Shown here: positions 1-64,000 of the stretch, piece by piece
Layout: each line of letters starts with the position of its first letter
Numbering within the stretch: position 1 is the stretch's first letter
DNA from: Litorilituus sp.
Lineage (GTDB): Bacteria; Pseudomonadota; Gammaproteobacteria; Enterobacterales; Alteromonadaceae
Direction of reading: 5' to 3'
Length of the DNA stretch: 64,000 nucleotides
Assembly (NCBI GenBank): GCA_030754235.1
Contig: JASMAS010000104.1
Coordinates: 1-64,000 of the forward strand
Translations under genes and position numbers: made by a program
Notes under the pieces: model-generated
Seen by the model: the letters and a program-made list of their open reading frames with translations, nothing else
What the model was told of the DNA's origin: nothing
The model's database searches: none

Positions 1-48
1 CACCACAGGCCAGATCTTCTTATGTTGGGTAATAAACGAATATTTCAC
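1..48 (-). CDS. IS3-family transposase OrfB, first codons (partial)
   Basis: A GTG at 46-48 overlaps the OrfA stop as GTGA and opens a frame beginning VKYSFITQHKKIWPVV, the usual N-terminus of IS3 OrfB proteins (DDE transposase). It is in the -1 frame relative to OrfA, as expected for the family. The catalytic rve domain lies beyond the left edge, so integrity cannot be judged. Confidence 0.7.
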   Translation of the reverse strand, partial: MKYSFITQHKKIWPVV

Positions 49-350
49 TTCGTTTCTTTTGCAAAGAAGACCGTCGCTTTTTTTAATACTTCACGCTCCA
101 TTTCTAGGCGCTTTACTTGAGCTTTTAATTTACGTATTTCTTCTTGATCTGGCGTCAGTTTACCGTTACCTCGAAAAGCTTGACCATCTTCGTTTTCTGC
201 TTCTTTGATCCAGCGACCAAGCATTTGAGGGCTAACACCTAAATTTCTGCTAGCTTCAGCAACACTAATATTTTGATCTCTAACTAAAGAGATTGCATCA
301 AGTTTAAATTCTTTGGTGTATTTTTTACGTTTTGTTATTCTATTCTCCAG
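45..350 (-). CDS. IS3-family transposase OrfA (helix-turn-helix subunit)
   Basis: About 101 codons encode a Transposase_8-type helix-turn-helix (residues near YTKEFKLDAISLV and SVAEASRNLGVS) followed by a leucine-zipper-like heptad stretch (LKAQVKRLEMEREVLKKA) and the typical ending VFFAKE. It recognises IS ends and, through a -1 frameshift with OrfB, makes the OrfAB transposase. An A7G run on the minus strand at 77-84 is a credible slippery site: the -1 frame is open from there into the OrfB frame. Oddly, no ATG, GTG or TTG lies in frame upstream; a stop at 351-353 leaves only CTG (348-350) or ATA (336-338), so the start is uncertain and this copy may be start-impaired. Confidence 0.8.
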   Translation of the reverse strand: MENRITKRKKYTKEFKLDAISLVRDQNISVAEASRNLGVSPQMLGRWIKEAENEDGQAFRGNGKLTPDQEEIRKLKAQVKRLEMEREVLKKATVFFAKETK

Positions 351-404
351 TTAAGCTTATTATGTCTTAACTGGGGTAGTCGAATCCATTAAACCACGTC
401 ATAG

Positions 405-569
405 ATTCAAGCACAACTCGCTTTTGCACTTGATGTGTCGAGACAGACCATTAATGCTATTGAAAAGGGAAAGTTTGATCCGAGTTTACCACTGGCCTTT
501 AAGGCGGCACGACTATTTAATATGGCGATAGAAGATATTTTTCAAGACGATCTTGATGAATTGTATTAA
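405..569 (+). pseudogene. XRE/Cro-type small HTH regulator, 5' part missing (IS-interrupted)
   Basis: The frame reads [22 protein letters not shown], then [16 protein letters not shown], then a short acidic tail ending DDLDELY and TAA at 567-569. This is the recognition-helix half and C-terminus of the 65-70 residue helix-turn-helix regulators of the YgzD/HTH_3 type, which normally start about 15-20 residues earlier (K-R-LR..R...). Here the reading frame meets an in-frame TAG at 402-404 beside the IS3-family end, so the N-terminal helix and start codon are gone. The simplest reading is disruption by the adjacent IS. The missing 5' part may lie on the far side of the IS, outside the window. 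Confidence 0.75.
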
Positions 570-577
570 AGCTGACT

Positions 578-2278
578 TTAAAAATCAGTGTTCACTTCAA
601 AAGTCATGAGTGCTTTAGTAATAGGATGGTTAAACGTCAACCTCTGCGCATGTAGGTGCAAGCGTTGAGCCTCTTTATTACTAGTTTGACTACCATAGAG
701 ATCATCACCAAATATTGGTATATTCAAACCTTCAGGGTGAGCACAGTGCACGCGCAATTGATGGGTTCGTCCAGTTTCAGGATATAAAAACAGCTTAGTT
801 TTTCCACCTACATTATCAATCACTTGCCATTGAGTGTTTGCTTTTTTTCCATGATCAAAACACACTAATTGCCTTGGTCTGTCTTCATGGTCGCCACGCA
901 ATGGTAAATTTATTTCCCCTTGCGTTTGCTCTATTTTCTTATTTATATTCCCTTCTAAAACAGCAAGGTAACGTTTTTTAATCGTGCGATTGATAAACTG
1001 TTGCTGTAAGTTTTTTTGCGCTCTTTTTGTTAGTGCTAACACCATCAGGCCAGAAGTGGACATATCGAGTCGATGCACAATCAATGAGCCCTTTGCCTGG
1101 GGGAACAGCTGCTTTATTCGCAGATAAACAGAGTCCTCAACATTTTTTCCTGGCACAGATAAAAACTCACTTGGCTTATTAACCACCACAATATCACTGT
1201 CTTGAAAAACGATATTCAGTTCTTTACCTAACGCAGGGTTAACTAACAGAGGATTTTCATCAACTCTCATGCCTGAAAGCATGTGCGATAAAACAGGTTG
1301 GCACTTTCCTGAACAGGCGCCATAAAAATTTTTATGCTGTCTTATTTCAGATTTAGGTGACTTTCCCCACCAAAATTCAGCCATTGCAAGCGGTTCAAGC
1401 TGATGTTTAAAAGCATATTGTAATAGTTTAGGTGCTGCACAATCGCCAGTGCCCGCAGGTGGAATTGGGTAAGGCGCACGTTGAAATATTTCCATCAAGT
1501 TTTGCTCAACCCCAGCACTATTTAATAAACGGTATTGTTTGAATAATTTTTTTTGCAGTTTTGTTGATAATTGTTTTCGCTGTTTTTTAAGCGTGTGGAT
1601 TTCATCTGTTAAACGGTCTAATATTTGTTGATTTTGCCCAATAGTTGCTTGCCAATAACTTTTTAAATCCCTTAACTGATTTTTATCATTAACACTTTCT
1701 TTAGCGAGTTGTGTTAAGTGTTGAACCAATTCATTCGCACTTAAATTATCTTTCGCTTGGCTACGTTTGACTTGTCTAAGCTGTTTATTTCGCGCCATTT
1801 TATTACGCTGTTGAGTAAGTTGTTCTTCTTGTTGTGTTTGCAATAACTCAAGTGTTTGCTGATATTTAGTTAACATCGGGTTAGCCATTAATTGCTCTAC
1901 TTGGCTATTAAGCTGATTAATGATTTTGTTTTCTTGTTGAAAAAAATCACTTTCACTGTCAATACTGACAATAGGTGGCACAAAATTGATCATATGTTCG
2001 TGGAGTAGTTCTTTACCGGAATTAGCACTTAGGTACCCTATTTCCCCCTCTTCATTTTTAACTAATAAAACGCCAAACATTTTGCCATGTTGTTCACATG
2101 CTTGCTGTAATTGATTATTATGCTGTAATTGCTTCTGCAACTCTTTTGCGGCCAGTAAACACAATGGGTGAGGCTCATAACAAAATGGAAAAGTAAAACG
2201 CTCAGGTAAATCATAGTGAGCAATATTGTTAGTAAAAGTAGAAAAACAAGTGTTGTGATGATACATAACGTAATTCAA
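578..2278 (-). CDS. RluA-family pseudouridine synthase with long N-terminal extension
   Basis: The C-terminal half (about residues 360-560) is a PseudoU_synth_2 domain of the RluA/RluC/RluD family, which converts uridine to pseudouridine in structured RNA. Visible hallmarks are the motif-I region (VVNKPSEFLSVPG), the catalytic motif HRLDMSTSG with the nucleophile Asp405, and the C-terminal GRTHQLRVHCAH motif. The first 270 or so residues are unusual: an early conserved segment, then a Gln/Lys-rich predicted coiled coil (about 110-260), then a Cys-containing segment (GACSGKC) before the catalytic domain. At 566 residues it is far longer than RluA (about 220) and resembles a long subfamily seen in Vibrio/Shewanella relatives. 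The target RNA cannot be named. Start is the first ATG; M5 is equally possible since no strong ribosome site is seen. Confidence 0.85.
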   Translation of the reverse strand: MNYVMYHHNTCFSTFTNNIAHYDLPERFTFPFCYEPHPLCLLAAKELQKQLQHNNQLQQACEQHGKMFGVLLVKNEEGEIGYLSANSGKELLHEHMINFVPPIVSIDSESDFFQQENKIINQLNSQVEQLMANPMLTKYQQTLELLQTQQEEQLTQQRNKMARNKQLRQVKRSQAKDNLSANELVQHLTQLAKESVNDKNQLRDLKSYWQATIGQNQQILDRLTDEIHTLKKQRKQLSTKLQKKLFKQYRLLNSAGVEQNLMEIFQRAPYPIPPAGTGDCAAPKLLQYAFKHQLEPLAMAEFWWGKSPKSEIRQHKNFYGACSGKCQPVLSHMLSGMRVDENPLLVNPALGKELNIVFQDSDIVVVNKPSEFLSVPGKNVEDSVYLRIKQLFPQAKGSLIVHRLDMSTSGLMVLALTKRAQKNLQQQFINRTIKKRYLAVLEGNINKKIEQTQGEINLPLRGDHEDRPRQLVCFDHGKKANTQWQVIDNVGGKTKLFLYPETGRTHQLRVHCAHPEGLNIPIFGDDLYGSQTSNKEAQRLHLHAQRLTFNHPITKALMTFEVNTDF

Positions 2279-2417
2279 TATCTGTGATGACGGCTAATTA
2301 TACCGAGAAAAATCAATCATGATAAGTATCAAAAAGCGTTTTTAAGGCAAGAGCGGCAATGAGCCTACACCAGTGCTATGTTAAAACAACACCTTCAAGC
2401 AATGACTACTTTCCTTG

Positions 2418-2461
2418 TTAAACGCAATCAGTACACAACACTATGTACTGATTGCGTTTAA
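2418..2461 (-). terminator. Perfect 18-bp stem-loop downstream of the 2498-2860 gene
   Basis: Bases 2418-2435 and 2444-2461 are exact reverse complements (stem core AAACGCAATCAGTACA) around an 8-base loop. It lies 37 bases past the 3' end of the minus-strand gene at 2498 and between two minus-strand genes, so it probably ends that transcript. There is no clear U run, so a protein-binding or RNA-stabilising role is possible. Confidence 0.55.
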
Positions 2462-2497
2462 GTATTTAATCTGATGTGTTCAAAAGAAAAGCTAAAA

Positions 2498-2860
2498 TCA
2501 TTGGGTCAACCAAGCAAGAGCCTCTTCTCTACTGGTAAAAACTAGAATATTCAATTGCTCTGAACTGGGAATGTCGGCAGCAAAATCAGCACTAAGTTTT
2601 GCTAATTTATTTGGCGCAAATACCGCAATTTTGTCAATACCTGTATGTGTGCCAAACTTAATCAAAGCCTCGAGTTCAGTCGAGTAAGAATTACGCTTGT
2701 TAACTAATAATGAGAAGCTGCCGGAAAAAATAGCATTAAAACACTGATGAATTTCATCCACCATTGCGACACTAATATCAACACCTTCATCGACAACAAT
2801 TTCACCTAAATCAGCAGCTAGTAAATAAACCTTTGCAAATGATATTTGAAAAAACTCCAT
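2498..2860 (-). CDS. Small SpoIIAA-like (STAS/SEC14-type) protein, function unknown
   Basis: A 120-residue soluble protein with alternating short beta and helical stretches. Its length and ending (ILVFTSREEALAWL) resemble SpoIIAA-like proteins, a STAS/CRAL-TRIO-type fold in which the final helix commonly reads F.sREEAlaWL. No catalytic motif, signal peptide or membrane segment is visible. The start is supported by AAGG about 8 bases upstream of the ATG. It stands alone, with a 717-base gap upstream and a strong stem-loop downstream. The family assignment is by pattern only; no specific function is claimed. Confidence 0.6.
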   Translation of the reverse strand: MEFFQISFAKVYLLAADLGEIVVDEGVDISVAMVDEIHQCFNAIFSGSFSLLVNKRNSYSTELEALIKFGTHTGIDKIAVFAPNKLAKLSADFAADIPSSEQLNILVFTSREEALAWLTQ

Positions 2861-3577
2861 TTAAACACCTTACTTCCATAAAAATTGACTAACGTATTGA
2901 CCTGTTGAAACATTATAACTAATGTACATTTTTCAGCCAACATTAAGTTAATATATTTTAATAATGCTTGATAAAGTGAGTTTATTTCTGTTGAAGCTTA
3001 TTGTGATGGCTAAAGGCTTTCCGTTTCTCTAAGGTGACAACCTTGCTAGTTGATCAGTATTGCAATTTCTTCTCTACATTCATCTGTATATTTTCTAATG
3101 GTTTTTAAGTCATTTTCTCACCTTGATTTAATCAACTGATGGTCATAAAACAACCTATTTACGCTGCCATTAAAGTGGTGGTTTTTCAGGGGTTAAAGGT
3201 ATACACATGATAATATTTCACTCACAGCACAGATTTAAACATACATGTTATTTGCTTGAACGTTTAATAAACTATAGCGTAAAGTCTATGAACACTGTGT
3301 AATAGGTAAAAACAACTTATCAACAAAGTAAATAAGCGATTGAGCTATACAAAAAGATAACAACACTTTCATGTAGTTACCTTTTATTTATCTTAAATAG
3401 TGTTTAGCTCTTAAGTTTTTTCTTAACTAGAGGCTTCTTCTACAGGCCGTAAATTTAGCTAAATTGCAATAGCTTCTAGTTAAACATAACCTAAATTACC
3501 CGTCATGCAGTTAGCTCAAAAACGACTAAAGCAGAAACAGTAAAACCCAACGAGTAATGCCTTTTTAAACTCAATTA
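2861..3577 (+). other. Long intergenic gap with a nested inverted repeat; no gene seen
   Basis: About 717 AT-rich bases between the SpoIIAA-like gene and upp. I find no convincing open frame with a ribosome site on either strand. The only clear structure is an inverted repeat near 3425-3481 enclosing a 14-bp palindrome, listed separately. The 3' end of upp lies at its right edge. Confidence 0.6.
3425..3481. repeat. 57-base inverted repeat enclosing a perfect palindrome
   Basis: AACTAGAGGCT (3425-3435) is matched at 10 of 11 positions by the reverse complement of 3471-3481. Between the arms, 3452-3465 is a perfect 14-bp palindrome (AATTTAGCTAAATT). It lies about 100 bases downstream of the upp stop and could act in 3'-end formation or as a binding site; there is no U run. 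Confidence 0.45.
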
Positions 3578-4207
3578 TTACTTAGTGCCAAAGATTTTAT
3601 CACCTGCATCACCTAAGCCCGGAATAATATACCCGTTTTCATCTAATTTTTCGTCAACCGACGCGACATAAATATCAACATCGTCATGAAATTCTTTTAA
3701 CTTTTCAATTCCCTCAGGAGAGGCAACTAAGAATAAGCCCATAATATGCTTACACCCTTTAGCTTTTAACAAATCAATGGTGGCAATTAAGGTACCGCCC
3801 GTTGCTAGCATAGGATCAACAATTAATGCGGTGCGTTGTTCTATATCGCTCACCACTTTGTCAAAATAAGGCACAGGCTCAAGGGTTTTTTCATCTCGAT
3901 ATAAACCGACAACACTAATTTTAGCACTTGGGATCAAAGGTACTACACCATCTAGCATCCCTAATCCTGCACGTAAGATAGGCACAATAGTCATTTTTTT
4001 ACCTTTAATATGATCTATTTGAATATCAGTGCCTTGCCAACCTTCAATAGTGACTTTTTCGGTCGGTAAATTTCTGGTGGCTTCATAAGTTAGTAAAGAA
4101 CCAATTTCACCGCATAATTCACGAAAACATTTTGTGCTAATGCCGTTTGTACGCATAAGGCCTAACTTATGCTGCACTAGCGGGTGTTTAATTTCATGTA
4201 CTGTCAT
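3578..4207 (-). CDS. upp: Uracil phosphoribosyltransferase
   Basis: Converts uracil plus PRPP to UMP in cytoplasmic pyrimidine salvage. The 209-residue length matches the family (E. coli Upp 208). Hallmarks are the N-terminus [12 protein letters not shown], the RAGLGMLDG segment, the PRPP-binding loop [12 protein letters not shown], and the C-terminal uracil-binding region [12 protein letters not shown]. It begins 24 bases after the stop of the upstream Tsx/OmpK-like porin gene, so the two are probably cotranscribed, coupling nucleoside entry at the outer membrane to base salvage. A purine permease of the NCS2 family lies just beyond in divergent orientation. Confidence 0.97.
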
Positions 4208-4231
4208 AATAATTCCTGTTAAAAATAAAGG

Positions 4232-4924
4232 TTAAAAGTGGTATTTCACTAGTAAATTAACATTTCTCTCATCAATACCTTCAATGCCAAATTTGTTATT
4301 CCAGTGTACGTATTCAACACCAACATATAGTTTAGTATCTAAATCAAGCATAGAGGCAATATTATATTTAAATTGTGAAGTAAAATTCATTTGATTTTCA
4401 GTATCACCAAAAGCTGTGTTATTAACACCGGTCGCATAATCCATAAAACCACTAAAGTGTATTGGCCCTAGAGGAACTCCCCAAACCAAAGTTAATTGCT
4501 CACTGCTATCACCGTCTTCGTTATTACGAAGATAAGTATTTATTTGAAAATAATCAAAAACACTGATATTTAAATCAAGTCCAACACCCAACAAATAATT
4601 TGTTTTGGGTCCAAACTCTACTGATGGCGCAAAATAAACACTTTTTATAAAGCTGTCGGTAACATCTGTTATTTTAATTCTAGGGCTGAATTCACCGTAA
4701 GTTTCGACATGACCATCAGTTGACTCAAGACGATCAAAAAACATAAAAGTGTCACCCCATGTAGTCCCACTAGCATGCTCAAAAGTAAAGACATCACGAT
4801 CTTTATCACCTACTTCATAGCTACTGCCATTAAGGTAGCTTAAGCTAAAATCTGACCAAAGTGTTTTGGCTTCTAAGCCTAGGGTAGATAGACTAAATAT
4901 AATAATAAGTAAGTGCTTTAACAT
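4232..4924 (-). CDS. Tsx/OmpK-like outer-membrane nucleoside channel
   Basis: A 230-residue outer-membrane beta-barrel with a cleavable signal peptide (residues 1-19, hydrophobic LLIIIFSLSTLGL, cleavage near LEA-KT). The mature start TLWSDFSLSYLNG, the repeated W/F-rich strands and the C-terminal aromatic (KYHF) fit the Channel_Tsx family, which includes the E. coli nucleoside channel Tsx and Vibrio OmpK. It would pass nucleosides across the outer membrane. It lies 24 bases upstream of upp on the same strand and is divergent from a purine permease at 5070, which supports a nucleoside/nucleobase uptake role. An AAGG/GGAGG-rich leader is visible upstream of the ATG. Confidence 0.85.
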   Translation of the reverse strand: MLKHLLIIIFSLSTLGLEAKTLWSDFSLSYLNGSSYEVGDKDRDVFTFEHASGTTWGDTFMFFDRLESTDGHVETYGEFSPRIKITDVTDSFIKSVYFAPSVEFGPKTNYLLGVGLDLNISVFDYFQINTYLRNNEDGDSSEQLTLVWGVPLGPIHFSGFMDYATGVNNTAFGDTENQMNFTSQFKYNIASMLDLDTKLYVGVEYVHWNNKFGIEGIDERNVNLLVKYHF

Positions 4925-5004
4925 GTTTTAATTCTCTTTTGTTAAGGAGGAGAAGGATTTAGGCAGGCATAATAACTATTTTTTTTTAAAGTTCAATTTT
5001 TGTT

Positions 5005-5016
5005 GTGATTTATCAC
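5005..5016. promoter_or_regulatory. Small dyad in the divergent tsx-like/NCS2 intergenic region
   Basis: GTGATTTATCAC is an inverted repeat (5-bp arms, 2-bp centre) in the 145-base gap between the divergent porin and permease genes. Its position suits a shared operator. The half-site spacing (4 between GTGA and TCAC) does not fit CRP, and it does not match the PurR box. The binding protein is unknown. Confidence 0.4.
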
Positions 5017-5069
5017 CCAAATAACATAAAATCCGCGCCTTATTTGTACAAGTTAAACAAAGGTTATCA

Positions 5070-6362
5070 ATGTTAGAAAAAATATTTAAGTTAGCTGAGC
5101 ACAATACTAATATAAAAACTGAAATAATGGCTGGGTTAACGACCTTTTTAACCATGGCTTATATTATTTTTGTTAACCCTTCCATATTAGCTGATGCAGG
5201 TATGGATGAAGGCGCTGTGTTTGTTGCTACTTGTTTAGCAGCCGCAATAGGCTGTTTCATTATGGGCTTTGTTGCCAATTACCCTATAGCACTGGCTCCA
5301 GGTATGGGGTTAAACGCCTTTTTCACTTATGGTGTAGTGTTGGGCATGGGACACACATGGCAAGCAGCCTTAGGGGCAGTATTCTTATCCGGGATTATTT
5401 TTCTATTACTAAGTATATTTAAGGTAAGAGAATGGATTATTAATGCCATACCCCACACCTTAAAGCTAGGTATTGCCACAGGTATTGGCGCATTTTTAGC
5501 GATGATTGCTTTAAAAAACTCAGGCATTATTGTTGCCCACCCAGCCACTTTTGTCTCATTGGGTAAAATAACTGAATTTGTGCCATTAATGAGTATGTTC
5601 GGTTTTTTCATTATTGCGGCGTTAACAGCACGTAAAATTCCTGGAGCAGTCATGGTCAGTATTTTAATGATGACTATTGTTGGCTGGTTATTTGGTGACG
5701 TTCAATATACAGGCATTATTTCACAGCCTCCTTCAATCTCCCCTACCTTTATGCAAATGGATGTGGCAGCAGCGCTTGAGATAGGCATGTTAAGTGTTAT
5801 TTTTGCTTTCTTATTCGTTGATTTATTTGATACGTCTGGCACATTAATTGCCGTAACTCAACGCGCAGGCTTAACTGATTGTAACGGACGCGTAGAGCGC
5901 TTAGGTAAAGCACTATCAAGTGATAGTATTGCAACTCTTTCGGGCGCAACATTGGGTACATCAACCACAACCAGTTATATAGAAAGTGCTTCAGGAGTTG
6001 CCGCAGGTGGACGAACCGGGCTCACCGCTGTGACTGTGGGTGGTTTATTTCTACTGAGCATTTTCTTTGCCCCCCTAGCTGGAATGATCCCAGTTTATGC
6101 CACTACAGGTGCCATTTTTTATGTCGCCATTTTAATGTTATACAACTTAAAAGAAATAGATTGGAATGATATCACTGAAGCAGCGCCTGTAACGGTTATA
6201 TTATTATTTACCCCGTTAACATTCTCTATTGCCCATGGTATTACCCTGGCGTTTATTACTTATACGTTCACAAAAGCCACCTGTGGAAAAATACACGAAA
6301 TCAGTACCAGTGTCTGGATTTTAACGGCGTTATTTATTGCTAAAATAATCTTTGTTGGTTAA
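5070..6362 (+). CDS. NCS2-family purine/nucleobase permease (AzgA type)
   Basis: A 430-residue polytopic inner-membrane protein with about 12-14 hydrophobic segments. The N-terminal TEIMAGLTTFLTMAYIIFVNP and APGMGLNAFF segments, the DLFDTSGTLIAVTQRAG motif and the TTSYIESASGVAAGGRTGL stretch are hallmarks of AzgA-like NCS2 permeases, which import adenine, hypoxanthine or guanine with protons. Length equals the usual 430-450. It is divergent from the Tsx-like porin and upp, forming a salvage neighbourhood. Substrate among purines is not resolved from the sequence. Confidence 0.93.
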   Translation: MLEKIFKLAEHNTNIKTEIMAGLTTFLTMAYIIFVNPSILADAGMDEGAVFVATCLAAAIGCFIMGFVANYPIALAPGMGLNAFFTYGVVLGMGHTWQAALGAVFLSGIIFLLLSIFKVREWIINAIPHTLKLGIATGIGAFLAMIALKNSGIIVAHPATFVSLGKITEFVPLMSMFGFFIIAALTARKIPGAVMVSILMMTIVGWLFGDVQYTGIISQPPSISPTFMQMDVAAALEIGMLSVIFAFLFVDLFDTSGTLIAVTQRAGLTDCNGRVERLGKALSSDSIATLSGATLGTSTTTSYIESASGVAAGGRTGLTAVTVGGLFLLSIFFAPLAGMIPVYATTGAIFYVAILMLYNLKEIDWNDITEAAPVTVILLFTPLTFSIAHGITLAFITYTFTKATCGKIHEISTSVWILTALFIAKIIFVG

Positions 6363-6397
6363 TTTTTCTATTAATACTGTTTAATATTTACGATGAT

Positions 6398-6424
6398 AAC
6401 CACCTACTGATCAAGTAGGTGGTT
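6398..6424 (+). terminator. Stem-loop after the NCS2 permease gene
   Basis: Bases 6398-6408 (AACCACCTACT) pair perfectly with 6414-6424 around a 5-base loop, 36 bases past the permease stop. No U run follows, so strength as an intrinsic terminator is uncertain. Confidence 0.6.
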
Positions 6425-6443
6425 CAAAGCTTAGCTCTAGCCA

Positions 6444-6615
6444 CTTATACCAATCTCACTAACTATATGATCATTTGTACTTACTATAAACACCAACGAC
6501 ATCGTCATGTATTTACATTAATTATTAGAACAACTAGCTATTGAAATAAACGCTTTGTATTTGGTAACTTTTTCTACGTATAAAATTGATCACTAAATTA
6601 ATGAGACTGGTATTA
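6444..6615. repeat. MITE-like element with terminal inverted repeats
   Basis: The left end reads ATACCAATCTCACTAA (from about 6447) and the right end, reverse complemented, ATACCAGTCTCATTAA (14 of 16 match); weaker complementarity continues inward for about 20 more bases on each side (TGATCA near both ends). The roughly 170-base interior is AT-rich and noncoding. Related single arms occur at 31168-31184 and 43122-43140, so this is a dispersed family rather than a local terminator. Its right end supplies the stop codon of the PhoD-like gene. Confidence 0.65.
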
Positions 6616-8961
6616 AAGTTGCGTTAGTTCACCATCAGCCACTTTAAATTGGTACAAACGCACTGTAGATAAAAAACTCTCGGCATCGTTATAATAATTG
6701 TGTGTAACAGTATCCATATTATGGAACTGACTACCTGTATTATGAAAGTTAACTAGCACTTTCTCTGCATCAACTTCAACAATAACAACACCATGCTCCC
6801 ACATGCGAGCAAACACCATATCATCGCTGATATCATCACGTTTGGTTGCACTACTCACCAGTAGATCGAAGTATAAAGGTAAATCAGTTAATGCCTCAGG
6901 TACATCACCGAGTTGAGAGAATATTTGCTTCATGCCGTTTTCTAAAAATGAGCCAAAAGTAGCAGAAGAAACTGACGAGGTGGTAAAGTTAAATGATCTT
7001 TTACCCGTAACATCATTGGGTTTATGCTCAGTGACATAACTACTATGCACATCACCACCTAAGCTAATCACCCCGTATTGGCTCATCACATTATCAACAA
7101 AGCTTGACTTATATTGCGGGAAGCCATCCCATTGATCCGCCTCTAAATAAAAGCGTTGCTTCAACGCTGCGGGAACAGCATCTGAGGCTAAAACACTTTC
7201 TAATGAACTAAAACCTGTGCTGGCACGACTTGAGGATAAATCAAAAATCAGTGGTGAAAATGACACCGAGCTACCAAGCATTTTCCATGTACTGGTTGAT
7301 GTTGCAAAGGTGTGTCCTAGCCAAGTTGCTTGCCTATCATCGAAGGCTTTTTGCGCTGTACCGCCTTGTAAATTGGCAACGTATTCTCGATAGGCTGCGT
7401 AAATATCATAGCTCTCTTTGATAACAAAGTAACGACTACCAATAAAGCCAAACAAAGAGGTTTTCCCCATAGTATAAAATGCCAAACCTTGTAAAGCGCC
7501 TACTTCAGGTAAAGTAGGTAACATTTGTATAGGGTGCTCTGCGGCTAAACTCGCTTTAGCGTTGGCTAAAACTTGGTTTAAATAACTGGTGGCTAAATTA
7601 CCTTGAATAGCCGAATTTGCTCGTTGTTGCGCTTGCACCAATGCATCAGCTTGACTCAACTCTACTCGCGCTAACAACTCTTGCAGATATAAACCTGTAA
7701 ACACTTCTAAAAATGCCGCTTTGTATGGCGCAAACATTGGTTCATCAATATTCACATAAGGTGACATTTGAGAAATGATGCCATCAACTTGCGCTGGCAC
7801 CATACCACTTCCCAATAAAAAGCTGTTTAGCGTTTCTTGATCTATTTCCACGGTTGCCGGAAAGCCGTCTTCGGCTAAAATGTGATCAGGGCGATTGGTA
7901 CGAAAATCGGTCATCGCCAAATGTAAATGTTTACCAAATTGAAAATCACGATAAATACGTGTATTAGGGAATAAATGTTCCTCATTTATCGCCATTGTTC
8001 CCGCTGCTAACTCTGCTTGTGTATGAGGTTGCTCATGGTCAATAGGCATGTATTCAAAATAAGCCATTTCTGAATTTTTCTTTCGTTGCGTTTGTTGCTC
8101 ATCACCCGCCCCATCTAAGTATGTTGCAGTATCACCCCAACTATCATCAGAAAATTCATGATCATCCCAAATAGCAATCATAGGAAATCGCTCATGCACA
8201 CGTTGTAATAACTCATCTGTTCGATAAACTTTATAGAGTTGGCGATAATTGTCTAAACTATTGGCTGCCTGAGTTTTTCTGTCACCAACCCCTAAAGTCA
8301 ATGCTCCTTCCTCATCGGTAAATTCAATGTTGCGCACACCACCGTTTGACTGAAACAAAGCATCACCTGTTGTTTCATATATATAATCCCCAAGATGAAC
8401 GACAAAATCTAAATCATCATTATCAAGCAATGATAAAAAATTATTAAAAAAACGACCGATATAATCTTGGCAAGAAACATAAGCAAATTTTACATTCGTA
8501 TCACTATCTGGCGCTGCAGCAGTTTTTGTACGCCCAATTCGACTGGCATAATTTTTACCATCATATTGATAAATAAAACGGTAAAAGTAATATTGGCTAG
8601 CATCAAGATCGGTGATACGAACTTTTAAACAGTGATCCGAGCTGGCGAGCGCATCAAAAGACTCTTCAACAATTAAACGAGCAAAGCTTTCATCTGTCGC
8701 CACTTGTAGCATTAGTGCAGTATCAGCACCGGAGCTGTTATCAATACGCGTCCATAAAATAACTGAGTCTGCTTTAGGGTCTCCTGAAACAACTGACTGT
8801 GGAAAATATTGACTGCCATCTAAAATACTGGGTTCAACTGGGGCTGGGTCAACAATCTCATCTTTGTTTTTAGAGCCTCCACAACCAACAAGGCTTGAGG
8901 TCACTACAACACCAGCACTGACTGCCAAGGTTTTTATAAATTTTCGACGGGTATAAATCAT
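6613..8961 (-). CDS. PhoD-family alkaline phosphatase/phosphodiesterase, Tat lipoprotein
   Basis: A 782-residue secreted metallophosphoesterase. The N-terminus carries a twin-arginine signal (TRRKFIKTLAVSAG) followed by a lipobox-like SLVGC, predicting a Tat-exported lipoprotein. An N-terminal PhoD_N domain (about 45-140, with QSVVSGDPKADSVILWTR) precedes the PhoD catalytic domain with metal-binding motifs YVSCQDY, HLGDYIYE, IWDDHEFSDDSWG and LGGDVHSSYV. PhoD enzymes use Fe3+/Ca2+ and hydrolyse phosphomonoesters and phosphodiesters. It is longer than typical PhoD (about 550-600) through an insertion near residues 300-480. I use the second ATG (8961) because AAAGGA sits 7 bases upstream. It is 57 bases downstream of the FGGY kinase gene, probably in the same operon. 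Its stop codon lies in a repeat end. Confidence 0.9.
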   Translation of the reverse strand: MIYTRRKFIKTLAVSAGVVVTSSLVGCGGSKNKDEIVDPAPVEPSILDGSQYFPQSVVSGDPKADSVILWTRIDNSSGADTALMLQVATDESFARLIVEESFDALASSDHCLKVRITDLDASQYYFYRFIYQYDGKNYASRIGRTKTAAAPDSDTNVKFAYVSCQDYIGRFFNNFLSLLDNDDLDFVVHLGDYIYETTGDALFQSNGGVRNIEFTDEEGALTLGVGDRKTQAANSLDNYRQLYKVYRTDELLQRVHERFPMIAIWDDHEFSDDSWGDTATYLDGAGDEQQTQRKKNSEMAYFEYMPIDHEQPHTQAELAAGTMAINEEHLFPNTRIYRDFQFGKHLHLAMTDFRTNRPDHILAEDGFPATVEIDQETLNSFLLGSGMVPAQVDGIISQMSPYVNIDEPMFAPYKAAFLEVFTGLYLQELLARVELSQADALVQAQQRANSAIQGNLATSYLNQVLANAKASLAAEHPIQMLPTLPEVGALQGLAFYTMGKTSLFGFIGSRYFVIKESYDIYAAYREYVANLQGGTAQKAFDDRQATWLGHTFATSTSTWKMLGSSVSFSPLIFDLSSSRASTGFSSLESVLASDAVPAALKQRFYLEADQWDGFPQYKSSFVDNVMSQYGVISLGGDVHSSYVTEHKPNDVTGKRSFNFTTSSVSSATFGSFLENGMKQIFSQLGDVPEALTDLPLYFDLLVSSATKRDDISDDMVFARMWEHGVVIVEVDAEKVLVNFHNTGSQFHNMDTVTHNYYNDAESFLSTVRLYQFKVADGELTQL

Positions 8962-9018
8962 ATTTTGATCCTTTCTCATTATTATTTTTTGTTGTTATCA
9001 TTTCTTAGCTAACATGAG

Positions 9019-10632
9019 TTATTCTGGATAACCCGTTATTTTTTTTATTTCCTGATAAATAGGCTTTAATTGTCGGTACATTTTGCGATATACCTGTCGA
9101 TATAATTTGTTATAGAGCTGTACATTATTTTGATTAGGTAAAAATGACTGTTCAATACGAGTCATCGCAGCAATTGCTTGCTGATAATTTTCAAAATACC
9201 CCTTACCTACTGCAGCATTAATTGCCGCTCCTAAGCCCGATGTTTCAAAAGTATGTGGTCTGTGAGCAGGTAAATTAAAGATGTCGGCAGTCAGTTGTAA
9301 TGCCGCATCTGATTGTGAACCGCCGCCGGAAACAATCAAGCGTGTTATTTTGCACTTCTGTCGTTTTTCTAAGGTTTCTTTACCCTCACGCAAGGCATAA
9401 GCTAAACCTTCCAAAATAGACCGGTAGATATGAGCACGAGTATGCACATCTCCAAAACCAATAATAGCGCCTTTAGCCTCTAAATTTCTCAAGCCAGGTG
9501 ACCAATAGGGTTGTAACATTAAGCCCATCGATCCTGGAGGCACTTGTCCAACAAGCTGATCAAATAAGCTTTCAGGGCTGACGCCTAAGGCCAGAGCTTT
9601 TTCAATTTCATTTTGACCAAACTCCTGCTTAAACCAATTCACCATCCAAAAACCTCGATAAATCATCACCTCACTATTAAAGTGTTTAGGAATTGCCGAA
9701 GGATATGGAGGTATAAATGCTTGTGGTTCAACATACTTTGCATTATTTGTGTTAATGGTAGCTGTTGTTCCATAACTTAAACTGGCAGTGTCAGGGCTAA
9801 TACAACCAGAGCCCAATACTTCACAGGCTTTATCAGAGGCAGAGGCGATTAATTTAACACCTGATTTTAAACCGATTTGCTTTGCCGCTTCTGGTGTTAT
9901 TAAACCGAGCACCTCACCTGGTTTCACCAAACTGGGCAACATAGAGCGTTTAATAGGTAAAGCGTACCATTTCCAATCCCAAGGGCTTGCCCAATTTTGC
10001 TTTTTATAATCAAAAGGTAAATAGCCAACAATACTGCCAACAGAGTCTTTATATTCTCCAGTCAATTTATGGGTTAAAAAACCTGAAAGTAGTAAGAACT
10101 TATCCGTTTTTTGCCACACTGTCGGCTCGTTTTGTTGCAGCCAGTTTGCTTGTGACTTGCGGCGAAAATAATCCACAATTTTACGTTGACCAATAAGCGA
10201 AAAGGCCAATCGCCAGTACCAAGGCATAGGGTTATTTTGCTGACATAAACGCTGATCTAACCATAAAATGGCAGGACGTAGCGATTGACCATTGTCATCG
10301 ACATTGATAACAGTACCCCGTTGAGTCGTTACTGTGAGTGCTGTAACCCTTTCTCGATAGCCCTTTTTAATAACCTCATCTTGTTGCCAAAGCTGTTGAC
10401 AACATTTTGTTAACATTAGCCAGAAATATTCAGCTTTTTGCTCCGCCCAACCTGGTTTTTTTGAAAAGTAAGCTTCAAGTTCAAGACGACTTTTGGCAAC
10501 CAAGTCGCCGTTAAGGTTAAACAAAAGTGCTCGAACACTTTGTGTGCCATTGTCTATGGTTAAAATCAAATCATCCTTATTGGCTGATTGCCTCTCAGTG
10601 TTAACCAAAGTTCTCACGCTAGTTTTTTTCAT
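9019..10632 (-). CDS. FGGY-family carbohydrate kinase (glycerol kinase-like)
   Basis: A 537-residue two-lobed ATP-dependent sugar/polyol kinase. Visible motifs are the N-terminal phosphate loop (LTIDNGTQSVRALLF), the TTQRGT and ILWLDQR substrate-side segments, the SYGTTATINT motif, and the C-terminal ADP-binding LIVSGGGSQSDAALQLTADIFNLP. It resembles glycerol/ribulokinase-like members but is not canonical GlpK. The stop of the GlpD-like gene is 3 bases upstream, so the two are cotranscribed and perhaps coupled; the product of this kinase is probably the substrate of that dehydrogenase or of a related glycerol-phosphate step. The roughly 20 residues before the phosphate loop are extra relative to the family. 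Confidence 0.88.
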   Translation of the reverse strand: MKKTSVRTLVNTERQSANKDDLILTIDNGTQSVRALLFNLNGDLVAKSRLELEAYFSKKPGWAEQKAEYFWLMLTKCCQQLWQQDEVIKKGYRERVTALTVTTQRGTVINVDDNGQSLRPAILWLDQRLCQQNNPMPWYWRLAFSLIGQRKIVDYFRRKSQANWLQQNEPTVWQKTDKFLLLSGFLTHKLTGEYKDSVGSIVGYLPFDYKKQNWASPWDWKWYALPIKRSMLPSLVKPGEVLGLITPEAAKQIGLKSGVKLIASASDKACEVLGSGCISPDTASLSYGTTATINTNNAKYVEPQAFIPPYPSAIPKHFNSEVMIYRGFWMVNWFKQEFGQNEIEKALALGVSPESLFDQLVGQVPPGSMGLMLQPYWSPGLRNLEAKGAIIGFGDVHTRAHIYRSILEGLAYALREGKETLEKRQKCKITRLIVSGGGSQSDAALQLTADIFNLPAHRPHTFETSGLGAAINAAVGKGYFENYQQAIAAMTRIEQSFLPNQNNVQLYNKLYRQVYRKMYRQLKPIYQEIKKITGYPE

Positions 10633-10635
10633 ATG

Positions 10636-12393
10636 TCATCTATTTTTGTCATTGTTCGGCAAGCTATAGGCCGCATGCCAAACCTCGGTATAACGCTTTA
10701 TTTCTTGCTGCCAACGCTGTTCATCCCAGGTTAAATAAGGTGAACAAAGCTGTTTGATTTTAGGCAGTAAATCACAAGCTCCATGAGGTAAAACATTGCC
10801 AATTCTTGTTCTTCTTAATAGTAAATCATCTAAATGATGTACCTGTTCAAATTTTACTGACCAGATCAATTCACCCCAGAGATGTTTACTGTAACGTATT
10901 GGTTTGCAGTAACTTTTATCTATAAACTTAACAAAACAGTTACTATATTCACCATAACATGCTTTTATCTGTTGCTCGATATTTTCACTAAAGATAGTAG
11001 ATAAATTACCCGTTTGTATAGAGAGTATTGGTTGTTTACAAGCCATACGGACAGAAGCGAGAAAATCACCTCTGTTCTTACCAATTTTATCTGTTTTATT
11101 TTGATGGCTAGTCGTTAAATGCTGGCAAACCAAGGTAAGGACTTGCTCTGCTATCAACCTAAAAGTGGTTAGCTTTCCACCTGTGACGGAAATAACTCCA
11201 AACGCTTGCTCAATATAGTGCTCACGCTTTTCTTTCGACGGCTCAGTGAACTCACCAGATGTTATTACCGGTCTAACACCGGCAAACGTTGAGATAATAT
11301 CTTCTTTGGTAATGCTTGCATCAGGAAATTGTTGCGCTACAGCAGCAAGTAAATAGTCAAATTCTTTTTGGCTTATCCTTGCATCCTTGGTCATATCTTG
11401 TTCATGTTCAACATCTGTCGTGCCAACAATCGTAACGTTTTGCCACGGATAAACTTGTACAGGCCGTTTATCCTTAGCATGAAGAATTGACACAACACTC
11501 GCCACCGGTAAACGCCAGTTGGGGATCACTAAATGACTGCCTCGAAGTGGACGCATGTACATTGTTTTTTTAGTGTTAGCGTCGGCTGCATGACTGTCTA
11601 TGTTATTCACTTCAAGTAGTTTTGACCAAGCACCACAGGCATTTACTACAGTTTTAGCCCTAAGAGTTAAGGTTTGATTTTCCAATAACACTTCAAGCTG
11701 ATTATCTGCCCTGTGTGTTTTTACTTTCAACACTTTAGCATAATTAACTGCCTGCCCCCCTAAATGTAAAGACTCCTGAATCAAGCGCTGCACCAGCCTA
11801 GCGTCTTCGGTTAGAGCATCGAAAAACTGCGTTCCACCTAACAACTTGTCTTCTGCTACTTTGGGTGTTAATGCTAGATACGCGGGTTTAGACCAAAACT
11901 TATGCTGTTTCCTTCCTGTAATAAAGTCATAACAAGACAGTAGTTTATTGAATACCCAAGGCGTTGGAAAAGCGTATTGATAATGACTCATCACAAAACT
12001 TTGCTTTAGTATTAACGGTTGCCCCTCATCAAGTAAACGTTGTCTTTCTGTGACTGATTCTCGCGTTAAGGCTAACTGACCCTGAGCCATATAGCGCAAA
12101 CCGCCATGTACCATTTTTGACGAGCGACTTGAGCTGCCCCAAGCAAAATCTTTCTGCTCTAGCAGTAATACTTTTAGTCCTGCCTGACTCGCTAGCTTTA
12201 AAATACCCGCACCGGTAATTCCACCACCAACGACGATTAAATCCCAGTATGTTGTCTTGTTAATTTTTGCAATACGTTGCTCTCGTGTTAGTAATACATT
12301 TTCTGCTAGTTCTGTACTGTGAGCTTCTTGTAAAAAGGAATGGCTCCCTTTAGGTGCTGTTGCTTGCTGCTTCAAATTAGACATAGTATTCAC
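10636..12393 (-). CDS. FAD-dependent glycerol-3-phosphate dehydrogenase/oxidase (GlpD-like)
   Basis: A 585-residue flavoprotein of the DAO superfamily. The dinucleotide-binding loop IVVGGGITGAG (around residue 55) and the following SSSRSSKMVHGGLRYM segment are the GlpD/GlpO signature; MRPLRGSHLVIP, TIVGTTDVEHEQD and FAGVRPVI follow in the usual order, with a C-terminal DAO_C region rich in Cys and His. GlpD oxidises sn-glycerol 3-phosphate to DHAP and feeds electrons to quinone. It lies between an AGPS-like gene (17 bases upstream) and an FGGY kinase (3 bases downstream). The first 40 residues are longer than in E. coli GlpD. Whether the substrate is G3P or a substituted glycerol phosphate cannot be told. 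Confidence 0.9.
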   Translation of the reverse strand: MNTMSNLKQQATAPKGSHSFLQEAHSTELAENVLLTREQRIAKINKTTYWDLIVVGGGITGAGILKLASQAGLKVLLLEQKDFAWGSSSRSSKMVHGGLRYMAQGQLALTRESVTERQRLLDEGQPLILKQSFVMSHYQYAFPTPWVFNKLLSCYDFITGRKQHKFWSKPAYLALTPKVAEDKLLGGTQFFDALTEDARLVQRLIQESLHLGGQAVNYAKVLKVKTHRADNQLEVLLENQTLTLRAKTVVNACGAWSKLLEVNNIDSHAADANTKKTMYMRPLRGSHLVIPNWRLPVASVVSILHAKDKRPVQVYPWQNVTIVGTTDVEHEQDMTKDARISQKEFDYLLAAVAQQFPDASITKEDIISTFAGVRPVITSGEFTEPSKEKREHYIEQAFGVISVTGGKLTTFRLIAEQVLTLVCQHLTTSHQNKTDKIGKNRGDFLASVRMACKQPILSIQTGNLSTIFSENIEQQIKACYGEYSNCFVKFIDKSYCKPIRYSKHLWGELIWSVKFEQVHHLDDLLLRRTRIGNVLPHGACDLLPKIKQLCSPYLTWDEQRWQQEIKRYTEVWHAAYSLPNNDKNR

Positions 12394-12410
12394 GTAAGAT
12401 AATTCACAAC

Positions 12411-14003
12411 TTATTCCAGTAAAGTGCCGGGATTAAGTTGCTGCTGCGGATCAAAATGGGCGACTAAATTTGCTAACACCTTCATGCCAATTTCACCTTT
12501 TTCAACACTCAAATATGGCGCATGATCTTTACCTACACCGTGTTGATGACTAATGGTACCGCCATTATTTACAATGGTATCGCTAGCTAAATGTTTTAAT
12601 GTTTGCCAACGGTTTAAGGTTTCTTGATAAGAACTAGCATTACGATAAACATAGGTGGTGTATAAACTACAGCCTTGAGTGTAAACATGGGATAGATGAG
12701 TAAAGACATGGACCTTCTCTCCAATATCCTTTAAACCGTTGCGAACCTTTTCCTCTACTGCTGCCATTAAAACATCAACATTGCCCCAATCAGTCGCCGT
12801 TTCAACAGTATCAACTACGTAGCCTTGTTGCCATAAAGCGTCTCGAAGGTAGGGAGAACGAAAACGGTTAGCTTGCCACTTTTTTCCTAATAACTGGCCA
12901 GTATTTACACCATTAAACTTTTTAACCATGCTTTTTAATTGGTTTTTACTGGCCGATATTTGTTTTTTACTGCCAGTTAAACCAAAAGTGAGCATGCATT
13001 TATCTTCAACGCAGCCGCGTATCGATAAGTATCGCTCTAACCACTTAATTGAATGCTCATGACCTGCAAGTTTTAACTGCGTTTGCGTTTCAACGCCATT
13101 ACTTACTCTTAACATAGATAAAGCAATGCGCTGCTGCACAACCTCTTTACAAAAAAGACTAGCTAACTTCCAGTTTGGAAAAAAGATCACTGAAAACTGT
13201 TCGTTATCAGCAACTTTACTCACTCGCATTTTAACTTCAGTTAACACACCAAAACGCCCTTCTGATCCTAACATCACCTCACGTAAATCAGGCCCTGCAG
13301 AAGAAGCAGGAAATGTTGGTATCTCTAACGTTCCAGCAAAGGTTTCAATACTACCACCGGCAAATAACTGTTCAATACGGCCATAACGTAATGATTGTTG
13401 ACCACTTGATCTACTCGCCACCCATCCCCCTAATGTAGAAAGTTCAAAGGATTGTGGAAAATGTCCAAGCGTATAACCTCGGGCAAGCAATTGCGCTTCA
13501 ACCATAGGTCCAGGTGTTCCTGCACCAAAGGTAGCAATTTGGCTATTTTCATCAAGATGCAACAATTGGTTCATTCGACTCATATCAATGGTTAAAACCG
13601 CGCGTTGTGACTTTTTGATGTTAATATGCCCCGCAACGCTAGTGCCACCACCGTAGGGGATCAATTCAATATGATGTAATTTAGCATAAGCTAAAATATC
13701 TTGAACATCTTGGCTGTTTTCTGGAAAAGATACGCCATCCGGAAAGCAGGCTACATGACCACTTCGCATGGCTAAATAATCGGGCAAAGACTGGCCTTTT
13801 GCATGACGAACACGTTCTTCTGCATTAACGCTCACTAAGGGGTGCGCTGGTAAAAGAGATTCAGGCACCAAATTAATAACCTCTGCTAATGTAACATCTT
13901 GTGAACACCACCCTGGGCCAATTACTTGTGCTAAGAAGTCCCCAGCTGAATGTGGTAAGTCCATTGAGGTGTGTTCATCACCCCAGCCGTTCCAACGTCT
14001 CAT
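12411..14003 (-). CDS. FAD-binding oxidase related to alkyl-DHAP synthase (AGPS-like)
   Basis: A 530-residue VAO/PCMH-type flavoprotein: FAD_binding_4 domain (about 75-260) then FAD-oxidase_C. Features closer to alkyldihydroxyacetonephosphate synthase than to lactate or glycolate oxidases are the N-terminal RRWNGWGDE, the FAD motif IPYGGGTSVAG, GGWVASRSSGQQSLRYGRIE, GPDLREVMLGSEGRFGVLTE, and the His-rich ISHQHGVGKDHAPYL near the C-terminus. AGPS exchanges the acyl chain of acyl-DHAP for an alkyl group. First gene of the minus-strand operon with GlpD-like, FGGY kinase and PhoD-like products, divergent from an AraC regulator. That setting suggests glycero(ether)lipid metabolism; direction (synthesis or breakdown) is inference. 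Confidence 0.87.
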   Translation of the reverse strand: MRRWNGWGDEHTSMDLPHSAGDFLAQVIGPGWCSQDVTLAEVINLVPESLLPAHPLVSVNAEERVRHAKGQSLPDYLAMRSGHVACFPDGVSFPENSQDVQDILAYAKLHHIELIPYGGGTSVAGHINIKKSQRAVLTIDMSRMNQLLHLDENSQIATFGAGTPGPMVEAQLLARGYTLGHFPQSFELSTLGGWVASRSSGQQSLRYGRIEQLFAGGSIETFAGTLEIPTFPASSAGPDLREVMLGSEGRFGVLTEVKMRVSKVADNEQFSVIFFPNWKLASLFCKEVVQQRIALSMLRVSNGVETQTQLKLAGHEHSIKWLERYLSIRGCVEDKCMLTFGLTGSKKQISASKNQLKSMVKKFNGVNTGQLLGKKWQANRFRSPYLRDALWQQGYVVDTVETATDWGNVDVLMAAVEEKVRNGLKDIGEKVHVFTHLSHVYTQGCSLYTTYVYRNASSYQETLNRWQTLKHLASDTIVNNGGTISHQHGVGKDHAPYLSVEKGEIGMKVLANLVAHFDPQQQLNPGTLLE

Positions 14004-14054
14004 TTAACACCCCTGCTATTAATTCATTACCAGTTATGATAAAACGATGTTAAT

Positions 14055-14107
14055 CTTGACAAAATGTCTTTAAAAGACAGTCAAGGTGACAATTTGCGAC
14101 AAAAATG
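14055..14107. promoter_or_regulatory. Candidate AraC-type operator cluster between divergent genes
   Basis: In the 147-base gap between the AGPS-like gene and its divergent AraC regulator there are three same-direction half-sites of the form GACAAWWTG (14058-14066, 14088-14096 and a relaxed copy at 14098), plus nested dyads CTTGAC/GTCAAG (14055-14060 and 14080-14085) and GTCTTT-A-AAAGAC (14066-14078). AraC proteins often bind direct repeats. That the neighbouring regulator binds here is inference. Confidence 0.45.
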
Positions 14108-14150
14108 CGTACCCATTTACTGCTACAGTGACTAATAGCCCCTAAAGAGT

Positions 14151-15233
14151 ATGATAAAAAAGAACGTATCTGAATATAGACACAAAGCACGTCAACACAA
14201 AAGTACCTTAGACGAAAATTTAGGGCAAGCGTCAGTACCTGCGGTTAAGCAATATTTGCAGCTTGGCATAGAGCAAGGCCTAGATATTGACCAAATCTGT
14301 GATCAGCTAGGTCTAGTACAATCAATATTGACTGAAAATTCAAACCACATTACAGGGTTACAGTTTCAGCAATTGATCTCAGCACTTTTAGCGCATTCAA
14401 ACGATGAACTGTTTGGTTTACATACGGCAAAATACGTACAGCCTGTCTCCTATAGTGTTCTGGGTTATATCTCGATGAATTGTCAAAATTTAGGACAAGC
14501 CATTACGAAAATCTCTCCATTTGAGAGGTTGGTAGGTGATATGGGCGTCACTACCTTAACGCAACAGGGAGATCAGGTAAAAATAAGCTGGCACTGCCAA
14601 TTTACCGATTCAATCGTAAAGCGTCATATGGTAGATAACTGCTTGGCTTCATGGTTAACCTTTGCTCGCTACTTAGTTAACCAAGACTGTAATCCCAGTA
14701 AAATACTACTAACTCGTAAGTTACCTACTCTTGCTCAACAAAGTGATTACCAAGGAGTATTTAACTGTTCAATCCGTTATGGTCAAAATGACAATGCGAT
14801 AATATTTGATAAATCATTACTCGCTTTGCCGCTAAATAAAGGGGATCAGCAACTATTGTCCACTTTAGAAACTCATGCTGAAGCACTTATTTCAAAGGTG
14901 GCTAATCCCTTAAATTTTTCTGTTCAACTACCACGTATCATAGAACAATCATTGAAAAGTGGGAATTTCCATCAGCAAGAAATAGCTAAAAAGTTTTGTA
15001 TAAGCACAAAAACACTGCAGCGTAGACTAACTGCCAATGGATTAAACTTTCAAAAAGTGTTAGACGAAACACGACTAAAAGTCGCAAAACAATATCTGAG
15101 CAAAAGCGCGCTGAATTTGAGTGAAATTAGTAGTGAATTAGGCTTTAAAGAAACAAGATCATTTTATCGATGGTTTAACAAACTCACACAAAAAACCCCT
15201 GGCGAATATAGAAAAAATCAGCAAGGTAATTAG
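14151..15233 (+). CDS. AraC-family transcriptional regulator (OruR/ArgR-type sensor domain)
   Basis: A 360-residue regulator. Residues about 45-240 form an Arabinose_bd-type (PF12625) ligand domain, recognisable from the GLQFQQLISALLAHSNDELFG and SYSVLGYISMNCQNLGQAI segments; the C-terminal 90 residues are two helix-turn-helix motifs (QQEIAKKFCISTKTLQRRL and LNLSEISSELGFKETRSFYR). Members of this subfamily usually activate adjacent divergent catabolic genes in response to a small hydrophobic or amino-acid-like ligand. It is divergent from the AGPS-like/GlpD-like/FGGY/PhoD operon and probably controls it. The gene ends 121 bases before the convergent isc operon 3' end. Confidence 0.9.
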   Translation: MIKKNVSEYRHKARQHKSTLDENLGQASVPAVKQYLQLGIEQGLDIDQICDQLGLVQSILTENSNHITGLQFQQLISALLAHSNDELFGLHTAKYVQPVSYSVLGYISMNCQNLGQAITKISPFERLVGDMGVTTLTQQGDQVKISWHCQFTDSIVKRHMVDNCLASWLTFARYLVNQDCNPSKILLTRKLPTLAQQSDYQGVFNCSIRYGQNDNAIIFDKSLLALPLNKGDQQLLSTLETHAEALISKVANPLNFSVQLPRIIEQSLKSGNFHQQEIAKKFCISTKTLQRRLTANGLNFQKVLDETRLKVAKQYLSKSALNLSEISSELGFKETRSFYRWFNKLTQKTPGEYRKNQQGN

Positions 15234-15291
15234 GGTATAACCCCTTGAAATAAGGACCAGTGAGCATGGCCCTTACCGCATTAGTGATAAT

Positions 15292-15330
15292 AAAAAAAAA
15301 GGAGAGTAGCATCACTGTCACTCCCCTTTA
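15292..15330 (-). terminator. Intrinsic terminator of the isc operon
   Basis: On the minus strand AAAGGGGAGT pairs with ACTCTCCTTT (one G-U pair) and is followed by a run of nine T residues (plus strand 15292-15300 as A). It lies 25 bases past the fdx stop and closes the isc operon, which therefore ends with fdx and lacks iscX here. Confidence 0.85.
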
Positions 15331-15354
15331 TACAAAACGTTAAAATGCTAACAT

Positions 15355-15693
15355 TTAGTGATTCTCTGAGACTATATTGACCGTATATTTAGGAATTTCT
15401 ACCACAAGATCTTCATCTTCAACAATAGCCTGACAACCTAAGCGTGATTCTGGTTCTAAGCCCCATGCTTTATCAAGCATGTCATCTTCTAGCTCGTCAC
15501 CTTCTTCTATGGAGTCGAGGCCTTCACGAATAATGACATGGCATGTAGTACAAGCACAGACTTTTTCACAGGCATGCTCGATGCTAATATCGTTTTTTAG
15601 CGCTACATTGAGTACACTTTCGCCTTTTTCGGCGTCAACTACCGCACCGTCTGGGCATAATTCTTCATTGGGTAAAAAGATAATTTTTGGCAT
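15355..15693 (-). CDS. fdx: ISC-type [2Fe-2S] ferredoxin
   Basis: A 112-residue adrenodoxin-type ferredoxin that donates electrons during Fe-S cluster assembly on IscU/IscS. Cluster ligands are visible as Cys42, Cys48, Cys51 and Cys87 (motif CEKVCACTTC ... RLGC); Cys46 is the extra conserved cysteine of isc ferredoxins. Length matches E. coli Fdx (111). It follows hscA by 53 bases and is the last gene of the operon, before a strong terminator. Confidence 0.97.
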   Translation of the reverse strand: MPKIIFLPNEELCPDGAVVDAEKGESVLNVALKNDISIEHACEKVCACTTCHVIIREGLDSIEEGDELEDDMLDKAWGLEPESRLGCQAIVEDEDLVVEIPKYTVNIVSENH

Positions 15694-15746
15694 TATACTG
15701 TCTCTTAAAATTGATGACTTTTGCGACTATTTCGTAACAGGGTAAT

Positions 15747-17609
15747 CTATAACTTGTCCACTGACTGACCGCTCAGCGCTTTACTGATTGAACTATCCAT
15801 TCTACGCTCTGCAAATATTTCGGTTGCTTTATCTAAGCGTTTAATGGCAGCCTCAATAGCATCAGCATCTTCAGATTGGCTTCTATCCGCCAAAAATTTA
15901 ATCGCTTGCTCAATATTACTGACTTCATCGACAACTAACAAATGACTATCTTGTAACATTGCAGCTTGTATTGACTCAATGACACGTGCCGCTTCAACTT
16001 GCTGCTCTTTTAGCATACGTGCATCAATATCAGCTTTAGCATGACTCATAGAGTCTTTAAGCATGGTGGCTATTTTGCCATCATCTAAACCAAATGAAGG
16101 TTTGACTTCAATACTCGATTCAACACCTGTTGATTTCTCCATCGCGGATACCGAGAGTAAGCCATCGGCATCAACTTTAAAAGTAACACGAATATGGGCA
16201 GCTCCCGCAGTCATAGCAGGAATACCACGCAGTTCAAAACGCGCTAATGAGCGGCAATGATCAACTAATTCACGCTCCCCTTGCAGTACGTGTACCGCCA
16301 TTGCGGTTTGACCATCTTTAAAGGTGGTAAATTCTTGAGCTTTAGCAACGGGGATCGTGGTATTACGTGGGATCACTTTTTCGACCAAGCCACCCATAGT
16401 TTCTAAACCAAGTGATAATGGAGTAACATCAAGTAACAGCATTTCGCTATCAGGCTTGTTGCCTGCAAGAATATCTGCTTGAATCGCAGCGCCAATAGCA
16501 ACGACTTTATCAGGATCAATGGAAGTTAATGGCTTTTGATTAAAGAACGTTTCTACCTCACTACGCACCAATGGAACACGAGTAGATCCACCAACCATCA
16601 CTACTTCAATAACCTCTTGTGCGGTGATACCGGCATCTTTTAGACTTCGACGACAAGCACGTAACGTTTTTTTCACTAGACTAGCAACTAAGCAATCAAA
16701 GGTTTCTTTAGTTAAGTTGATGGTATGCTGCTGTTGATTATCTAATGCTAGCTCTATCTCAACGCTAGCTTGTGTCGTTAATTGCTCTTTTGCATAACAC
16801 CCTTGCTGCATTAGTTGGCGCTCTAGTGATGGTGAAATAGGGCGAGATAAGCCGACTTGATCGGCCAAGTACTCGGCCACCGCCACATCAAAGTCATCAC
16901 CACCTAATGCTGCATCTCCGCCCGTAGCCAGCACTTCAAAAACGCCTCGATTAAGGCGCAATATTGAAATATCAAAAGTGCCACCACCTAAATCATAAAT
17001 AGCGATCACGCCTTCTTGACCGGAATCAAGACCATAAGCTACCGCTGCTGCGGTGGGCTCATTTAATAAACGTAAAACGTTAACTCCAGCTAATTTTGCT
17101 GCATCTTTTGTACTTTGTCGTTGAGCATCATCAAAATGGGCAGGTACCGTCACAACCACACCAGTCAAATCACCACCAAGCGCTTTTTCTGCTCGTTGAT
17201 TTAAGTTTTTTAAAATTTCAGCAGAGACTTCTACAGGATTAATTTTACCTTGGCGGGTAAGAATTTCAGGGTAATTTTCACCACCACAAAACTGATATGG
17301 TAAAGACGGATATTTACTTTGTATATCACTAAGCGAACGGCCAATTAAACGCTTAGCAGAAACAATCGTGTTTGAGGCATCACTCACACTTAAACTTTTT
17401 GCAGCCTCCCCAACTAATATGCTATCTTCTTGATAACTAACAATTGATGGTAAAATATCACCACCTTGGTGATCAGACAATGTACTTGCAGTGCCACTTT
17501 GCACACTGGCAATGAGTGAATTAGTGGTACCTAAATCGATACCAGCAGCTAATCTATGCTCGTGAGGTACTGTACTTTGACCCGGTTCTGCTATTTGTAA
17601 TAGTGCCAT
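15747..17609 (-). CDS. hscA: Fe-S assembly chaperone HscA (Hsp70 family)
   Basis: A 620-residue specialised Hsp70 ATPase that, with HscB, releases clusters from IscU. N-terminal nucleotide-binding domain: [12 protein letters not shown] (about 22-33), [24 protein letters not shown]; then the substrate-binding domain with [17 protein letters not shown] and a C-terminal helical lid. Length matches E. coli HscA (616). It is encoded 56 bases after hscB and before fdx, the standard isc order. Confidence 0.97.
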
Positions 17610-17665
17610 GTTTTAATGTGTTTTCTGTTTGCTTAAATTAAGGAATAAAGGTAGAAGCTTGTATA

Positions 17666-18193
17666 TTAATCGTCGAATAAACTCTCTTCAAGACGTTCTA
17701 CTTCAATATTAAGTTTATGGTAAAACGTTAACTTGCGAAGGTTTTCAGATGCTTTTGCATTTTCATCAGCGTTGTTTGCATTAATTTGTGCCCTCATTTG
17801 CTCAAAGTGCACTTGATATTCTTGTGTTAACACTTTTTGTGCATCAGCTAATGCGCTGTCAATATCATCGGAAAATCTTATTTCTGCTAACCTTTCTCTT
17901 AGCTCCATTTGGCGCATTAAAAAGCTGTTGTCGCTAAAAGATTGTTGCTCATCAGGTAGCACAACACCGCGCAACGTTAATAAATATTTTGCCCGTTCAA
18001 GTGGCTGTTTCAAGGTTTGATAGCCATCATTTATTTGCGCAGACTTTTGCACTGCTAATAATTGTTCCTGAGCAGAAGCATGGGCAAACTTGTCAGGATG
18101 AACAGCTTTTTGCAAGGTTTGATAAGTTTGTGATAATTGACTTAAATCGACATCAAAAGACAGCTCAATACCGAATAATTGAAAGTAATTCAA
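17666..18193 (-). CDS. hscB: Fe-S assembly co-chaperone HscB (J-domain)
   Basis: A 175-residue co-chaperone with an N-terminal J domain (residues 1-75; HPD motif in AVHPDKFAHAS) and a C-terminal three-helix domain that binds IscU. It stimulates HscA ATPase. Length matches the family (171 in E. coli). The gap to iscA upstream is unusually wide (154 bases) for this operon and holds no obvious gene. Confidence 0.97.
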   Translation of the reverse strand: MNYFQLFGIELSFDVDLSQLSQTYQTLQKAVHPDKFAHASAQEQLLAVQKSAQINDGYQTLKQPLERAKYLLTLRGVVLPDEQQSFSDNSFLMRQMELRERLAEIRFSDDIDSALADAQKVLTQEYQVHFEQMRAQINANNADENAKASENLRKLTFYHKLNIEVERLEESLFDD

Positions 18194-18347
18194 AATAGTT
18201 TTTGCTCTAAAAGGTTAAAAATAACGTTAAGACATGTTCTGTTTTGCTCAAAGTTATTTTCTTCTGATATAAGTCCAAAGCACGGCGCTACGCTAGTAGG
18301 TACCTTTAACGCCGCGACTAATAAACAAACACAGAGAAAATAAAAAA

Positions 18348-18671
18348 TTATACGTTGAACGATTCACCACACCCGCATTCACCTTTAGCGTTAGGGTTAA
18401 TGAATTTAAAACCTTCGTTTAAACCTTCTTTAACAAAATCTAACTCTATACCATCAAGGTAAACTAAACTTTTGGTATCAATGATTATTTTAACATCTTC
18501 GATATCAAAGACATTATCACCTTCATTCAAATCATCAACAAATTCAAGAACATAAGCCAAACCTGAGCAACCAGTTGTTTTTATCCCTAATCGTAAACCA
18601 AGACCCTTACCTCGGTTTGTCATAAAAGATTTAACTCGCTCTGTTGCCGCTGGCGTCATGGTAACTGACAT
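18348..18671 (-). CDS. iscA: A-type Fe-S carrier IscA
   Basis: A 107-residue A-type carrier that transfers iron or Fe-S clusters to apo-proteins. The three conserved cysteines are in TTGCSGLAY and GECGCGESF. It lies 35 bases after iscU and in the usual isc order. Confidence 0.97.
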
Positions 18672-18706
18672 ACTACATAATCCTGTTTTCTTCTCTTAAA
18701 AAGAGG

Positions 18707-19087
18707 TTAGCCATTTTTACTTTTGTAATCTTCAATTGCTGCTTTGATAGCGTCTTCAGCTAAAATTGAACAATGAATCTTTACGGGTGGTAAAGCTAAC
18801 TCTTCAGCAATTGCGGTATTTTTGATTTCACTCGCTTCATCAATAGACTTGCCTTTAACCCACTCAGTCACTAATGAACTTGAAGCGATTGCCGAACCAC
18901 ATCCATAGGTTTTAAATTTTGCATCTTCAATGATGCCAGCATCAGAAATTTTTAGTTGTAACTTCATCACATCACCACATGCTGGAGCACCAACCATCCC
19001 AGTGGCTACGGAAGGATCATCTTTATCCATTGAGCCAACATTACGAGGATTTTCATAATGATCTATTACTTTTTCACTATAAGCCAT
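18707..19087 (-). CDS. iscU: Fe-S cluster scaffold IscU
   Basis: Scaffold on which IscS sulfur and iron form [2Fe-2S] clusters. The three ligand cysteines are visible (GAPACGD with Cys37 and Asp39, YGCGSAIAS, KIHCSILAEDAI), as is the HscA recognition motif LPPVK. I use the internal ATG at 19087, which gives the family N-terminus MAYSEKVIDHY and 126 residues, and is preceded by GGGAG at a good distance; the upstream ATG would add five unlikely residues. Confidence 0.97.
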   Translation of the reverse strand: MAYSEKVIDHYENPRNVGSMDKDDPSVATGMVGAPACGDVMKLQLKISDAGIIEDAKFKTYGCGSAIASSSLVTEWVKGKSIDEASEIKNTAIAEELALPPVKIHCSILAEDAIKAAIEDYKSKNG

Positions 19088-19121
19088 TTTTTTCTCTCCC
19101 AACTGTCACTTCAGGCAAAGC

Positions 19122-20336
19122 CTAATGTCCAGCCCATTCAATTGAGTCTAAATCGATACCGTCTTGGTGCATTTCCCAAAGCGGTGACATGTCACGTAAG
19201 TGACCGATAGATTTTTGTATAAGATTAATCGCAAAATCAATTTCTTCGGTTGTGGTAAAACGACCAAAGCTAAAACGTATTGAGCTATGCGCCATTTCAT
19301 CGTTCAATCCTAACGCACGGAGCACATATGAAGGCTCTAAACTTGCTGAAGTACAAGCGCTACCTGAAGATACGGCTAAGTCTTTTAAGGCCATAATCAA
19401 GGATTCACCTTCAACAAAATTGAAGCTGACATTTAAATTACCAGCGTAACGTTTGTCAAAATCACCATTAACAAACACTTGCTCCATTTCGTTCAAACCA
19501 TCCCATAGACGATCTCGCATCGTGCTTACATGTGTTAAGTCTTGTGCCATTTCTGCTTTAGCAATACGACATGCTTCACCCATACCAACAATTTGATGGG
19601 TTGCTAAAGTACCTGAGCGCATACCTCGCTCATGACCGCCACCGTGCATTTGTGCTTCAAGACGAATACGAGGTTTACGTCGAACAAATAAGGCACCAAT
19701 CCCCTTAGGGCCATACATTTTATGTGCTGAAATAGACAATAAGTCTACCTTCATTGTTTGCATATCAATATTAATTTTCCCAGCGCTTTGTGCGGCATCA
19801 ACATGAAAAATAATTTTGCGAGCACGGCACATATCGCCAATTTCTTGAATATCCTGAATAACGCCAATTTCATTATTTATATGCATAATGCTTACTAATA
19901 TCGTGTCATCACGCATAGCGGCTTCAAGTTGAGTTAAATCAATTAACCCATTATCTTCTGGGTCTAAATAAGTAACGTCAAAACCTTGTCTTTCTAGTTC
20001 ACGACAGGTATCTAACACCGCTTTATGTTCTGTTTTACAGGTGATGATATGTTTACCTTTTTTGCTATAAAAGTGAGCGGCACCCTTAATAGCTAAATTA
20101 TTAGACTCTGTTGCACCTGAGCTAAATACGATTTCACGAGGATCAGCATTGATTAAGTCGGCAATTTGATTACGAGCGATATCCACCGCTTCTTCTGCTT
20201 GCCAGCCAAACTTATGTGAACGTGATGCAGGGTTACCAAAATGACCATCTGTGGTCATGTATTGCACCATTTTTTCAGCGACACGCTTGTCGACTGGAGT
20301 GGTTGCTGAATAATCAAAATAAATAGGAAGTTTCAT
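19122..20336 (-). CDS. iscS: Cysteine desulfurase IscS
   Basis: A 404-residue PLP enzyme that takes sulfur from cysteine as a persulfide and hands it to IscU and to tRNA thiolation proteins. The PLP lysine is in [10 protein letters not shown] and the catalytic cysteine in [17 protein letters not shown]. It starts [16 protein letters not shown], the standard N-terminus. It lies 31 bases after iscR and 34 before the chosen iscU start. Confidence 0.98.
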
Positions 20337-20367
20337 TGGCTCTGTTTCTCCACAAATACGGTATTCT

Positions 20368-20868
20368 TTATAAATTTAACGGAATAAGTGTTTCTAGTGA
20401 CTGACTTTTGTTGTTAGCACTTTGTTGACTGTGTATATCATCTTGGCGCTGCGAAACAGTTATCACATCATTTTTTGAGACTAATTCTGCTAAAGAGATG
20501 TTTCGTAAAAATTGTTCTATACGCTCACTTAAACCTTGCCACAGGGAATGTGTTAAACATTGTTCGCCCCCTTGACAGTTACCTTTACCTTGGCATTTAG
20601 TCGCATCAACACTTTCATTAACGGCACTTATCACATCTGCCACGGCTATTTGAGCAGAGCATTTACCCAAACGATAACCGCCGCCAGGGCCACGAATACT
20701 GATCACTAATCCTTGTTTTCTCAAACGAGAGAAAAGTTGCTCCAAATAGGATAAGGAAATCCCTTGTCGCTCTGAAATATCTGCTAAAGAGACCGGCCCA
20801 TAAGCTGCATGAATTGACACATCAAGCATGGCTGTTACTGCATAGCGACCTTTAGAAGTTAGTTTCAT
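20368..20868 (-). CDS. iscR: Rrf2-family Fe-S regulator IscR
   Basis: A 166-residue Rrf2 regulator; the winged helix-turn-helix occupies residues 1-70. Cluster ligands Cys92, Cys98, Cys104 and His107 are all present, so it should bind a [2Fe-2S] cluster. Holo-IscR represses its own operon at type-1 sites; two such sites lie upstream (20963-21012). First gene of iscR-S-U-A-hscB-A-fdx. The C-terminal tail is Ser/Gln rich and not conserved. Confidence 0.98.
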
Positions 20869-20955
20869 AATTTGTCCATTAAATGAATGTTAATAGGATA
20901 AATTTCCACATGATTTATAAGCGTTATATCTTGCAAGAGTCATTTATTGCGCGCA

Positions 20956-21008
20956 ATTTTACATAACCCTATAAAATAGTCAAATATATACCTGAGTAAT
21001 ATAGTCAA
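20956..21008 (-). promoter_or_regulatory. isc promoter
   Basis: On the minus strand TTGACT (plus 20978-20983) and TAAAAT (plus 20956-20961) are separated by 16 bases. A second TTGACT lies at plus 21003-21008 inside the upstream IscR site. The start would fall about 80-90 bases before iscR. The promoter elements overlap the downstream IscR site, which fits repression by holo-IscR. Confidence 0.65.
20963..20987 (-). promoter_or_regulatory. IscR type-1 binding site, downstream copy
   Basis: The minus-strand sequence ATATTTGACTA-TTT-TATAGGGTTAT fits the type-1 pattern (ATA.yTGACTa...TA...GGTTAT). It abuts the upstream copy exactly, giving a centre-to-centre spacing of 25 bases, and it covers the -35 element. 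Confidence 0.7.
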
Positions 21009-21012
21009 GTAT
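20988..21012 (-). promoter_or_regulatory. IscR type-1 binding site, upstream copy
   Basis: The minus-strand sequence ATACTTGACTA-TAT-TACTCAGGTAT is a close match to the E. coli IscR type-1 sites (TTGAC ... TACTC.GG). It is the better of the two tandem copies. Confidence 0.78.
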
Positions 21013-21111
21013 TTTACACTAAGATAGGTCAATGGCAAAGCAATAGACGAGTAAAATACTCAACTATTGCCTTTTTCTTACAATAATTTGATATAAATTA
21101 ATAATTGTGTT

Positions 21112-21969
21112 TTAAATTTCGGGATCGAAACTAGCAACTTTACTCGCTCTTCGTTGTGCTGCCGCTTTTTCATCCTCAACAAATTCACCTACTCGTAGTT
21201 CAGGTAAGTCTTTAGGGCAAATATCGCCTCCCATTTTATTCACTTCTTTACAGATATTGGATACACGATCATCCATTAAATGCATATGGTCTAGCAAACG
21301 CCCTATCGCTTTTGCCACAGGATCAGGGTTATCTGCCGATACCGCATAAGCGTCAAATCCAAATTTCTTTGCAGCTTTATCCCGTGACTCTTTTTCACAG
21401 TGACCATTTATCTGTTTGCCAGATTCATTTTCTAACAAGGAGTTGCCATTACTGTTTTTACTACTGACAATACGAGCAGGAATACCAACTGCAGTGGCAT
21501 TATTAGGTAAGTCTTTTACCACTACAGAATTTGAGCCTACCTTACCTCCTTGACCTATAGTTATTGGGCCAAGTACCTGTGCACCAGCGCCAATAACCAC
21601 ATTGTCTGCTAAGGTAGGGTGTCGTTTACCTGCATTCCAACTCGTTCCGCCTAGCGTTACTCCATGATAAAGAGTAACGTCATCACCAATCTCTGCGGTT
21701 TCACCAATAACCACGCCCATACCGTGATCAATAAAAAATCGACGACCTAAAACAGCACCTGGGTGTATTTCTACCCCTGTTAACCAGCGAGAAAATGTTG
21801 ATATACTTCGCGCTAATAGCTTCCAATTTGCACGCCATAGTCGATGACTAAAACGATGCATCCAAATAGCATGTAAACCTGGGTAATTGAGTAGCACCTC
21901 AAAAATGGTACGTGCAGCAGGATCTCGATCAAAAACACTGTTAATGTCTTCTTTTATGCGGGTGAACAT
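21112..21969 (-). CDS. cysE: Serine O-acetyltransferase
   Basis: Transfers acetyl from acetyl-CoA to L-serine to form O-acetylserine, the precursor for cysteine. The N-terminal helices ([35 protein letters not shown]) and the left-handed beta-helix of hexapeptide repeats ([31 protein letters not shown], with the catalytic DH) are clear; this is the short EpsC/NifP-type CysE lacking the long N-terminal helical domain of E. coli. After the hexapeptide domain there is a roughly 100-residue polar tail of unknown role. It sits between trmJ and iscR, so a link of cysteine synthesis to Fe-S assembly is plausible by position. Confidence 0.93.
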
Positions 21970-21984
21970 AGTTTTTCCTTTATT

Positions 21985-22809
21985 CTATCTCTGTGTTTTT
22001 GTTGATGCTCTTTCGATTGAAGCAAGAATGCCACGCATCATTTTAATTTCTTTAACATCCGGGCGAGCTCTATTATACAAACGTCTTAATTTTGTCATTA
22101 CCAAACCTGGGTGTTTATCGCCAATAAAGCCAGTGGTTTTTAAAGCGTTTTCAAAATGTTGGTAGAAGCGTTCGGTCTCGGCACTAATGGGGTAAAGCTC
22201 ATCATCTTCACTTTTGGCACAAGATGTTTTTTTACCTATAAAGTGACCGTTGCCTGTACTTCGTTCGTACTGTGCATCATCCATAGATAATAAATAACTA
22301 GTACGCACTTCATAACTTAACGTTTGCACAGCCATCGCTAAATTTAATGAGCTATAGTCAGGATTAGCAGGAATTTGTACATGAAAATGACATTGTTGTA
22401 ACTCGTCATTGGTTAAACCACTACTTTCTCGACCAAAAACTAAAGCAACAGGGTATTGACTTGCTTCACTCACTATTTTTTCACCACATGCTCTTGGCTC
22501 AAGCATAGGCCAAGGTAAAGTACGTGAACGAGCGCTTGTCCCTACCACTAGTCCACAGTCAGCAATCGCCTCACTTAAGCTACTGACTACTTTAGCGTTA
22601 GCAAGTACGTCTGTTGCACCAGCGGCTAGTGCTTGTGCTTGACCATTTGGCATTTCTATTGGATCAACCAAAACTAAATTACTCAGGCCCATAGTTTTCA
22701 TTGCGCGTGCAGCACTGCCCATGTTTCGGCAATCCGAGGTATTCACTAACACAATACGCACTTTACCTAAAAGATTTACAGCTACTTTACTCTTTTTTAT
22801 ATCTGACAT
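21985..22809 (-). CDS. trmJ: tRNA (cytidine/uridine-32-2'-O)-methyltransferase TrmJ
   Basis: A 274-residue SPOUT methyltransferase that methylates the 2'-OH of nucleotide 32 in several tRNAs using AdoMet. Motifs of the trefoil knot are visible ([55 protein letters not shown]). It is divergent from suhB, the same arrangement as in E. coli, and lies 15 bases upstream of cysE, so cotranscription with cysE is likely. Confidence 0.95.
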
Positions 22810-23118
22810 TTTCTACTCTAAATTTATACTAGGTTATCCCCACTCGATACCAGTAACTCTAACATAGAAGGGTACTGCTGTGCTTTAGAAAAAGCACGTA
22901 AAAAACTAAGCTAATGCTATGGTTATTTAATATGTGATAGTTTGTTTTTCTATATAAAACAATAGATGTCTATTTATCGTTCAATTACCTTAGTTCCTTA
23001 TCGCCAATGGTGAAAAAATTTGCTATACTGCGCGCGCTTGAATTTCACTAAGCTATTTGAACTTAGTTTGAGATCAACATTGTTCTTTTAAAAGCCATTT
23101 ACGAAAAGGTACTCTATT
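22810..23118. other. Divergent trmJ-suhB intergenic region with a hairpin
   Basis: About 309 bases. The one clear structure is a perfect 7-bp stem-loop, GTGCTTT (22879-22885) with AAAGCAC (22890-22896) and a 4-base loop. A partial ATACCAGTAACT sequence near 22848 recalls the arms of the dispersed repeat. Promoters for both genes must lie here, but I could not fix one with confidence. Confidence 0.5.
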
Positions 23119-23922
23119 ATGCATCCTATGCTAAATATTGCCGTGCGCGCTGCGCGCAATGCAGGAAAAGTTATTATTCGCTCTTTTGAGCAACTTGATA
23201 AAGTCGAAGTTGAATCAAAAGGTTCTAGCGATTTTGTTACGAGTGTTGATAAAAATGCAGAGCAAGTAATTATCGAGACTATTCGTAAATCATACCCTGA
23301 ACATACTATAATTGGTGAAGAATATGGCCTATCAAAGGGTAGTGAAGATGATTATCAATGGATAGTCGACCCGTTAGATGGTACGACCAACTTTATTAAA
23401 GGTATTCCTCACTTTGCTGTATCTATTGCCTTAAAAGTGAAAGGAAAACTTGATCAAGCCGTTATTTTTGATCCTATCCGTGGTGAGTTGTTCACTGCAA
23501 GCCGTGGTAAAGGTGCACAATTAAATGGCATGCGAATTCGTGTCAAAGCCCATAAAGAATTATCAGCTACCGTTATAGCGACGGGGTTTCCTTTCAAACA
23601 AAAACAACACACTAATGCCTACATGGCAATGTTTACTTCATTGTTTACAAAAGTATCCGACATGCGTCGAGCAGGTTCAGCTGCGTTAGATTTAGCTTAT
23701 GTGGCTTCGGGACGTGTTGATGGATTTTTTGAGATTGGTTTAAAGCCATGGGATACCGCTGCAGGTGAATTATTAGTCATTGAAGCTGGTGGCCTAGTAA
23801 CAGATTTCAGTGGCGGACACAATCACACTCAATCTGGTAACATTGTGGCCAGCAGTACACGATTACAAAGAGAAATTTTAAAAGATATACGACCACACTT
23901 AGGTGATGCACTTAGTAAATAA
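23119..23922 (+). CDS. suhB: Inositol-1-monophosphatase family protein SuhB
   Basis: A 267-residue Mg2+-dependent, Li+-sensitive phosphatase; in gammaproteobacteria SuhB also joins the ribosomal RNA antitermination complex. Metal-binding motifs are present: GEEYG, DPLDGTTNF and PWDTAAGELLVIEAGG. Length equals E. coli SuhB (267). Divergent from trmJ as in E. coli. A clear terminator follows. Confidence 0.97.
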   Translation: MHPMLNIAVRAARNAGKVIIRSFEQLDKVEVESKGSSDFVTSVDKNAEQVIIETIRKSYPEHTIIGEEYGLSKGSEDDYQWIVDPLDGTTNFIKGIPHFAVSIALKVKGKLDQAVIFDPIRGELFTASRGKGAQLNGMRIRVKAHKELSATVIATGFPFKQKQHTNAYMAMFTSLFTKVSDMRRAGSAALDLAYVASGRVDGFFEIGLKPWDTAAGELLVIEAGGLVTDFSGGHNHTQSGNIVASSTRLQREILKDIRPHLGDALSK

Positions 23923-23948
23923 GCGAAGAAGGTAGTAATATTTTATTA

Positions 23949-23973
23949 AAAGCGTCTTTTTGGCGCTTTTTTT
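23949..23973 (+). terminator. Intrinsic terminator after suhB
   Basis: AAAGCGTC (23949-23956) pairs with GGCGCTTT (23962-23969) with one G-T pair, followed by a T run to 23973. It separates suhB from the SUMT gene. Confidence 0.85.
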
Positions 23974-24016
23974 GCTTTAATAGATAGATATAAATAAAGT
24001 AAGCAGTAACATCATT

Positions 24017-24817
24017 ATGATCTCTCCCCCTATACATAAACAAGATTTTATCGTTGGCGAAGTGGCTTTAGTAGGTGCTGGTCCTGGTGATCCAGACTTA
24101 TTAACTCTTCAGGCTTTCCGATTTATTAAACAAGCTGATGTGGTTATTTATGACCGTTTAGTGAGCCAAGAAATCATGGCATTATTACCTACGCAATGCG
24201 AAAAGATTTATGTAGGTAAAAAACAAGCCGAACACCGTGTCCCACAAGAGGGGATAAATCAATTACTTGTTGATCATGCTCGATTAAATAAGAAAGTTGT
24301 TCGCTTAAAAGGTGGTGACCCTTTCGTATTTGGTCGCGGTGGCGAAGAAGCTCAGTTTTTATTAAAAAATGACATTGCCTGTCATATCGTTCCGGGCATA
24401 ACAGCCGCTTCTGCCTGCTCCAGTTATGCTGGTATCCCCTTAACCCACAGGCAAGTTGCACAATCTTGCACCTTGATCACAGGTCATGTGCAAGAAAATG
24501 GTGCACTCGACCTACCTTGGCAGACCTTAAACGATAGTAAGCAAACCATTGTGTTTTACATGGGGATAAAAAGTTTACCTATTATCACTGCGCAATTAAT
24601 TCAAGCGGGACGTAATAAAGAAACGCCAGCCTCTTTAATACGCAAAGGAACTCATAGTGATCAACAAGTTATTAAAGGTACATTAACTGACCTAGAGGCT
24701 TTAGTAAAACAGCATAATATAAAGCCACCTAGCTTGATCATTATTGGCGATGTGGTCAATACATTTAATAGCTACCAATTACAGAACTTAGGCTATTTAT
24801 CAACGAAAATAAACTGA
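24017..24817 (+). CDS. cobA: Uroporphyrinogen-III C-methyltransferase (SUMT)
   Basis: A 266-residue tetrapyrrole methylase that adds two methyl groups from AdoMet to uroporphyrinogen III, giving precorrin-2 for siroheme or cobalamin. Signature segments are VGAGPGDPDLLTLQAFR, VIYDRLVS, VRLKGGDPFVFGRGGEEA and VPGITAASACSSYAGIPLTHR. No CysG dehydrogenase/ferrochelatase domain is fused. The gene is alone after the suhB terminator. Siroheme for sulfite/nitrite reductase or cobalamin for MetH are both possible uses. Confidence 0.95.
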   Translation: MISPPIHKQDFIVGEVALVGAGPGDPDLLTLQAFRFIKQADVVIYDRLVSQEIMALLPTQCEKIYVGKKQAEHRVPQEGINQLLVDHARLNKKVVRLKGGDPFVFGRGGEEAQFLLKNDIACHIVPGITAASACSSYAGIPLTHRQVAQSCTLITGHVQENGALDLPWQTLNDSKQTIVFYMGIKSLPIITAQLIQAGRNKETPASLIRKGTHSDQQVIKGTLTDLEALVKQHNIKPPSLIIIGDVVNTFNSYQLQNLGYLSTKIN

Positions 24818-25026
24818 ACTAACGCTAAGTTGCATAAAAACATGGCTATTTGTTGCTGTTTTTCGTACAATCGGCTGGAGTTCGATGTACTAACTCTTTT
24901 GTAAATATAATCCTCAATCTCGTATGTTTTTAAAAAATAAGGCGATATCCAATAAAGCTTAAGCAATAAGATAGACATTACAACTCTATAAAATAGTACA
25001 AAATAATAATAATAGGGAAAGTTAAA

Positions 25027-27555
25027 ATGGCTCAACAACTCAGTGAAGATTTAGCACAACACCGCACCATCATTTTAAGTTTAATTTCCTATGCAACGCA
25101 CGCCAAATTAGACACTTTAATAGAGAAACTGACCCCAAAACTAAATAATAACAAACGGTTTTTAATTAAAATGGAAATTAAGCGGCTTGCTAAACCTTGC
25201 GCTTTAGTTATAGACTTTCGTCCCTACTTTGATAACTGCGAGCCAGTTATTCACCAAAATGTTTGTCATTACCTTGATAAAATCTCTAAATCGTTATTTC
25301 TTGATAGTGTTAAAAATAATAACGGTCTATTTAGCATTCATATTTACAACGAATTAAATGATAAAGCAAAGGTGCGTCACCGTGATATAGTTAACACACA
25401 AGGTGATTCTATGACTCGTGTGACCACAATAATAGAAGATATTCAACAACTAAGCTTGGTTAATACGAATTTTTTTGAAGAACCGCAAGTCACAGGTAAA
25501 TCAACTTGTGGCCTATTTAGTTATGACCCATTAGGAATGTCAAAAAAAGGCAAGCTAGAAGTGGCCATGAATGTAACAACACTTGATTTAAACGCTAACG
25601 CTTGCATTATAAAAGCACCGCTTGAAGCCATTGCTAATGAAAATCAACCGGTTTACTTATGGTTTTATCAACATGATGAGGCATTAGAGTTCCAACAAGA
25701 AATTGTATTAGAATACCACGTAGAAGATCATAAAAAGCCACAATCTGGCATCACCAGCCATTATTTGCTTCGCCTTAGTCAATCGTCTGATGATAAAATG
25801 ATTTCAGCATTGAGCGAACTGCTATCAAAGCGTATAGAGTTAACAAACAAATCACAAACTAGGCAAGTGCAACCCTTAATTGCTTCCATCAATGCCAAAT
25901 GTCACGAGCAATTTTTACTGAATAATACCGTTGATATTCCCATGCTTTGTGCCAAATATAAAACAGGCTGGCGCCCATCAATCTGTTTAAAGACACCGAG
26001 TAACCATTCACTTTGGCAATTTTTTTCTGATGAAAACGGCCAAGACCCGTTGGCTCGTTTATTTACCAATATGAAAATACAGTCAGCGATGAATCAGTCA
26101 GAGAAGTTTGATGATTATGCCTATATATTAAAACACCAATACGGCAACAGTGAATATCAAAAACAACAGTATGTTATTATCTGGCAAAGTGAACTTGTAC
26201 AGGATAATTCAGCGCATAAGCTCCTAAGCAGATATATTCTTACTGGTGATTATCGTTATATACGTTTAAGGGTATTACCGATAGATTCTCAACAAGATGC
26301 CTATATACCGAGTGCATTACCTGACTATATTAATTCTACTATGGCATTGTTAAACCGCCCGCATACCAAAAAAGCCACCAAATTATTAAAAGCGAGTAAC
26401 CAGTTAGCTATTTTAACAGATATCACTGAATTAAATGATGTTTTAGCACTTGAACATACGTTAACTAAAGTTAAATTGAATAAAATAATCAATGAACCAA
26501 TAAAGTGCCCGATAAAGTTTATAATACCTCAATTAGCCCGTAAATCAGTAATGGAAGTGGCCACCATCAATAATAATGATCTTCGTGCTGAAGATAGGTT
26601 TGAGTACCAATTAAATCTAGTCATTAATTATAGCGATAAACAGAGTATTAATGTTGTCGGCATCACTAAAAACATCTCCAGCCGTGGTTTACTGGTTGAA
26701 CTATCGAAACCTGTAAAACTAAAATCAGGGGCAAACCTTCGCTTAACTATAGAGATGCCCTACCGTGGTAAGCTGTTAACTATGCAGAATCAACCTTACC
26801 TATTATTAAATAGTAATGGTGATCGACAACTGCGCTTAACTATCAATGGTTCAGAATCAAAACACGCTGCTTGTCAGGCAATACGTGAGCATATTTATAA
26901 GCATATGGATAACTTAACCCACTGTGGTTTTGATTCAAAAAATATTTTTGGTTTACAAAAGGCCATGCGAAATATCTATGCTAACAACCACTTATCAGTT
27001 CCTTTTTTCATTCATCAAGGAAAGCTGCAATGGCATATTAGCTCAATAGCAGTTAATCAGAACACTGAAATACAAAACTTCAATGGTGTAGATAATTGCG
27101 TAAAAACAATGTTACTGCAAATGGTTGAACAAGAAAAATTTAGAAATTACAGCTTATCATTACTTAATAAAACTTCAGAAGAAAACCCCGTTGAAATATT
27201 CTACATACTCACCCTGCCGAGAAAATCAAAACATAAAGAGCATTATAATTTTTGGTTTAGTGATATAGAGCAATTACAAAAAAATGGCCAGCTAAAACAA
27301 GTATTAGATCAAATTCGTAGTGTAAAAAAACCAAGTATATTGCGGGTACAGTTATCTAGAGTTAATAAAATTATTAATACCTATTTTCGCGATGAACTGC
27401 AGTATCTAGAACAAATATCATCAACGAGTGCACAAGAAATCACCGACACGATCTCCTCACTGACTGGTATAGGAGAGATAACCGATCATACCGAGCAAGT
27501 TTTACAACTATTTGACCACTTCATTGCTAAGAATGAGTTAGCCAAAGTAAGCTAA
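25027..27555 (+). CDS. Large PilZ-domain protein, first PilZ motif degenerate
   Basis: An 842-residue soluble protein, paralogous along its length to the 814-residue protein at 49513-51957: both start with a K..RFL.KME.KRLA.PC motif and share the QFFL/QFLL and W.FF.DE segments. The second PilZ-like unit keeps the c-di-GMP motifs RxxxR (R520-R524) and N549-x-S551-x-x-G554. The first, around residues 150-275, has lost both (KKGK in place of RxxxR, DLNANA in place of DxSxxG). So this copy should bind c-di-GMP at one site while its paralogue has two. No signal peptide or membrane segment; partner proteins unknown. It stands alone with about 210 bases upstream and 556 downstream. Confidence 0.85.
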   Translation: MAQQLSEDLAQHRTIILSLISYATHAKLDTLIEKLTPKLNNNKRFLIKMEIKRLAKPCALVIDFRPYFDNCEPVIHQNVCHYLDKISKSLFLDSVKNNNGLFSIHIYNELNDKAKVRHRDIVNTQGDSMTRVTTIIEDIQQLSLVNTNFFEEPQVTGKSTCGLFSYDPLGMSKKGKLEVAMNVTTLDLNANACIIKAPLEAIANENQPVYLWFYQHDEALEFQQEIVLEYHVEDHKKPQSGITSHYLLRLSQSSDDKMISALSELLSKRIELTNKSQTRQVQPLIASINAKCHEQFLLNNTVDIPMLCAKYKTGWRPSICLKTPSNHSLWQFFSDENGQDPLARLFTNMKIQSAMNQSEKFDDYAYILKHQYGNSEYQKQQYVIIWQSELVQDNSAHKLLSRYILTGDYRYIRLRVLPIDSQQDAYIPSALPDYINSTMALLNRPHTKKATKLLKASNQLAILTDITELNDVLALEHTLTKVKLNKIINEPIKCPIKFIIPQLARKSVMEVATINNNDLRAEDRFEYQLNLVINYSDKQSINVVGITKNISSRGLLVELSKPVKLKSGANLRLTIEMPYRGKLLTMQNQPYLLLNSNGDRQLRLTINGSESKHAACQAIREHIYKHMDNLTHCGFDSKNIFGLQKAMRNIYANNHLSVPFFIHQGKLQWHISSIAVNQNTEIQNFNGVDNCVKTMLLQMVEQEKFRNYSLSLLNKTSEENPVEIFYILTLPRKSKHKEHYNFWFSDIEQLQKNGQLKQVLDQIRSVKKPSILRVQLSRVNKIINTYFRDELQYLEQISSTSAQEITDTISSLTGIGEITDHTEQVLQLFDHFIAKNELAKVS

Positions 27556-28111
27556 CTCTTAAGCAGCCCCCCTTTTACTTAGTTAGGTTATTTTAATTGG
27601 AAGGTTTATAAGATTTCAGCGCATATCAATTTGATTATGAGCTCCTACATGGCTACTTTATAAGGCTTAGCGCTTCATTCATGATATAACAAGAACACGA
27701 CATGAAGACCGATTATCATAGAAGGTATAAGCATATACCACCAAACAATTATTCGCCTCATTAGTACCTTACCTTTAAGCCTTTAAGCCTTAAAATTTAT
27801 TTGCTAAATGGGTTATCAATTAGTGTACTTTCTATTGAAACGTGCGCTTGCTTTTTTCACCATAAAAGGAAATCAATCAAACAGCATAAAATGACGTTAC
27901 TCGTCACGAGTAAATAGAAAGACCCCCTCCCATAAAAAATCAAGAATTAGGTTTGATCTAGAACAACATCGCTGCTACTTTTAAGTTAACACGGCATGAA
28001 TGTTCTATTACATAACATTGCTCAGGAATCATTCAGCTTAGCTTTACGAGTATATTATTAAAGTAAGTTACTCGCTTTAGCTTTACGAACATCAACACAG
28101 TAGTAAATTAT
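27556..28111. other. Intergenic gap between PilZ and chemoreceptor genes
   Basis: About 556 AT-rich bases with no credible gene. A 12-base direct repeat, TTAGCTTTACGA, occurs at about 28036-28047 and 28078-28089, immediately upstream of the chemoreceptor start and possibly in its promoter region. Otherwise nothing recognised. Confidence 0.5.
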
Positions 28112-29686
28112 ATGGCTAATTCTCCCCGAGCAACACAAATAGAAGTCACTTATTCCAATAGAGATATATTAATTTCGACCACTGATTTAAAAGGACGTAT
28201 CACCTATACCAATAATGTTTTCTGTAAAATTGCTGGTTTTACCAAAGATGAACTTGATGGACATGGGCATAATATAGTACGTCATGAGGACATGCCCAAA
28301 GCTGCTTTTGCCAATTTATGGGAAACTATTAAACAAAACCAGTCATGGATGGGTCCAGTTAAGAATAAGTGTAAAAATGGTGATCATTATTGGGTTAATG
28401 CCTATGTCACTCCAATAAAAAATTCCCAAGGAAAAACTTTTGAATACCAATCGGTAAGAACAAAACCTGATCCTGATGTTGTGGCAAGAGCGAAACTATG
28501 CTACCAAAAAATTAACGACGATAATATTCCTTTTTTATTCAAGATGAAGAATATTGATATGACACTTTATGTGCAAAATTTATTGTGGCTTATCACTTTG
28601 CTTTTAGTATTAACAACTGTTTTTAGTAAATCCGCCTTGGCTATCATGATCCCCTTAATTTTTCTCAATATATTGACAGCCATGTTACTTTCTCATTGGC
28701 GTAACAGCTATAGCACTTTAGTTGAGCAAGCTGACCGAATTTTCACCAACCCTTTAATGAGTTACATATACAGCGGTAAACACGACAAAATTGGACGCAT
28801 ATTTCTTGCTTTATCCATGAGGAAGGCCGAAATTAGTGCTATTAATGGTAGAGCTAAGGACTTAAGCTCCAATGTTAAAAATATTGCACAAGATACGACT
28901 AACAACGGAAATAATGTTGCCAATATGCTCACCGAACAAAACGATGAGATTGATCATGTTGCAACAGCTATGGCGCAAATGACTACTGCCATAGAAGATA
29001 TTTCATCTTTATTAACAAGCGCAGTGAAAGCATCAAATGAAGGTAAAGAAAAAAGTGGACAAGGTGTGCTGGCGGTGAAGAAAACGGTATCAGCTATCGA
29101 GTCTCTTTCAAAACAATTATCAAGTGTAGAAAAAGTAATTCATACCTTAGCCAATGGACGTCATGCTATTTCAACTATATCAGATGAAATAAGCTCAATC
29201 GCAGATCAAACTAATTTACTTGCGTTAAATGCCGCTATAGAAGCAGCAAGAGCAGGTGAGCAAGGGAGAGGCTTTGCTGTGGTAGCTGAAGAAGTTAGAG
29301 CCTTAGCTTTTCGTTCTCAACAATCTACAGAAGAGATAAAAACCACACTGGATTCATTAAACAAAGAATCCACACAAGCAATAAGTGCTGTTGATGAAGG
29401 AATAAAACAAGTGAACCTTTGTGTTAATCATGCTCAAAAAACCGGCGATAATTTGGTCGATATTAATAATGAAGTTGAGAACATATCGGTGTTAAATAGT
29501 CAAATAGCGACAACGGTTGAAGAACAATCTACGGTTGCTAAACAAATAAGCATTAACACTAACAAAATTAAAGCAATTGCCGATTTAGGGGTAGAACATG
29601 GAGCAGAAATGAAACAACTCAGTAAAAACTTATCAAGTGAGTTAACTGTTTTGCATAATTTTATTGCTCAGTTTGAACAAAACTAA
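28112..29686 (+). CDS. PAS-containing methyl-accepting chemotaxis protein (Aer-like)
   Basis: A 524-residue chemoreceptor with an N-terminal cytoplasmic PAS domain (residues about 10-125; [24 protein letters not shown]) instead of a periplasmic ligand domain, a paired hydrophobic stretch at about 155-195, and a C-terminal signalling helix bundle whose tip is [35 protein letters not shown]. The layout matches Aer-type redox or energy sensors; whether FAD binds cannot be told. The C-terminus has no CheR/CheB pentapeptide. Ends by overlapping the convergent helicase gene. Confidence 0.93.
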
Positions 29687-31056
29687 TTATTTGGGTGATG
29701 AGGTGTTGAGCGTCTGCCGTGTTTAACTCTACCTTCCGCTGTATTTCCCATAACTTTCTTAGTAGTCTTTTTAGCTTGATTTTGATGACTTTTTGTCAAA
29801 TGCTGACCGTCTTTATGCTCTATTTTTGCTGATTTAGGTTTTTTCGGTTTCTTCGCTTTTTTAGCTTTCAAAGGCCTGATAGCTCTTGATTCACCGAGTT
29901 CGTTAACTGGGATAAATTTATCAAGCACTTTACGCTCAATATGTTGTTGTATAACATGCTCAATATCCCATAATTGCTGTAACTCATCGGCACATATCAA
30001 TGAAACCGCTTGACCGGTGTTGCCTGCTCTAGCGGTTCTTCCAATTCGGTGCACGTAATCTTCAGGTACATTAGGTAAATCAAAATTAACCACATTAGGC
30101 AATAAATCTATATCGATGCCACGAGCAGCAATATCTGTCGCGACTAAAATTTTCACACGCCCCTCTTTAAAAGAAGCAAGTGCTTTAGTGCGCGCTCCTT
30201 GGCTTTTGTTACCATGAATGGCTGCAGCAGTTAATCCTTCAGATTCTAAATAACGAGAAAGCCTATTAGCGCCATGCTTAGTTTTGGTAAATACTAGTAC
30301 CTGCTGCCAGTTATTCTCTTTAATTAAGTGGTTCAATAATGCTGGTTTGCGTTTTTTATCGACTGCCGTTAGCCATTGAGTGACTTTTTCTGCCGTTGAA
30401 TTTTCAGGGTTCACTGATATTTCTAAGGGTTTACGTACCAAGCCTTTAGCTAGGGTGCGAATATCTGCTGAAAATGTGGCGGAAAAAAGTAAATTTTGTC
30501 TTTTAGCAGGTAGCAAAGCGATAATTTTTCTAATATCTCTAATAAAGCCCATATCCAACATGCGATCGGCTTCATCAAGAATAAGTACTTCCAGCTGAGA
30601 AAACTTAATGGCATTTTGATTATATAAATCAAGCAAACGACCTGGAGTAGCTACCAACACATCAACGCCTTGTCTTAAGCGCATCATTTGAGGATTAATT
30701 TTAACGCCACCAAAAACAACCGTTGAGTGTAAGTTTACATACTTACCATAGGTAGCAATACTATCGCTAACTTGTGCAGCCAGTTCTCGTGTGGGCGTTA
30801 AGATTAAAGATCTAACATTGTTGGGTCCAACTTTTATGCTTGTATCGTTACTAAGACGCTGTAATAAGGGCAAAGTAAAACCAGCGGTTTTACCTGTACC
30901 TGTTTGTGCCGCTGCCATAACATCTTTACCTGATATTACTGCCGGAATAGCCTGCGCTTGAATAGGCGATGGCGTATCATAACCCTGCTCATTAATAGCC
31001 TTTAATAATGGCTTAGATAAACCTAACTCGGTGAACTTAGGGGTGGTAGAACTCAT
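29683..31056 (-). CDS. rhlE: DEAD-box RNA helicase, RhlE-like
   Basis: An ATP-dependent RNA helicase of about 457 residues. RecA-like domain 1: Q motif ([14 protein letters not shown]), [32 protein letters not shown]; domain 2: [32 protein letters not shown]. The C-terminal tail (about 60 residues) is Lys-rich and probably contacts RNA. Such helicases are often cold-induced in this group. I chose the ATG at 31056 because it gives the family start and the longer frame adds 25 atypical residues. It overlaps the preceding convergent chemoreceptor gene by 4 bases. Confidence 0.93.
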
Positions 31057-31214
31057 AAAAAAATCTCTTAGTGTGAAGCATCGCATGACAAGTTTATATT
31101 TCAAGTAACGAGCGTGGTGCAAATAAATCATGCGTCATAGACGGGCGTGCAGCATACAGTATGCATGATGAAATTGGTATCAGTGTAGAGCAAAAAAGCC
31201 TATTTAAGTAAAAG

Positions 31215-31246
31215 AAAAGCCGAACAACATTGATTGCTCGGCTTTT
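31215..31246 (-). terminator. Intrinsic terminator of the sec operon
   Basis: AAAAGCCGA (31215-31223) pairs perfectly with TCGGCTTTT (31238-31246); on the minus strand the stem is followed by TTTTCTTTT. It lies 100 bases past secF and ends the yajC-secD-secF transcript. It may also act on the other strand. Confidence 0.85.
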
Positions 31247-31345
31247 TGCTTTATTTATTGCTCTTGGGTATATACCCTCTCTAGTTGAAGATGCAGAATT
31301 TAGCGAACATTTTCAAATGTCACGGGTGCAATACTAATGTGAAAT

Positions 31346-32296
31346 TTACGGCATCATCATTTCGTCTTGATCTGCACCTTCTTTGTCAATCACTTCTGGA
31401 ATTAAATCTTCTTTTGAAATGCCTAATGCTAACGCAACGAGTGACGCCACATAAATAGAGGAGTAGGTACCTACAAAAACACCAAAGAGTAACGCCGTGG
31501 AAAAACCATGAATTAGCGCACCACCTTTAAAGAATAGCGCCGCTAATACTAAGAGTGTAGTGATTGAAGTAATAAAAGTACGACTTAAGGTCTGTGTTAA
31601 TGAAATATTAATAATTTCTTCTGCACTACCTTCACGAATTTTACGAAAGTTTTCACGAATTCTGTCTGAAACCACAATGGTATCATTTAGTGAATAACCA
31701 ATAACCGCTAATATTGCCGCAAGTACAGTTAAATCGAACTCTAACCCTAATATTGAAAATAAGCCTAGGGTTAGTAATACATCATGAAATAGCGCGATAA
31801 CCGAACCAACAGCAAAACGCCATTCAAAACGAAAAGCAACATATACTAGGATACAAATCAATGCCGTTAGCATGGCTAAACCACCCTGCTCTGCTAGTTC
31901 ATCACCAACACTGGCACCTACAAACTCAATACGGCGCATATCAACTTTTTGCCCAGTACCTGACTCAAGTATTGATAATATTTCATTGCCGAGCATTTCA
32001 GCTTTAACGTCTTCGCGTAAACCTAAGCGAATAACAACATCACGACTACTACCATAAAACTGTACTTTGGCATCGTCATGACCATTGTCTTCCATCAGCT
32101 TACGCAGCTTTTGTAAGTCAGCAGCCTCTTCAAAACCTACTTCGATTAAAGTTCCCCCAGTAAAATCTAGACCGAAGTTAAGTTTATTCGTACTTAAAGA
32201 CACAATGGCAGCAATTATTAATAGGGTACTAAATACCATCGCAATTTTGCGAAAGCTCATGAAAGCGACGGTTTCTTTTAATTGTAAAATTTGCAT
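31346..32296 (-). CDS. secF: Protein translocase subunit SecF
   Basis: A 316-residue RND-like inner-membrane protein with six transmembrane helices and one large periplasmic loop; with SecD it uses the proton (or in some marine bacteria sodium) gradient to pull exported proteins forward. Motifs: LNFGLDFTGGTLIEV, VGDELAEQG, and AVIGYSLNDTIVVSDRIRE. It follows secD by 21 bases in the conserved yajC-secD-secF order. The C-terminus is acidic. Length matches E. coli SecF (323). Confidence 0.97.
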   Translation of the reverse strand: MQILQLKETVAFMSFRKIAMVFSTLLIIAAIVSLSTNKLNFGLDFTGGTLIEVGFEEAADLQKLRKLMEDNGHDDAKVQFYGSSRDVVIRLGLREDVKAEMLGNEILSILESGTGQKVDMRRIEFVGASVGDELAEQGGLAMLTALICILVYVAFRFEWRFAVGSVIALFHDVLLTLGLFSILGLEFDLTVLAAILAVIGYSLNDTIVVSDRIRENFRKIREGSAEEIINISLTQTLSRTFITSITTLLVLAALFFKGGALIHGFSTALLFGVFVGTYSSIYVASLVALALGISKEDLIPEVIDKEGADQDEMMMP

Positions 32297-32317
32297 TATA
32301 TTTGAATTCCCGTCTGA

Positions 32318-34165
32318 CTATATCGATAACTTTTTAAGGTGTTTTCCACCCCAAAGTGCATTAACTATGGTTCTTGAACCAACCACAGAGGTAAACATTG
32401 AGGTAATAATACCAATAGAAAGTGTTACGGCAAAACCTTTCACGGGTCCAGTACCGACCGCAAATAAAATCAATGCGGCAATTAAAGTCGTAATATTGGC
32501 ATCAATAATGGTCGAGAATGCGGCTTCATAACCTTGATGTATCGCTTGTTGAATTGTTTTACCTTCACGAATTTCTTCACGAATACGCTCAAATATCAAC
32601 ACATTGGCATCAACTGCCATTCCTACTGTTAAGACAATACCTGCCATGCCTGGTAAGGTTAATGTCGCTCCGGGGATCATTGACATTACACCAACAATTA
32701 AGACTAAATTAGCGCCTAAAGCAAAATTCGCAACAATACCAAAGGCGCGGTAGTAAATAATCATAAAAACAAAGACTAGCGCAAAACCCATCATGATTGC
32801 TTGAAAACCAAGTTGAACGTTTTCAGCGCCTAGCGTTGGTCCTACAGTACGCTCTTCGACTATAGTTATAGGCGCAATCAAAGCCCCTGCACGTAATAAT
32901 AACGCTAAGTTATGGGCTTCAGCTTGACTACCAGCGCCAGTGATACGAAAAGATTTACCTAGACGAGATTGAATGGTAGCCACAGAAATAACTTCCTGTA
33001 CCTTTTCAAAAATAATATTGCCTTCAACGTCGCGTTTTTCCGTGGGTTTATATTCAATAAATACTGTCGCCATCGGCTTGCCAATATTACTTTTTGTGCC
33101 ATTTGACATTTTAGAGCCACCTGCGCTATCCAGAGAAATATTTACCTGTGGGCGCGAATACTCATCAAAACCTGACTTAGCATCGGTAATATGATCACCC
33201 GTTAGCATGATGCGCTTTTTAAGCAAGCTTGGCTTACCATCTTTATCCGTTAATAAAATAGAGCTTGCTGGAACTCGGCCATTTAATGCTGCGCCAATAT
33301 CCCCTTCAGTATCAACTAATCTAAATTCAATCGTTGCTGTTGCGTTAAGAATTTCTTTTGCTTTAGCGGTATCTTGTACACCCGGTAATTCGATAACGAT
33401 GTGCTTTTTACCTTGGCGTTGCACTAATGGCTCTGCAACCCCTAGCTCATTGACACGGTTACGAATAATAGTAATATTTTGCTGAAGAGCGTATTCACGA
33501 ATTTCTTTTAACTTTACTTCTGTCATTTGGGCAGTAAGCGTTAACGTATCTTCATCCGTATTAAGCAATATGTTGCGATAGCGTTTCTTTAGTAAAGGTT
33601 GTGCTTGTTCAAGATCTTCAATTTTACGGAACTTGACCACAATACCATCACCGCTTTCTTTTACGCTGCGATAACGAATTCGTTCATTTCTTAAGTCACC
33701 ACGAAAATCGGCCACCATACCAAGTTTAGCTTTATTAATGGCTTCTTTCATGTTTACTTCCATCAAAAAGCTAACACCACCGCTTAAATCTAGACCTAAC
33801 TTCATTGGTGTGCCGCCAATACCTGATAACCATGTTGGGGTTGCAGGTGTTAAGTTTAAGGCGACTGAATATTGCTTACCTAAATTATCATCTAAAATAT
33901 CACGAGCTTTTAACTGAGCTTCAGCCGTTTTAAAACGGGTCAATACTTGCCCTTTATCTAAAACAAGGCTAAAAAATTCAATATTTTCTCGTTCTAAATT
34001 AGCTTTAATGGTATCTAAGGTGGCTGCATTGGCTTCAACGCCACGTAATCCAGAGACTTGCACAGCATAATCGTCTGGAAATAAATTAGGTGTGGCATAG
34101 AGCGCACCAATAGCAACGATAAGCGCTACCATCAATGTTTTCCATAAAGGGTATTTGTTTAACAC
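32318..34165 (-). CDS. secD: Protein translocase subunit SecD
   Basis: A 615-residue partner of SecF with one N-terminal and five C-terminal transmembrane helices and a large periplasmic domain (P1 head and base) between. Signatures are [31 protein letters not shown], and the D5-like [24 protein letters not shown] motif. Same length as E. coli SecD (615). The gene lies between yajC (229 bases upstream) and secF (21 bases downstream). Confidence 0.97.
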
Positions 34166-34394
34166 AATCTGTCCTTTTTATTACTTTTTAAGTCAATGCT
34201 TAGCATTGAAATTTCATTACACTTTTAGTTAAATTATTTGACTTTAATTTAAAAAGCCACGGAATTGCCGATATCAACATTCCGAGTTTTTTCTCTATTT
34301 CATCCTAAAACTGTCTGTTAGGAGCTCAATTGCTTACCAAAAGAATTGGTGAGTATTTTTACTGTCGAAATAAAGCCAAATAATAAAGATAAAA

Positions 34395-34730
34395 CTATAA
34401 ACTTTTCATTGTGCCTTTTGGAAGTACCGCATTGATAGCAGCTTTTTGTATTGTCACTTCAGTACTCTCACTAATGCCTACAACGATAAAGTCTTTTTCA
34501 TCAGATACTTTAACGATTTTGCCAACAATCCCCCCCTGAGTTAACACTTCATCGCCTTTTGACAAAGCTGACATCAAGCTTTTGTGCTCTTTCATCCGCT
34601 TGGCTTGTGGACGGTAAATCATAAAGTAAAATACTAAACCAAATACCGCTAGCATGATGATCATTTCCATACCTCCACCAGCGGGTGCTGGAGCGGCTGC
34701 GGCGTGGGCTGTATTGATAAATAAACTCAT
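34395..34730 (-). CDS. yajC: Sec translocon accessory subunit YajC
   Basis: A 111-residue single-span inner-membrane protein (transmembrane segment about 22-42, IIMLAVFGLVFYFMIYRPQ) with a basic cytosolic domain carrying KGDEVLTQGGIVGKI. It joins SecDF in the holotranslocon. It lies between tgt and secD, as in E. coli. The 229-base gap to secD is wider than usual and holds a weak stem (CGGAAT 34260-34265 with ATTCCG 34279-34284), possibly an attenuator. Confidence 0.96.
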   Translation of the reverse strand: MSLFINTAHAAAAPAPAGGGMEMIIMLAVFGLVFYFMIYRPQAKRMKEHKSLMSALSKGDEVLTQGGIVGKIVKVSDEKDFIVVGISESTEVTIQKAAINAVLPKGTMKSL

Positions 34731-34790
34731 AATATCCTCTTATACTTATTCTAATAATTAATAAAACTTTTTTGGTAAAGCCTACACTTG

Positions 34791-35954
<1,164 letters not shown>

Positions 35955-36021
35955 CTAGCAAAACAGGCCGGCGGTGTTTGCTTTAAAACTGTTGACTGTG
36001 TTTACACACGTAATAACTCAA

Positions 36022-37077
36022 TTAAATAAACTGTTTTTCTTGTTTTGTAAGAAACATTGCATCACCATAACTAAAAAAGCGATATTTTTCTCTAATAGCA
36101 TGTTGATATGCATTCATAATATGTTCATAACCTGCAAAAGCACTCACCAACATTAACAAGGTTGATTCCGATAAATGAAAATTAGTTAATAGTGCATCAA
36201 CTAACTTAAATTCATAACCAGGTGTAATAAAAATATCAGTATCCCCATAAAATGCGGTAAGTTCACTACCATTGTCTTGGGCTGATTTAGCCGCGCTTTC
36301 TAAGGAGCGAACAGAAGTAGTCCCAACGGCAACAACCTTACCACCAGCTGCTTTAGTCTTTTTAATTTGCTCAACCACTTCATCACTCACTTCAACATAT
36401 TCAGCATGCATAATGTGATCGAGAATTTCATCAACTTTCACAGGTTGAAAAGTACCTGCACCAACATGTAAGGTAACAAAAGCAAGTTCAATACCCTTCT
36501 CTTGTAACTGTGTTAATAAGGGAGCATCGAAATGTAAACCTGCCGTAGGCGCAGCGACTGCACCGGGCTTTTCATTATAAACTGTTTGATAGCGTTCTCT
36601 GTCACTGCTCTCATCGGGGCGATCTATATAAGGGGGTAATGGCATATGGCCAATTTCGTCCAAGATGGATAAGACAGATTTTTCACCATCAAACTTTAAT
36701 TCAAATAAAGCACCATGTCTTGCCACCATTGTCGCCTTAGCGACTCCTTCAAGCAACAACTCGGCCCCCTCTTTAGGAGATTTACTTGCACGGATATGTG
36801 CTAGCACAGTATTTTTATCAATTAAACGCTCAACTAATACTTCAATTTTACCACCGCTAGACTTTTGTCCAAACATCCGAGCAGGAATGACTCGAGTATT
36901 ATTGAAAACTAATAAATCACCACGATTTAATTGCGCTAAAATATCTGTAAAACCCAAATCATCAAGTTTACCGCTATTACCATCTAGCACCATTAATCGG
37001 CTAGCCGTACGCTCCGCTTTAGGAAATCGAGCAATTAATTGAGAAGGTAAATCAAAAGAAAAATCAGATACACGCAT
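36022..37077 (-). CDS. queA: S-adenosylmethionine:tRNA ribosyltransferase-isomerase
   Basis: Forms epoxyqueuosine on tRNA by transferring the ribosyl part of AdoMet to preQ1. The 351-residue length and segments [44 protein letters not shown] and [20 protein letters not shown] are family signatures. First gene of queA-tgt-yajC-secD-secF. Upstream lies a 264-base gap with the divergent aceK gene. Confidence 0.97.
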
Positions 37078-37341
37078 GATAAATAGTTAAACTTGTCTTT
37101 ACGCCTAGCTTTTAGCCAGACAAATTGGTGAAAATAAAGCGCATAATTTTAGAGCCCAAGTCCTTATATAGCAAGTTAAATCAATAAAATTAAGCTATTG
37201 GTTTTGTCCCTTATATAAGCGAGTTTGAACGATGGTAAAATAATTGTTAATTATATTCAGTATTTAACGGAAATATCCTGTTCAAATGCTGTTTTTCAAG
37301 TATGCTCATAGATAATAACAATTCAACATCAGACGGCTAAT

Positions 37342-39096
37342 ATGAATAATCTCGCTTTCTCTATTGCTAAAACCATCATCAATGGTTTTGATCGCCATAT
37401 CCATCTTTTTATCGAAATAACCAAATCAGCCCAACAACGATTTCAACTATGCCAATGGGCTGAAACCCAAAAAGCAGCTAAAGCAAGAACGACCTTTTAC
37501 GAGCAAAGGGTGAGAGAAACATTCGATACCATTAAAGAAGATTTTTTCATAGACTCATTAGATGACCGCTTATGGCAACAAATAAAACGTGAATACATCG
37601 AGTTATTAGCTGAGCACAATCAACCTGAACTAGCTGAAACATTCTATAACTCAGTCTTTTGCCGTTTATTTGAACGTAAGTACTACCATAACGATTATAT
37701 TTTTGTCGAAAGTACTGCACAACGCCTTGATGATAGACCAACCCCAGGCATTTACACTAGTTTTACGCCTGCCGAAAAAGGCTTAAAGCAAACTATTTGT
37801 GATATAATGAATGCGCACAAAAGTACAGTGCCTTTTGTTGACTTAGAAGGCGATGTTGACGTGCTTATTAGTGCTTTTCGACGAAAAGCCCACAAAACTC
37901 GTTATAAATTAGAAGACTTACAATTTGATATTTTAAATTTTACCTTTTACCGTAATAAAGGTGCTTACCTCATTGGTAGAGTGATTTCTCCTGGTGGCGA
38001 AACCCCTTTTATCGTTTCAGTATTAAACAATGAACAGGGCAAGTTATACATAGATGCCTTATTAACTGATAGTGAAGATATGGCGGTAGTTTTTGGTTTT
38101 GCTCGTGCTTATTTCTTTGTTGATTGTCAGCACCCATACGCACTCGTTAACTTCTTACAAAGTCTAATGCCGCATAAAACAAAAGCAGATTTGTATTCCG
38201 CCATTGGTTTTCATAAACAAGGAAAAACCCAATTTTACCGTGATTTTTTAAATCACCTTGACAACAGTGATGATAAATTAGAATTAGCAGCGGGTATTAA
38301 AGGCATGGTGATGTCGGTCTTTACACTCCCCTCTTACCCTTATGTTTTTAAAATCATCAAAGACAAGTTTTCACCGAGCAAAAATGTTACAAAAAAAGAT
38401 GTTAAAGAAAAATATAGATTAGTGAAGTTACACGACAGAGTTGGCCGTATGGCTGATACCATGGAATACTCTGAGGTCGCCTTTCCCAAGGACAGGTTTG
38501 GCACAGAGCTATTAGAGGAACTAAATAAGGTTGCCCCGTCAATTATTCGTTATGAAGAAGATCTTATTATTATTAAGCATATGTATATCGAACGTAAAAT
38601 GGTGCCGTTAAATTTATACTTAGCAAAAGCGAGTGACGAGCAAATAGAGAATGCTCTTTATGGTTACGGGAAAGCCATTAAACAGCTTATTTCAGCTGAT
38701 ATATTCCCAGGAGACATGCTACTTAAAAATTTTGGTGTTACCCGTCATGGTCGCGTTATTTTCTATGATTATGATGAAATTACTTATATGGATGAAGTAA
38801 ACTTCAGAGTAAAGCCTATTCCAAAAACTGAAGAGCAAATTTACGCTGCTGAGCCTTGGTACTCAGTTGCTCCAGGGGATGTATTTCCTGAGGAACTCGC
38901 TACATTTGCGCTAGCAAACCCTAAATATTTAAAAGCGTTTAAAAAACACCATGAAGACCTCTTAACTGCTGAGTATTGGCAACAGTGTCAGAAAAATGTT
39001 GCCCGTGGTGTTTATGAAGATGTCTATCCTTATCCTGATAAATTTAGGTTTTGCCACTTGAAAAAGAAAAGTGAAAAGGAACTGTTTGTCAAATAA
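37342..39096 (+). CDS. aceK: Isocitrate dehydrogenase kinase/phosphatase
   Basis: A 584-residue bifunctional enzyme that phosphorylates (inactivates) and dephosphorylates isocitrate dehydrogenase, directing isocitrate to the glyoxylate shunt. The ATP-binding segment (YPYVFKIIKDKFSPSKN), the catalytic region with DMLLKNFGVTRHGRVIFYDYDEI and the N-terminal regulatory domain are recognisable. Length fits E. coli AceK (578). Unlike E. coli it is not next to aceBA here but stands alone upstream of tRNA-Trp. Confidence 0.96.
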   Translation: MNNLAFSIAKTIINGFDRHIHLFIEITKSAQQRFQLCQWAETQKAAKARTTFYEQRVRETFDTIKEDFFIDSLDDRLWQQIKREYIELLAEHNQPELAETFYNSVFCRLFERKYYHNDYIFVESTAQRLDDRPTPGIYTSFTPAEKGLKQTICDIMNAHKSTVPFVDLEGDVDVLISAFRRKAHKTRYKLEDLQFDILNFTFYRNKGAYLIGRVISPGGETPFIVSVLNNEQGKLYIDALLTDSEDMAVVFGFARAYFFVDCQHPYALVNFLQSLMPHKTKADLYSAIGFHKQGKTQFYRDFLNHLDNSDDKLELAAGIKGMVMSVFTLPSYPYVFKIIKDKFSPSKNVTKKDVKEKYRLVKLHDRVGRMADTMEYSEVAFPKDRFGTELLEELNKVAPSIIRYEEDLIIIKHMYIERKMVPLNLYLAKASDEQIENALYGYGKAIKQLISADIFPGDMLLKNFGVTRHGRVIFYDYDEITYMDEVNFRVKPIPKTEEQIYAAEPWYSVAPGDVFPEELATFALANPKYLKAFKKHHEDLLTAEYWQQCQKNVARGVYEDVYPYPDKFRFCHLKKKSEKELFVK

Positions 39097-39159
39097 GAGC
39101 CTATTTGATTGTTTTACAAACAAACAGCCAAACAATTAAGGTTTTTTAACAAATTACTC

Positions 39160-39187
39160 TTTACCTTTTGCTGAGCATCAGTATAAT
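39160..39187 (+). promoter_or_regulatory. Promoter of tRNA-Trp
   Basis: TATAAT at 39182-39187 with TTTACC at 39160-39165 (16-base spacer), ending 13 bases before the tRNA. The -10 is consensus and the -35 moderate. Confidence 0.65.
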
Positions 39188-39200
39188 TCGAATCCGTTGC

Positions 39201-39277
39201 AGGGGTGTAGTTCCAATTGGTAGAACAGCGGTCTCCAAAACCGATGGTTGGGAGTTCGAGTCTCTCCACCCCTGCCA
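39201..39277 (+). tRNA. tRNA-Trp (anticodon CCA)
   Basis: The acceptor arms AGGGGTG and CACCCCT pair over 7 bases and are followed by G and an encoded CCA. The anticodon loop CTCCAAA lies between the arms GCGGT and ACCGA-like stem and holds CCA; the T arm GGGAG-TTCGAGT-CTCTCC is standard. A cloverleaf is therefore supported by all arms. It is a lone tRNA between aceK and holD. Confidence 0.96.
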
Positions 39278-39396
39278 TTTCCCCCTCTTAATTTAGGAAT
39301 TATTCATTCCACTATTAAACTGATATCGTCTTTGTTATCATCGTTAAATCTTTCATTATATATGCGTCATTAACTTTCTATTATTAACTTCAGCTT

Positions 39397-39801
39397 ATGA
39401 GTATAACTTCAAGACAATTCGATAAACTTTGTGAAATGGGCATTAGCCTTTGGCAAAAACGTAGCCTTGATAGTCAAGATAAAACAGCGAGTAATCAGTA
39501 TTTACATCAAACCCAACAAAGCCTAACCGAAATAGCTCAGTACACGCTTTTTAATGATGTCTTACTCAGCCTGGATTTAACTCTTGGTGAAGTGAGTTCA
39601 CAAAGTAACCACCTCAATATCGGCATGTTCAATTGGTACTTTATTAATGAAGATGATGATAAAAAAGGCACAGACAATATACAACAAACAGTGTCCTATA
39701 CCGATAATAAGCTCATCACCCCAAGCATAGAAACCATTGCCCAATCAACTATGCTAAAAAAGCAGCTTTGGCACACCATTACTACAAACCTTTTGTCATG
39801 A
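39397..39801 (+). CDS. holD: DNA polymerase III psi subunit (HolD-like)
   Basis: A 134-residue protein placed directly upstream of rimI, as holD is in E. coli. Similarity to HolD is weak but consistent: N-terminus SRQFDKLCEMGISLWQ, the central LLSLDLTLGEV and GMFNWYF segments, and a C-terminal LKKQLWHTI helix resembling the AALWQQI of HolD. Psi links the clamp loader to SSB through chi. Low conservation is normal for this family. Its stop overlaps the rimI start as ATGA, so the two are translationally coupled. Confidence 0.8.
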   Translation: MSITSRQFDKLCEMGISLWQKRSLDSQDKTASNQYLHQTQQSLTEIAQYTLFNDVLLSLDLTLGEVSSQSNHLNIGMFNWYFINEDDDKKGTDNIQQTVSYTDNKLITPSIETIAQSTMLKKQLWHTITTNLLS

Positions 39802-40265
39802 CAGATAAACAATTATTTTCAACCATTCGTTTAAATGACACAGCTTCACTTATGGCAATCGAGAATGCCTGCCACTCTCACCCTTGGAGTGAAAAAACCT
39901 TAATTAGCTGTATTGGCAACCGATATTTTGGTGAAAAACTTAGTCACCCAAGCAAAAAAGATCTTCAAGTGATAGGATTCTACATTGGTGAATTGATCAT
40001 TGATGAAGCAACTTTAATGGATATTTGTGTTCACCCAAACATGCAAGGTATAGGCTTAGGTAAAATATTATTAAACCAATTCATTGCCCAAGCAAAAGTA
40101 AAAGGCGCAGTTAAAATATGGCTGGAGGTTAGAGCAAAAAACATTAGCGCACAAATACTCTATATGAATGCTGGTTTTTTAGAAACAGGACGTCGTACTG
40201 GCTATTACCCTAGTGCCTCAGGTTTTGGCTATGAAGATGCTATCATTATGTGTTTATCACTATAA
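39798..40265 (+). CDS. rimI: Ribosomal-protein-alanine N-acetyltransferase
   Basis: A 155-residue GNAT enzyme that acetylates the N-terminal alanine of ribosomal protein S18. The acetyl-CoA loop DICVHPNMQGIGLGKILLNQ and the RAKNISAQILYMNAGF segment are typical. I start at the ATG at 39798, which overlaps the holD stop (ATGA) and gives MTDKQLF; the longer frame would begin inside holD. Confidence 0.95.
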   Translation: MTDKQLFSTIRLNDTASLMAIENACHSHPWSEKTLISCIGNRYFGEKLSHPSKKDLQVIGFYIGELIIDEATLMDICVHPNMQGIGLGKILLNQFIAQAKVKGAVKIWLEVRAKNISAQILYMNAGFLETGRRTGYYPSASGFGYEDAIIMCLSL

Positions 40266-40502
40266 GTGTCCATTTCCTTAAAAATATCCCTCATGGCTAT
40301 ACACTTAAACAGTTGTTGTTCTATAACAAATACAGGTATGAACCACAAAGCCTAAACTCAAGATAGTTGGTATAATACGCTAAAAATTAGATTAATTTTT
40401 TAAAATTAATTATATATACTGTGTAATGTAAAACGTCTCGCACATAGGAAAGGAAGCAGGTAATACAAACATTATTCAATTAATGAAAAGTAAGGATTAA
40501 AT

Positions 40503-41240
40503 TTGCGTAGCACCTTCAAAAAATTATCAAAGTTCATGTTAGCCAGTATCAGGGATTTAGCACCGATTATTGCGGTAATATTATTTTTCCAACTGGTCAT
40601 TATTCAGCAACCTCTCCCTAACGTAGGGCAACTCTTTGTTGGCGTTATTTTCGTCTTACTTGGTTTAACATTTTTTATTCATGGTTTAGAGCAAGGGCTT
40701 TTTCCTATTGGTGAAAGTATGGCGCATGCATTTGCCAAAAAAGGTAGTGCTTTTTGGTTACTTACCTTCGCATTTTGCTTAGGGTTTGGCACTACTATTG
40801 CTGAGCCTGCTTTAATTGCTGTAGCCGGCGAAGCCGCTAAAGTAGCAGCGAGTGATGGCATGATTGCCGCAACAAAGCAAGCAATGGCAGAATATGCAAC
40901 GGGCCTTAGGTTTACCGTTGCCTTTTCTGTTGGCCTGGCCATTGTATTGGGTGTTTTGAGAATTTTAAAAGGTTGGCCAATTCAATACCTAATCATTGGT
41001 GGATATATATTGGTTGTGATAATGACAATATTTGCACCCGTTGAAATTATCGGTATTGCCTATGATTCTGGAGGGGTGACCACATCAACTATCACAGTGC
41101 CTTTGGTCACCGCTTTAGGCATTGGTTTAGCTTCATCAATTAAAGGAAGAAATCCCATGATAGATGGGTTTGGTTTAATTGCACTCGCATCGCTAACCCC
41201 TATAATCTTTGTTATGGCCTACGGTATGGTGATGCTGTGA
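40503..41240 (+). CDS. DUF1538 membrane protein, first of a pair (UmpAB-like)
   Basis: A 245-residue membrane protein of about seven hydrophobic segments, of the DUF1538 family. The repeated patterns [33 protein letters not shown] and [16 protein letters not shown] recur in the next gene, so the two are homologous. A pair of DUF1538 proteins (UmpA/UmpB) has been reported as a two-component Na+(K+)/H+ antiporter in a Halomonas; this role is transferred by family only. TTG start with AAGGA 6 bases upstream. It overlaps the next gene at GTGA. First of a coupled four-gene operon. Confidence 0.85.
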
Positions 41241-42070
41241 TCGAAGTGCTTTCTCAACTACTCTACACTCTTATCACCACCATTGCTGATGTGGCACCTA
41301 TAGCGATCATCATTTTTGGCTTTCAGTTTGCGATAATACGCAAACCAATTCCCCACCTGGGTAAAGTTATCGTCGGCTTTGCTTGGGTATTAATTGGCTT
41401 ATCTTTTTTCTTAATAGGTCTTGAGTGGGCACTATTTCCTTTAGGTAAAATAATGGCTGCTCAGTTAACCGAACCAGCCTTTATTGCCAGTATGAATGAT
41501 AATATCGATGTGGCCACACAAGTGGCAAAAGATGTTATTGTCTTATCATGGCAAGATTATCGTTGGGTTTATATTTTTGCCTTTTTAATTGGTCTAAGCA
41601 CAACGATTGCTGAACCTTCACTGATTGCCGTTGCCATTAAAGCGCATGAAGTTTCCGGTGGCGCCATTGGTGTTTGGGGTTTACGTATTTCCGTAGCATT
41701 AGGGGTTGCGGTAGGTATTGCTTTAGGATGTTATCGAATCGTTGTTGGTGATCCTATCCATTACTATATTATTGCCGGCTATCTAGTTGTAGTGGTTCAA
41801 ACCATCTTTGCCCCTAAATTAATTATCCCGCTTGCCTATGATTCTGGCGGTGTAACAACATCAACAGTAACAGTCCCTCTTGTTGCTGCACTCGGGCTTG
41901 GTTTGGCTGAAACTGTGCCGGGAAGAAGTCCATTAATCGATGGTTTTGGCTTAATAGCGTTTGCTAGTTTATTCCCTATTATGTCAGTTATGGCTTACGC
42001 TCAACTTTCTGAGTGGCAAGTAAAAAAACAAATGAAAAAAGTGGAGAAACCTAAATGCACTTTAAAATGA
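41237..42070 (+). CDS. DUF1538 membrane protein, second of a pair (UmpAB-like)
   Basis: A 277-residue homologue of the preceding protein with the same motifs ([46 protein letters not shown]) and a longer N-terminus and loop. Both likely form one inner-membrane complex, perhaps an ion/proton antiporter. GTG start overlapping the previous stop (GTGA). Its 3' end overlaps the PII-like gene by 16 bases. The C-terminus is Lys-rich and cytoplasmic by charge. Confidence 0.85.
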
Positions 42071-42405
42071 TCACCGTCTTTATTGAAGACAAGTATACTG
42101 ATGCGGTAATGGATGCCGCTAGAGAAGCAGGGGCTACTGGTGCAACTGTTATTAACAATGCGCGGGGTGAAGGGCTTCAAAAATCAAAAACTTTTTTCGG
42201 CCTTAATCTTGAAAGCCAGCGAGATGTTCTCATTTTTTTAGTGGAAGAACATATGAGTCGCCAAATTCTTGAAGTGATTGCTAAAGAAGGTAAGTTTGAA
42301 GAGAAACCAGGTACAGGAATCGCCTTTCAAGTCGATGTAGAAGATGCGGTTGGTGTTAACCACCAAATAAGTCAATTAACCTCAAGTGTGGAGAACGAAC
42401 TGTGA
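42055..42405 (+). CDS. PII-like nitrogen-regulator-fold protein
   Basis: A 116-residue protein with the ferredoxin-like PII core ([36 protein letters not shown]) and a strand-helix end (LIFLVEEHMSRQILEVIAKEG). It lacks the uridylylated Tyr-containing T-loop of GlnB/GlnK, so it is a PII-like sensor rather than a nitrogen PII. Homologues sit beside DUF1538 genes, suggesting it gates the transporter after sensing a nucleotide. It overlaps the genes on both sides, consistent with translational coupling. Confidence 0.85.
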   Translation: MHFKMITVFIEDKYTDAVMDAAREAGATGATVINNARGEGLQKSKTFFGLNLESQRDVLIFLVEEHMSRQILEVIAKEGKFEEKPGTGIAFQVDVEDAVGVNHQISQLTSSVENEL

Positions 42406-42806
42406 CGGTACACAATAAAGTTCAGGCAAAAGAAGTGATGAATCAAGGTTTCATACAACTAGAAGGTATGCAAACAGTGCGTGATGCCCTCGAAGCAATG
42501 AAAGCGATTAACGCTGAAGTGGTCATCGTTAACAAGCGTGATCAACATGATACTTACGGTATTTTAACACTTGCTGATATTGCTAAACAGGTACTGGCAA
42601 AAGATCGCTCGTTAGACAGAGTGAATATTTACGAAGTCATGACCAAGCCTGTTATTTCTGTACCACCAGAATTAGATGTTCGATATTGTGCCCGACTATT
42701 TGATAAATTCGGTTTATCTTGTGCTCCCGTCATTGAAGCACAAGAAGTCCTTGGTATCGTGGGTTATAAAGAGCTGCTATTTAGAGCATTTTCGGATCTG
42801 GATTAG
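42402..42806 (+). CDS. CBS-domain protein
   Basis: A 134-residue protein built of two CBS motifs (residues about 8-65 and 75-130; DVMN-like KEVMNQGFIQLEG and YEVMTKPVISVPPEL). CBS pairs bind adenine nucleotides such as ATP, AMP or c-di-AMP. It is coupled to the PII-like gene by a GTGA overlap, so the operon carries two nucleotide-sensing subunits beside a membrane pair. No other domain is fused. Confidence 0.88.
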   Translation: MTVHNKVQAKEVMNQGFIQLEGMQTVRDALEAMKAINAEVVIVNKRDQHDTYGILTLADIAKQVLAKDRSLDRVNIYEVMTKPVISVPPELDVRYCARLFDKFGLSCAPVIEAQEVLGIVGYKELLFRAFSDLD

Positions 42807-43377
42807 AGTTCACTAAACTTAACTGCTTTTTTTTATTAGTTTAGTAACCATTATACAAGACGGAGTTTATGTTTAGAATTTTCTCTAAGCTAATAAACCT
42901 GAGCTTGGCTTAATAAATAAGCAGTTAACTTATCGATTACATTTCAGGTGATTAACTTATCTCTTAAACCGAGTTGTTAATAAGCAACAATTCAGTAGAA
43001 ATGACTACCCCCTTGTTCTTAATATTTGGTTAAATGCTTGTGGCGAGGAATTTTCATGACATGGCTATGTTTAAGTCATATATGTATTCCTAGCTCGCAA
43101 ATATAACGCTAGGCTGACTAATTAATGAAATGGGTATTAATTTGCACAAAGTGTAAAGATAAAATATCAACAAAATCTAATGAAAAAACACTTTAATAAG
43201 GTGCTGTTAACGGTGCAAATTAAGGTAAAAAATACCTAACTAATTAAAGTCGCTTGATGCGGCTTTTTTTATTTATGGTACAATGCGCAAAATATTGAAT
43301 GATGCAGAAATGACCAGAAAGGTTAAGAAAAGCATTTTATGTACACCAGTATGTACACCAAAGAGGCAAATTAAAAA
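42807..43377 (+). other. Intergenic gap between the DUF1538 operon and prfC
   Basis: About 571 bases. Contents: an 8-bp dyad (ACTAAACT/AGTTTAGT with an 18-base loop) just after the CBS gene; a single arm of the dispersed repeat at 43122-43140 (TTAATGAAATGGGTATTAA); and a terminator at 43247-43270. No convincing gene; a 16-codon ATG frame at 43056 preceded by GAGGA was noted but not claimed. Confidence 0.5.
43247..43270 (+). terminator. Intrinsic terminator upstream of prfC
   Basis: AAGTCGC (43247-43253) pairs with GCGGCTT (43259-43265, one G-T pair), loop of 5, followed by a T run. It lies 440 bases past the CBS gene, far for a simple terminator of that operon, so a small RNA or untranslated leader may end here. 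Confidence 0.75.
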
Positions 43378-44961
43378 ATGAGTATCGCACAAGCCGCAGC
43401 AGTCAACCTTCGCAGGACTTTTGCCATCATTTCTCACCCCGATGCGGGTAAAACCACCATCACTGAAAAGGTATTATTGTTCGGTCAAGCCTTACAAAAA
43501 GCCGGTACAGTAAAGGGTAAAAAGTCAGGGCAACATGCCAAATCTGACTGGATGGAAATGGAGAAGGATCGTGGTATATCCATTACAACCTCAGTCATGC
43601 AGTTTCCTTACAATCAGTGCCTAGTTAACCTACTCGATACTCCTGGCCACGAAGACTTCTCAGAAGATACTTATCGAACTTTAACCGCAGTAGATTCATG
43701 CTTAATGGTGATTGATGTTGCCAAAGGTGTAGAAGCACGAACCATTAAATTAATGGAAGTCACCCGTTTGCGCGACACGCCAATTATTACTTTTATGAAC
43801 AAAATGGATCGTGATGTACGTGACCCTATGGAAGTCATGGATGAAGTAGAAGACGTACTCAATATTAAATGTGCACCAATTACTTGGCCAATAGGCATGG
43901 GTAAAGAGTTTAAAGGTATTTACAATATTCTTGATGATGAAACTATTTTATATCAATCAGGTCAAGGACATACTATACAAGAAAAACGTGTTATTAAAGG
44001 TCTTGATAACCCCGAGCTTGATCAAGCCATTGGTAACTATGCTGAAGATTTACGTGATGAACTCGAGCTAGTGATTGGTGCTTCCCATGAGTTTGATCTA
44101 GATGAGTTTCTTAAAGGTGAATTAACACCAGTATTTTTTGGTACCGCTTTAGGCAACTTTGGTGTTGATCATATGCTTGATGGTCTTACAAAATGGGCAC
44201 CTAAACCTTTACCACGCTTAACCGATACCCGTGAAGTTAAGGCCAACGAAGAAAAATTCTCTGGTTTTGTTTTTAAGATTCAAGCCAATATGGACCCTAA
44301 GCATCGTGATAGAATTGCTTTTATGCGTATTTGTTCAGGTAAATATGAAAAAGGCATGAAAATGAAACAAGTGCGCCTTGGTAAAGATGTTAAAATTGCT
44401 GATGCGGTCACCTTTATGGCCGGAGATAGAGCTAATGTTGAAGAAGCTTATGCTGGCGATATTATTGGTTTACACAATCATGGAAGCATTCAAATAGGCG
44501 ATACCTTTACCAGTGGCGAAATGATGAAATTTAGCGGCATACCCAATTTTGCTCCTGAAATGTTCCGCCGCATTCGCTTAAAAGATCCACTTAAAGCCAA
44601 GCAATTACAAAAAGGCTTGATCCAACTTTCAGAAGAAGGTGCTGTGCAAGTATTTAGACCATTTATTAACAACGATATGATTGTTGGTGCGGTTGGTGTA
44701 CTCCAGTTTGAAGTTGTAGTTCAACGCTTAAAAACTGAATATAAAGTTGACGCTATATATGAGCCCATTAGCGTTGCAACAGCTCGATGGTGTACATGTG
44801 AAGATGAGCGAACTTTAGAGCAATTTCAGAAAAAAGCGGGCGATAATTTGGCGCTTGATGGTGGGAATAACTTAACTTATATCGCACCGACTATGGTTAA
44901 CTTATCATTAGCACAAGAACGGCATCCGGATATACTATTCCGCGCTACCCGAGAGCACTAA
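43378..44961 (+). CDS. prfC: Peptide chain release factor 3
   Basis: A 527-residue translational GTPase that recycles RF1/RF2 after termination. G-domain motifs: [30 protein letters not shown]. Length matches E. coli RF3 (529). It lies in a neighbourhood resembling the E. coli holD-rimI-yjjG-prfC region, with the DUF1538 operon in place of yjjG. Confidence 0.97.
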
Positions 44962-45081
44962 TTTTGCTTCGTATATAAATTTTTGCGGCATTGTCTGCGC
45001 TTTGATAAAAACCAATCTAGTTTGCATAAAAGGTAAACTACGAGTTGGTCAACAAACAAGTAAAAGAAAAGATCAAACATT

Positions 45082-46815
45082 ATGAATATTAAACAAATCT
45101 TATCAGAAAAAGTTAGTGCGGCCATGATGGCGGCAGGTTTACCCGCAGAGACAAATCCAGCGCTTAGTTTATCTAACCGTCCTCAATTTGGCGATTACCA
45201 AGCCAATGGTGTAATGGGAGCGGCCAAAAAATTAAAAACAAACCCGCGCGAGTTAGCGACTAGCGTAATTGAGAAGTTAGATCTTGAAGGTATTGCTGAC
45301 AAAGTAGAACTGGCAGGCCCAGGTTTTATTAATATTCATTTAAGCCAAGCTTGGCTAGCCGAGCAACTTAACACTATTGCGGCTGATGATTGTATGGGCG
45401 TTACACAAAGAGCTGAGCCACAAACGGTTGTGGTTGATTACAGTGCCCCTAACCTTGCTAAAGAAATGCACGTAGGTCATTTACGTTCAACCATTATTGG
45501 TGATGCGGTTGTACGTGCTTTAGAATTTCGTGGTGATAAAGTAATTCGTCAAAATCACATGGGTGATTGGGGTACACAATTTGGTATGTTAATCGCTCAT
45601 TTAAGCGATAAACTTGCGGGCAATGAGGTAGCTGAAACTGCCCTTGCCGATTTAGAGAACTTTTATCGTGAAGCCAAAGTTCGCTTTGATGAGGAGGAAG
45701 GTTTTGCTGATAGAGCTCGTGCTGATGTCGTTAAACTGCAAAGTGGCGATGAACAATGTGCTAAGTTATGGCAGCAATTTATTGATATCTCTATTTCTCA
45801 TTCAGAAGAAATATACGACAAATTAAATGTTTCACTCAAGCGCAGTGACATTATGGGTGAAAGTGCCTATAACGATGATTTATCAACTGTTATCGATGAA
45901 TTAATGGCAAAGAAAATTGCAGTTAAAGATCAAGGTGCCAAGGTAGTTTTCATTGATGAAATGGCCAATAAAGACGGTGAGCCTTCTGTCTTTATTGTAC
46001 AAAAATCAGGTGGTGGTTATTTATATGCCACTACCGATTTATCAGCCTGTCGCTACCGTAGTGGTAAATTAGCAGCTGATCGTATTATTATTTTCACTGA
46101 TGCACGCCAAGCACTACATTTTAAACAAGTTGAGATTGTTGCCCGTAAAGCAGGTTTTTTACCTGAACATGTCGGTTATGATCATTGCCCATTTGGCATG
46201 ATGATGGGCGATGATGGCAAACCATTCAAAACTCGTACAGGTGGTACAATTAAATTAGCAGAATTATTAGATGAAGCAGTTACACGCGCTAGTGAGTTAA
46301 TTAAAGAAAAAAGTCCTGACATTCAAGTTGATGACCTAGCCATCATTGCGAAAAAAGTGGGTATTGGTGCGGTTAAGTTTGCCGATTTATCAAAGAATCG
46401 TACCAGTGATTATATTTTCAACTGGAAAACTATGCTCAGCTTTGAAGGCGCAACAGCTCCTTACTTACAATATGCTTATTCTCGTATCCAAAGTATTTTC
46501 AGAAAAGCAAACACGGCACAAGCACAAAATAGCATCGCGATTATTGAACCACAAGAAAAAGCCCTCGCCTTGAAATTATTACAACTTGAAGATGTTATTG
46601 ATGCGGTGAACAGCGAATGTACTCCTAATTTATTGTGTAATTATTTATACGAATTAGCCAGTCTTTACATGAGTTTCTACGAAGCTTGCCCTATTCTAAA
46701 AGAAGGCATTAGTGACGAAATAAAAGCATCTCGATTAGCATTATGCAGCTTAATTGGTAAAACATTGAAGCAAGGCTTAGATATTCTAGGCATTGACGTA
46801 ATGGATAGGATGTAA
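45082..46815 (+). CDS. argS: Arginyl-tRNA synthetase
   Basis: Charges tRNA-Arg with arginine. Class I signature HVGHLRS (HIGH-like) is in [25 protein letters not shown]; the KMSK position is replaced by [10 protein letters not shown], as in many ArgRS. Residues 1-80 form the N-terminal Add1 tRNA-binding domain and the C-terminus is the DALR anticodon-binding domain ([11 protein letters not shown] ... [18 protein letters not shown]). 577 residues as in E. coli. Confidence 0.97.
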
Positions 46816-46858
46816 AACTAAGTCGCTTTTAAGACGAACAAAAAAACAAGGAGGCAAT

Positions 46859-47725
46859 ATGCAATTTACCGATAGCCATTGCCACCTTGATTTTCCTGAA
46901 CTAAGCAAAAATCTTCCTCAGCTTCTTCAGCAATGCGCTAACAATAATATTAAGCGCATTATTGTGCCCGCTGTTTACCCTGAACATTGGCAAAGAGTAA
47001 TAAGCTTACATAATATAAAAAATCATAGCGACATTGAAATAGCTTGCGCTTTAGGTATTCACCCTTGGTTTTTAATTAATCACCCGAGCACTAAACAAAC
47101 GAACAAACAGTTAGAGCTATACCACAAATTATTGGCTCAAACCGTTAACGAGCAAAGAAAAAATTTAATTGCCATTGGCGAGTGTGGCATTGATGTATTT
47201 AAGGCCAAAAAGAATACTGACTCAGAACAAACTTTCCAAGATAACCTAAAATTACAGCAAGATTTTTTTGAAATGCAACTCTCCATTGCCAAAGAAAAGC
47301 ACTTGCCAGTTATTGTGCACCACTGTCAGTCGCACCACTACATATTGCCGATACTAAAGCAGTACCGCCTAGCAAAAGCAGGGGTTATTCACGCTTTTTC
47401 AGGAAGCTATCAGCAAGCTAAAAGCTATATCGATCTTGGTTTTAAATTAGGTATTGGTGGTACTATTACCTACTCTAGAGCTAAAAAAACAATAAATGCC
47501 ATCAAAAGACTCCCTATAGAGAGCTTACTACTTGAAACCGATGCCCCTGCTATGCCGCCTTCGGGTAAACAAGGTGAAATAAATACCCCGTTAAGTATTA
47601 TCAACATATTTCAAGCAATAACCTCAATACGTACTGAATCAGCACTTACACTTTCTGTGCAACTTGAAGACAATAGCAATCAACTATTTTTTAGTGATAT
47701 AAACTCCAGCGCTAACCAAAACTAG
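46859..47725 (+). CDS. TatD-family metal-dependent hydrolase (YjjV-like)
   Basis: A 288-residue TIM-barrel metallohydrolase. Metal and catalytic motifs are visible: TDSHCHLDFPEL, AIGECGID, PVIVHHCQSH, VIHAFSGS and LLLETDAPAMPP. TatD enzymes act as DNases or D-aminoacyl-tRNA-like deacylases; the exact role of this paralogue is not known. In E. coli the comparable yjjV lies near prfC and smp-serB, which suggests orthology. It overlaps the convergent YtjB/Smp gene by 4 bases at the end. Confidence 0.9.
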   Translation: MQFTDSHCHLDFPELSKNLPQLLQQCANNNIKRIIVPAVYPEHWQRVISLHNIKNHSDIEIACALGIHPWFLINHPSTKQTNKQLELYHKLLAQTVNEQRKNLIAIGECGIDVFKAKKNTDSEQTFQDNLKLQQDFFEMQLSIAKEKHLPVIVHHCQSHHYILPILKQYRLAKAGVIHAFSGSYQQAKSYIDLGFKLGIGGTITYSRAKKTINAIKRLPIESLLLETDAPAMPPSGKQGEINTPLSIINIFQAITSIRTESALTLSVQLEDNSNQLFFSDINSSANQN

Positions 47726-48387
47726 CGACTTAGCTCTTGCTCTATTGGCACCCTAAAACCTTGACGACTAAAACGGTTAAGCCCTCTAGTGAGTAAAAAA
47801 CCGACACAACCGGCAAGAATAAGCAACGCTCTAAACAGGCTTAGCCGATCATGATTTGCTTTTTCCAACATTGATGTTAATAATGATTTTTCAAGCGTAA
47901 TGCGTAAATAGCCGTTAAGTTTCTCATCGCGTATTTCACTGATAAAAGGTATAACTTGCTCGCTTGTATCTTTAGTATTAAAGGCTTGATCTATACCATA
48001 GATGGCTTTAATTGATGAAGATGCGTCAGTCATACTCTGGGAAGCCAGTTGTAACCTTCCTTTATCATCATATAAATGAATACTGCTAATATAGTTTGCC
48101 TCAGCTATATTATTTAAGTATGACTGCAATAGTAAACGAGTGGTTTTTTTACTGATCTTTGCAGTATTTTCACTCAAAATAGCTTGTGTACCTGCAACTA
48201 CCTGTTGTAAATATTGCCTGGCTGTTTGCTGAAAATGTTGCTCTATAACACGCTGACTTTTTTCAGTGCTAGAAAGCCAAATAGCCATCAAAATAATGAT
48301 AAGCAAAATAGCACTAACTAATTGCAGAATTTTATTATAAATCGATGATAATTTAGGGTATAAAGGAGTCTTATTTTTGTTCACCAT
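47722..48387 (-). CDS. YtjB/Smp-like membrane protein
   Basis: A 221-residue protein with two transmembrane helices (about 20-42 and near the C-terminus, LFRALLILAGCVGFLLT) flanking a periplasmic domain; it matches the AhpA/YtjB/Smp family, divergent from serB as in E. coli. Function unknown. I take the ATG at 48387, preceded by AGG about 5 bases upstream; the longer frame would run into the serB start region. It overlaps the tatD-like gene end by 4 bases. Confidence 0.82.
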   Translation of the reverse strand: MVNKNKTPLYPKLSSIYNKILQLVSAILLIIILMAIWLSSTEKSQRVIEQHFQQTARQYLQQVVAGTQAILSENTAKISKKTTRLLLQSYLNNIAEANYISSIHLYDDKGRLQLASQSMTDASSSIKAIYGIDQAFNTKDTSEQVIPFISEIRDEKLNGYLRITLEKSLLTSMLEKANHDRLSLFRALLILAGCVGFLLTRGLNRFSRQGFRVPIEQELSR

Positions 48388-48439
48388 GAACCTGCTTCGC
48401 ATATTTATCGCGTAATTAATTATATAATAGAGAGTTAAC

Positions 48440-49453
48440 GTGTCTTTTTCTACCAATGTATTGCCCTTATCACTGGAAAATTATTTCAGACAAAACCCGA
48501 TTAACCAAGATTTCCCTGTAAATTTCTCATTAAATAAGGAGAAGTTATCTTTAACATCAGATAACATACTACCCAATCCTCCCAATGAGCCTATCGTCGA
48601 GTTGGTCATATTTGAACAAACTACTCTGGCTCAATTACAGCGTTTACAAACACAAGCGGCCATAGAGATAACAAGCTTATCAAAGGTAAACAAGCGAAAC
48701 CAACAAGTAAGTTACCGTTTTATTGTCAGCTGTAGTGACTTTACTAAAGCGAGAAAAGCTTTAGCAAACTTCACCCTTGAAAACAATATTGAAGGCGCAT
48801 TGATTAAAGATGCCCCTAAGCTTAATGAGCCTGGTTTATTAGTGATGGATATGGATTCAACAACCATTGAAATTGAATGCATTGATGAAATAGCAAAATT
48901 AGCAGGTGTAGGAGAGCAAGTAGCTACGGTCACTGAACTTGCCATGTTAGGAGAATTAGACTTTAGCCAAAGTCTACATCAAAGAGTTGCCACATTAGAG
49001 AACGCCCCTGAAACAATTTTAGCTCAGGTTGCTAAAAACATTCCTTTAATGGCGGGCCTAGAAAACCTAATTACTGAACTAAAAAAGCATCATTGGCGCG
49101 TTGCTATTGCCTCTGGTGGCTTTACATATTTTGCAGACCATTTAAAGACATTATTAAGTTTAGACGCCACCTTTGCCAATGAACTAGAAATCATTGACGG
49201 CAAATTAACAGGGAAAGTATTGGGCTCTGTGGTTGATGCCCAAGTTAAAGCTGACTCTTTAACCCTGCTAGCTGATCAATATCAATTCCCAGTTTCGCAA
49301 ACGGTTGCTATGGGTGACGGGGCTAATGATTTGATGATGATGGCAGCGGCTGGATTCGGTGTTGCTTTTCATGCAAAACCTATCGTACTTTCGCAAGCTG
49401 ACAGTACTATCAATCAACAAGGACTTGACTGTTTGCTACATTGGTTAGCCTAA
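48440..49453 (+). CDS. serB: Phosphoserine phosphatase
   Basis: Last step of serine synthesis: phosphoserine to serine. HAD motifs: DMDSTTIEIECIDEIA (nucleophile Asp), IASGGFT, GDGANDLMMMAAAG. An N-terminal extension of about 110 residues precedes the HAD domain, as in gammaproteobacterial SerB. GTG start. Divergent from YtjB/Smp, a pairing conserved with E. coli. Confidence 0.96.
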   Translation: MSFSTNVLPLSLENYFRQNPINQDFPVNFSLNKEKLSLTSDNILPNPPNEPIVELVIFEQTTLAQLQRLQTQAAIEITSLSKVNKRNQQVSYRFIVSCSDFTKARKALANFTLENNIEGALIKDAPKLNEPGLLVMDMDSTTIEIECIDEIAKLAGVGEQVATVTELAMLGELDFSQSLHQRVATLENAPETILAQVAKNIPLMAGLENLITELKKHHWRVAIASGGFTYFADHLKTLLSLDATFANELEIIDGKLTGKVLGSVVDAQVKADSLTLLADQYQFPVSQTVAMGDGANDLMMMAAAGFGVAFHAKPIVLSQADSTINQQGLDCLLHWLA

Positions 49454-49512
49454 CTTTTGCGCTAACATCTTAGTATAAAGTAATAGGGTTAACAACGACT
49501 GATTATAGACAA

Positions 49513-51957
49513 TCACTCCATAATCAGTTCGTTTCTCAATAATACCTCTTGAGTTATATCAACAACTTGAATAACCCCCGCAACACTCCAAATATCTTGC
49601 TCTATTTGCTTGCCTCTGTGTATCGCATAAGTACTTACGTAGTTTAATTCAGCGTTCAAATATTCCATATCGGGTTCATCAGTACGAGAAAGCTTTAATT
49701 GTAAACAATAAAACTCCCCACGCTGTAAAGCTCTTCGTATAAAAAAACTTATCGCTTCTGGCGAGTCAAACTCACTATCAAGCATTACATTAACCGACTT
49801 TTCTACTTTTGGCTGTTCAGTATTAATTGCAATATAAATTAATTGGCATACCGGTTCTTTGTTAGCTAATAATGTTCTTAACTCCTGATCTAGAGTGTTA
49901 TTGTTTTGTAATTTAGTTAATAGAGGGTATAAGTTATAACAGTGTTTTCTATCACTCAAACGTTTCATTTGCTCTAATAAATGACTATTCTCTTGATTGG
50001 TTCCTATGACTTCAACCTTATAACGACTACCACTGCTTTGAATAACTAATACCGGGGTCTGCATGTTTTTAACATAATTAGTACGCAACGCACTTCCTAA
50101 CCCAGGAATCAACATAGCGTATTCATCAGTGGTTAATTTATTTCGATTTTTATCAATCAACAATTTAAAAAAAGAGCGGCCAATGTGCTGATGTTCTTTA
50201 ACATGCACACGTAAATTAATAATTGTTTTATTTTTATTTATCCTAACCACTTCGTACGGTAATAATTTAAGATCAAAAGCTGAGGTTATTTTTTGTAATT
50301 TGGGAAAGGTTAAATAAACAATATCGCCGACAATAAGTACTGCGCTACTATTTAATTTAATTTTCAATCCAGAAACAGAAAAGTCTTGAGACACGCCTGT
50401 CCATTTCACCTTTTCACATTCAACAATAGCATCAGTGTGATAAATAAAACGCAGCTCTTGGCGTTGTTTTTTGTAGGTTATTCCTAGTTCATCAACTGGT
50501 GAAGGTGCAATTGTACGCTTGTGTCCAAACAGCTTTAGTTTTGCTGTATTGATATTTTCAGAGGATAAGTATTGATATTGTGATACTAAACTTGGGTGGG
50601 TAATATCATTAATAACTACGGCTAAAGGTAATAAAGCTAAATGACTTTCTACCTCATCAGATGGGGGTAAATTGATATATTGTTTTTTAATAGACAGCGT
50701 TTTTGATAAAGTAAAAGGAGCATAAGATTGACTTTTATCAACGTTTAAATAAGTCAGCTCTGTTATAGCAAAGCTGTCTTTGTTAGCAGCAAAAGCTAAA
50801 AAGGAAGTAAATAATTGATCATTTGTTGATAACTGAAGGTTATCAACAGTATAAAAAAAACTTTTTCCTTGATACTGATGAATAAAACTATAAACGATTA
50901 ATGATTTAGTACTATTACTTGTTGCTATTAATCTCTTTAAGCGCTCTTCATTAAGCAATGCATGCAAAGTGGGCTTACCTGCTTCATCCTGCCAATACTG
51001 AAAAATCGCTTGATTGTTATTTGTTGTTAGTGCATAACGAGGAACTAAAGTCTTATGTTTTTTTTCCAGGAAGACAGGAAGATCAGTAATTTTAGGTAAA
51101 AAAAACTGTTCATAACTTCGTGCTTGTAATGCATAAATAGTATTATCAAGATTAATTTTATAACGGCGCTTATTTCCTTGAATATAAGCCTTAAGAAAAC
51201 CTTTAAAAGCGTCCTTAGGTGAAGAGTCTAAACGTTTGCAACCAAGTAGCTGTATACTGCCTTCAAGGTGACTATTTTGAATTTGATAAGTAAATGAATC
51301 CTGACTACCAAATTGAAAATCCTGCTCTAAACCTGTGAATTTAATAGTAATTATATCGCCAACTTCTAGTTTAGGTTGTTCTGTTAAACGAAATTTACAA
51401 CCATTAACACTAAGGTCAGAACTGGTGGCATTGAGCTGTAAGTTACTTTCAAGAGTTATCGTTAAAGCAATAGCGAAGTTCATTCGCTCTTCAGCACGCT
51501 CAAAATAGTCAGAAAACTTGTATCGCGTTGCTGGATATTGAATATTATCTACTGTTTTGTTGGCTACTTCAGGTACTGTAGGCGCAATACCAGCCTGCTC
51601 TTTTTCATAAATAACCCGAAAATGATTTTCTGTATTTTTTACTGCTTCATAAACACCAAAGGTGTATTCGCCATATAGTTCAACATTATCTTCAAAGGTC
51701 TTAATAGCAAGATCATCTAAAAAATGGCTTTGCCCTTCGTGCTCATACAATCGGCATTGACCGTTAACTAAGCCTCGTAAATCAATTGAACGCATACAAG
51801 GGTTAGCTAAACGCTTAAGTTCCATCTTTACTAAAAACCGTTCGTTTTTCGATAATGTTGTAGTGCTATCAATAAAATTTGAATCAAAGCTACTTTCATT
51901 TACTCTGCCACGAAACTTGTCCAATAAAGTTTTGTATTTACAAAGATCTGTTGTCAT
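49513..51957 (-). CDS. Large PilZ-domain protein with two canonical PilZ motifs
   Basis: An 814-residue soluble protein and paralogue of the 842-residue protein at 25027. Two PilZ units carry complete c-di-GMP motifs: RxxxR at R154-R158 with DLSVNG, and RxxxR at R499-R503 with DFSVSG. The remaining regions (about 20-130, 280-450, 600-814) match no domain I can name but are shared with the paralogue. The gene lies between serB and radA, 60 bases from the serB stop in convergent orientation and divergent from radA. Likely a c-di-GMP effector; partner and output unknown. Confidence 0.88.
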   Translation of the reverse strand: MTTDLCKYKTLLDKFRGRVNESSFDSNFIDSTTTLSKNERFLVKMELKRLANPCMRSIDLRGLVNGQCRLYEHEGQSHFLDDLAIKTFEDNVELYGEYTFGVYEAVKNTENHFRVIYEKEQAGIAPTVPEVANKTVDNIQYPATRYKFSDYFERAEERMNFAIALTITLESNLQLNATSSDLSVNGCKFRLTEQPKLEVGDIITIKFTGLEQDFQFGSQDSFTYQIQNSHLEGSIQLLGCKRLDSSPKDAFKGFLKAYIQGNKRRYKINLDNTIYALQARSYEQFFLPKITDLPVFLEKKHKTLVPRYALTTNNNQAIFQYWQDEAGKPTLHALLNEERLKRLIATSNSTKSLIVYSFIHQYQGKSFFYTVDNLQLSTNDQLFTSFLAFAANKDSFAITELTYLNVDKSQSYAPFTLSKTLSIKKQYINLPPSDEVESHLALLPLAVVINDITHPSLVSQYQYLSSENINTAKLKLFGHKRTIAPSPVDELGITYKKQRQELRFIYHTDAIVECEKVKWTGVSQDFSVSGLKIKLNSSAVLIVGDIVYLTFPKLQKITSAFDLKLLPYEVVRINKNKTIINLRVHVKEHQHIGRSFFKLLIDKNRNKLTTDEYAMLIPGLGSALRTNYVKNMQTPVLVIQSSGSRYKVEVIGTNQENSHLLEQMKRLSDRKHCYNLYPLLTKLQNNNTLDQELRTLLANKEPVCQLIYIAINTEQPKVEKSVNVMLDSEFDSPEAISFFIRRALQRGEFYCLQLKLSRTDEPDMEYLNAELNYVSTYAIHRGKQIEQDIWSVAGVIQVVDITQEVLLRNELIME

Positions 51958-52146
51958 GAATTATCATATCTAATTGTTGGTTAATTCGTTATCATCCTAA
52001 TTTAAAAGCTAATCATATGTATATCGAACTCATCACATATCAATTAAACTAATAAAAGCATTATAAGTTAATTAAATCAAATGTTGCAATAATTATGCCT
52101 ATGACCAATTTTAAAAAAGCGCAATCACTTTCTACAAAGGAAAAAT

Positions 52147-53517
52147 ATGGTAAAGAGTAAAACTGCTTATGTGTGTACCGACTGTGGTTCTGAGTATTCA
52201 CGCTGGCTAGGGCAATGCACAGACTGTAAAGCGTGGAATACTATTTCTGAATTTAGGCAGGCTAAATTACCTAGTCGTGGTGGTAATTTCGCTGGCTTTG
52301 CTGGTAATGCTGCTGGTAATGAAGCAAAAGTTCAAACTCTTGACACCATAGACTTAGCTGACTTACCCCGATTTTCTGCTGGTTTTGCTGAGTTTGATCG
52401 CGTTTTAGGAGGCGGCATAGTGCCAGGCAGCGCGATTTTAATCGGTGGTGAACCTGGCGCGGGTAAAAGTACGCTGTTATTACAAGCTATGTGTTCATTA
52501 GCCACAACAATGCCCGCTTTATATATAACTGGGGAAGAGTCATTACAGCAAGTTGCTATGCGAGCCAAACGTCTAGGACTGCCCACAGATCAATTAAAAA
52601 TGTTATCTGAAACCAGCGTGGAAAACATTTGCCATATTGCTATCAAAGAGCAACCAAAAATCATGGTTATTGACTCTATTCAAGTAATGCATATGAGTGA
52701 AATACAGTCAGCGCCGGGTAGTGTTTCTCAAGTAAGGGAAAGTGCCGCTTATTTGACACGTTTTGCTAAACAACACCATGTCGCTATTTTGCTAGTAGGC
52801 CACGTCACCAAAGATGGTTCACTGGCAGGCCCTAAAGTATTAGAGCATTGCATTGACTGTTCAATAATGCTTGAAGGTAGTACCGACTCCCGTTATAGAA
52901 CATTAAGAGGAAATAAAAACCGTTTTGGGGCTGTAAATGAGCTCGGTGTTTTTGCGATGACAGGCTCAGGGTTAAAAGAAGTGAAAAACCCTTCTGCCAT
53001 TTTCTTAACCCGCAGTGAAGAACAGACTCCCGGTAGTACTGTGATGGTTGTGTGGGAAGGAACTCGGCCACTTTTGGTTGAAATTCAAGCCCTAGTTGAC
53101 CATTCAGCATTAGGCAACCCGCGTCGCGTTGCTGTTGGCGCCGATCAAAACCGTTTATCCATGTTGTTGGCTATTCTACATCGTCATGGTGGCCTACAGC
53201 TAAATGATCAAGATGTTTTTGTTAACGTTGTCGGTGGTGTTAAAGTCACCGAAACAAGTATCGATTTGGCTTTGATCCTTGCATTGGTTTCTAGCTTTAA
53301 AGATAATGCGCTACCACAAGATTTAGTTATTTTCGGTGAAGTAGGCCTATCAGGTGAAATTCGTCCTGTGCCTAGTGGTCAAGAAAGGTTAAATGAAGCG
53401 GCAAAGCATGGTTTTAAACGTGCTATAGTCCCTTATAATAATATGCCCAAACAAAAAATTGCTGAAATGGAAGTGATAGGTGTTAAAAAATTAAGTGATG
53501 CTCTAGACGTTATCTAA
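52147..53517 (+). CDS. radA: DNA repair protein RadA
   Basis: A 456-residue DnaB-like/RecA-like ATPase acting in branch migration and recombination repair. N-terminal zinc finger (CTDCGSEYSRW-x-CTDCKAW), Walker A GEPGAGKST, the KNRFG motif (KNRFGAVNELG) and the C-terminal Lon-like domain with GEVGLSGEIRPV are present. Follows smp-serB as in E. coli, with the PilZ gene inserted. Its last 254 bases have a degenerate second copy at 55946-56202. Confidence 0.98.
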   Translation: MVKSKTAYVCTDCGSEYSRWLGQCTDCKAWNTISEFRQAKLPSRGGNFAGFAGNAAGNEAKVQTLDTIDLADLPRFSAGFAEFDRVLGGGIVPGSAILIGGEPGAGKSTLLLQAMCSLATTMPALYITGEESLQQVAMRAKRLGLPTDQLKMLSETSVENICHIAIKEQPKIMVIDSIQVMHMSEIQSAPGSVSQVRESAAYLTRFAKQHHVAILLVGHVTKDGSLAGPKVLEHCIDCSIMLEGSTDSRYRTLRGNKNRFGAVNELGVFAMTGSGLKEVKNPSAIFLTRSEEQTPGSTVMVVWEGTRPLLVEIQALVDHSALGNPRRVAVGADQNRLSMLLAILHRHGGLQLNDQDVFVNVVGGVKVTETSIDLALILALVSSFKDNALPQDLVIFGEVGLSGEIRPVPSGQERLNEAAKHGFKRAIVPYNNMPKQKIAEMEVIGVKKLSDALDVI

Positions 53518-53863
53518 CATTTAAGGGGTAAGTCATTACCCCGATAAATAATCCTGAATTTACAGCATTTTTTATCAATGTACTGGAGTGAGGCTGATAC
53601 AACAATAAATAGTACACTAATGCGCTAACGTACTAAAATCGAACAAAGTAATCACTAATTGATCTCTTAACTTTGATACCTGCTTAAGTACACAGAAAAA
53701 CTTGCCTCATGTCTTCCTTAGTAAAAAAGATAAATCAGTATTCTTCAATTCTACTATGATGAGTAAGAGTGAAAACTAACAGAGTGTATTTGCTTATTTA
53801 TTTTAATCAGAGTAAAAAATTAATCTTATAATACAAGACTAGAAATACTCAACTAGGTAGAAG
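53518..53863 (+). other. Intergenic gap after radA
   Basis: About 346 bases. A 7-bp stem-loop, GGGGTAA (53525-53531) with TTACCCC (53536-53542), lies 8 bases past the radA stop and may end its transcript, though no U run follows. Otherwise nothing recognised. Confidence 0.55.
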
Positions 53864-55567
53864 CTAAATCATTTGATAAAATTGAGTCATACTCTTTTCT
53901 ATCTCAGTGAAATTACCTTTATCTCCCAAAAAACCTTTCAGTTGAATATCACAATCATTTTGTTTAAAAAAATCAAATTGATTATTATGTTTAACTCCCT
54001 GTGCAACAGGTTTAATTCCTAAAGAGTTTGACATGTCTATTATCGTTTGAGCTATACGACAATAACTTTCATCATTTGGAATTTTATCAATGATGCTTGA
54101 TGATATTTTTATCGTATTTAAAGGAAGCAGCCAGAGATTTTTCAGTGATGATATTCCATGACCAAAATTATCTAATGCTATGACAACGCCAAGTTCTGAT
54201 ACTTTATTTAGCATTAATAACGCGCGTTCGAAATCGGAGGTAAAATACTCTTCTGCTATTTCAATTTCCAATAAATGCGCTGGCAACCTTGTTTGTTTTA
54301 AGGCTGTATTGATTGATAAAGCTAAATCGTGGTTAAAATGTTTCGAGGAAATTTTAACCGATATACACCCACAATCAATCCCATTTTCAAACCACTGATA
54401 ACGCTGTTTACAAGCTTCGATTAGAAGCCAAAGATCGTGATTAACCGACAGACCTAATTCAGCCGACATTTCCCTAAACTTCTCAACCGCCAAGTTGCCA
54501 ATTGTTTTATTATCCCAGTGCAATATAGCTTCCATACCCGATATGCTATTTTTTGACAAATTAACCATTAACTCAAAACAAATTTTTAGTTCATTGTTCA
54601 CTAATGCAGTAGACAATGCCTCCATTATCACTGTTCTACTTATGGTCTCTTTTATCAAGCTAGGTTGAAAAAATTCAAAAGAGCACTGATGCATTCTTTT
54701 CGCGCGATACATTGCTGCATCAGCATGTTTAAGTAAGGTATTTAATGTTTCCCCATCATCGGGGTACTGACTAATACCTATTGATGAGCTAACATAAATT
54801 TTTTGATTATTAATTTCATAAGGCCTGTCTAGTACTTTGGTAATTCTACTTACTGCACTCTCGAGACCTGCACGTGAGTTGACTCCTTCAAGTAATAACA
54901 CAAATTCATCGCCACCAAAACGGCAAACCGTGTCAGTTTTTTGAATGGAGTTACGGAGTCGATGAGCAACTAATCGTAGGAGGTCATCGCCAATTTGATG
55001 ACCAAAATCATCATTAATTTGTTTAAAAAGATCTACATCCAAAAAGAGAATGGCTAGTAGTTCCGTTGTTTTTTTTACATCGATGGCTTTTTTAAAGCTT
55101 TCTTTAAGCATCCTACGGTTAGGCAGGCGGGTTAAATCATCGAAATAAGCCAGTTGATAGATGCCTGCTTCTATAGTTTTTCTCGCTGATATATCACTGA
55201 ACATGCCAACATAACATCCTCCATCATCATCAATATACACAATGCTTAACCACTCAGTAAATAAACAGCCGTTTTTTTTTCTATTGGTTATTTCGCCTTG
55301 CCATGAGCCCTTTTGTTCTATTGATGCCCACATAAACTGATAAAATTCATTGCTGTGAATGCCAGAACGCAATACGTTACTTTTTTTACCGATAACTTCA
55401 GAGGCTTGGTACCCTGTTACCAGGGTAAACGCTGGATTGACCGTTATGATATTACAATCACTATCGGTGATCATAATACAGTCGAGGGATCGCTCAAAAA
55501 ATTTATCAGTAAAAAGTTGGAGTGAATTTATTCTGTCTTTATTAGCTTGATCTACAGAAGTATTCAT
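53864..55567 (-). CDS. PAS-GGDEF-EAL protein with intact GGDEF and degenerate EAL
   Basis: A 567-residue protein: PAS/PAC domain (about 10-140, FERSLDCIMITDSDCNIITVNPAF), GGDEF (about 150-300, RFGGDEFVLLLEG, G218-F222), EAL (about 315-560). The GGDEF keeps its active-site motif, so diguanylate cyclase activity is plausible; the inhibitory RxxD I-site is not intact (QKTD). The EAL domain lacks key residues: EAL reads EAI (E346), the DDFG motif reads DNFG, KID reads KIS, and AEG.E reads AQGVK, so phosphodiesterase activity is doubtful. It has no membrane segment. It occupies the segment between radA and a decayed radA 3' copy. Confidence 0.92.
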   Translation of the reverse strand: MNTSVDQANKDRINSLQLFTDKFFERSLDCIMITDSDCNIITVNPAFTLVTGYQASEVIGKKSNVLRSGIHSNEFYQFMWASIEQKGSWQGEITNRKKNGCLFTEWLSIVYIDDDGGCYVGMFSDISARKTIEAGIYQLAYFDDLTRLPNRRMLKESFKKAIDVKKTTELLAILFLDVDLFKQINDDFGHQIGDDLLRLVAHRLRNSIQKTDTVCRFGGDEFVLLLEGVNSRAGLESAVSRITKVLDRPYEINNQKIYVSSSIGISQYPDDGETLNTLLKHADAAMYRAKRMHQCSFEFFQPSLIKETISRTVIMEALSTALVNNELKICFELMVNLSKNSISGMEAILHWDNKTIGNLAVEKFREMSAELGLSVNHDLWLLIEACKQRYQWFENGIDCGCISVKISSKHFNHDLALSINTALKQTRLPAHLLEIEIAEEYFTSDFERALLMLNKVSELGVVIALDNFGHGISSLKNLWLLPLNTIKISSSIIDKIPNDESYCRIAQTIIDMSNSLGIKPVAQGVKHNNQFDFFKQNDCDIQLKGFLGDKGNFTEIEKSMTQFYQMI

Positions 55568-55945
55568 AATGTGTTGCCCATTATGCTTTCTTTGGGCGCA
55601 TTAATTAATAAGAATAAGGGAAGTAGATTAGAGCTAAATACATAAAAAAAACACTGAGCTTGCATACCTTCTTCCTTAAAGCATAAACGCTACCTAGACT
55701 CGAACTTATATTGCCAAGACAGGCTACACGGTTAACAATTTACCCTACATTTTAAATTAAACAAGTTGTGTAAACTGTAGTTAAACATATAATTTTTTTG
55801 TGAAATTTTTTTGTGAAAAAACAAGTTAAAACGTCATCAGTATAGGCGTAAATGTAACTTTATCAAGACCTAAATTTTTCCCTATAGTACTCTACTCTTT
55901 TTTTATAGAATAAACTCAAGTCTAAAAAAATTAAATAGCGGCACT
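55568..55945 (-). other. Intergenic gap upstream of the PAS-GGDEF-EAL gene
   Basis: About 378 AT-rich bases between the GGDEF-EAL gene start and the radA remnant. It presumably holds the promoter of the GGDEF-EAL gene; I could not place it confidently. No gene is visible. Confidence 0.5.
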
Positions 55946-56202
55946 ATTTGGCTTTGATCCTTGCATTGGTTTCTAGCTTTACAGATAATGCGCTACGATA
56001 AGGTTTAGTTATTTTTGGCGAAATAGGTCTATCAGATGACATTCTGACCTGTACCTAGTGACCAAGAAAGGTTAAATGAAACGACATAGCATGGAGTTTT
56101 AAACATGCTATAGTCCCTTATAATAATATGCTCAAACAAAAAATTTCAGCAATGGAAGTTATAGGTGCTAAAAAGTTAAGTGATGCTCTAGACGTTATTT
56201 AG
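55946..56202 (+). pseudogene. radA: Decayed copy of the 3' end of radA
   Basis: The segment aligns base by base with the last 254 bases of radA (53264-53517), with about 30 differences over 257 positions counted by eye (roughly 88 percent identical), ending in the same VLD..VI stop context. It contains an in-frame stop (TAA at 55999-56001, replacing a CAA codon) and a net insertion of three bases in two places, so it encodes nothing. It begins abruptly and has no 5' part of radA. It lies 65 bases before the dipeptidyl peptidase gene. Confidence 0.9.
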
Positions 56203-56267
56203 GTTCACTCAAATACAAACAACCTCTCTCCCAGTTTGAATTAACTCATTAACAACAAGATATTTTC

Positions 56268-58514
56268 ATGAAACTACATTTAACAAAAGCACTACGCTGC
56301 TTAAGCTGGTCAGCTATTCTACTTGCTAGTGCCAATATCACTGGCATTTACGCAGAGCAATTAACCATAGAGCGAATTTACAGCTCTCCTTCTTTAAACG
56401 GAAAAACACCTAAATCATTAAAGTTCTCTCCTGATGGTTCTCGGGTAACCTATTTACAAGGGAAAAAAGACGATTTAAACCGTTATGATTTATGGGAATA
56501 TAATTTAGTCAGTAAAGAAAATAAATTACTGGTTGATTCTCAAGCGTTATTTAACGGTACTGAAGTGCTTTCAAATGAAGAAAAAGCGCGTCGTGAGCGC
56601 CAGCGCATATATGGATTTGGCATCATGGAGTATAAATTTTCTCATGATGGCAGCGCACTTCTATTTCCACTTAATGGTGATATTTACTATTATCATTTAG
56701 CCACAAAAAAAGCAAAGCGCCTAACCCAAACTGACGCCTTTGAAACCGATGTTAAATTTTCTCCTCAAGGTCATTTTGTTTCATTTATCCGCGAACAAAA
56801 TATTTATGCTCTTAACATCAACACGGGCAAAGAAACGCAATTAACCAAAGACGGCGGAAAAAATAATATCAAAAATGGTATGAGCGAATTTGTTGCCCAA
56901 GAAGAAATGGGCAGAATGACTGGCTATTGGTGGTCAGGAGACGAAAAGCACATTGCTTTTTTACGTGTAGATGAAACACCGGTTCAGACCGTTATTCGTA
57001 ACGAAATCTATGCAGAAAAAATAGAACTCATTGAGCAGCGCTACCCTGCTACAGGGACAAATAATGTAGAGATAACATTAGCCGTTACCGATATAAAAGG
57101 AAAAAAAATCAACATTATCGATACTGGTGATAACAAAGACATCTATATTCCACGAGTCAAATGGTTACCTGATAGTAATAACTTATCGTATCAATGGCAA
57201 AGTCGAGATCAGAAAACATTAATACTTAAGAGCTACAACCTAAAAAAAAGAAAGCAGCAAATCTTATTAACTGAAAGTTCGACTAACTGGATAAATTTAC
57301 ATAAAGATTTAATTTTCCTAAAAGATAATAAATCATTTATTTGGGCCTCAGAGCGAGATGGCTACAAGCATTTATATCACTTTACCAATCAAGGTGAGTT
57401 AATCAATCAACTCACTAAAGGTGACTGGATTGTTGACCAAATTCAACATATCGATGAGAAAAATAGCTTAGTTTATTTTACGGGTAGAGCAGATACCCCA
57501 TTAGAGCGTCACCTATACAGCGTACCATTACATGGTAAATCCCCTGAGCACGTTGCACGATTAAGCAAGCGTAATGGCTTTCATAGCATCAATTTTAGCC
57601 AAGACGGTCAGCGCTATATAGATAGCTTTTCAAACATCATTACACCTAAACAAGTCAGCTTACATGATATTAATGGTGAACATATCACTTGGCTGGCTGA
57701 GAACAAGGTCACTGATATGCATCCTATTAACCCTTATTACAATGCGTTAATACAGCCTAAATTTGGCTCTTTAACGGCCAATGACGGCGAAACTGAACTT
57801 TTTTATAAACTTTACAAGCCTAAAAACATGGTACCGGGTAAAAAATACCCAGTGGTTGTCAATGTCTATGGTGGCCCGCACGCTCAAAGAGTAAAAAACA
57901 TATGGCAAGGCGCTGATTTTACACAATATATGTTGCAACAAGGCTACATTATTTTTCAACTGGATAATCGTGGTTCAAATTATCGCGGCACTGCTTTTGA
58001 ATTCCCTATTTATGAAAAATTAGGTCAGGTGGAAGTAGAAGATCAAATTACGGGGGTTAAATACTTACACAGCCTGCCTTTTGTTGATAAAGACCGTATT
58101 GGTATTTATGGCCATTCATACGGTGGTTATATGGCGCTAATGTCCATGTTCAAAGCGGGTGATTACTTCAAAGCCGGTGTAAGTGGCGCTCCAGTAACTG
58201 ACTGGCATTTATATGACACCCATTATACTGAACGTTATTTAAATCACCCTGCAGCGAACGCTAGTGGCTATGAGCAATCGAGTGTTTTCCCCTATATATC
58301 TGGTTTAAACGGCCCTTTAATGGTTTATCATGGCATGGCTGATGATAATGTACTGTTTACTAATACCACTAAATTAATTAAAGCGATGCAAGATGAAAAT
58401 AAACAGTTTGAATTGATGACCTATCCAGGCAGTAAACACAGTATGCGTGGCAAAAAAGTGAAAGTGCATTTAAACAACACAATAATGAATTTCTTTAATC
58501 GACACTTTAAATAA
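56268..58514 (+). CDS. S9B dipeptidyl peptidase IV-like serine protease
   Basis: A 748-residue exported peptidase with an N-terminal signal (residues 1-28, hydrophobic SWSAILLASANITGIYA, cleavage near AEQ). A DPP-IV-type beta-propeller (about 50-490) is followed by the Peptidase_S9 alpha/beta-hydrolase domain; the catalytic triad is visible as Ser617 (GHSYGG), Asp692 or 693 (MADDNV) and His724 (GSKHSM). It should remove N-terminal X-Pro dipeptides from peptides in the periplasm. The gene is preceded by the radA remnant and followed by a convergent metH. Confidence 0.95.
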   Translation: MKLHLTKALRCLSWSAILLASANITGIYAEQLTIERIYSSPSLNGKTPKSLKFSPDGSRVTYLQGKKDDLNRYDLWEYNLVSKENKLLVDSQALFNGTEVLSNEEKARRERQRIYGFGIMEYKFSHDGSALLFPLNGDIYYYHLATKKAKRLTQTDAFETDVKFSPQGHFVSFIREQNIYALNINTGKETQLTKDGGKNNIKNGMSEFVAQEEMGRMTGYWWSGDEKHIAFLRVDETPVQTVIRNEIYAEKIELIEQRYPATGTNNVEITLAVTDIKGKKINIIDTGDNKDIYIPRVKWLPDSNNLSYQWQSRDQKTLILKSYNLKKRKQQILLTESSTNWINLHKDLIFLKDNKSFIWASERDGYKHLYHFTNQGELINQLTKGDWIVDQIQHIDEKNSLVYFTGRADTPLERHLYSVPLHGKSPEHVARLSKRNGFHSINFSQDGQRYIDSFSNIITPKQVSLHDINGEHITWLAENKVTDMHPINPYYNALIQPKFGSLTANDGETELFYKLYKPKNMVPGKKYPVVVNVYGGPHAQRVKNIWQGADFTQYMLQQGYIIFQLDNRGSNYRGTAFEFPIYEKLGQVEVEDQITGVKYLHSLPFVDKDRIGIYGHSYGGYMALMSMFKAGDYFKAGVSGAPVTDWHLYDTHYTERYLNHPAANASGYEQSSVFPYISGLNGPLMVYHGMADDNVLFTNTTKLIKAMQDENKQFELMTYPGSKHSMRGKKVKVHLNNTIMNFFNRHFK

Positions 58515-58543
58515 GTGAAAGTAGATAGTAAAAAATGTGATGT

Positions 58544-58576
58544 GTGTCGAAAGCACAACAGTCATGCTTTCGACAC
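58544..58576. terminator. Stem-loop between dipeptidyl peptidase and metH
   Basis: A perfect 12-bp stem, GTGTCGAAAGCA (58544-58555) with TGCTTTCGACAC (58565-58576), 9-base loop, lies between the two convergent stops. No U run on either strand, so it could act as a bidirectional transcript end or barrier. Confidence 0.7.
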
Positions 58577-58600
58577 TCACGAGTAACAACCTACCACGAT

Positions 58601-61600
58601 TTATGACTCCGGTTCATAGTCTAAATTAGCCGACAACCAACGTTCTGCTTGTTCTATCGTAAAGCCTTTTCGTGCAGCATAATCTAATACTTGATCTTTA
58701 GCTAGCTTCGCCACTGCAAAATATTTAGCCTGAGGATGCGCAAAATACCAGCCACTTACCGCAGCTCCTGGCCACATAGCATAGCTCGAGGTGAGCTCCA
58801 TACCAATATTTTCTTTAACTTTGAGTAATTCCCACAATAAACCTTTTTCAGTATGCTCAGGGCAAGCAGGGTAACCAGGAGCAGGGCGAATACCTTGATA
58901 ACTTTCACGAATCAACTCGCTATTATCTAAACTTTCATTACTGGCATAGCCCCAATACTCTTTTCTTATCTTTTCATGTAAATATTCAGCACTAGCTTCA
59001 GCTAACCTATCGGCAACCGCTTTAAGCAAAATACTGTTATAGTCATCATGTTGTTTATCATAGGCTTTAACTAATTGATCGACACCAAAACCAGCTGATA
59101 CCGCAAATGCCCCTATATAATCCTGTAAACCCGAGTTTTTATCGGCAACATAATCGGATAAGCAGCGGTTAAATTGTCCAGATGGCTTTTTGCTTTGTTG
59201 TCGTAATTGATGAAGTTTCATTAGTATATTTTTGCGGCTTTCATCAGCATATAAAATCACGTCATCGATATCACTTTGAGCCGGAAACAAACCAAAAACC
59301 GCTTTAGCTGTTATTTTGTTATGACAAATCAAATCATCTAGCATGGCATTGGCATCATTAAACAACTTAGTTGCTTCTTCACCCACCACTTCATGGCGCA
59401 AAATAAGTGGGTATTTTCCTGATAGCTGCCAAGTCATAAAAAAAGGTGTCCAGTCAATGTAGTTTCTTACTTCGTTAAGATCTAACTCACTAAGAACTGT
59501 CACGCCCAGCTTATTGGGCTTTTTCGGTATATAGTTTTCAAAACTGATTTCTGTTGCGTTAGCTCTCGCCTCTTCTAGGCTTATTAAACTAGAGCGTGGC
59601 CCTTTTTTATAGTGACGAGCACGCACACGTTCATACTCATCTTTTTGCTTAGCAATAAAATCTGTGCGTAATTCTTTGGATAATAAAGTACTTACCACAG
59701 AAACAGAGCGCGAAGCGTTAGCAACATAGCAAACAGAATGATCATATTGTGGCTCTATTTTAACCGCGGTATGTGCTTTAGAGGTTGTTGCACCACCAAT
59801 AAGTAGAGGTAAGTGGAAATTTTGTCTTTGCATTTCTTTGGCAACATGTACCATTTCATCAAGTGAAGGGGTAATTAAACCTGACAATCCGATCACATTG
59901 ACGTTTTCTTCTTTGGCAACACGTAAAATATCTTCACATGACACCATCACGCCAAGATCGATTATTTCATAGTTATTACATTGCAGCACGACACCAACAA
60001 TATTCTTTCCGATATCATGGACATCACCCTTTACGGTCGCCAATAAAATTTTACCATTGGTACTTACTTCGGCTTTTTCCGCCTCAATAAAAGGGTTTAA
60101 ATAGGCAACCGCTTGCTTCATTACTCGTGCTGACTTTACCACTTGTGGTAGAAACATCTCTCCAGCGCCAAATAAGTCACCAACGGTATTCATACCCGCC
60201 ATTAAAGGTCCTTCAATAACATCCAAAGGTCTATTAGCTTCAAGGCGTGCTGATTCAGTATCTTCTTCAATATATTCATTAATACCTTTGACTAATGAAT
60301 GAGATAAACGCTCATTCACGGGAAGTTCGCGCCAGGCAAGATCTACTTTAGAGTCTTTTGTACCCGCTTGCCCTCGATACTCTTCAGCTACTTCCAGTAA
60401 ACGCTCTGTGGCGTCTTCGTCGGTATTTTGGATAACATCTTCAACCGCGATACGTAACTTTTCAGGGATATCAGAATAAATCGCTAATTGGCCCGCATTA
60501 ACAATTCCCATATCCATACCATGTTTAATAGCATGGTAGAGAAACACCGCGTGAATTGCTTCACGTACAGGGTTATTGCCCCGAAATGAAAATGATACAT
60601 TTGAAACACCGCCAGATATCATTGCATATGGTAAGTGCTGCTTGATATCAGCTACTGCTTCAATAAAGTCAACAGCGTAATTGTTATGCTCATCAATACC
60701 GGTGGCGACAGCAAAAATATTAGGATCGAAGATAATATCTTCTGCTGGAAAACCTATTTCATCGACTAAAATATGGTACGCACGTTGACAAATTTCAAAT
60801 TTGCGTACGCGAGTATCTGCCTGACCTTCTTCATCAAAGGCCATAACTATCACTGCAGCACCATAACGACGAAGCAGCTCAGCTTGCTTTCTAAAGTTAT
60901 CTTCACCTTCTTTTAAGCTGATCGAATTAACTACCCCTTTACCTTGAATACACTTTAAGCCTGCTTCTAAAATATCCCATTTTGATGAATCGATCATAAT
61001 GGGCACCTTAGCAATATCAGGCTCTCCAGCAATTAAGTTCAAAAATCGCACCATGGCACTCTTGGAATCCAACATGCCTTCATCCATGTTGATATCAATA
61101 ATTTGGGCACCATTTTCAACTTGCTGTAACGCAACAGCTATAGCCTGATCATAGTTCTCTTCTTTAATCAGTCGTTTAAACATCGCTGAACCCGTGACAT
61201 TTGTTCGTTCACCAACGTTAACAAATAAACTTTCTGCTTCTATGGTTAATGCCTCTAAACCTGATAAACGACAAGCAATTTGTCTAGGTTTAATTTCTCT
61301 AGGCTTTATGTTAGCAACCGTATCAGCCATCCCCTTGATATGCTCAGGTGTCGTACCACAGCAGCCTCCAATAATATTAAGAAAGCCTGAAGTCGCCCAT
61401 TCCTGCACATGAGTATTCATATCATCAACGGTAAAGTCATATTCACCAAAAGCATTAGGCAAACCGGCATTTGGATGCGCTGACACTGCAACATCAGAAA
61501 TACGGCTTAATTCTTCAACATACTGGCGTAATTCAACCGGACCTAGAGCACAGTTTAAACCAAAAGAAATGGGCTTAGCATGTCGCAATGAGTTGTAAAA

Positions 61601-62296
61601 GGCTTCGGTGGTTTGCCCTGAAAGTGTTCGCCCTGACGCATCGGTAATAGTACCTGAAATCATCACAGGTAAGCGAAGTTGCAATTGTTCAAAAACAGTT
61701 TCAACAGCAAAAATAGCTGCTTTGGCATTTAAAGTATCGAAAATTGTTTCAATAAGAATAATATCACTACCGCCTTTTACCAGTGCAGTCGTTGATTCAA
61801 TATACGCCTCTTTTAACTCATCAAAGTTAATATTTCTAAATGCCGGATCGTTAACATCAGGCGATATTGAACAAGTACGATTGGTAGGTCCCAACACACC
61901 GGCAACAAAACGCGGTTTTTCTGGATTTTTTTCATTATATTCATCTGCTGCTGCACGGGCTATTTGCGCTGCTTTTAAGTTAATTTCAGCACTCACCCCT
62001 TCCATGTCATAATCAGCCATAGCGATAGATGTCGCATTAAAAGTATTGGTTTCTAGAATATCAGCACCCGAGGCTAAATATTCCAAATGAATTGTTTTAA
62101 TCACTTCAGGTTGAGTTAAGACTAATAGGTCATTATTACCTTTAACATCACAATGCCAATCAGCAAAACGTTCTCCTCGATAATCTTGTTCTTCAAATTT
62201 ATACGCTTGAATCATGGTACCCATAGCACCATCTAAGATTAAAATATTATTCGCTAACTGTTGTTCCAATTTTTCAAAAGAGGCTGATTTTTTCAT
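58601..62296 (-). CDS. metH: Cobalamin-dependent methionine synthase
   Basis: A 1231-residue modular enzyme that methylates homocysteine from methyltetrahydrofolate through B12. Domains in order: homocysteine-binding barrel (about 1-330; DGAMGTMIQ, with [10 protein letters not shown] zinc ligands), pterin-binding (about 350-640), B12-binding (about 650-890; cobalt-ligating [14 protein letters not shown]) and AdoMet/activation domain (about 900-1231). Length matches E. coli MetH (1227). It lies 101 bases downstream of metA on the same strand, so the two may be cotranscribed. Confidence 0.98.
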
Positions 62297-62397
62297 TTTT
62301 TTTCCAACTTGTTCATGCTAACCGGTAGCATTTTCGGTATTTTTTGCAGTACTTCTAGCACAGAAGATTTAATTACTTATCATGATATACAGAGCCA

Positions 62398-63342
62398 TTA
62401 TTTTTCGTAGGTTAACCCTGCTTTAATATTAGTGGCATCTAATTGATAAGGGGTTATTTGATAAACATAATAATTAAGCCAGTTAGTAAAAAGTAAACTA
62501 CCATGACTTCGCCACGAACTTACCGGAGCATTCTTAACGTTGTTATTTTGGTAATAATTTTTTGGCAAAGCCGTATTCGCCTCAACGTTACTATCTCTGA
62601 GATACTCCTCATGCAAAGTGTTCGCATCATACTCTGGATGACCCGTTAGATAGACTTGTTGCCTATTTTTACTGGCAACCAAATAAACACCTGCATCTTT
62701 TGATTCAGCCAATATGTGTAATTGGTCAACCTTTTGATATTCAGCTCTATCAATAAAGCCAAAACGAGAATGGGGCACATTAAACAATCCATCAAAACCC
62801 CTAGTTAACAGTTCTTTACTATCTAATGGTTGATGCTGAAAAACGCCAGAAAGCTTGTGTTCTCTTAACTGTCTATTTATACCATAATGGTGATACATAG
62901 CCGCATGCGCTGCCCAACAAGAAAACATAGTAGAAGTGACGTTTTGCTCTGCCCAATCAAATACTTCACAAATTTTATCCCAAAAACTTACTTGAGAATA
63001 ATCGAGTAAAGCCAAGGGAGCGCCGGTAATAATTAACCCATCATATTGCTTATGTTTAATATCATCAAATAAACAATAGAAGTTTTCTAAATGCTCTTTG
63101 GGGGTATTTTTCGACTCATTAGCATGAATACGAACAAACTCAACATTAATTTGTAATGGCGTGTTAGAAAGCATACGCAAAATTTGTACTTCTGTTTCTA
63201 TTTTATTTGGCATCAAATTTAAAATAGCCACTTGCATTGGTCGGATTTCTTGACTGATAGCCCTATGCTCAGACATAACAAAAATGTTCTCATTATCTAA
63301 AACGGATAATGCTGGCAGTTGATCGGGAATTTTTATTGGCAT
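62398..63342 (-). CDS. metA: Homoserine O-succinyltransferase
   Basis: First committed step of methionine synthesis: homoserine plus succinyl-CoA to O-succinylhomoserine. A 314-residue HTS protein with the catalytic Cys in FSCWAAHAAMYHHYG and the GHPEYD segment of the catalytic site. Acyl-CoA preference (succinyl or acetyl) depends on residues I did not align; succinyl is the usual one in this group. Upstream lies a MetJ operator array. A RBS-like AGG lies about 8 bases before the ATG. Confidence 0.96.
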   Translation of the reverse strand: MPIKIPDQLPALSVLDNENIFVMSEHRAISQEIRPMQVAILNLMPNKIETEVQILRMLSNTPLQINVEFVRIHANESKNTPKEHLENFYCLFDDIKHKQYDGLIITGAPLALLDYSQVSFWDKICEVFDWAEQNVTSTMFSCWAAHAAMYHHYGINRQLREHKLSGVFQHQPLDSKELLTRGFDGLFNVPHSRFGFIDRAEYQKVDQLHILAESKDAGVYLVASKNRQQVYLTGHPEYDANTLHEEYLRDSNVEANTALPKNYYQNNNVKNAPVSSWRSHGSLLFTNWLNYYVYQITPYQLDATNIKAGLTYEK

Positions 63343-63387
63343 AACAAATGACCTAACGAGAAATTAAGGAGTTATTAAATGATTACA

Positions 63388-63415
63388 ATGTTACTTAGAT
63401 TGCTAGATATGTCAA
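63388..63415 (-). promoter_or_regulatory. metA promoter
   Basis: On the minus strand TTGACA (plus 63410-63415) and TAACAT (plus 63388-63393) are 16 bases apart, about 45 bases before the metA ATG. The -35 overlaps the first MetJ box. Confidence 0.6.
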
Positions 63416-63436
63416 CTTCTAAACGTATAGACGTCT
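63413..63436. promoter_or_regulatory. MetJ operator (three tandem met boxes)
   Basis: Three consecutive 8-base boxes: a perfect AGACGTCT at 63429-63436, AAACGTAT at 63421-63428 (6 of 8) and a weaker CAACTTCT at 63413-63420 (5 of 8). MetJ dimers with AdoMet bind such tandem boxes. The array overlaps the metA -35, so repression by methionine is expected. It also lies upstream of folK. Confidence 0.75.
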
Positions 63437-63651
63437 AAAACCATTAACTATAATATATGAGAAAAATAAAGTATGTATAGGCCTAATTTTGCTCTAATCA
63501 ACATGATTACGCACTGAGGAAGGGTAAAAATATTACCGCTTAGGTGTTGTATTCTGGATAAATCGATAATATAAAATAGTAAAACGACTTACGACTTGCT
63601 AAGTCAATATTTTTCATTACCGATAAAACAATTATCATTTAAGGAGCATAA

Positions 63652-64000
63652 GTGCATAGAGTTTATGTCAGTCTTGGCAGTAATATTAATAGATGTCAGC
63701 ACATTTCAGCCGCTTTAGATGTGCTTGATAGGTATTTTTCACCACTCATTATATCTAACTTTTATGATTGTCAACCGATAGGTTTTGACGGTGATAATTT
63801 TTTAAATTTGGTTGTTGGGTTTGACTGTGCAGACTCTATTGCAACGTTATCTGAAAAACTTAAGGTGATTGAAGATGATAACGGACGCATTCGAACTGGG
63901 CCAAAATTTTCATCAAGAACTCTAGATATTGATATTCTCACTTATGACAGTGTTGTAGGTTGTGTAGAGGGGGTTATATTGCCTCGTAAAGAAATCACTG
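63652..64000 (+). CDS. folK: HPPK (folate biosynthesis pyrophosphokinase), 5' part
   Basis: 2-amino-4-hydroxy-6-hydroxymethyldihydropteridine pyrophosphokinase, which activates the pterin for dihydropteroate synthesis. Only the first 116 codons are in the window; the gene runs off the right edge. GTG start with AAGGAG 5 bases upstream; N-terminus HRVYVSLGSNINRC and the ATP/pterin motif RTGPKFSSRTLDIDIL are typical. The frame is open to the edge. Divergent from metA. Confidence 0.92.
   Translation, partial: MHRVYVSLGSNINRCQHISAALDVLDRYFSPLIISNFYDCQPIGFDGDNFLNLVVGFDCADSIATLSEKLKVIEDDNGRIRTGPKFSSRTLDIDILTYDSVVGCVEGVILPRKEIT

Follow-up and report, generated by a model that had tools for sequence, protein, structure and literature searches.

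A conserved AGPS-GlpD-FGGY gene triad in Litorilituus and its relatives, and its possible role in alkyl glycerolipid breakdown

What does an AGPS-like flavoenzyme, from a family that normally works in ether-lipid synthesis, do beside a GlpD-like dehydrogenase, an FGGY kinase and an exported PhoD phosphoesterase? A locus of Litorilituus sp. (assembly GCA_030754235.1, contig JASMAS010000104.1), lying in the 64,000-nucleotide stretch that we analysed (the window), raises this question. The original prediction was that the genes form one operon, divergent from an AraC regulator with an Arabinose_bd sensor, and that the AGPS-like enzyme might act in catabolism.

Layout and conservation of the locus

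All five ORFs appear in the ORF list of the window in the order and with the gaps first described (Table 1), and strands and Pfam domains agree with one operon divergent from the regulator: FAD_binding_4 and FAD-oxidase_C in the AGPS-like protein, DAO and DAO_C in the GlpD-like protein, FGGY_N/C in the kinase, PhoD and PhoD_N in the phosphoesterase, and Arabinose_bd and HTH_18 in the regulator. Of the predicted gaps of 17, 3 and 57 bases, those between AGPS and GlpD (17) and between GlpD and FGGY (3) were found unchanged; the FGGY-PhoD gap is 39 bases to the first ATG, and 57 when counted to the ATG at 8961. This ATG has the better ribosome-binding site of the two (AAAGGATC) and starts right at the Tat motif MIYTRRKFIK. 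The window neighbours at 4232-4924 and 5070-6362 are DUF5020 and permease-family matches.

Table 1. Features of the locus, in window coordinates
Feature	Position	Strand	Basis or remark
PhoD-family phosphoesterase	6613..8979	-	Tat motif and lipobox read from sequence; probable start 8961
FGGY kinase	9019..10632	-	under the curated cut-offs of GlpK and XylB alike
GlpD-like FAD glycerol-3-phosphate dehydrogenase	10636..12393	-	GTG start; Pfam, G3P-site residues
AGPS-like FAD enzyme, triad class	12411..14003	-	Pfam, PDB match, fold, residues, tree
Block CGTTTTATCATAACT	14032..14046	-	GTTTTATCATAA invariant in all 6 aligned relatives (alignment); candidate -10 region for the triad
Palindromic element TGTCTTTTAAAGACATTT	14062..14079	-	best match just upstream of AGPS in 9/9 genomes searched, with a pattern read off four of these nine
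Candidate operator TGTCGCAAATTGTCA	14087..14101	-	fits TGTCNNAAATNNTCA of relatives' AGPS and PhoD promoters
AraC-family regulator, GliR-like	14151..15233	+	Arabinose_bd domain; Pfam, NF050186

The arrangement extends well beyond this genome. Among 104 loci examined, AGPS, GlpD and FGGY genes are complete on one strand in 91 of the 93 with room, a count dominated, like the residue counts below, by close relatives, because 80 loci are the best 80 of 586; in an evenly drawn sample of the class the triad is complete in 7 of 8 loci with room, window included. Such an arrangement is far beyond chance, and the homologues do not occur only separately elsewhere. We conclude that the conserved core unit is the AGPS-GlpD-FGGY triad, relatives of which occur in many Pseudomonas and Marinobacter. 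The triad beside a divergent AraC gene was published in 2021 as the GliR (PA3027)/PA3026-PA3024 cluster of P. aeruginosa (PMC8151288); its completeness across loci, the AGPS class signature and the operator shared with PhoD are new.

Around the triad, the Pseudomonas flanks scanned hold CheW/response regulator genes, MOSC, an unmatched protein and YegS, those of Marinobacter hold type II secretion genes, and an Fe-ADH (L076; L083 by sequence), a GMC oxidoreductase (L059) and SDRs (L039) occur sporadically. We rejected flanking genes as pathway members; YegS alone fits lipid metabolism. The neighbour scan found no fatty-alcohol dehydrogenase or transporter conserved beside the triad, which counts against breakdown.

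A separate class of AGPS-like proteins

Among PDB sequences, the AGPS-like protein matches Dictyostelium AGPS best (2uuu, 3.8e-74 in phmmer), with which it has the N-terminal motif WNGWGD in common in the phmmer alignment. In a Foldseek search with the predicted structure, AGPS chains fill ranks 1-37 of the best 50 rows (query TM 0.71-0.87), D-lactate dehydrogenases coming next. We rejected the D-2-hydroxyacid dehydrogenase identity to which the best NCBIfam names (glycolate oxidase) pointed, because AGPS ranks first in PDB sequence and fold matches. The predicted AGPS assignment thus holds, resting on this sequence match and on a fold that matches AGPS, of the VAO superfamily, over the full length; identity to animal AGPS is 24-26%. 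In Dictyostelium ADPS, R352, R447 and Y508 were reported as catalytically important (PMC3509576); their counterparts R299, R387 and Y448, mapped from the phmmer alignment with an inferred 3-residue numbering offset, are conserved in 100 of 100 AGPS having a GlpD neighbour, 96 of which show the kinase too.

Two further positions mark the class. Q184 and Q487 stand at the sites of Asp303 and His616 of animal AGPS (guinea-pig numbering). Among the same 100 proteins, Gln occupies the Asp303 site in all and the His616 site, giving HQH for His-His-His, in 99, the exception (L144) retaining His; four synthesis-type AGPS have Asp and His-His-His, and none has Gln at either position. Gln at the first site also occurs outside triads, in two solitary AGPS (L149, L195). 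Triad AGPS thus depart from the family's Asp303 and His-His-His motif, which may not be strictly defining. In a 39-protein tree, with long branches, triad AGPS form one group (100/97) apart from synthesis-type AGPS, and three genomes (G172, G406, G585) have a triad-class AGPS together with a second AGPS of another class, which in G172 is synthesis-type and separate from the triad. The change from Asp/His to Gln/Gln could mean a different reaction, not a reversed one. Loci of the synthesis type look like the MXAN_1676-1674 operon of M. xanthus.

Could the triad nonetheless make ether lipids? The kinase and GlpD-like enzyme would then supply DHAP, an unlinked acyltransferase would form acyl-DHAP, and the AGPS-like enzyme would convert this to alkyl-DHAP. 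Family membership and the conserved catalytic residues fit such a scheme, and the GliR paper suggests synthesis, with unlinked acyltransferase candidates (PMC8151288). We nevertheless consider it quite improbable, as a single one of 98 triad loci has an acyltransferase match (L097, where it lies several kb from AGPS), compared with 4 of 4 synthesis-type loci, and two triad loci (L139, L140) have weak reductase-like matches; as G172 holds its synthesis-type AGPS besides the triad; as GlpD runs to DHAP, not alkyl-G3P, and glycolysis already supplies DHAP; and as joint control with a phospholipase C or PhoD fits breakdown. Ether-lipid synthesis also needs a reductase, the reverse of GlpD oxidation (PMC9131029), which we count in favour of breakdown.

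Partner enzymes and shared regulation

The GlpD-like enzyme scores 266 bits, below the curated cut-off of 360 for NF008899. Its G3P site is complete (R100, Y101, H287, R374, R390, K407) when set against the residues that we take to form that of GlpD (R54, Y55, H233, R317, R332, K354), and all six positions are kept in 98 of 98 triad-locus proteins. The FGGY kinase, at 161 bits, is below the GlpK cut-off of 590 and nearest XylB by profile score. Assuming that Glu84, Gln246 and Tyr135 (E. coli numbering) are glycerol contacts of GlpK, the kinase keeps R105 and D267 and has G106 and K268 at the Glu84 and Gln246 sites; across triad loci the Arg and Asp are kept in 95 of 95 and the Lys occurs in 94 of 95, and the position matching Tyr135 is Tyr in just 46 of 95. 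To judge from these residues, the kinase is without two of GlpK's glycerol contacts.

A profile search of the window genome found canonical GlpK and no other GlpD-family match, so plain G3P oxidation by the operon enzyme is possible, and the enzyme could also serve plain glycerol-3-phosphate; G428 is alike. Neither GlpK nor GlpD exceeds its curated cut-off in G036, G003, G030, G006 and G049, the G030 assembly being 76% complete and G049 having another GlpD-like match of 289 bits. These genomes, the intact G3P site and the fact that PhoD is often a phosphate-scavenging enzyme would suit general phospholipid or glycerol salvage, with phosphate or glycerophosphates released by PhoD, a second route for glycerol through the kinase and the GlpD-like enzyme, and an accessory reaction for the AGPS-like protein; the GliR paper, too, describes glpD and glpK homologues as absent from its non-Pseudomonas strains (PMC8151288). 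But canonical GlpK and GlpD are present in addition in 6 of 13 triad-class genomes tested, the kinase lacks two glycerol contacts, the P. aeruginosa triad mutant grew normally on glycerol, though with glpK and glpD still present (PMC8151288), and the well-conserved AGPS would be left unexplained. Salvage is in our view unlikely.

The same kinase, nearest XylB, together with the two altered AGPS positions and the distance from animal AGPS, would allow another leaving group, and hence another 1-substituted glycerol or glycerol phosphate (short alkyl, glycosyl, vinyl ether or acyl-DHAP-like) on which the AGPS-like enzyme would use its FAD-N5 chemistry. Both the whole-length AGPS fold and the presence of a phospholipase C under GliR control in P. 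aeruginosa (PMC8151288) favour lipids, and we give such substrates little credence.

The phosphoesterase has PhoD and PhoD_N domains above the Pfam cut-offs (195 and 80 bits) and 9uya as its nearest solved chain (1.5e-40), and misses the NCBIfam PhoD equivalog cut-off (150 bits of 1000). An orthologue is present in 17 of the 24 genomes carrying this AGPS and in 2 of the 271 lacking this AGPS, a count that mostly reflects linkage, because 15 of the 17 pairs lie within 8 kb on one contig, and for which Fisher's test ignores the shared ancestry of genomes. The 7 AGPS-bearing genomes without an orthologue count against breakdown; two genus members without this AGPS (G011, G014) have distant PhoD homologues (36-39%).

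The regulator scores 361 bits against GliR NF050186 (cut-off 570), which makes it a relative and not an equivalog; it lies divergent from the triad as in the GliR cluster, and has 37-42% identity to its divergent counterparts in Pseudomonas relatives. The candidate operator before AGPS occurs once in the window, where 0.12 copies are expected, and in 12 of 100 shuffles. Where PhoD is unlinked, it has the triad's operator in all three such genomes examined (G003, G006, G008; G807 and G848, with PhoD on another contig, lay outside this check), and the assemblies of G003 and G008 contain just two exact copies each, before the triad and before PhoD. Against this, the regulator of these relatives is only ~24% identical to that of the window. 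We rejected a wider regulon: sites beyond the triad, PhoD and a moved regulator were judged background, and a reversed-pattern control gave 0-3 matches per genome and strand in one search and 0-4 in the other. At up to 2 mismatches, however, G006 shows nine sites where the control shows 2, and two (L245, L250) of the six left unassigned were inspected; the one-mismatch site of G009 (L242) falls within a gene; and the window genome has 4 sites, equal to the control, with the exact match before AGPS alone standing out. We conclude that PhoD is co-regulated with the triad but accompanies it only in part of this bacterial family; the predicted operon with PhoD in it holds, with the triad as its conserved core.

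A putative breakdown route and its relation to known systems

The module as a co-regulated gene set is well supported; we infer its substrate and direction, each enzyme's reaction, uptake and the regulator's ligand. We suggest, at about an even chance, that the operon serves the regulated breakdown of 1-O-alkyl glycerolipids. PhoD, as a Tat-exported lipoprotein, would act outside the cytoplasm and help to remove the head group or phosphate of (lyso)alkyl phospholipids, leaving 1-O-alkylglycerol, a step perhaps taken in P. aeruginosa by the GliR-activated phospholipase C PA3464. In the cytoplasm, the FGGY kinase would phosphorylate the alkylglycerol at sn-3 and the GlpD-like flavin dehydrogenase would oxidise C2, giving 1-O-alkyl-DHAP. 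On this the AGPS-like enzyme would use AGPS chemistry, in which Tyr removes the C1 proton, C1 is bound to FAD N5 and the oxygen substituent leaves; with fatty alcohol leaving and water or carboxylate entering, the products would be DHAP (or acyl-DHAP) and fatty alcohol. The AraC regulator would turn on triad and PhoD jointly. That this amounts to flavin-dependent ether-lipid degradation independent of O2 and pterin, with AGPS chemistry run backwards or hydrolytically by a dedicated, Gln-marked subfamily that a common operator would link to an exported phosphoesterase, we offer tentatively, as a possibility a little short of even.

The predicted catabolic role survives in the triad's conservation, the AGPS clade, the direction of GlpD and the PhoD operator, with an alkyl glycerolipid as its presumed substrate. 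The cluster itself is already known as the GliR regulon, for which the opposite direction, synthesis, was suggested. Among the matches listed from open-licence PMC papers, none names a bacterial alkylglycerol-use pathway in its title. Activation of its target by GliR in E. coli with no ligand added (PMC8151288) counts against breakdown. So does the finding that loss of PA3026-PA3024 or of PA3027 in P. aeruginosa left growth unaltered on rich medium, on citrate, on glycerol and on the Biolog plates of that study; the passages of the paper considered here do not mention alkylglycerol growth (PMC8151288).

If breakdown is right, triad-subfamily AGPS homologues would mark ether-lipid eaters, not makers, the GliR regulon of P. 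aeruginosa, with mutants that lack a phenotype, would gain a concrete inducer and substrate to try, and bacterial conversion of alkylglycerol to DHAP would close a gap in the recycling of marine-animal and host-tissue ether lipids. A 2025 survey took homologues of M. xanthus Agps of at least 30% identity as a sign of ether-lipid synthesis (PMC11868695). The window AGPS is 28-32% identical to synthesis-type AGPS (L145-L148). Judged by these proteins rather than by M. xanthus Agps, such surveys could count the triad class wrongly; the two-residue signature and the GlpD/FGGY neighbourhood would tell the two apart.

Of known systems, the GliR regulon is alike in triad order and divergent AraC gene; in P. 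aeruginosa, GliR acts directly on the triad promoter as an activator, and it activates the phospholipase gene PA3464 along with the triad (PMC8151288). It differs in that a YegS lipid kinase follows the triad (PA3026-PA3023) and that its hydrolase, a phospholipase C, is encoded elsewhere, whereas the window has PhoD inside the operon. Mycobacterial Rv2251, an AGPS-like protein, presumably lies beside glpD1; a literature search returned nothing by title on its function among the matches listed. Animal and Dictyostelium AGPS have in common with the triad enzyme the full-length fold and the catalytic Arg, Arg and Tyr, but triad partners are a kinase and GlpD, not an acyltransferase and reductase, and Gln replaces Asp303 and His616 of the animal enzyme. 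The M. xanthus ether-lipid operon (AGPS, a FAR/GNPAT-like protein and an NAD-epimerase protein; PMC9131029) likewise has a bacterial AGPS; synthesis-type L146 and L147 resemble it and the triad does not, neither a GNPAT-like acyltransferase nor a FAR/reductase lying beside the window AGPS. The canonical GlpK-GlpD pathway draws on the same two families, likely with the same sn-3 and C2 chemistry, the operon copies falling under the curated cut-offs. Finally, AGMO, a membrane enzyme, uses O2 and tetrahydrobiopterin to cleave the alkylglycerol ether bond, yielding an aldehyde (PMC3617469); the proposed route would reach the same outcome by cleavage without O2 or pterin, and its product would be an alcohol.

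The triad and its distribution

All five open reading frames appear in the ORF listing of the window (table), with the operon's parts named by Pfam and NCBIfam profile matches. The ORF coordinates confirm the predicted gaps of 17 and 3 bases within the triad of AGPS-like, GlpD-like and FGGY kinase genes; the predicted 57 bases before PhoD hold if PhoD starts at 8961, where the ribosome-binding site is better, and become 39 bases with the other start. The window genome is a draft of 3.33 Mb in 112 contigs. Adjoining the regulator are ferredoxin-, Hsp70-, J-domain- and A-type-scaffold-like ORFs, which, judged by sequence, resemble a section of a standard isc cluster.

Features of the window operon and related loci
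Feature	Sequence	Position	Strand
PhoD phosphoesterase	window	6613-8979	-
FGGY kinase	window	9019-10632	-
GlpD-like dehydrogenase	window	10636-12393	-
AGPS-like flavoprotein	window	12411-14003	-
AraC-family regulator	window	14151-15233	+
isc-like ORFs	window	15355-18671	
Fragmented triad and part of regulator	L043 (G009)	8705-14807	
Gene between GlpD and FGGY	L141	11824-12966	opposite to triad
Relocated regulator	G006 (L240)	G006:C175:9622	

The association of the three genes in the original prediction was borne out in relatives. A contig scan confirmed at least 586 relatives, the best 80 of which were used; these come chiefly from Pseudomonas and Marinobacter, and also from Hahella, Thalassotalea and others. 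Together with loci from further genomes they gave 104 loci, of which six ended too early and five had an AGPS below 35% identity, leaving 93 with room to tell (AGPS at least 35% identical, 4 kb of downstream sequence). GlpD and then FGGY follow AGPS on the same strand in 91 of these 93; the two exceptions (L041, L143) have GlpD and lack an adjoining kinase. Where there was room to see one (95 loci), a divergent AraC gene was found in 71. Among 369 genomes drawn evenly from the class, 12 gave a match at 1e-40 and nine carried a triad-class AGPS, with the full triad in 7 of the 8 with room, the window's included. A phylum sample of 398 genomes, its share from other classes not given, yielded matches in 16, all of them the window's own, from its family or from its class.

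In G009, a genome of the same genus, AGPS, GlpD and FGGY are each fragmented, which is what a common function would lead one to expect. At the G009 locus the breakage into several pieces takes in the triad and also some of the regulator, a decay of the whole module together. The otherwise intact triad of L141 contains an additional gene, which has an apparent ATP-binding motif.

Kinds of bacterial AGPS

In a tree of 39 proteins, which has several long branches, the triad AGPS cluster together (100/97), and the synthesis-type and solitary AGPS fall outside this cluster; the closest kin of the window AGPS among the named rows are Colwelliaceae. The four synthesis-type loci (L145-L148) encode AGPS 28-32% identical to the window's, and all four include an acyltransferase, in L148 inside the long AGPS frame; L145 additionally has an SDR, and L146 and L147 have reductase-like (Male sterility/epimerase) domains. 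They resemble the Myxococcus xanthus operon MXAN_1676-1674, as described in the available part of PMC9131029, and are candidate ether-lipid producers in Gammaproteobacteria. The same acyltransferase queries matched in one of 98 triad loci (L097, several kb off), and weak reductase-like matches occurred in two (L139, L140). Three genomes have a second AGPS in addition to the triad-class one. In G172 it is of the synthesis type (L146); in G406 and G585 it is solitary (L149, L195). The triad-class copy of G406 lies at a contig edge and was classed by its residue signature. The solitary proteins are a third AGPS-like kind with Gln at the Asp303 site and an HHHA motif, and no triad was seen alongside them.

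Residue counts covered 100 AGPS whose locus also contains GlpD, the window excluded (a kinase was seen as well in 96). Gln occupies the site of animal Asp303 in all 100 and the His616 site in 99, changing HHH to HQH; L144 retains His. All four synthesis-type AGPS have Asp and HHH, both solitary AGPS Gln and HHH, and four contig-edge copies Gln and HQH. In the available parts of the ADPS (Dictyostelium AGPS) literature searched, we found no role for Asp303 or His616. R352, R447 and Y508 are reported there to be important (PMC3509576, in part); their window equivalents R299, R387 and Y448, mapped by PDB-match alignment and an inferred 3-residue offset, are kept in 100 of 100. A fold model of the window AGPS (pLDDT 82.9, lower at some active-site loops) retrieved AGPS structures at ranks 1-37, followed by D-lactate dehydrogenases.

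PhoD and a shared promoter element

Downstream of the triad lies PhoD, both in the window and in L034, L057, L058, L059, L065 and L196. Across 295 genomes of the family (E up to 1e-100 for the PhoD orthologue, 1e-60 for AGPS), it occurs in 17 of 24 with AGPS versus 2 of 271 without, a co-occurrence that is weak alone because the two genes lie within 8 kb in 15 of the 17. Within the genus, PhoD is present in 5 of 7 genomes with AGPS (counting G009, with its broken AGPS) versus 0 of 30 without, and three of these PhoD-bearing genomes (G003, G006, G008) have it unlinked, elsewhere in the assembly. The AGPS and PhoD promoters of these three share an 18-base element with 17, 17 and 18 matches respectively, reached by 0/59, 0/60 and 0/59 random windows of the same loci. 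The G003 and G008 assemblies each contain exactly two perfect copies of TGTCCTAAATTATCAAT, one ahead of AGPS and one ahead of PhoD; G030 and G009 have one each, upstream of AGPS. In G006 both promoters carry TGTCCTAAATTATCAAT at two mismatches, as do six further, unassigned sites; its best copy, at one mismatch, precedes the orthologue of the AraC regulator, which is located away from the triad and shares 74-82% identity with its counterparts in the other three genomes, suggesting autoregulation. The window's own promoter has TGTCGCAAATTGTCA, which fits the TGTCNNAAATNNTCA pattern too and is the single such site in 64 kb, even though the window regulator shares only about 24% identity with the regulators of G003, G006, G008 and G030. 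For the palindrome TGTCTTTTWARGACATTT of the window's nearest relatives, the best match lies ahead of AGPS in 9 of 9 genomes, exact in eight and with one mismatch in G847.

Proposed chemistry and the GliR cluster

We consider it likely that the triad works together with the regulator and PhoD as a single module for glycerolipid breakdown. The simplest chemistry using all parts, to which we give even chances, going beyond the sequence, would be the animal ether-lipid pathway reversed: a head group would be stripped from the lipid, the product phosphorylated at sn-3, C2 oxidized, rendering the C1 proton acidic, and the substituent at C1 exchanged with flavin assistance, releasing a fatty alcohol. 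The C2 ketone that AGPS chemistry requires would be made by GlpD in the oxidative direction.

The six residues of the G3P-binding site in E. coli GlpD are all kept by the GlpD-like protein, in 98 of 98 orthologues. In the kinase, Arg and Asp are kept in 95 of 95; at the GlpK contact positions Glu84 and Gln246 it has Gly/Ala (90/95) and Lys (94/95), and at Tyr135 Tyr in 46/95. These residues would fit a substrate larger than or different from glycerol, without naming one. Of 13 triad-class genomes tested, six carry a canonical GlpK and a canonical GlpD besides, both over the cut-offs; in two, G428 and that of the window, there is a canonical GlpK and no other GlpD match; and five have neither over cut-off. 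The triad is therefore more than just a glycerol pathway. As the window genome has canonical GlpK and no GlpD-family match outside the operon (NF008899, E up to 0.001), the operon's GlpD-like enzyme may do both jobs there.

The best NCBIfam model for the window regulator is GliR (361 bits, against a cut-off of 570), which is PA3027 of P. aeruginosa. The available text of PMC8151288 describes a divergent operon, PA3026-PA3024, activated by GliR and encoding an FAD oxidoreductase, a GlpD homologue and a carbohydrate kinase; GliR also activates PA3023 (YegS kinase), PA3464 (phospholipase C) and PA3342. In that text the direction put forward is from glycerol to alkylglycerone phosphate, deletions gave no growth phenotype under the conditions tried, and the arrangement occurs in 12 of 1748 genomes: the complete gene set in four, and PA3027-PA3024 in another eight. 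Within the open-licence literature searched, no other paper names PA3026 and PA3025 jointly. The layout of the window operon is already known from this P. aeruginosa cluster, so that its existence is not new; what is new is the proposed function and the AGPS subfamily.
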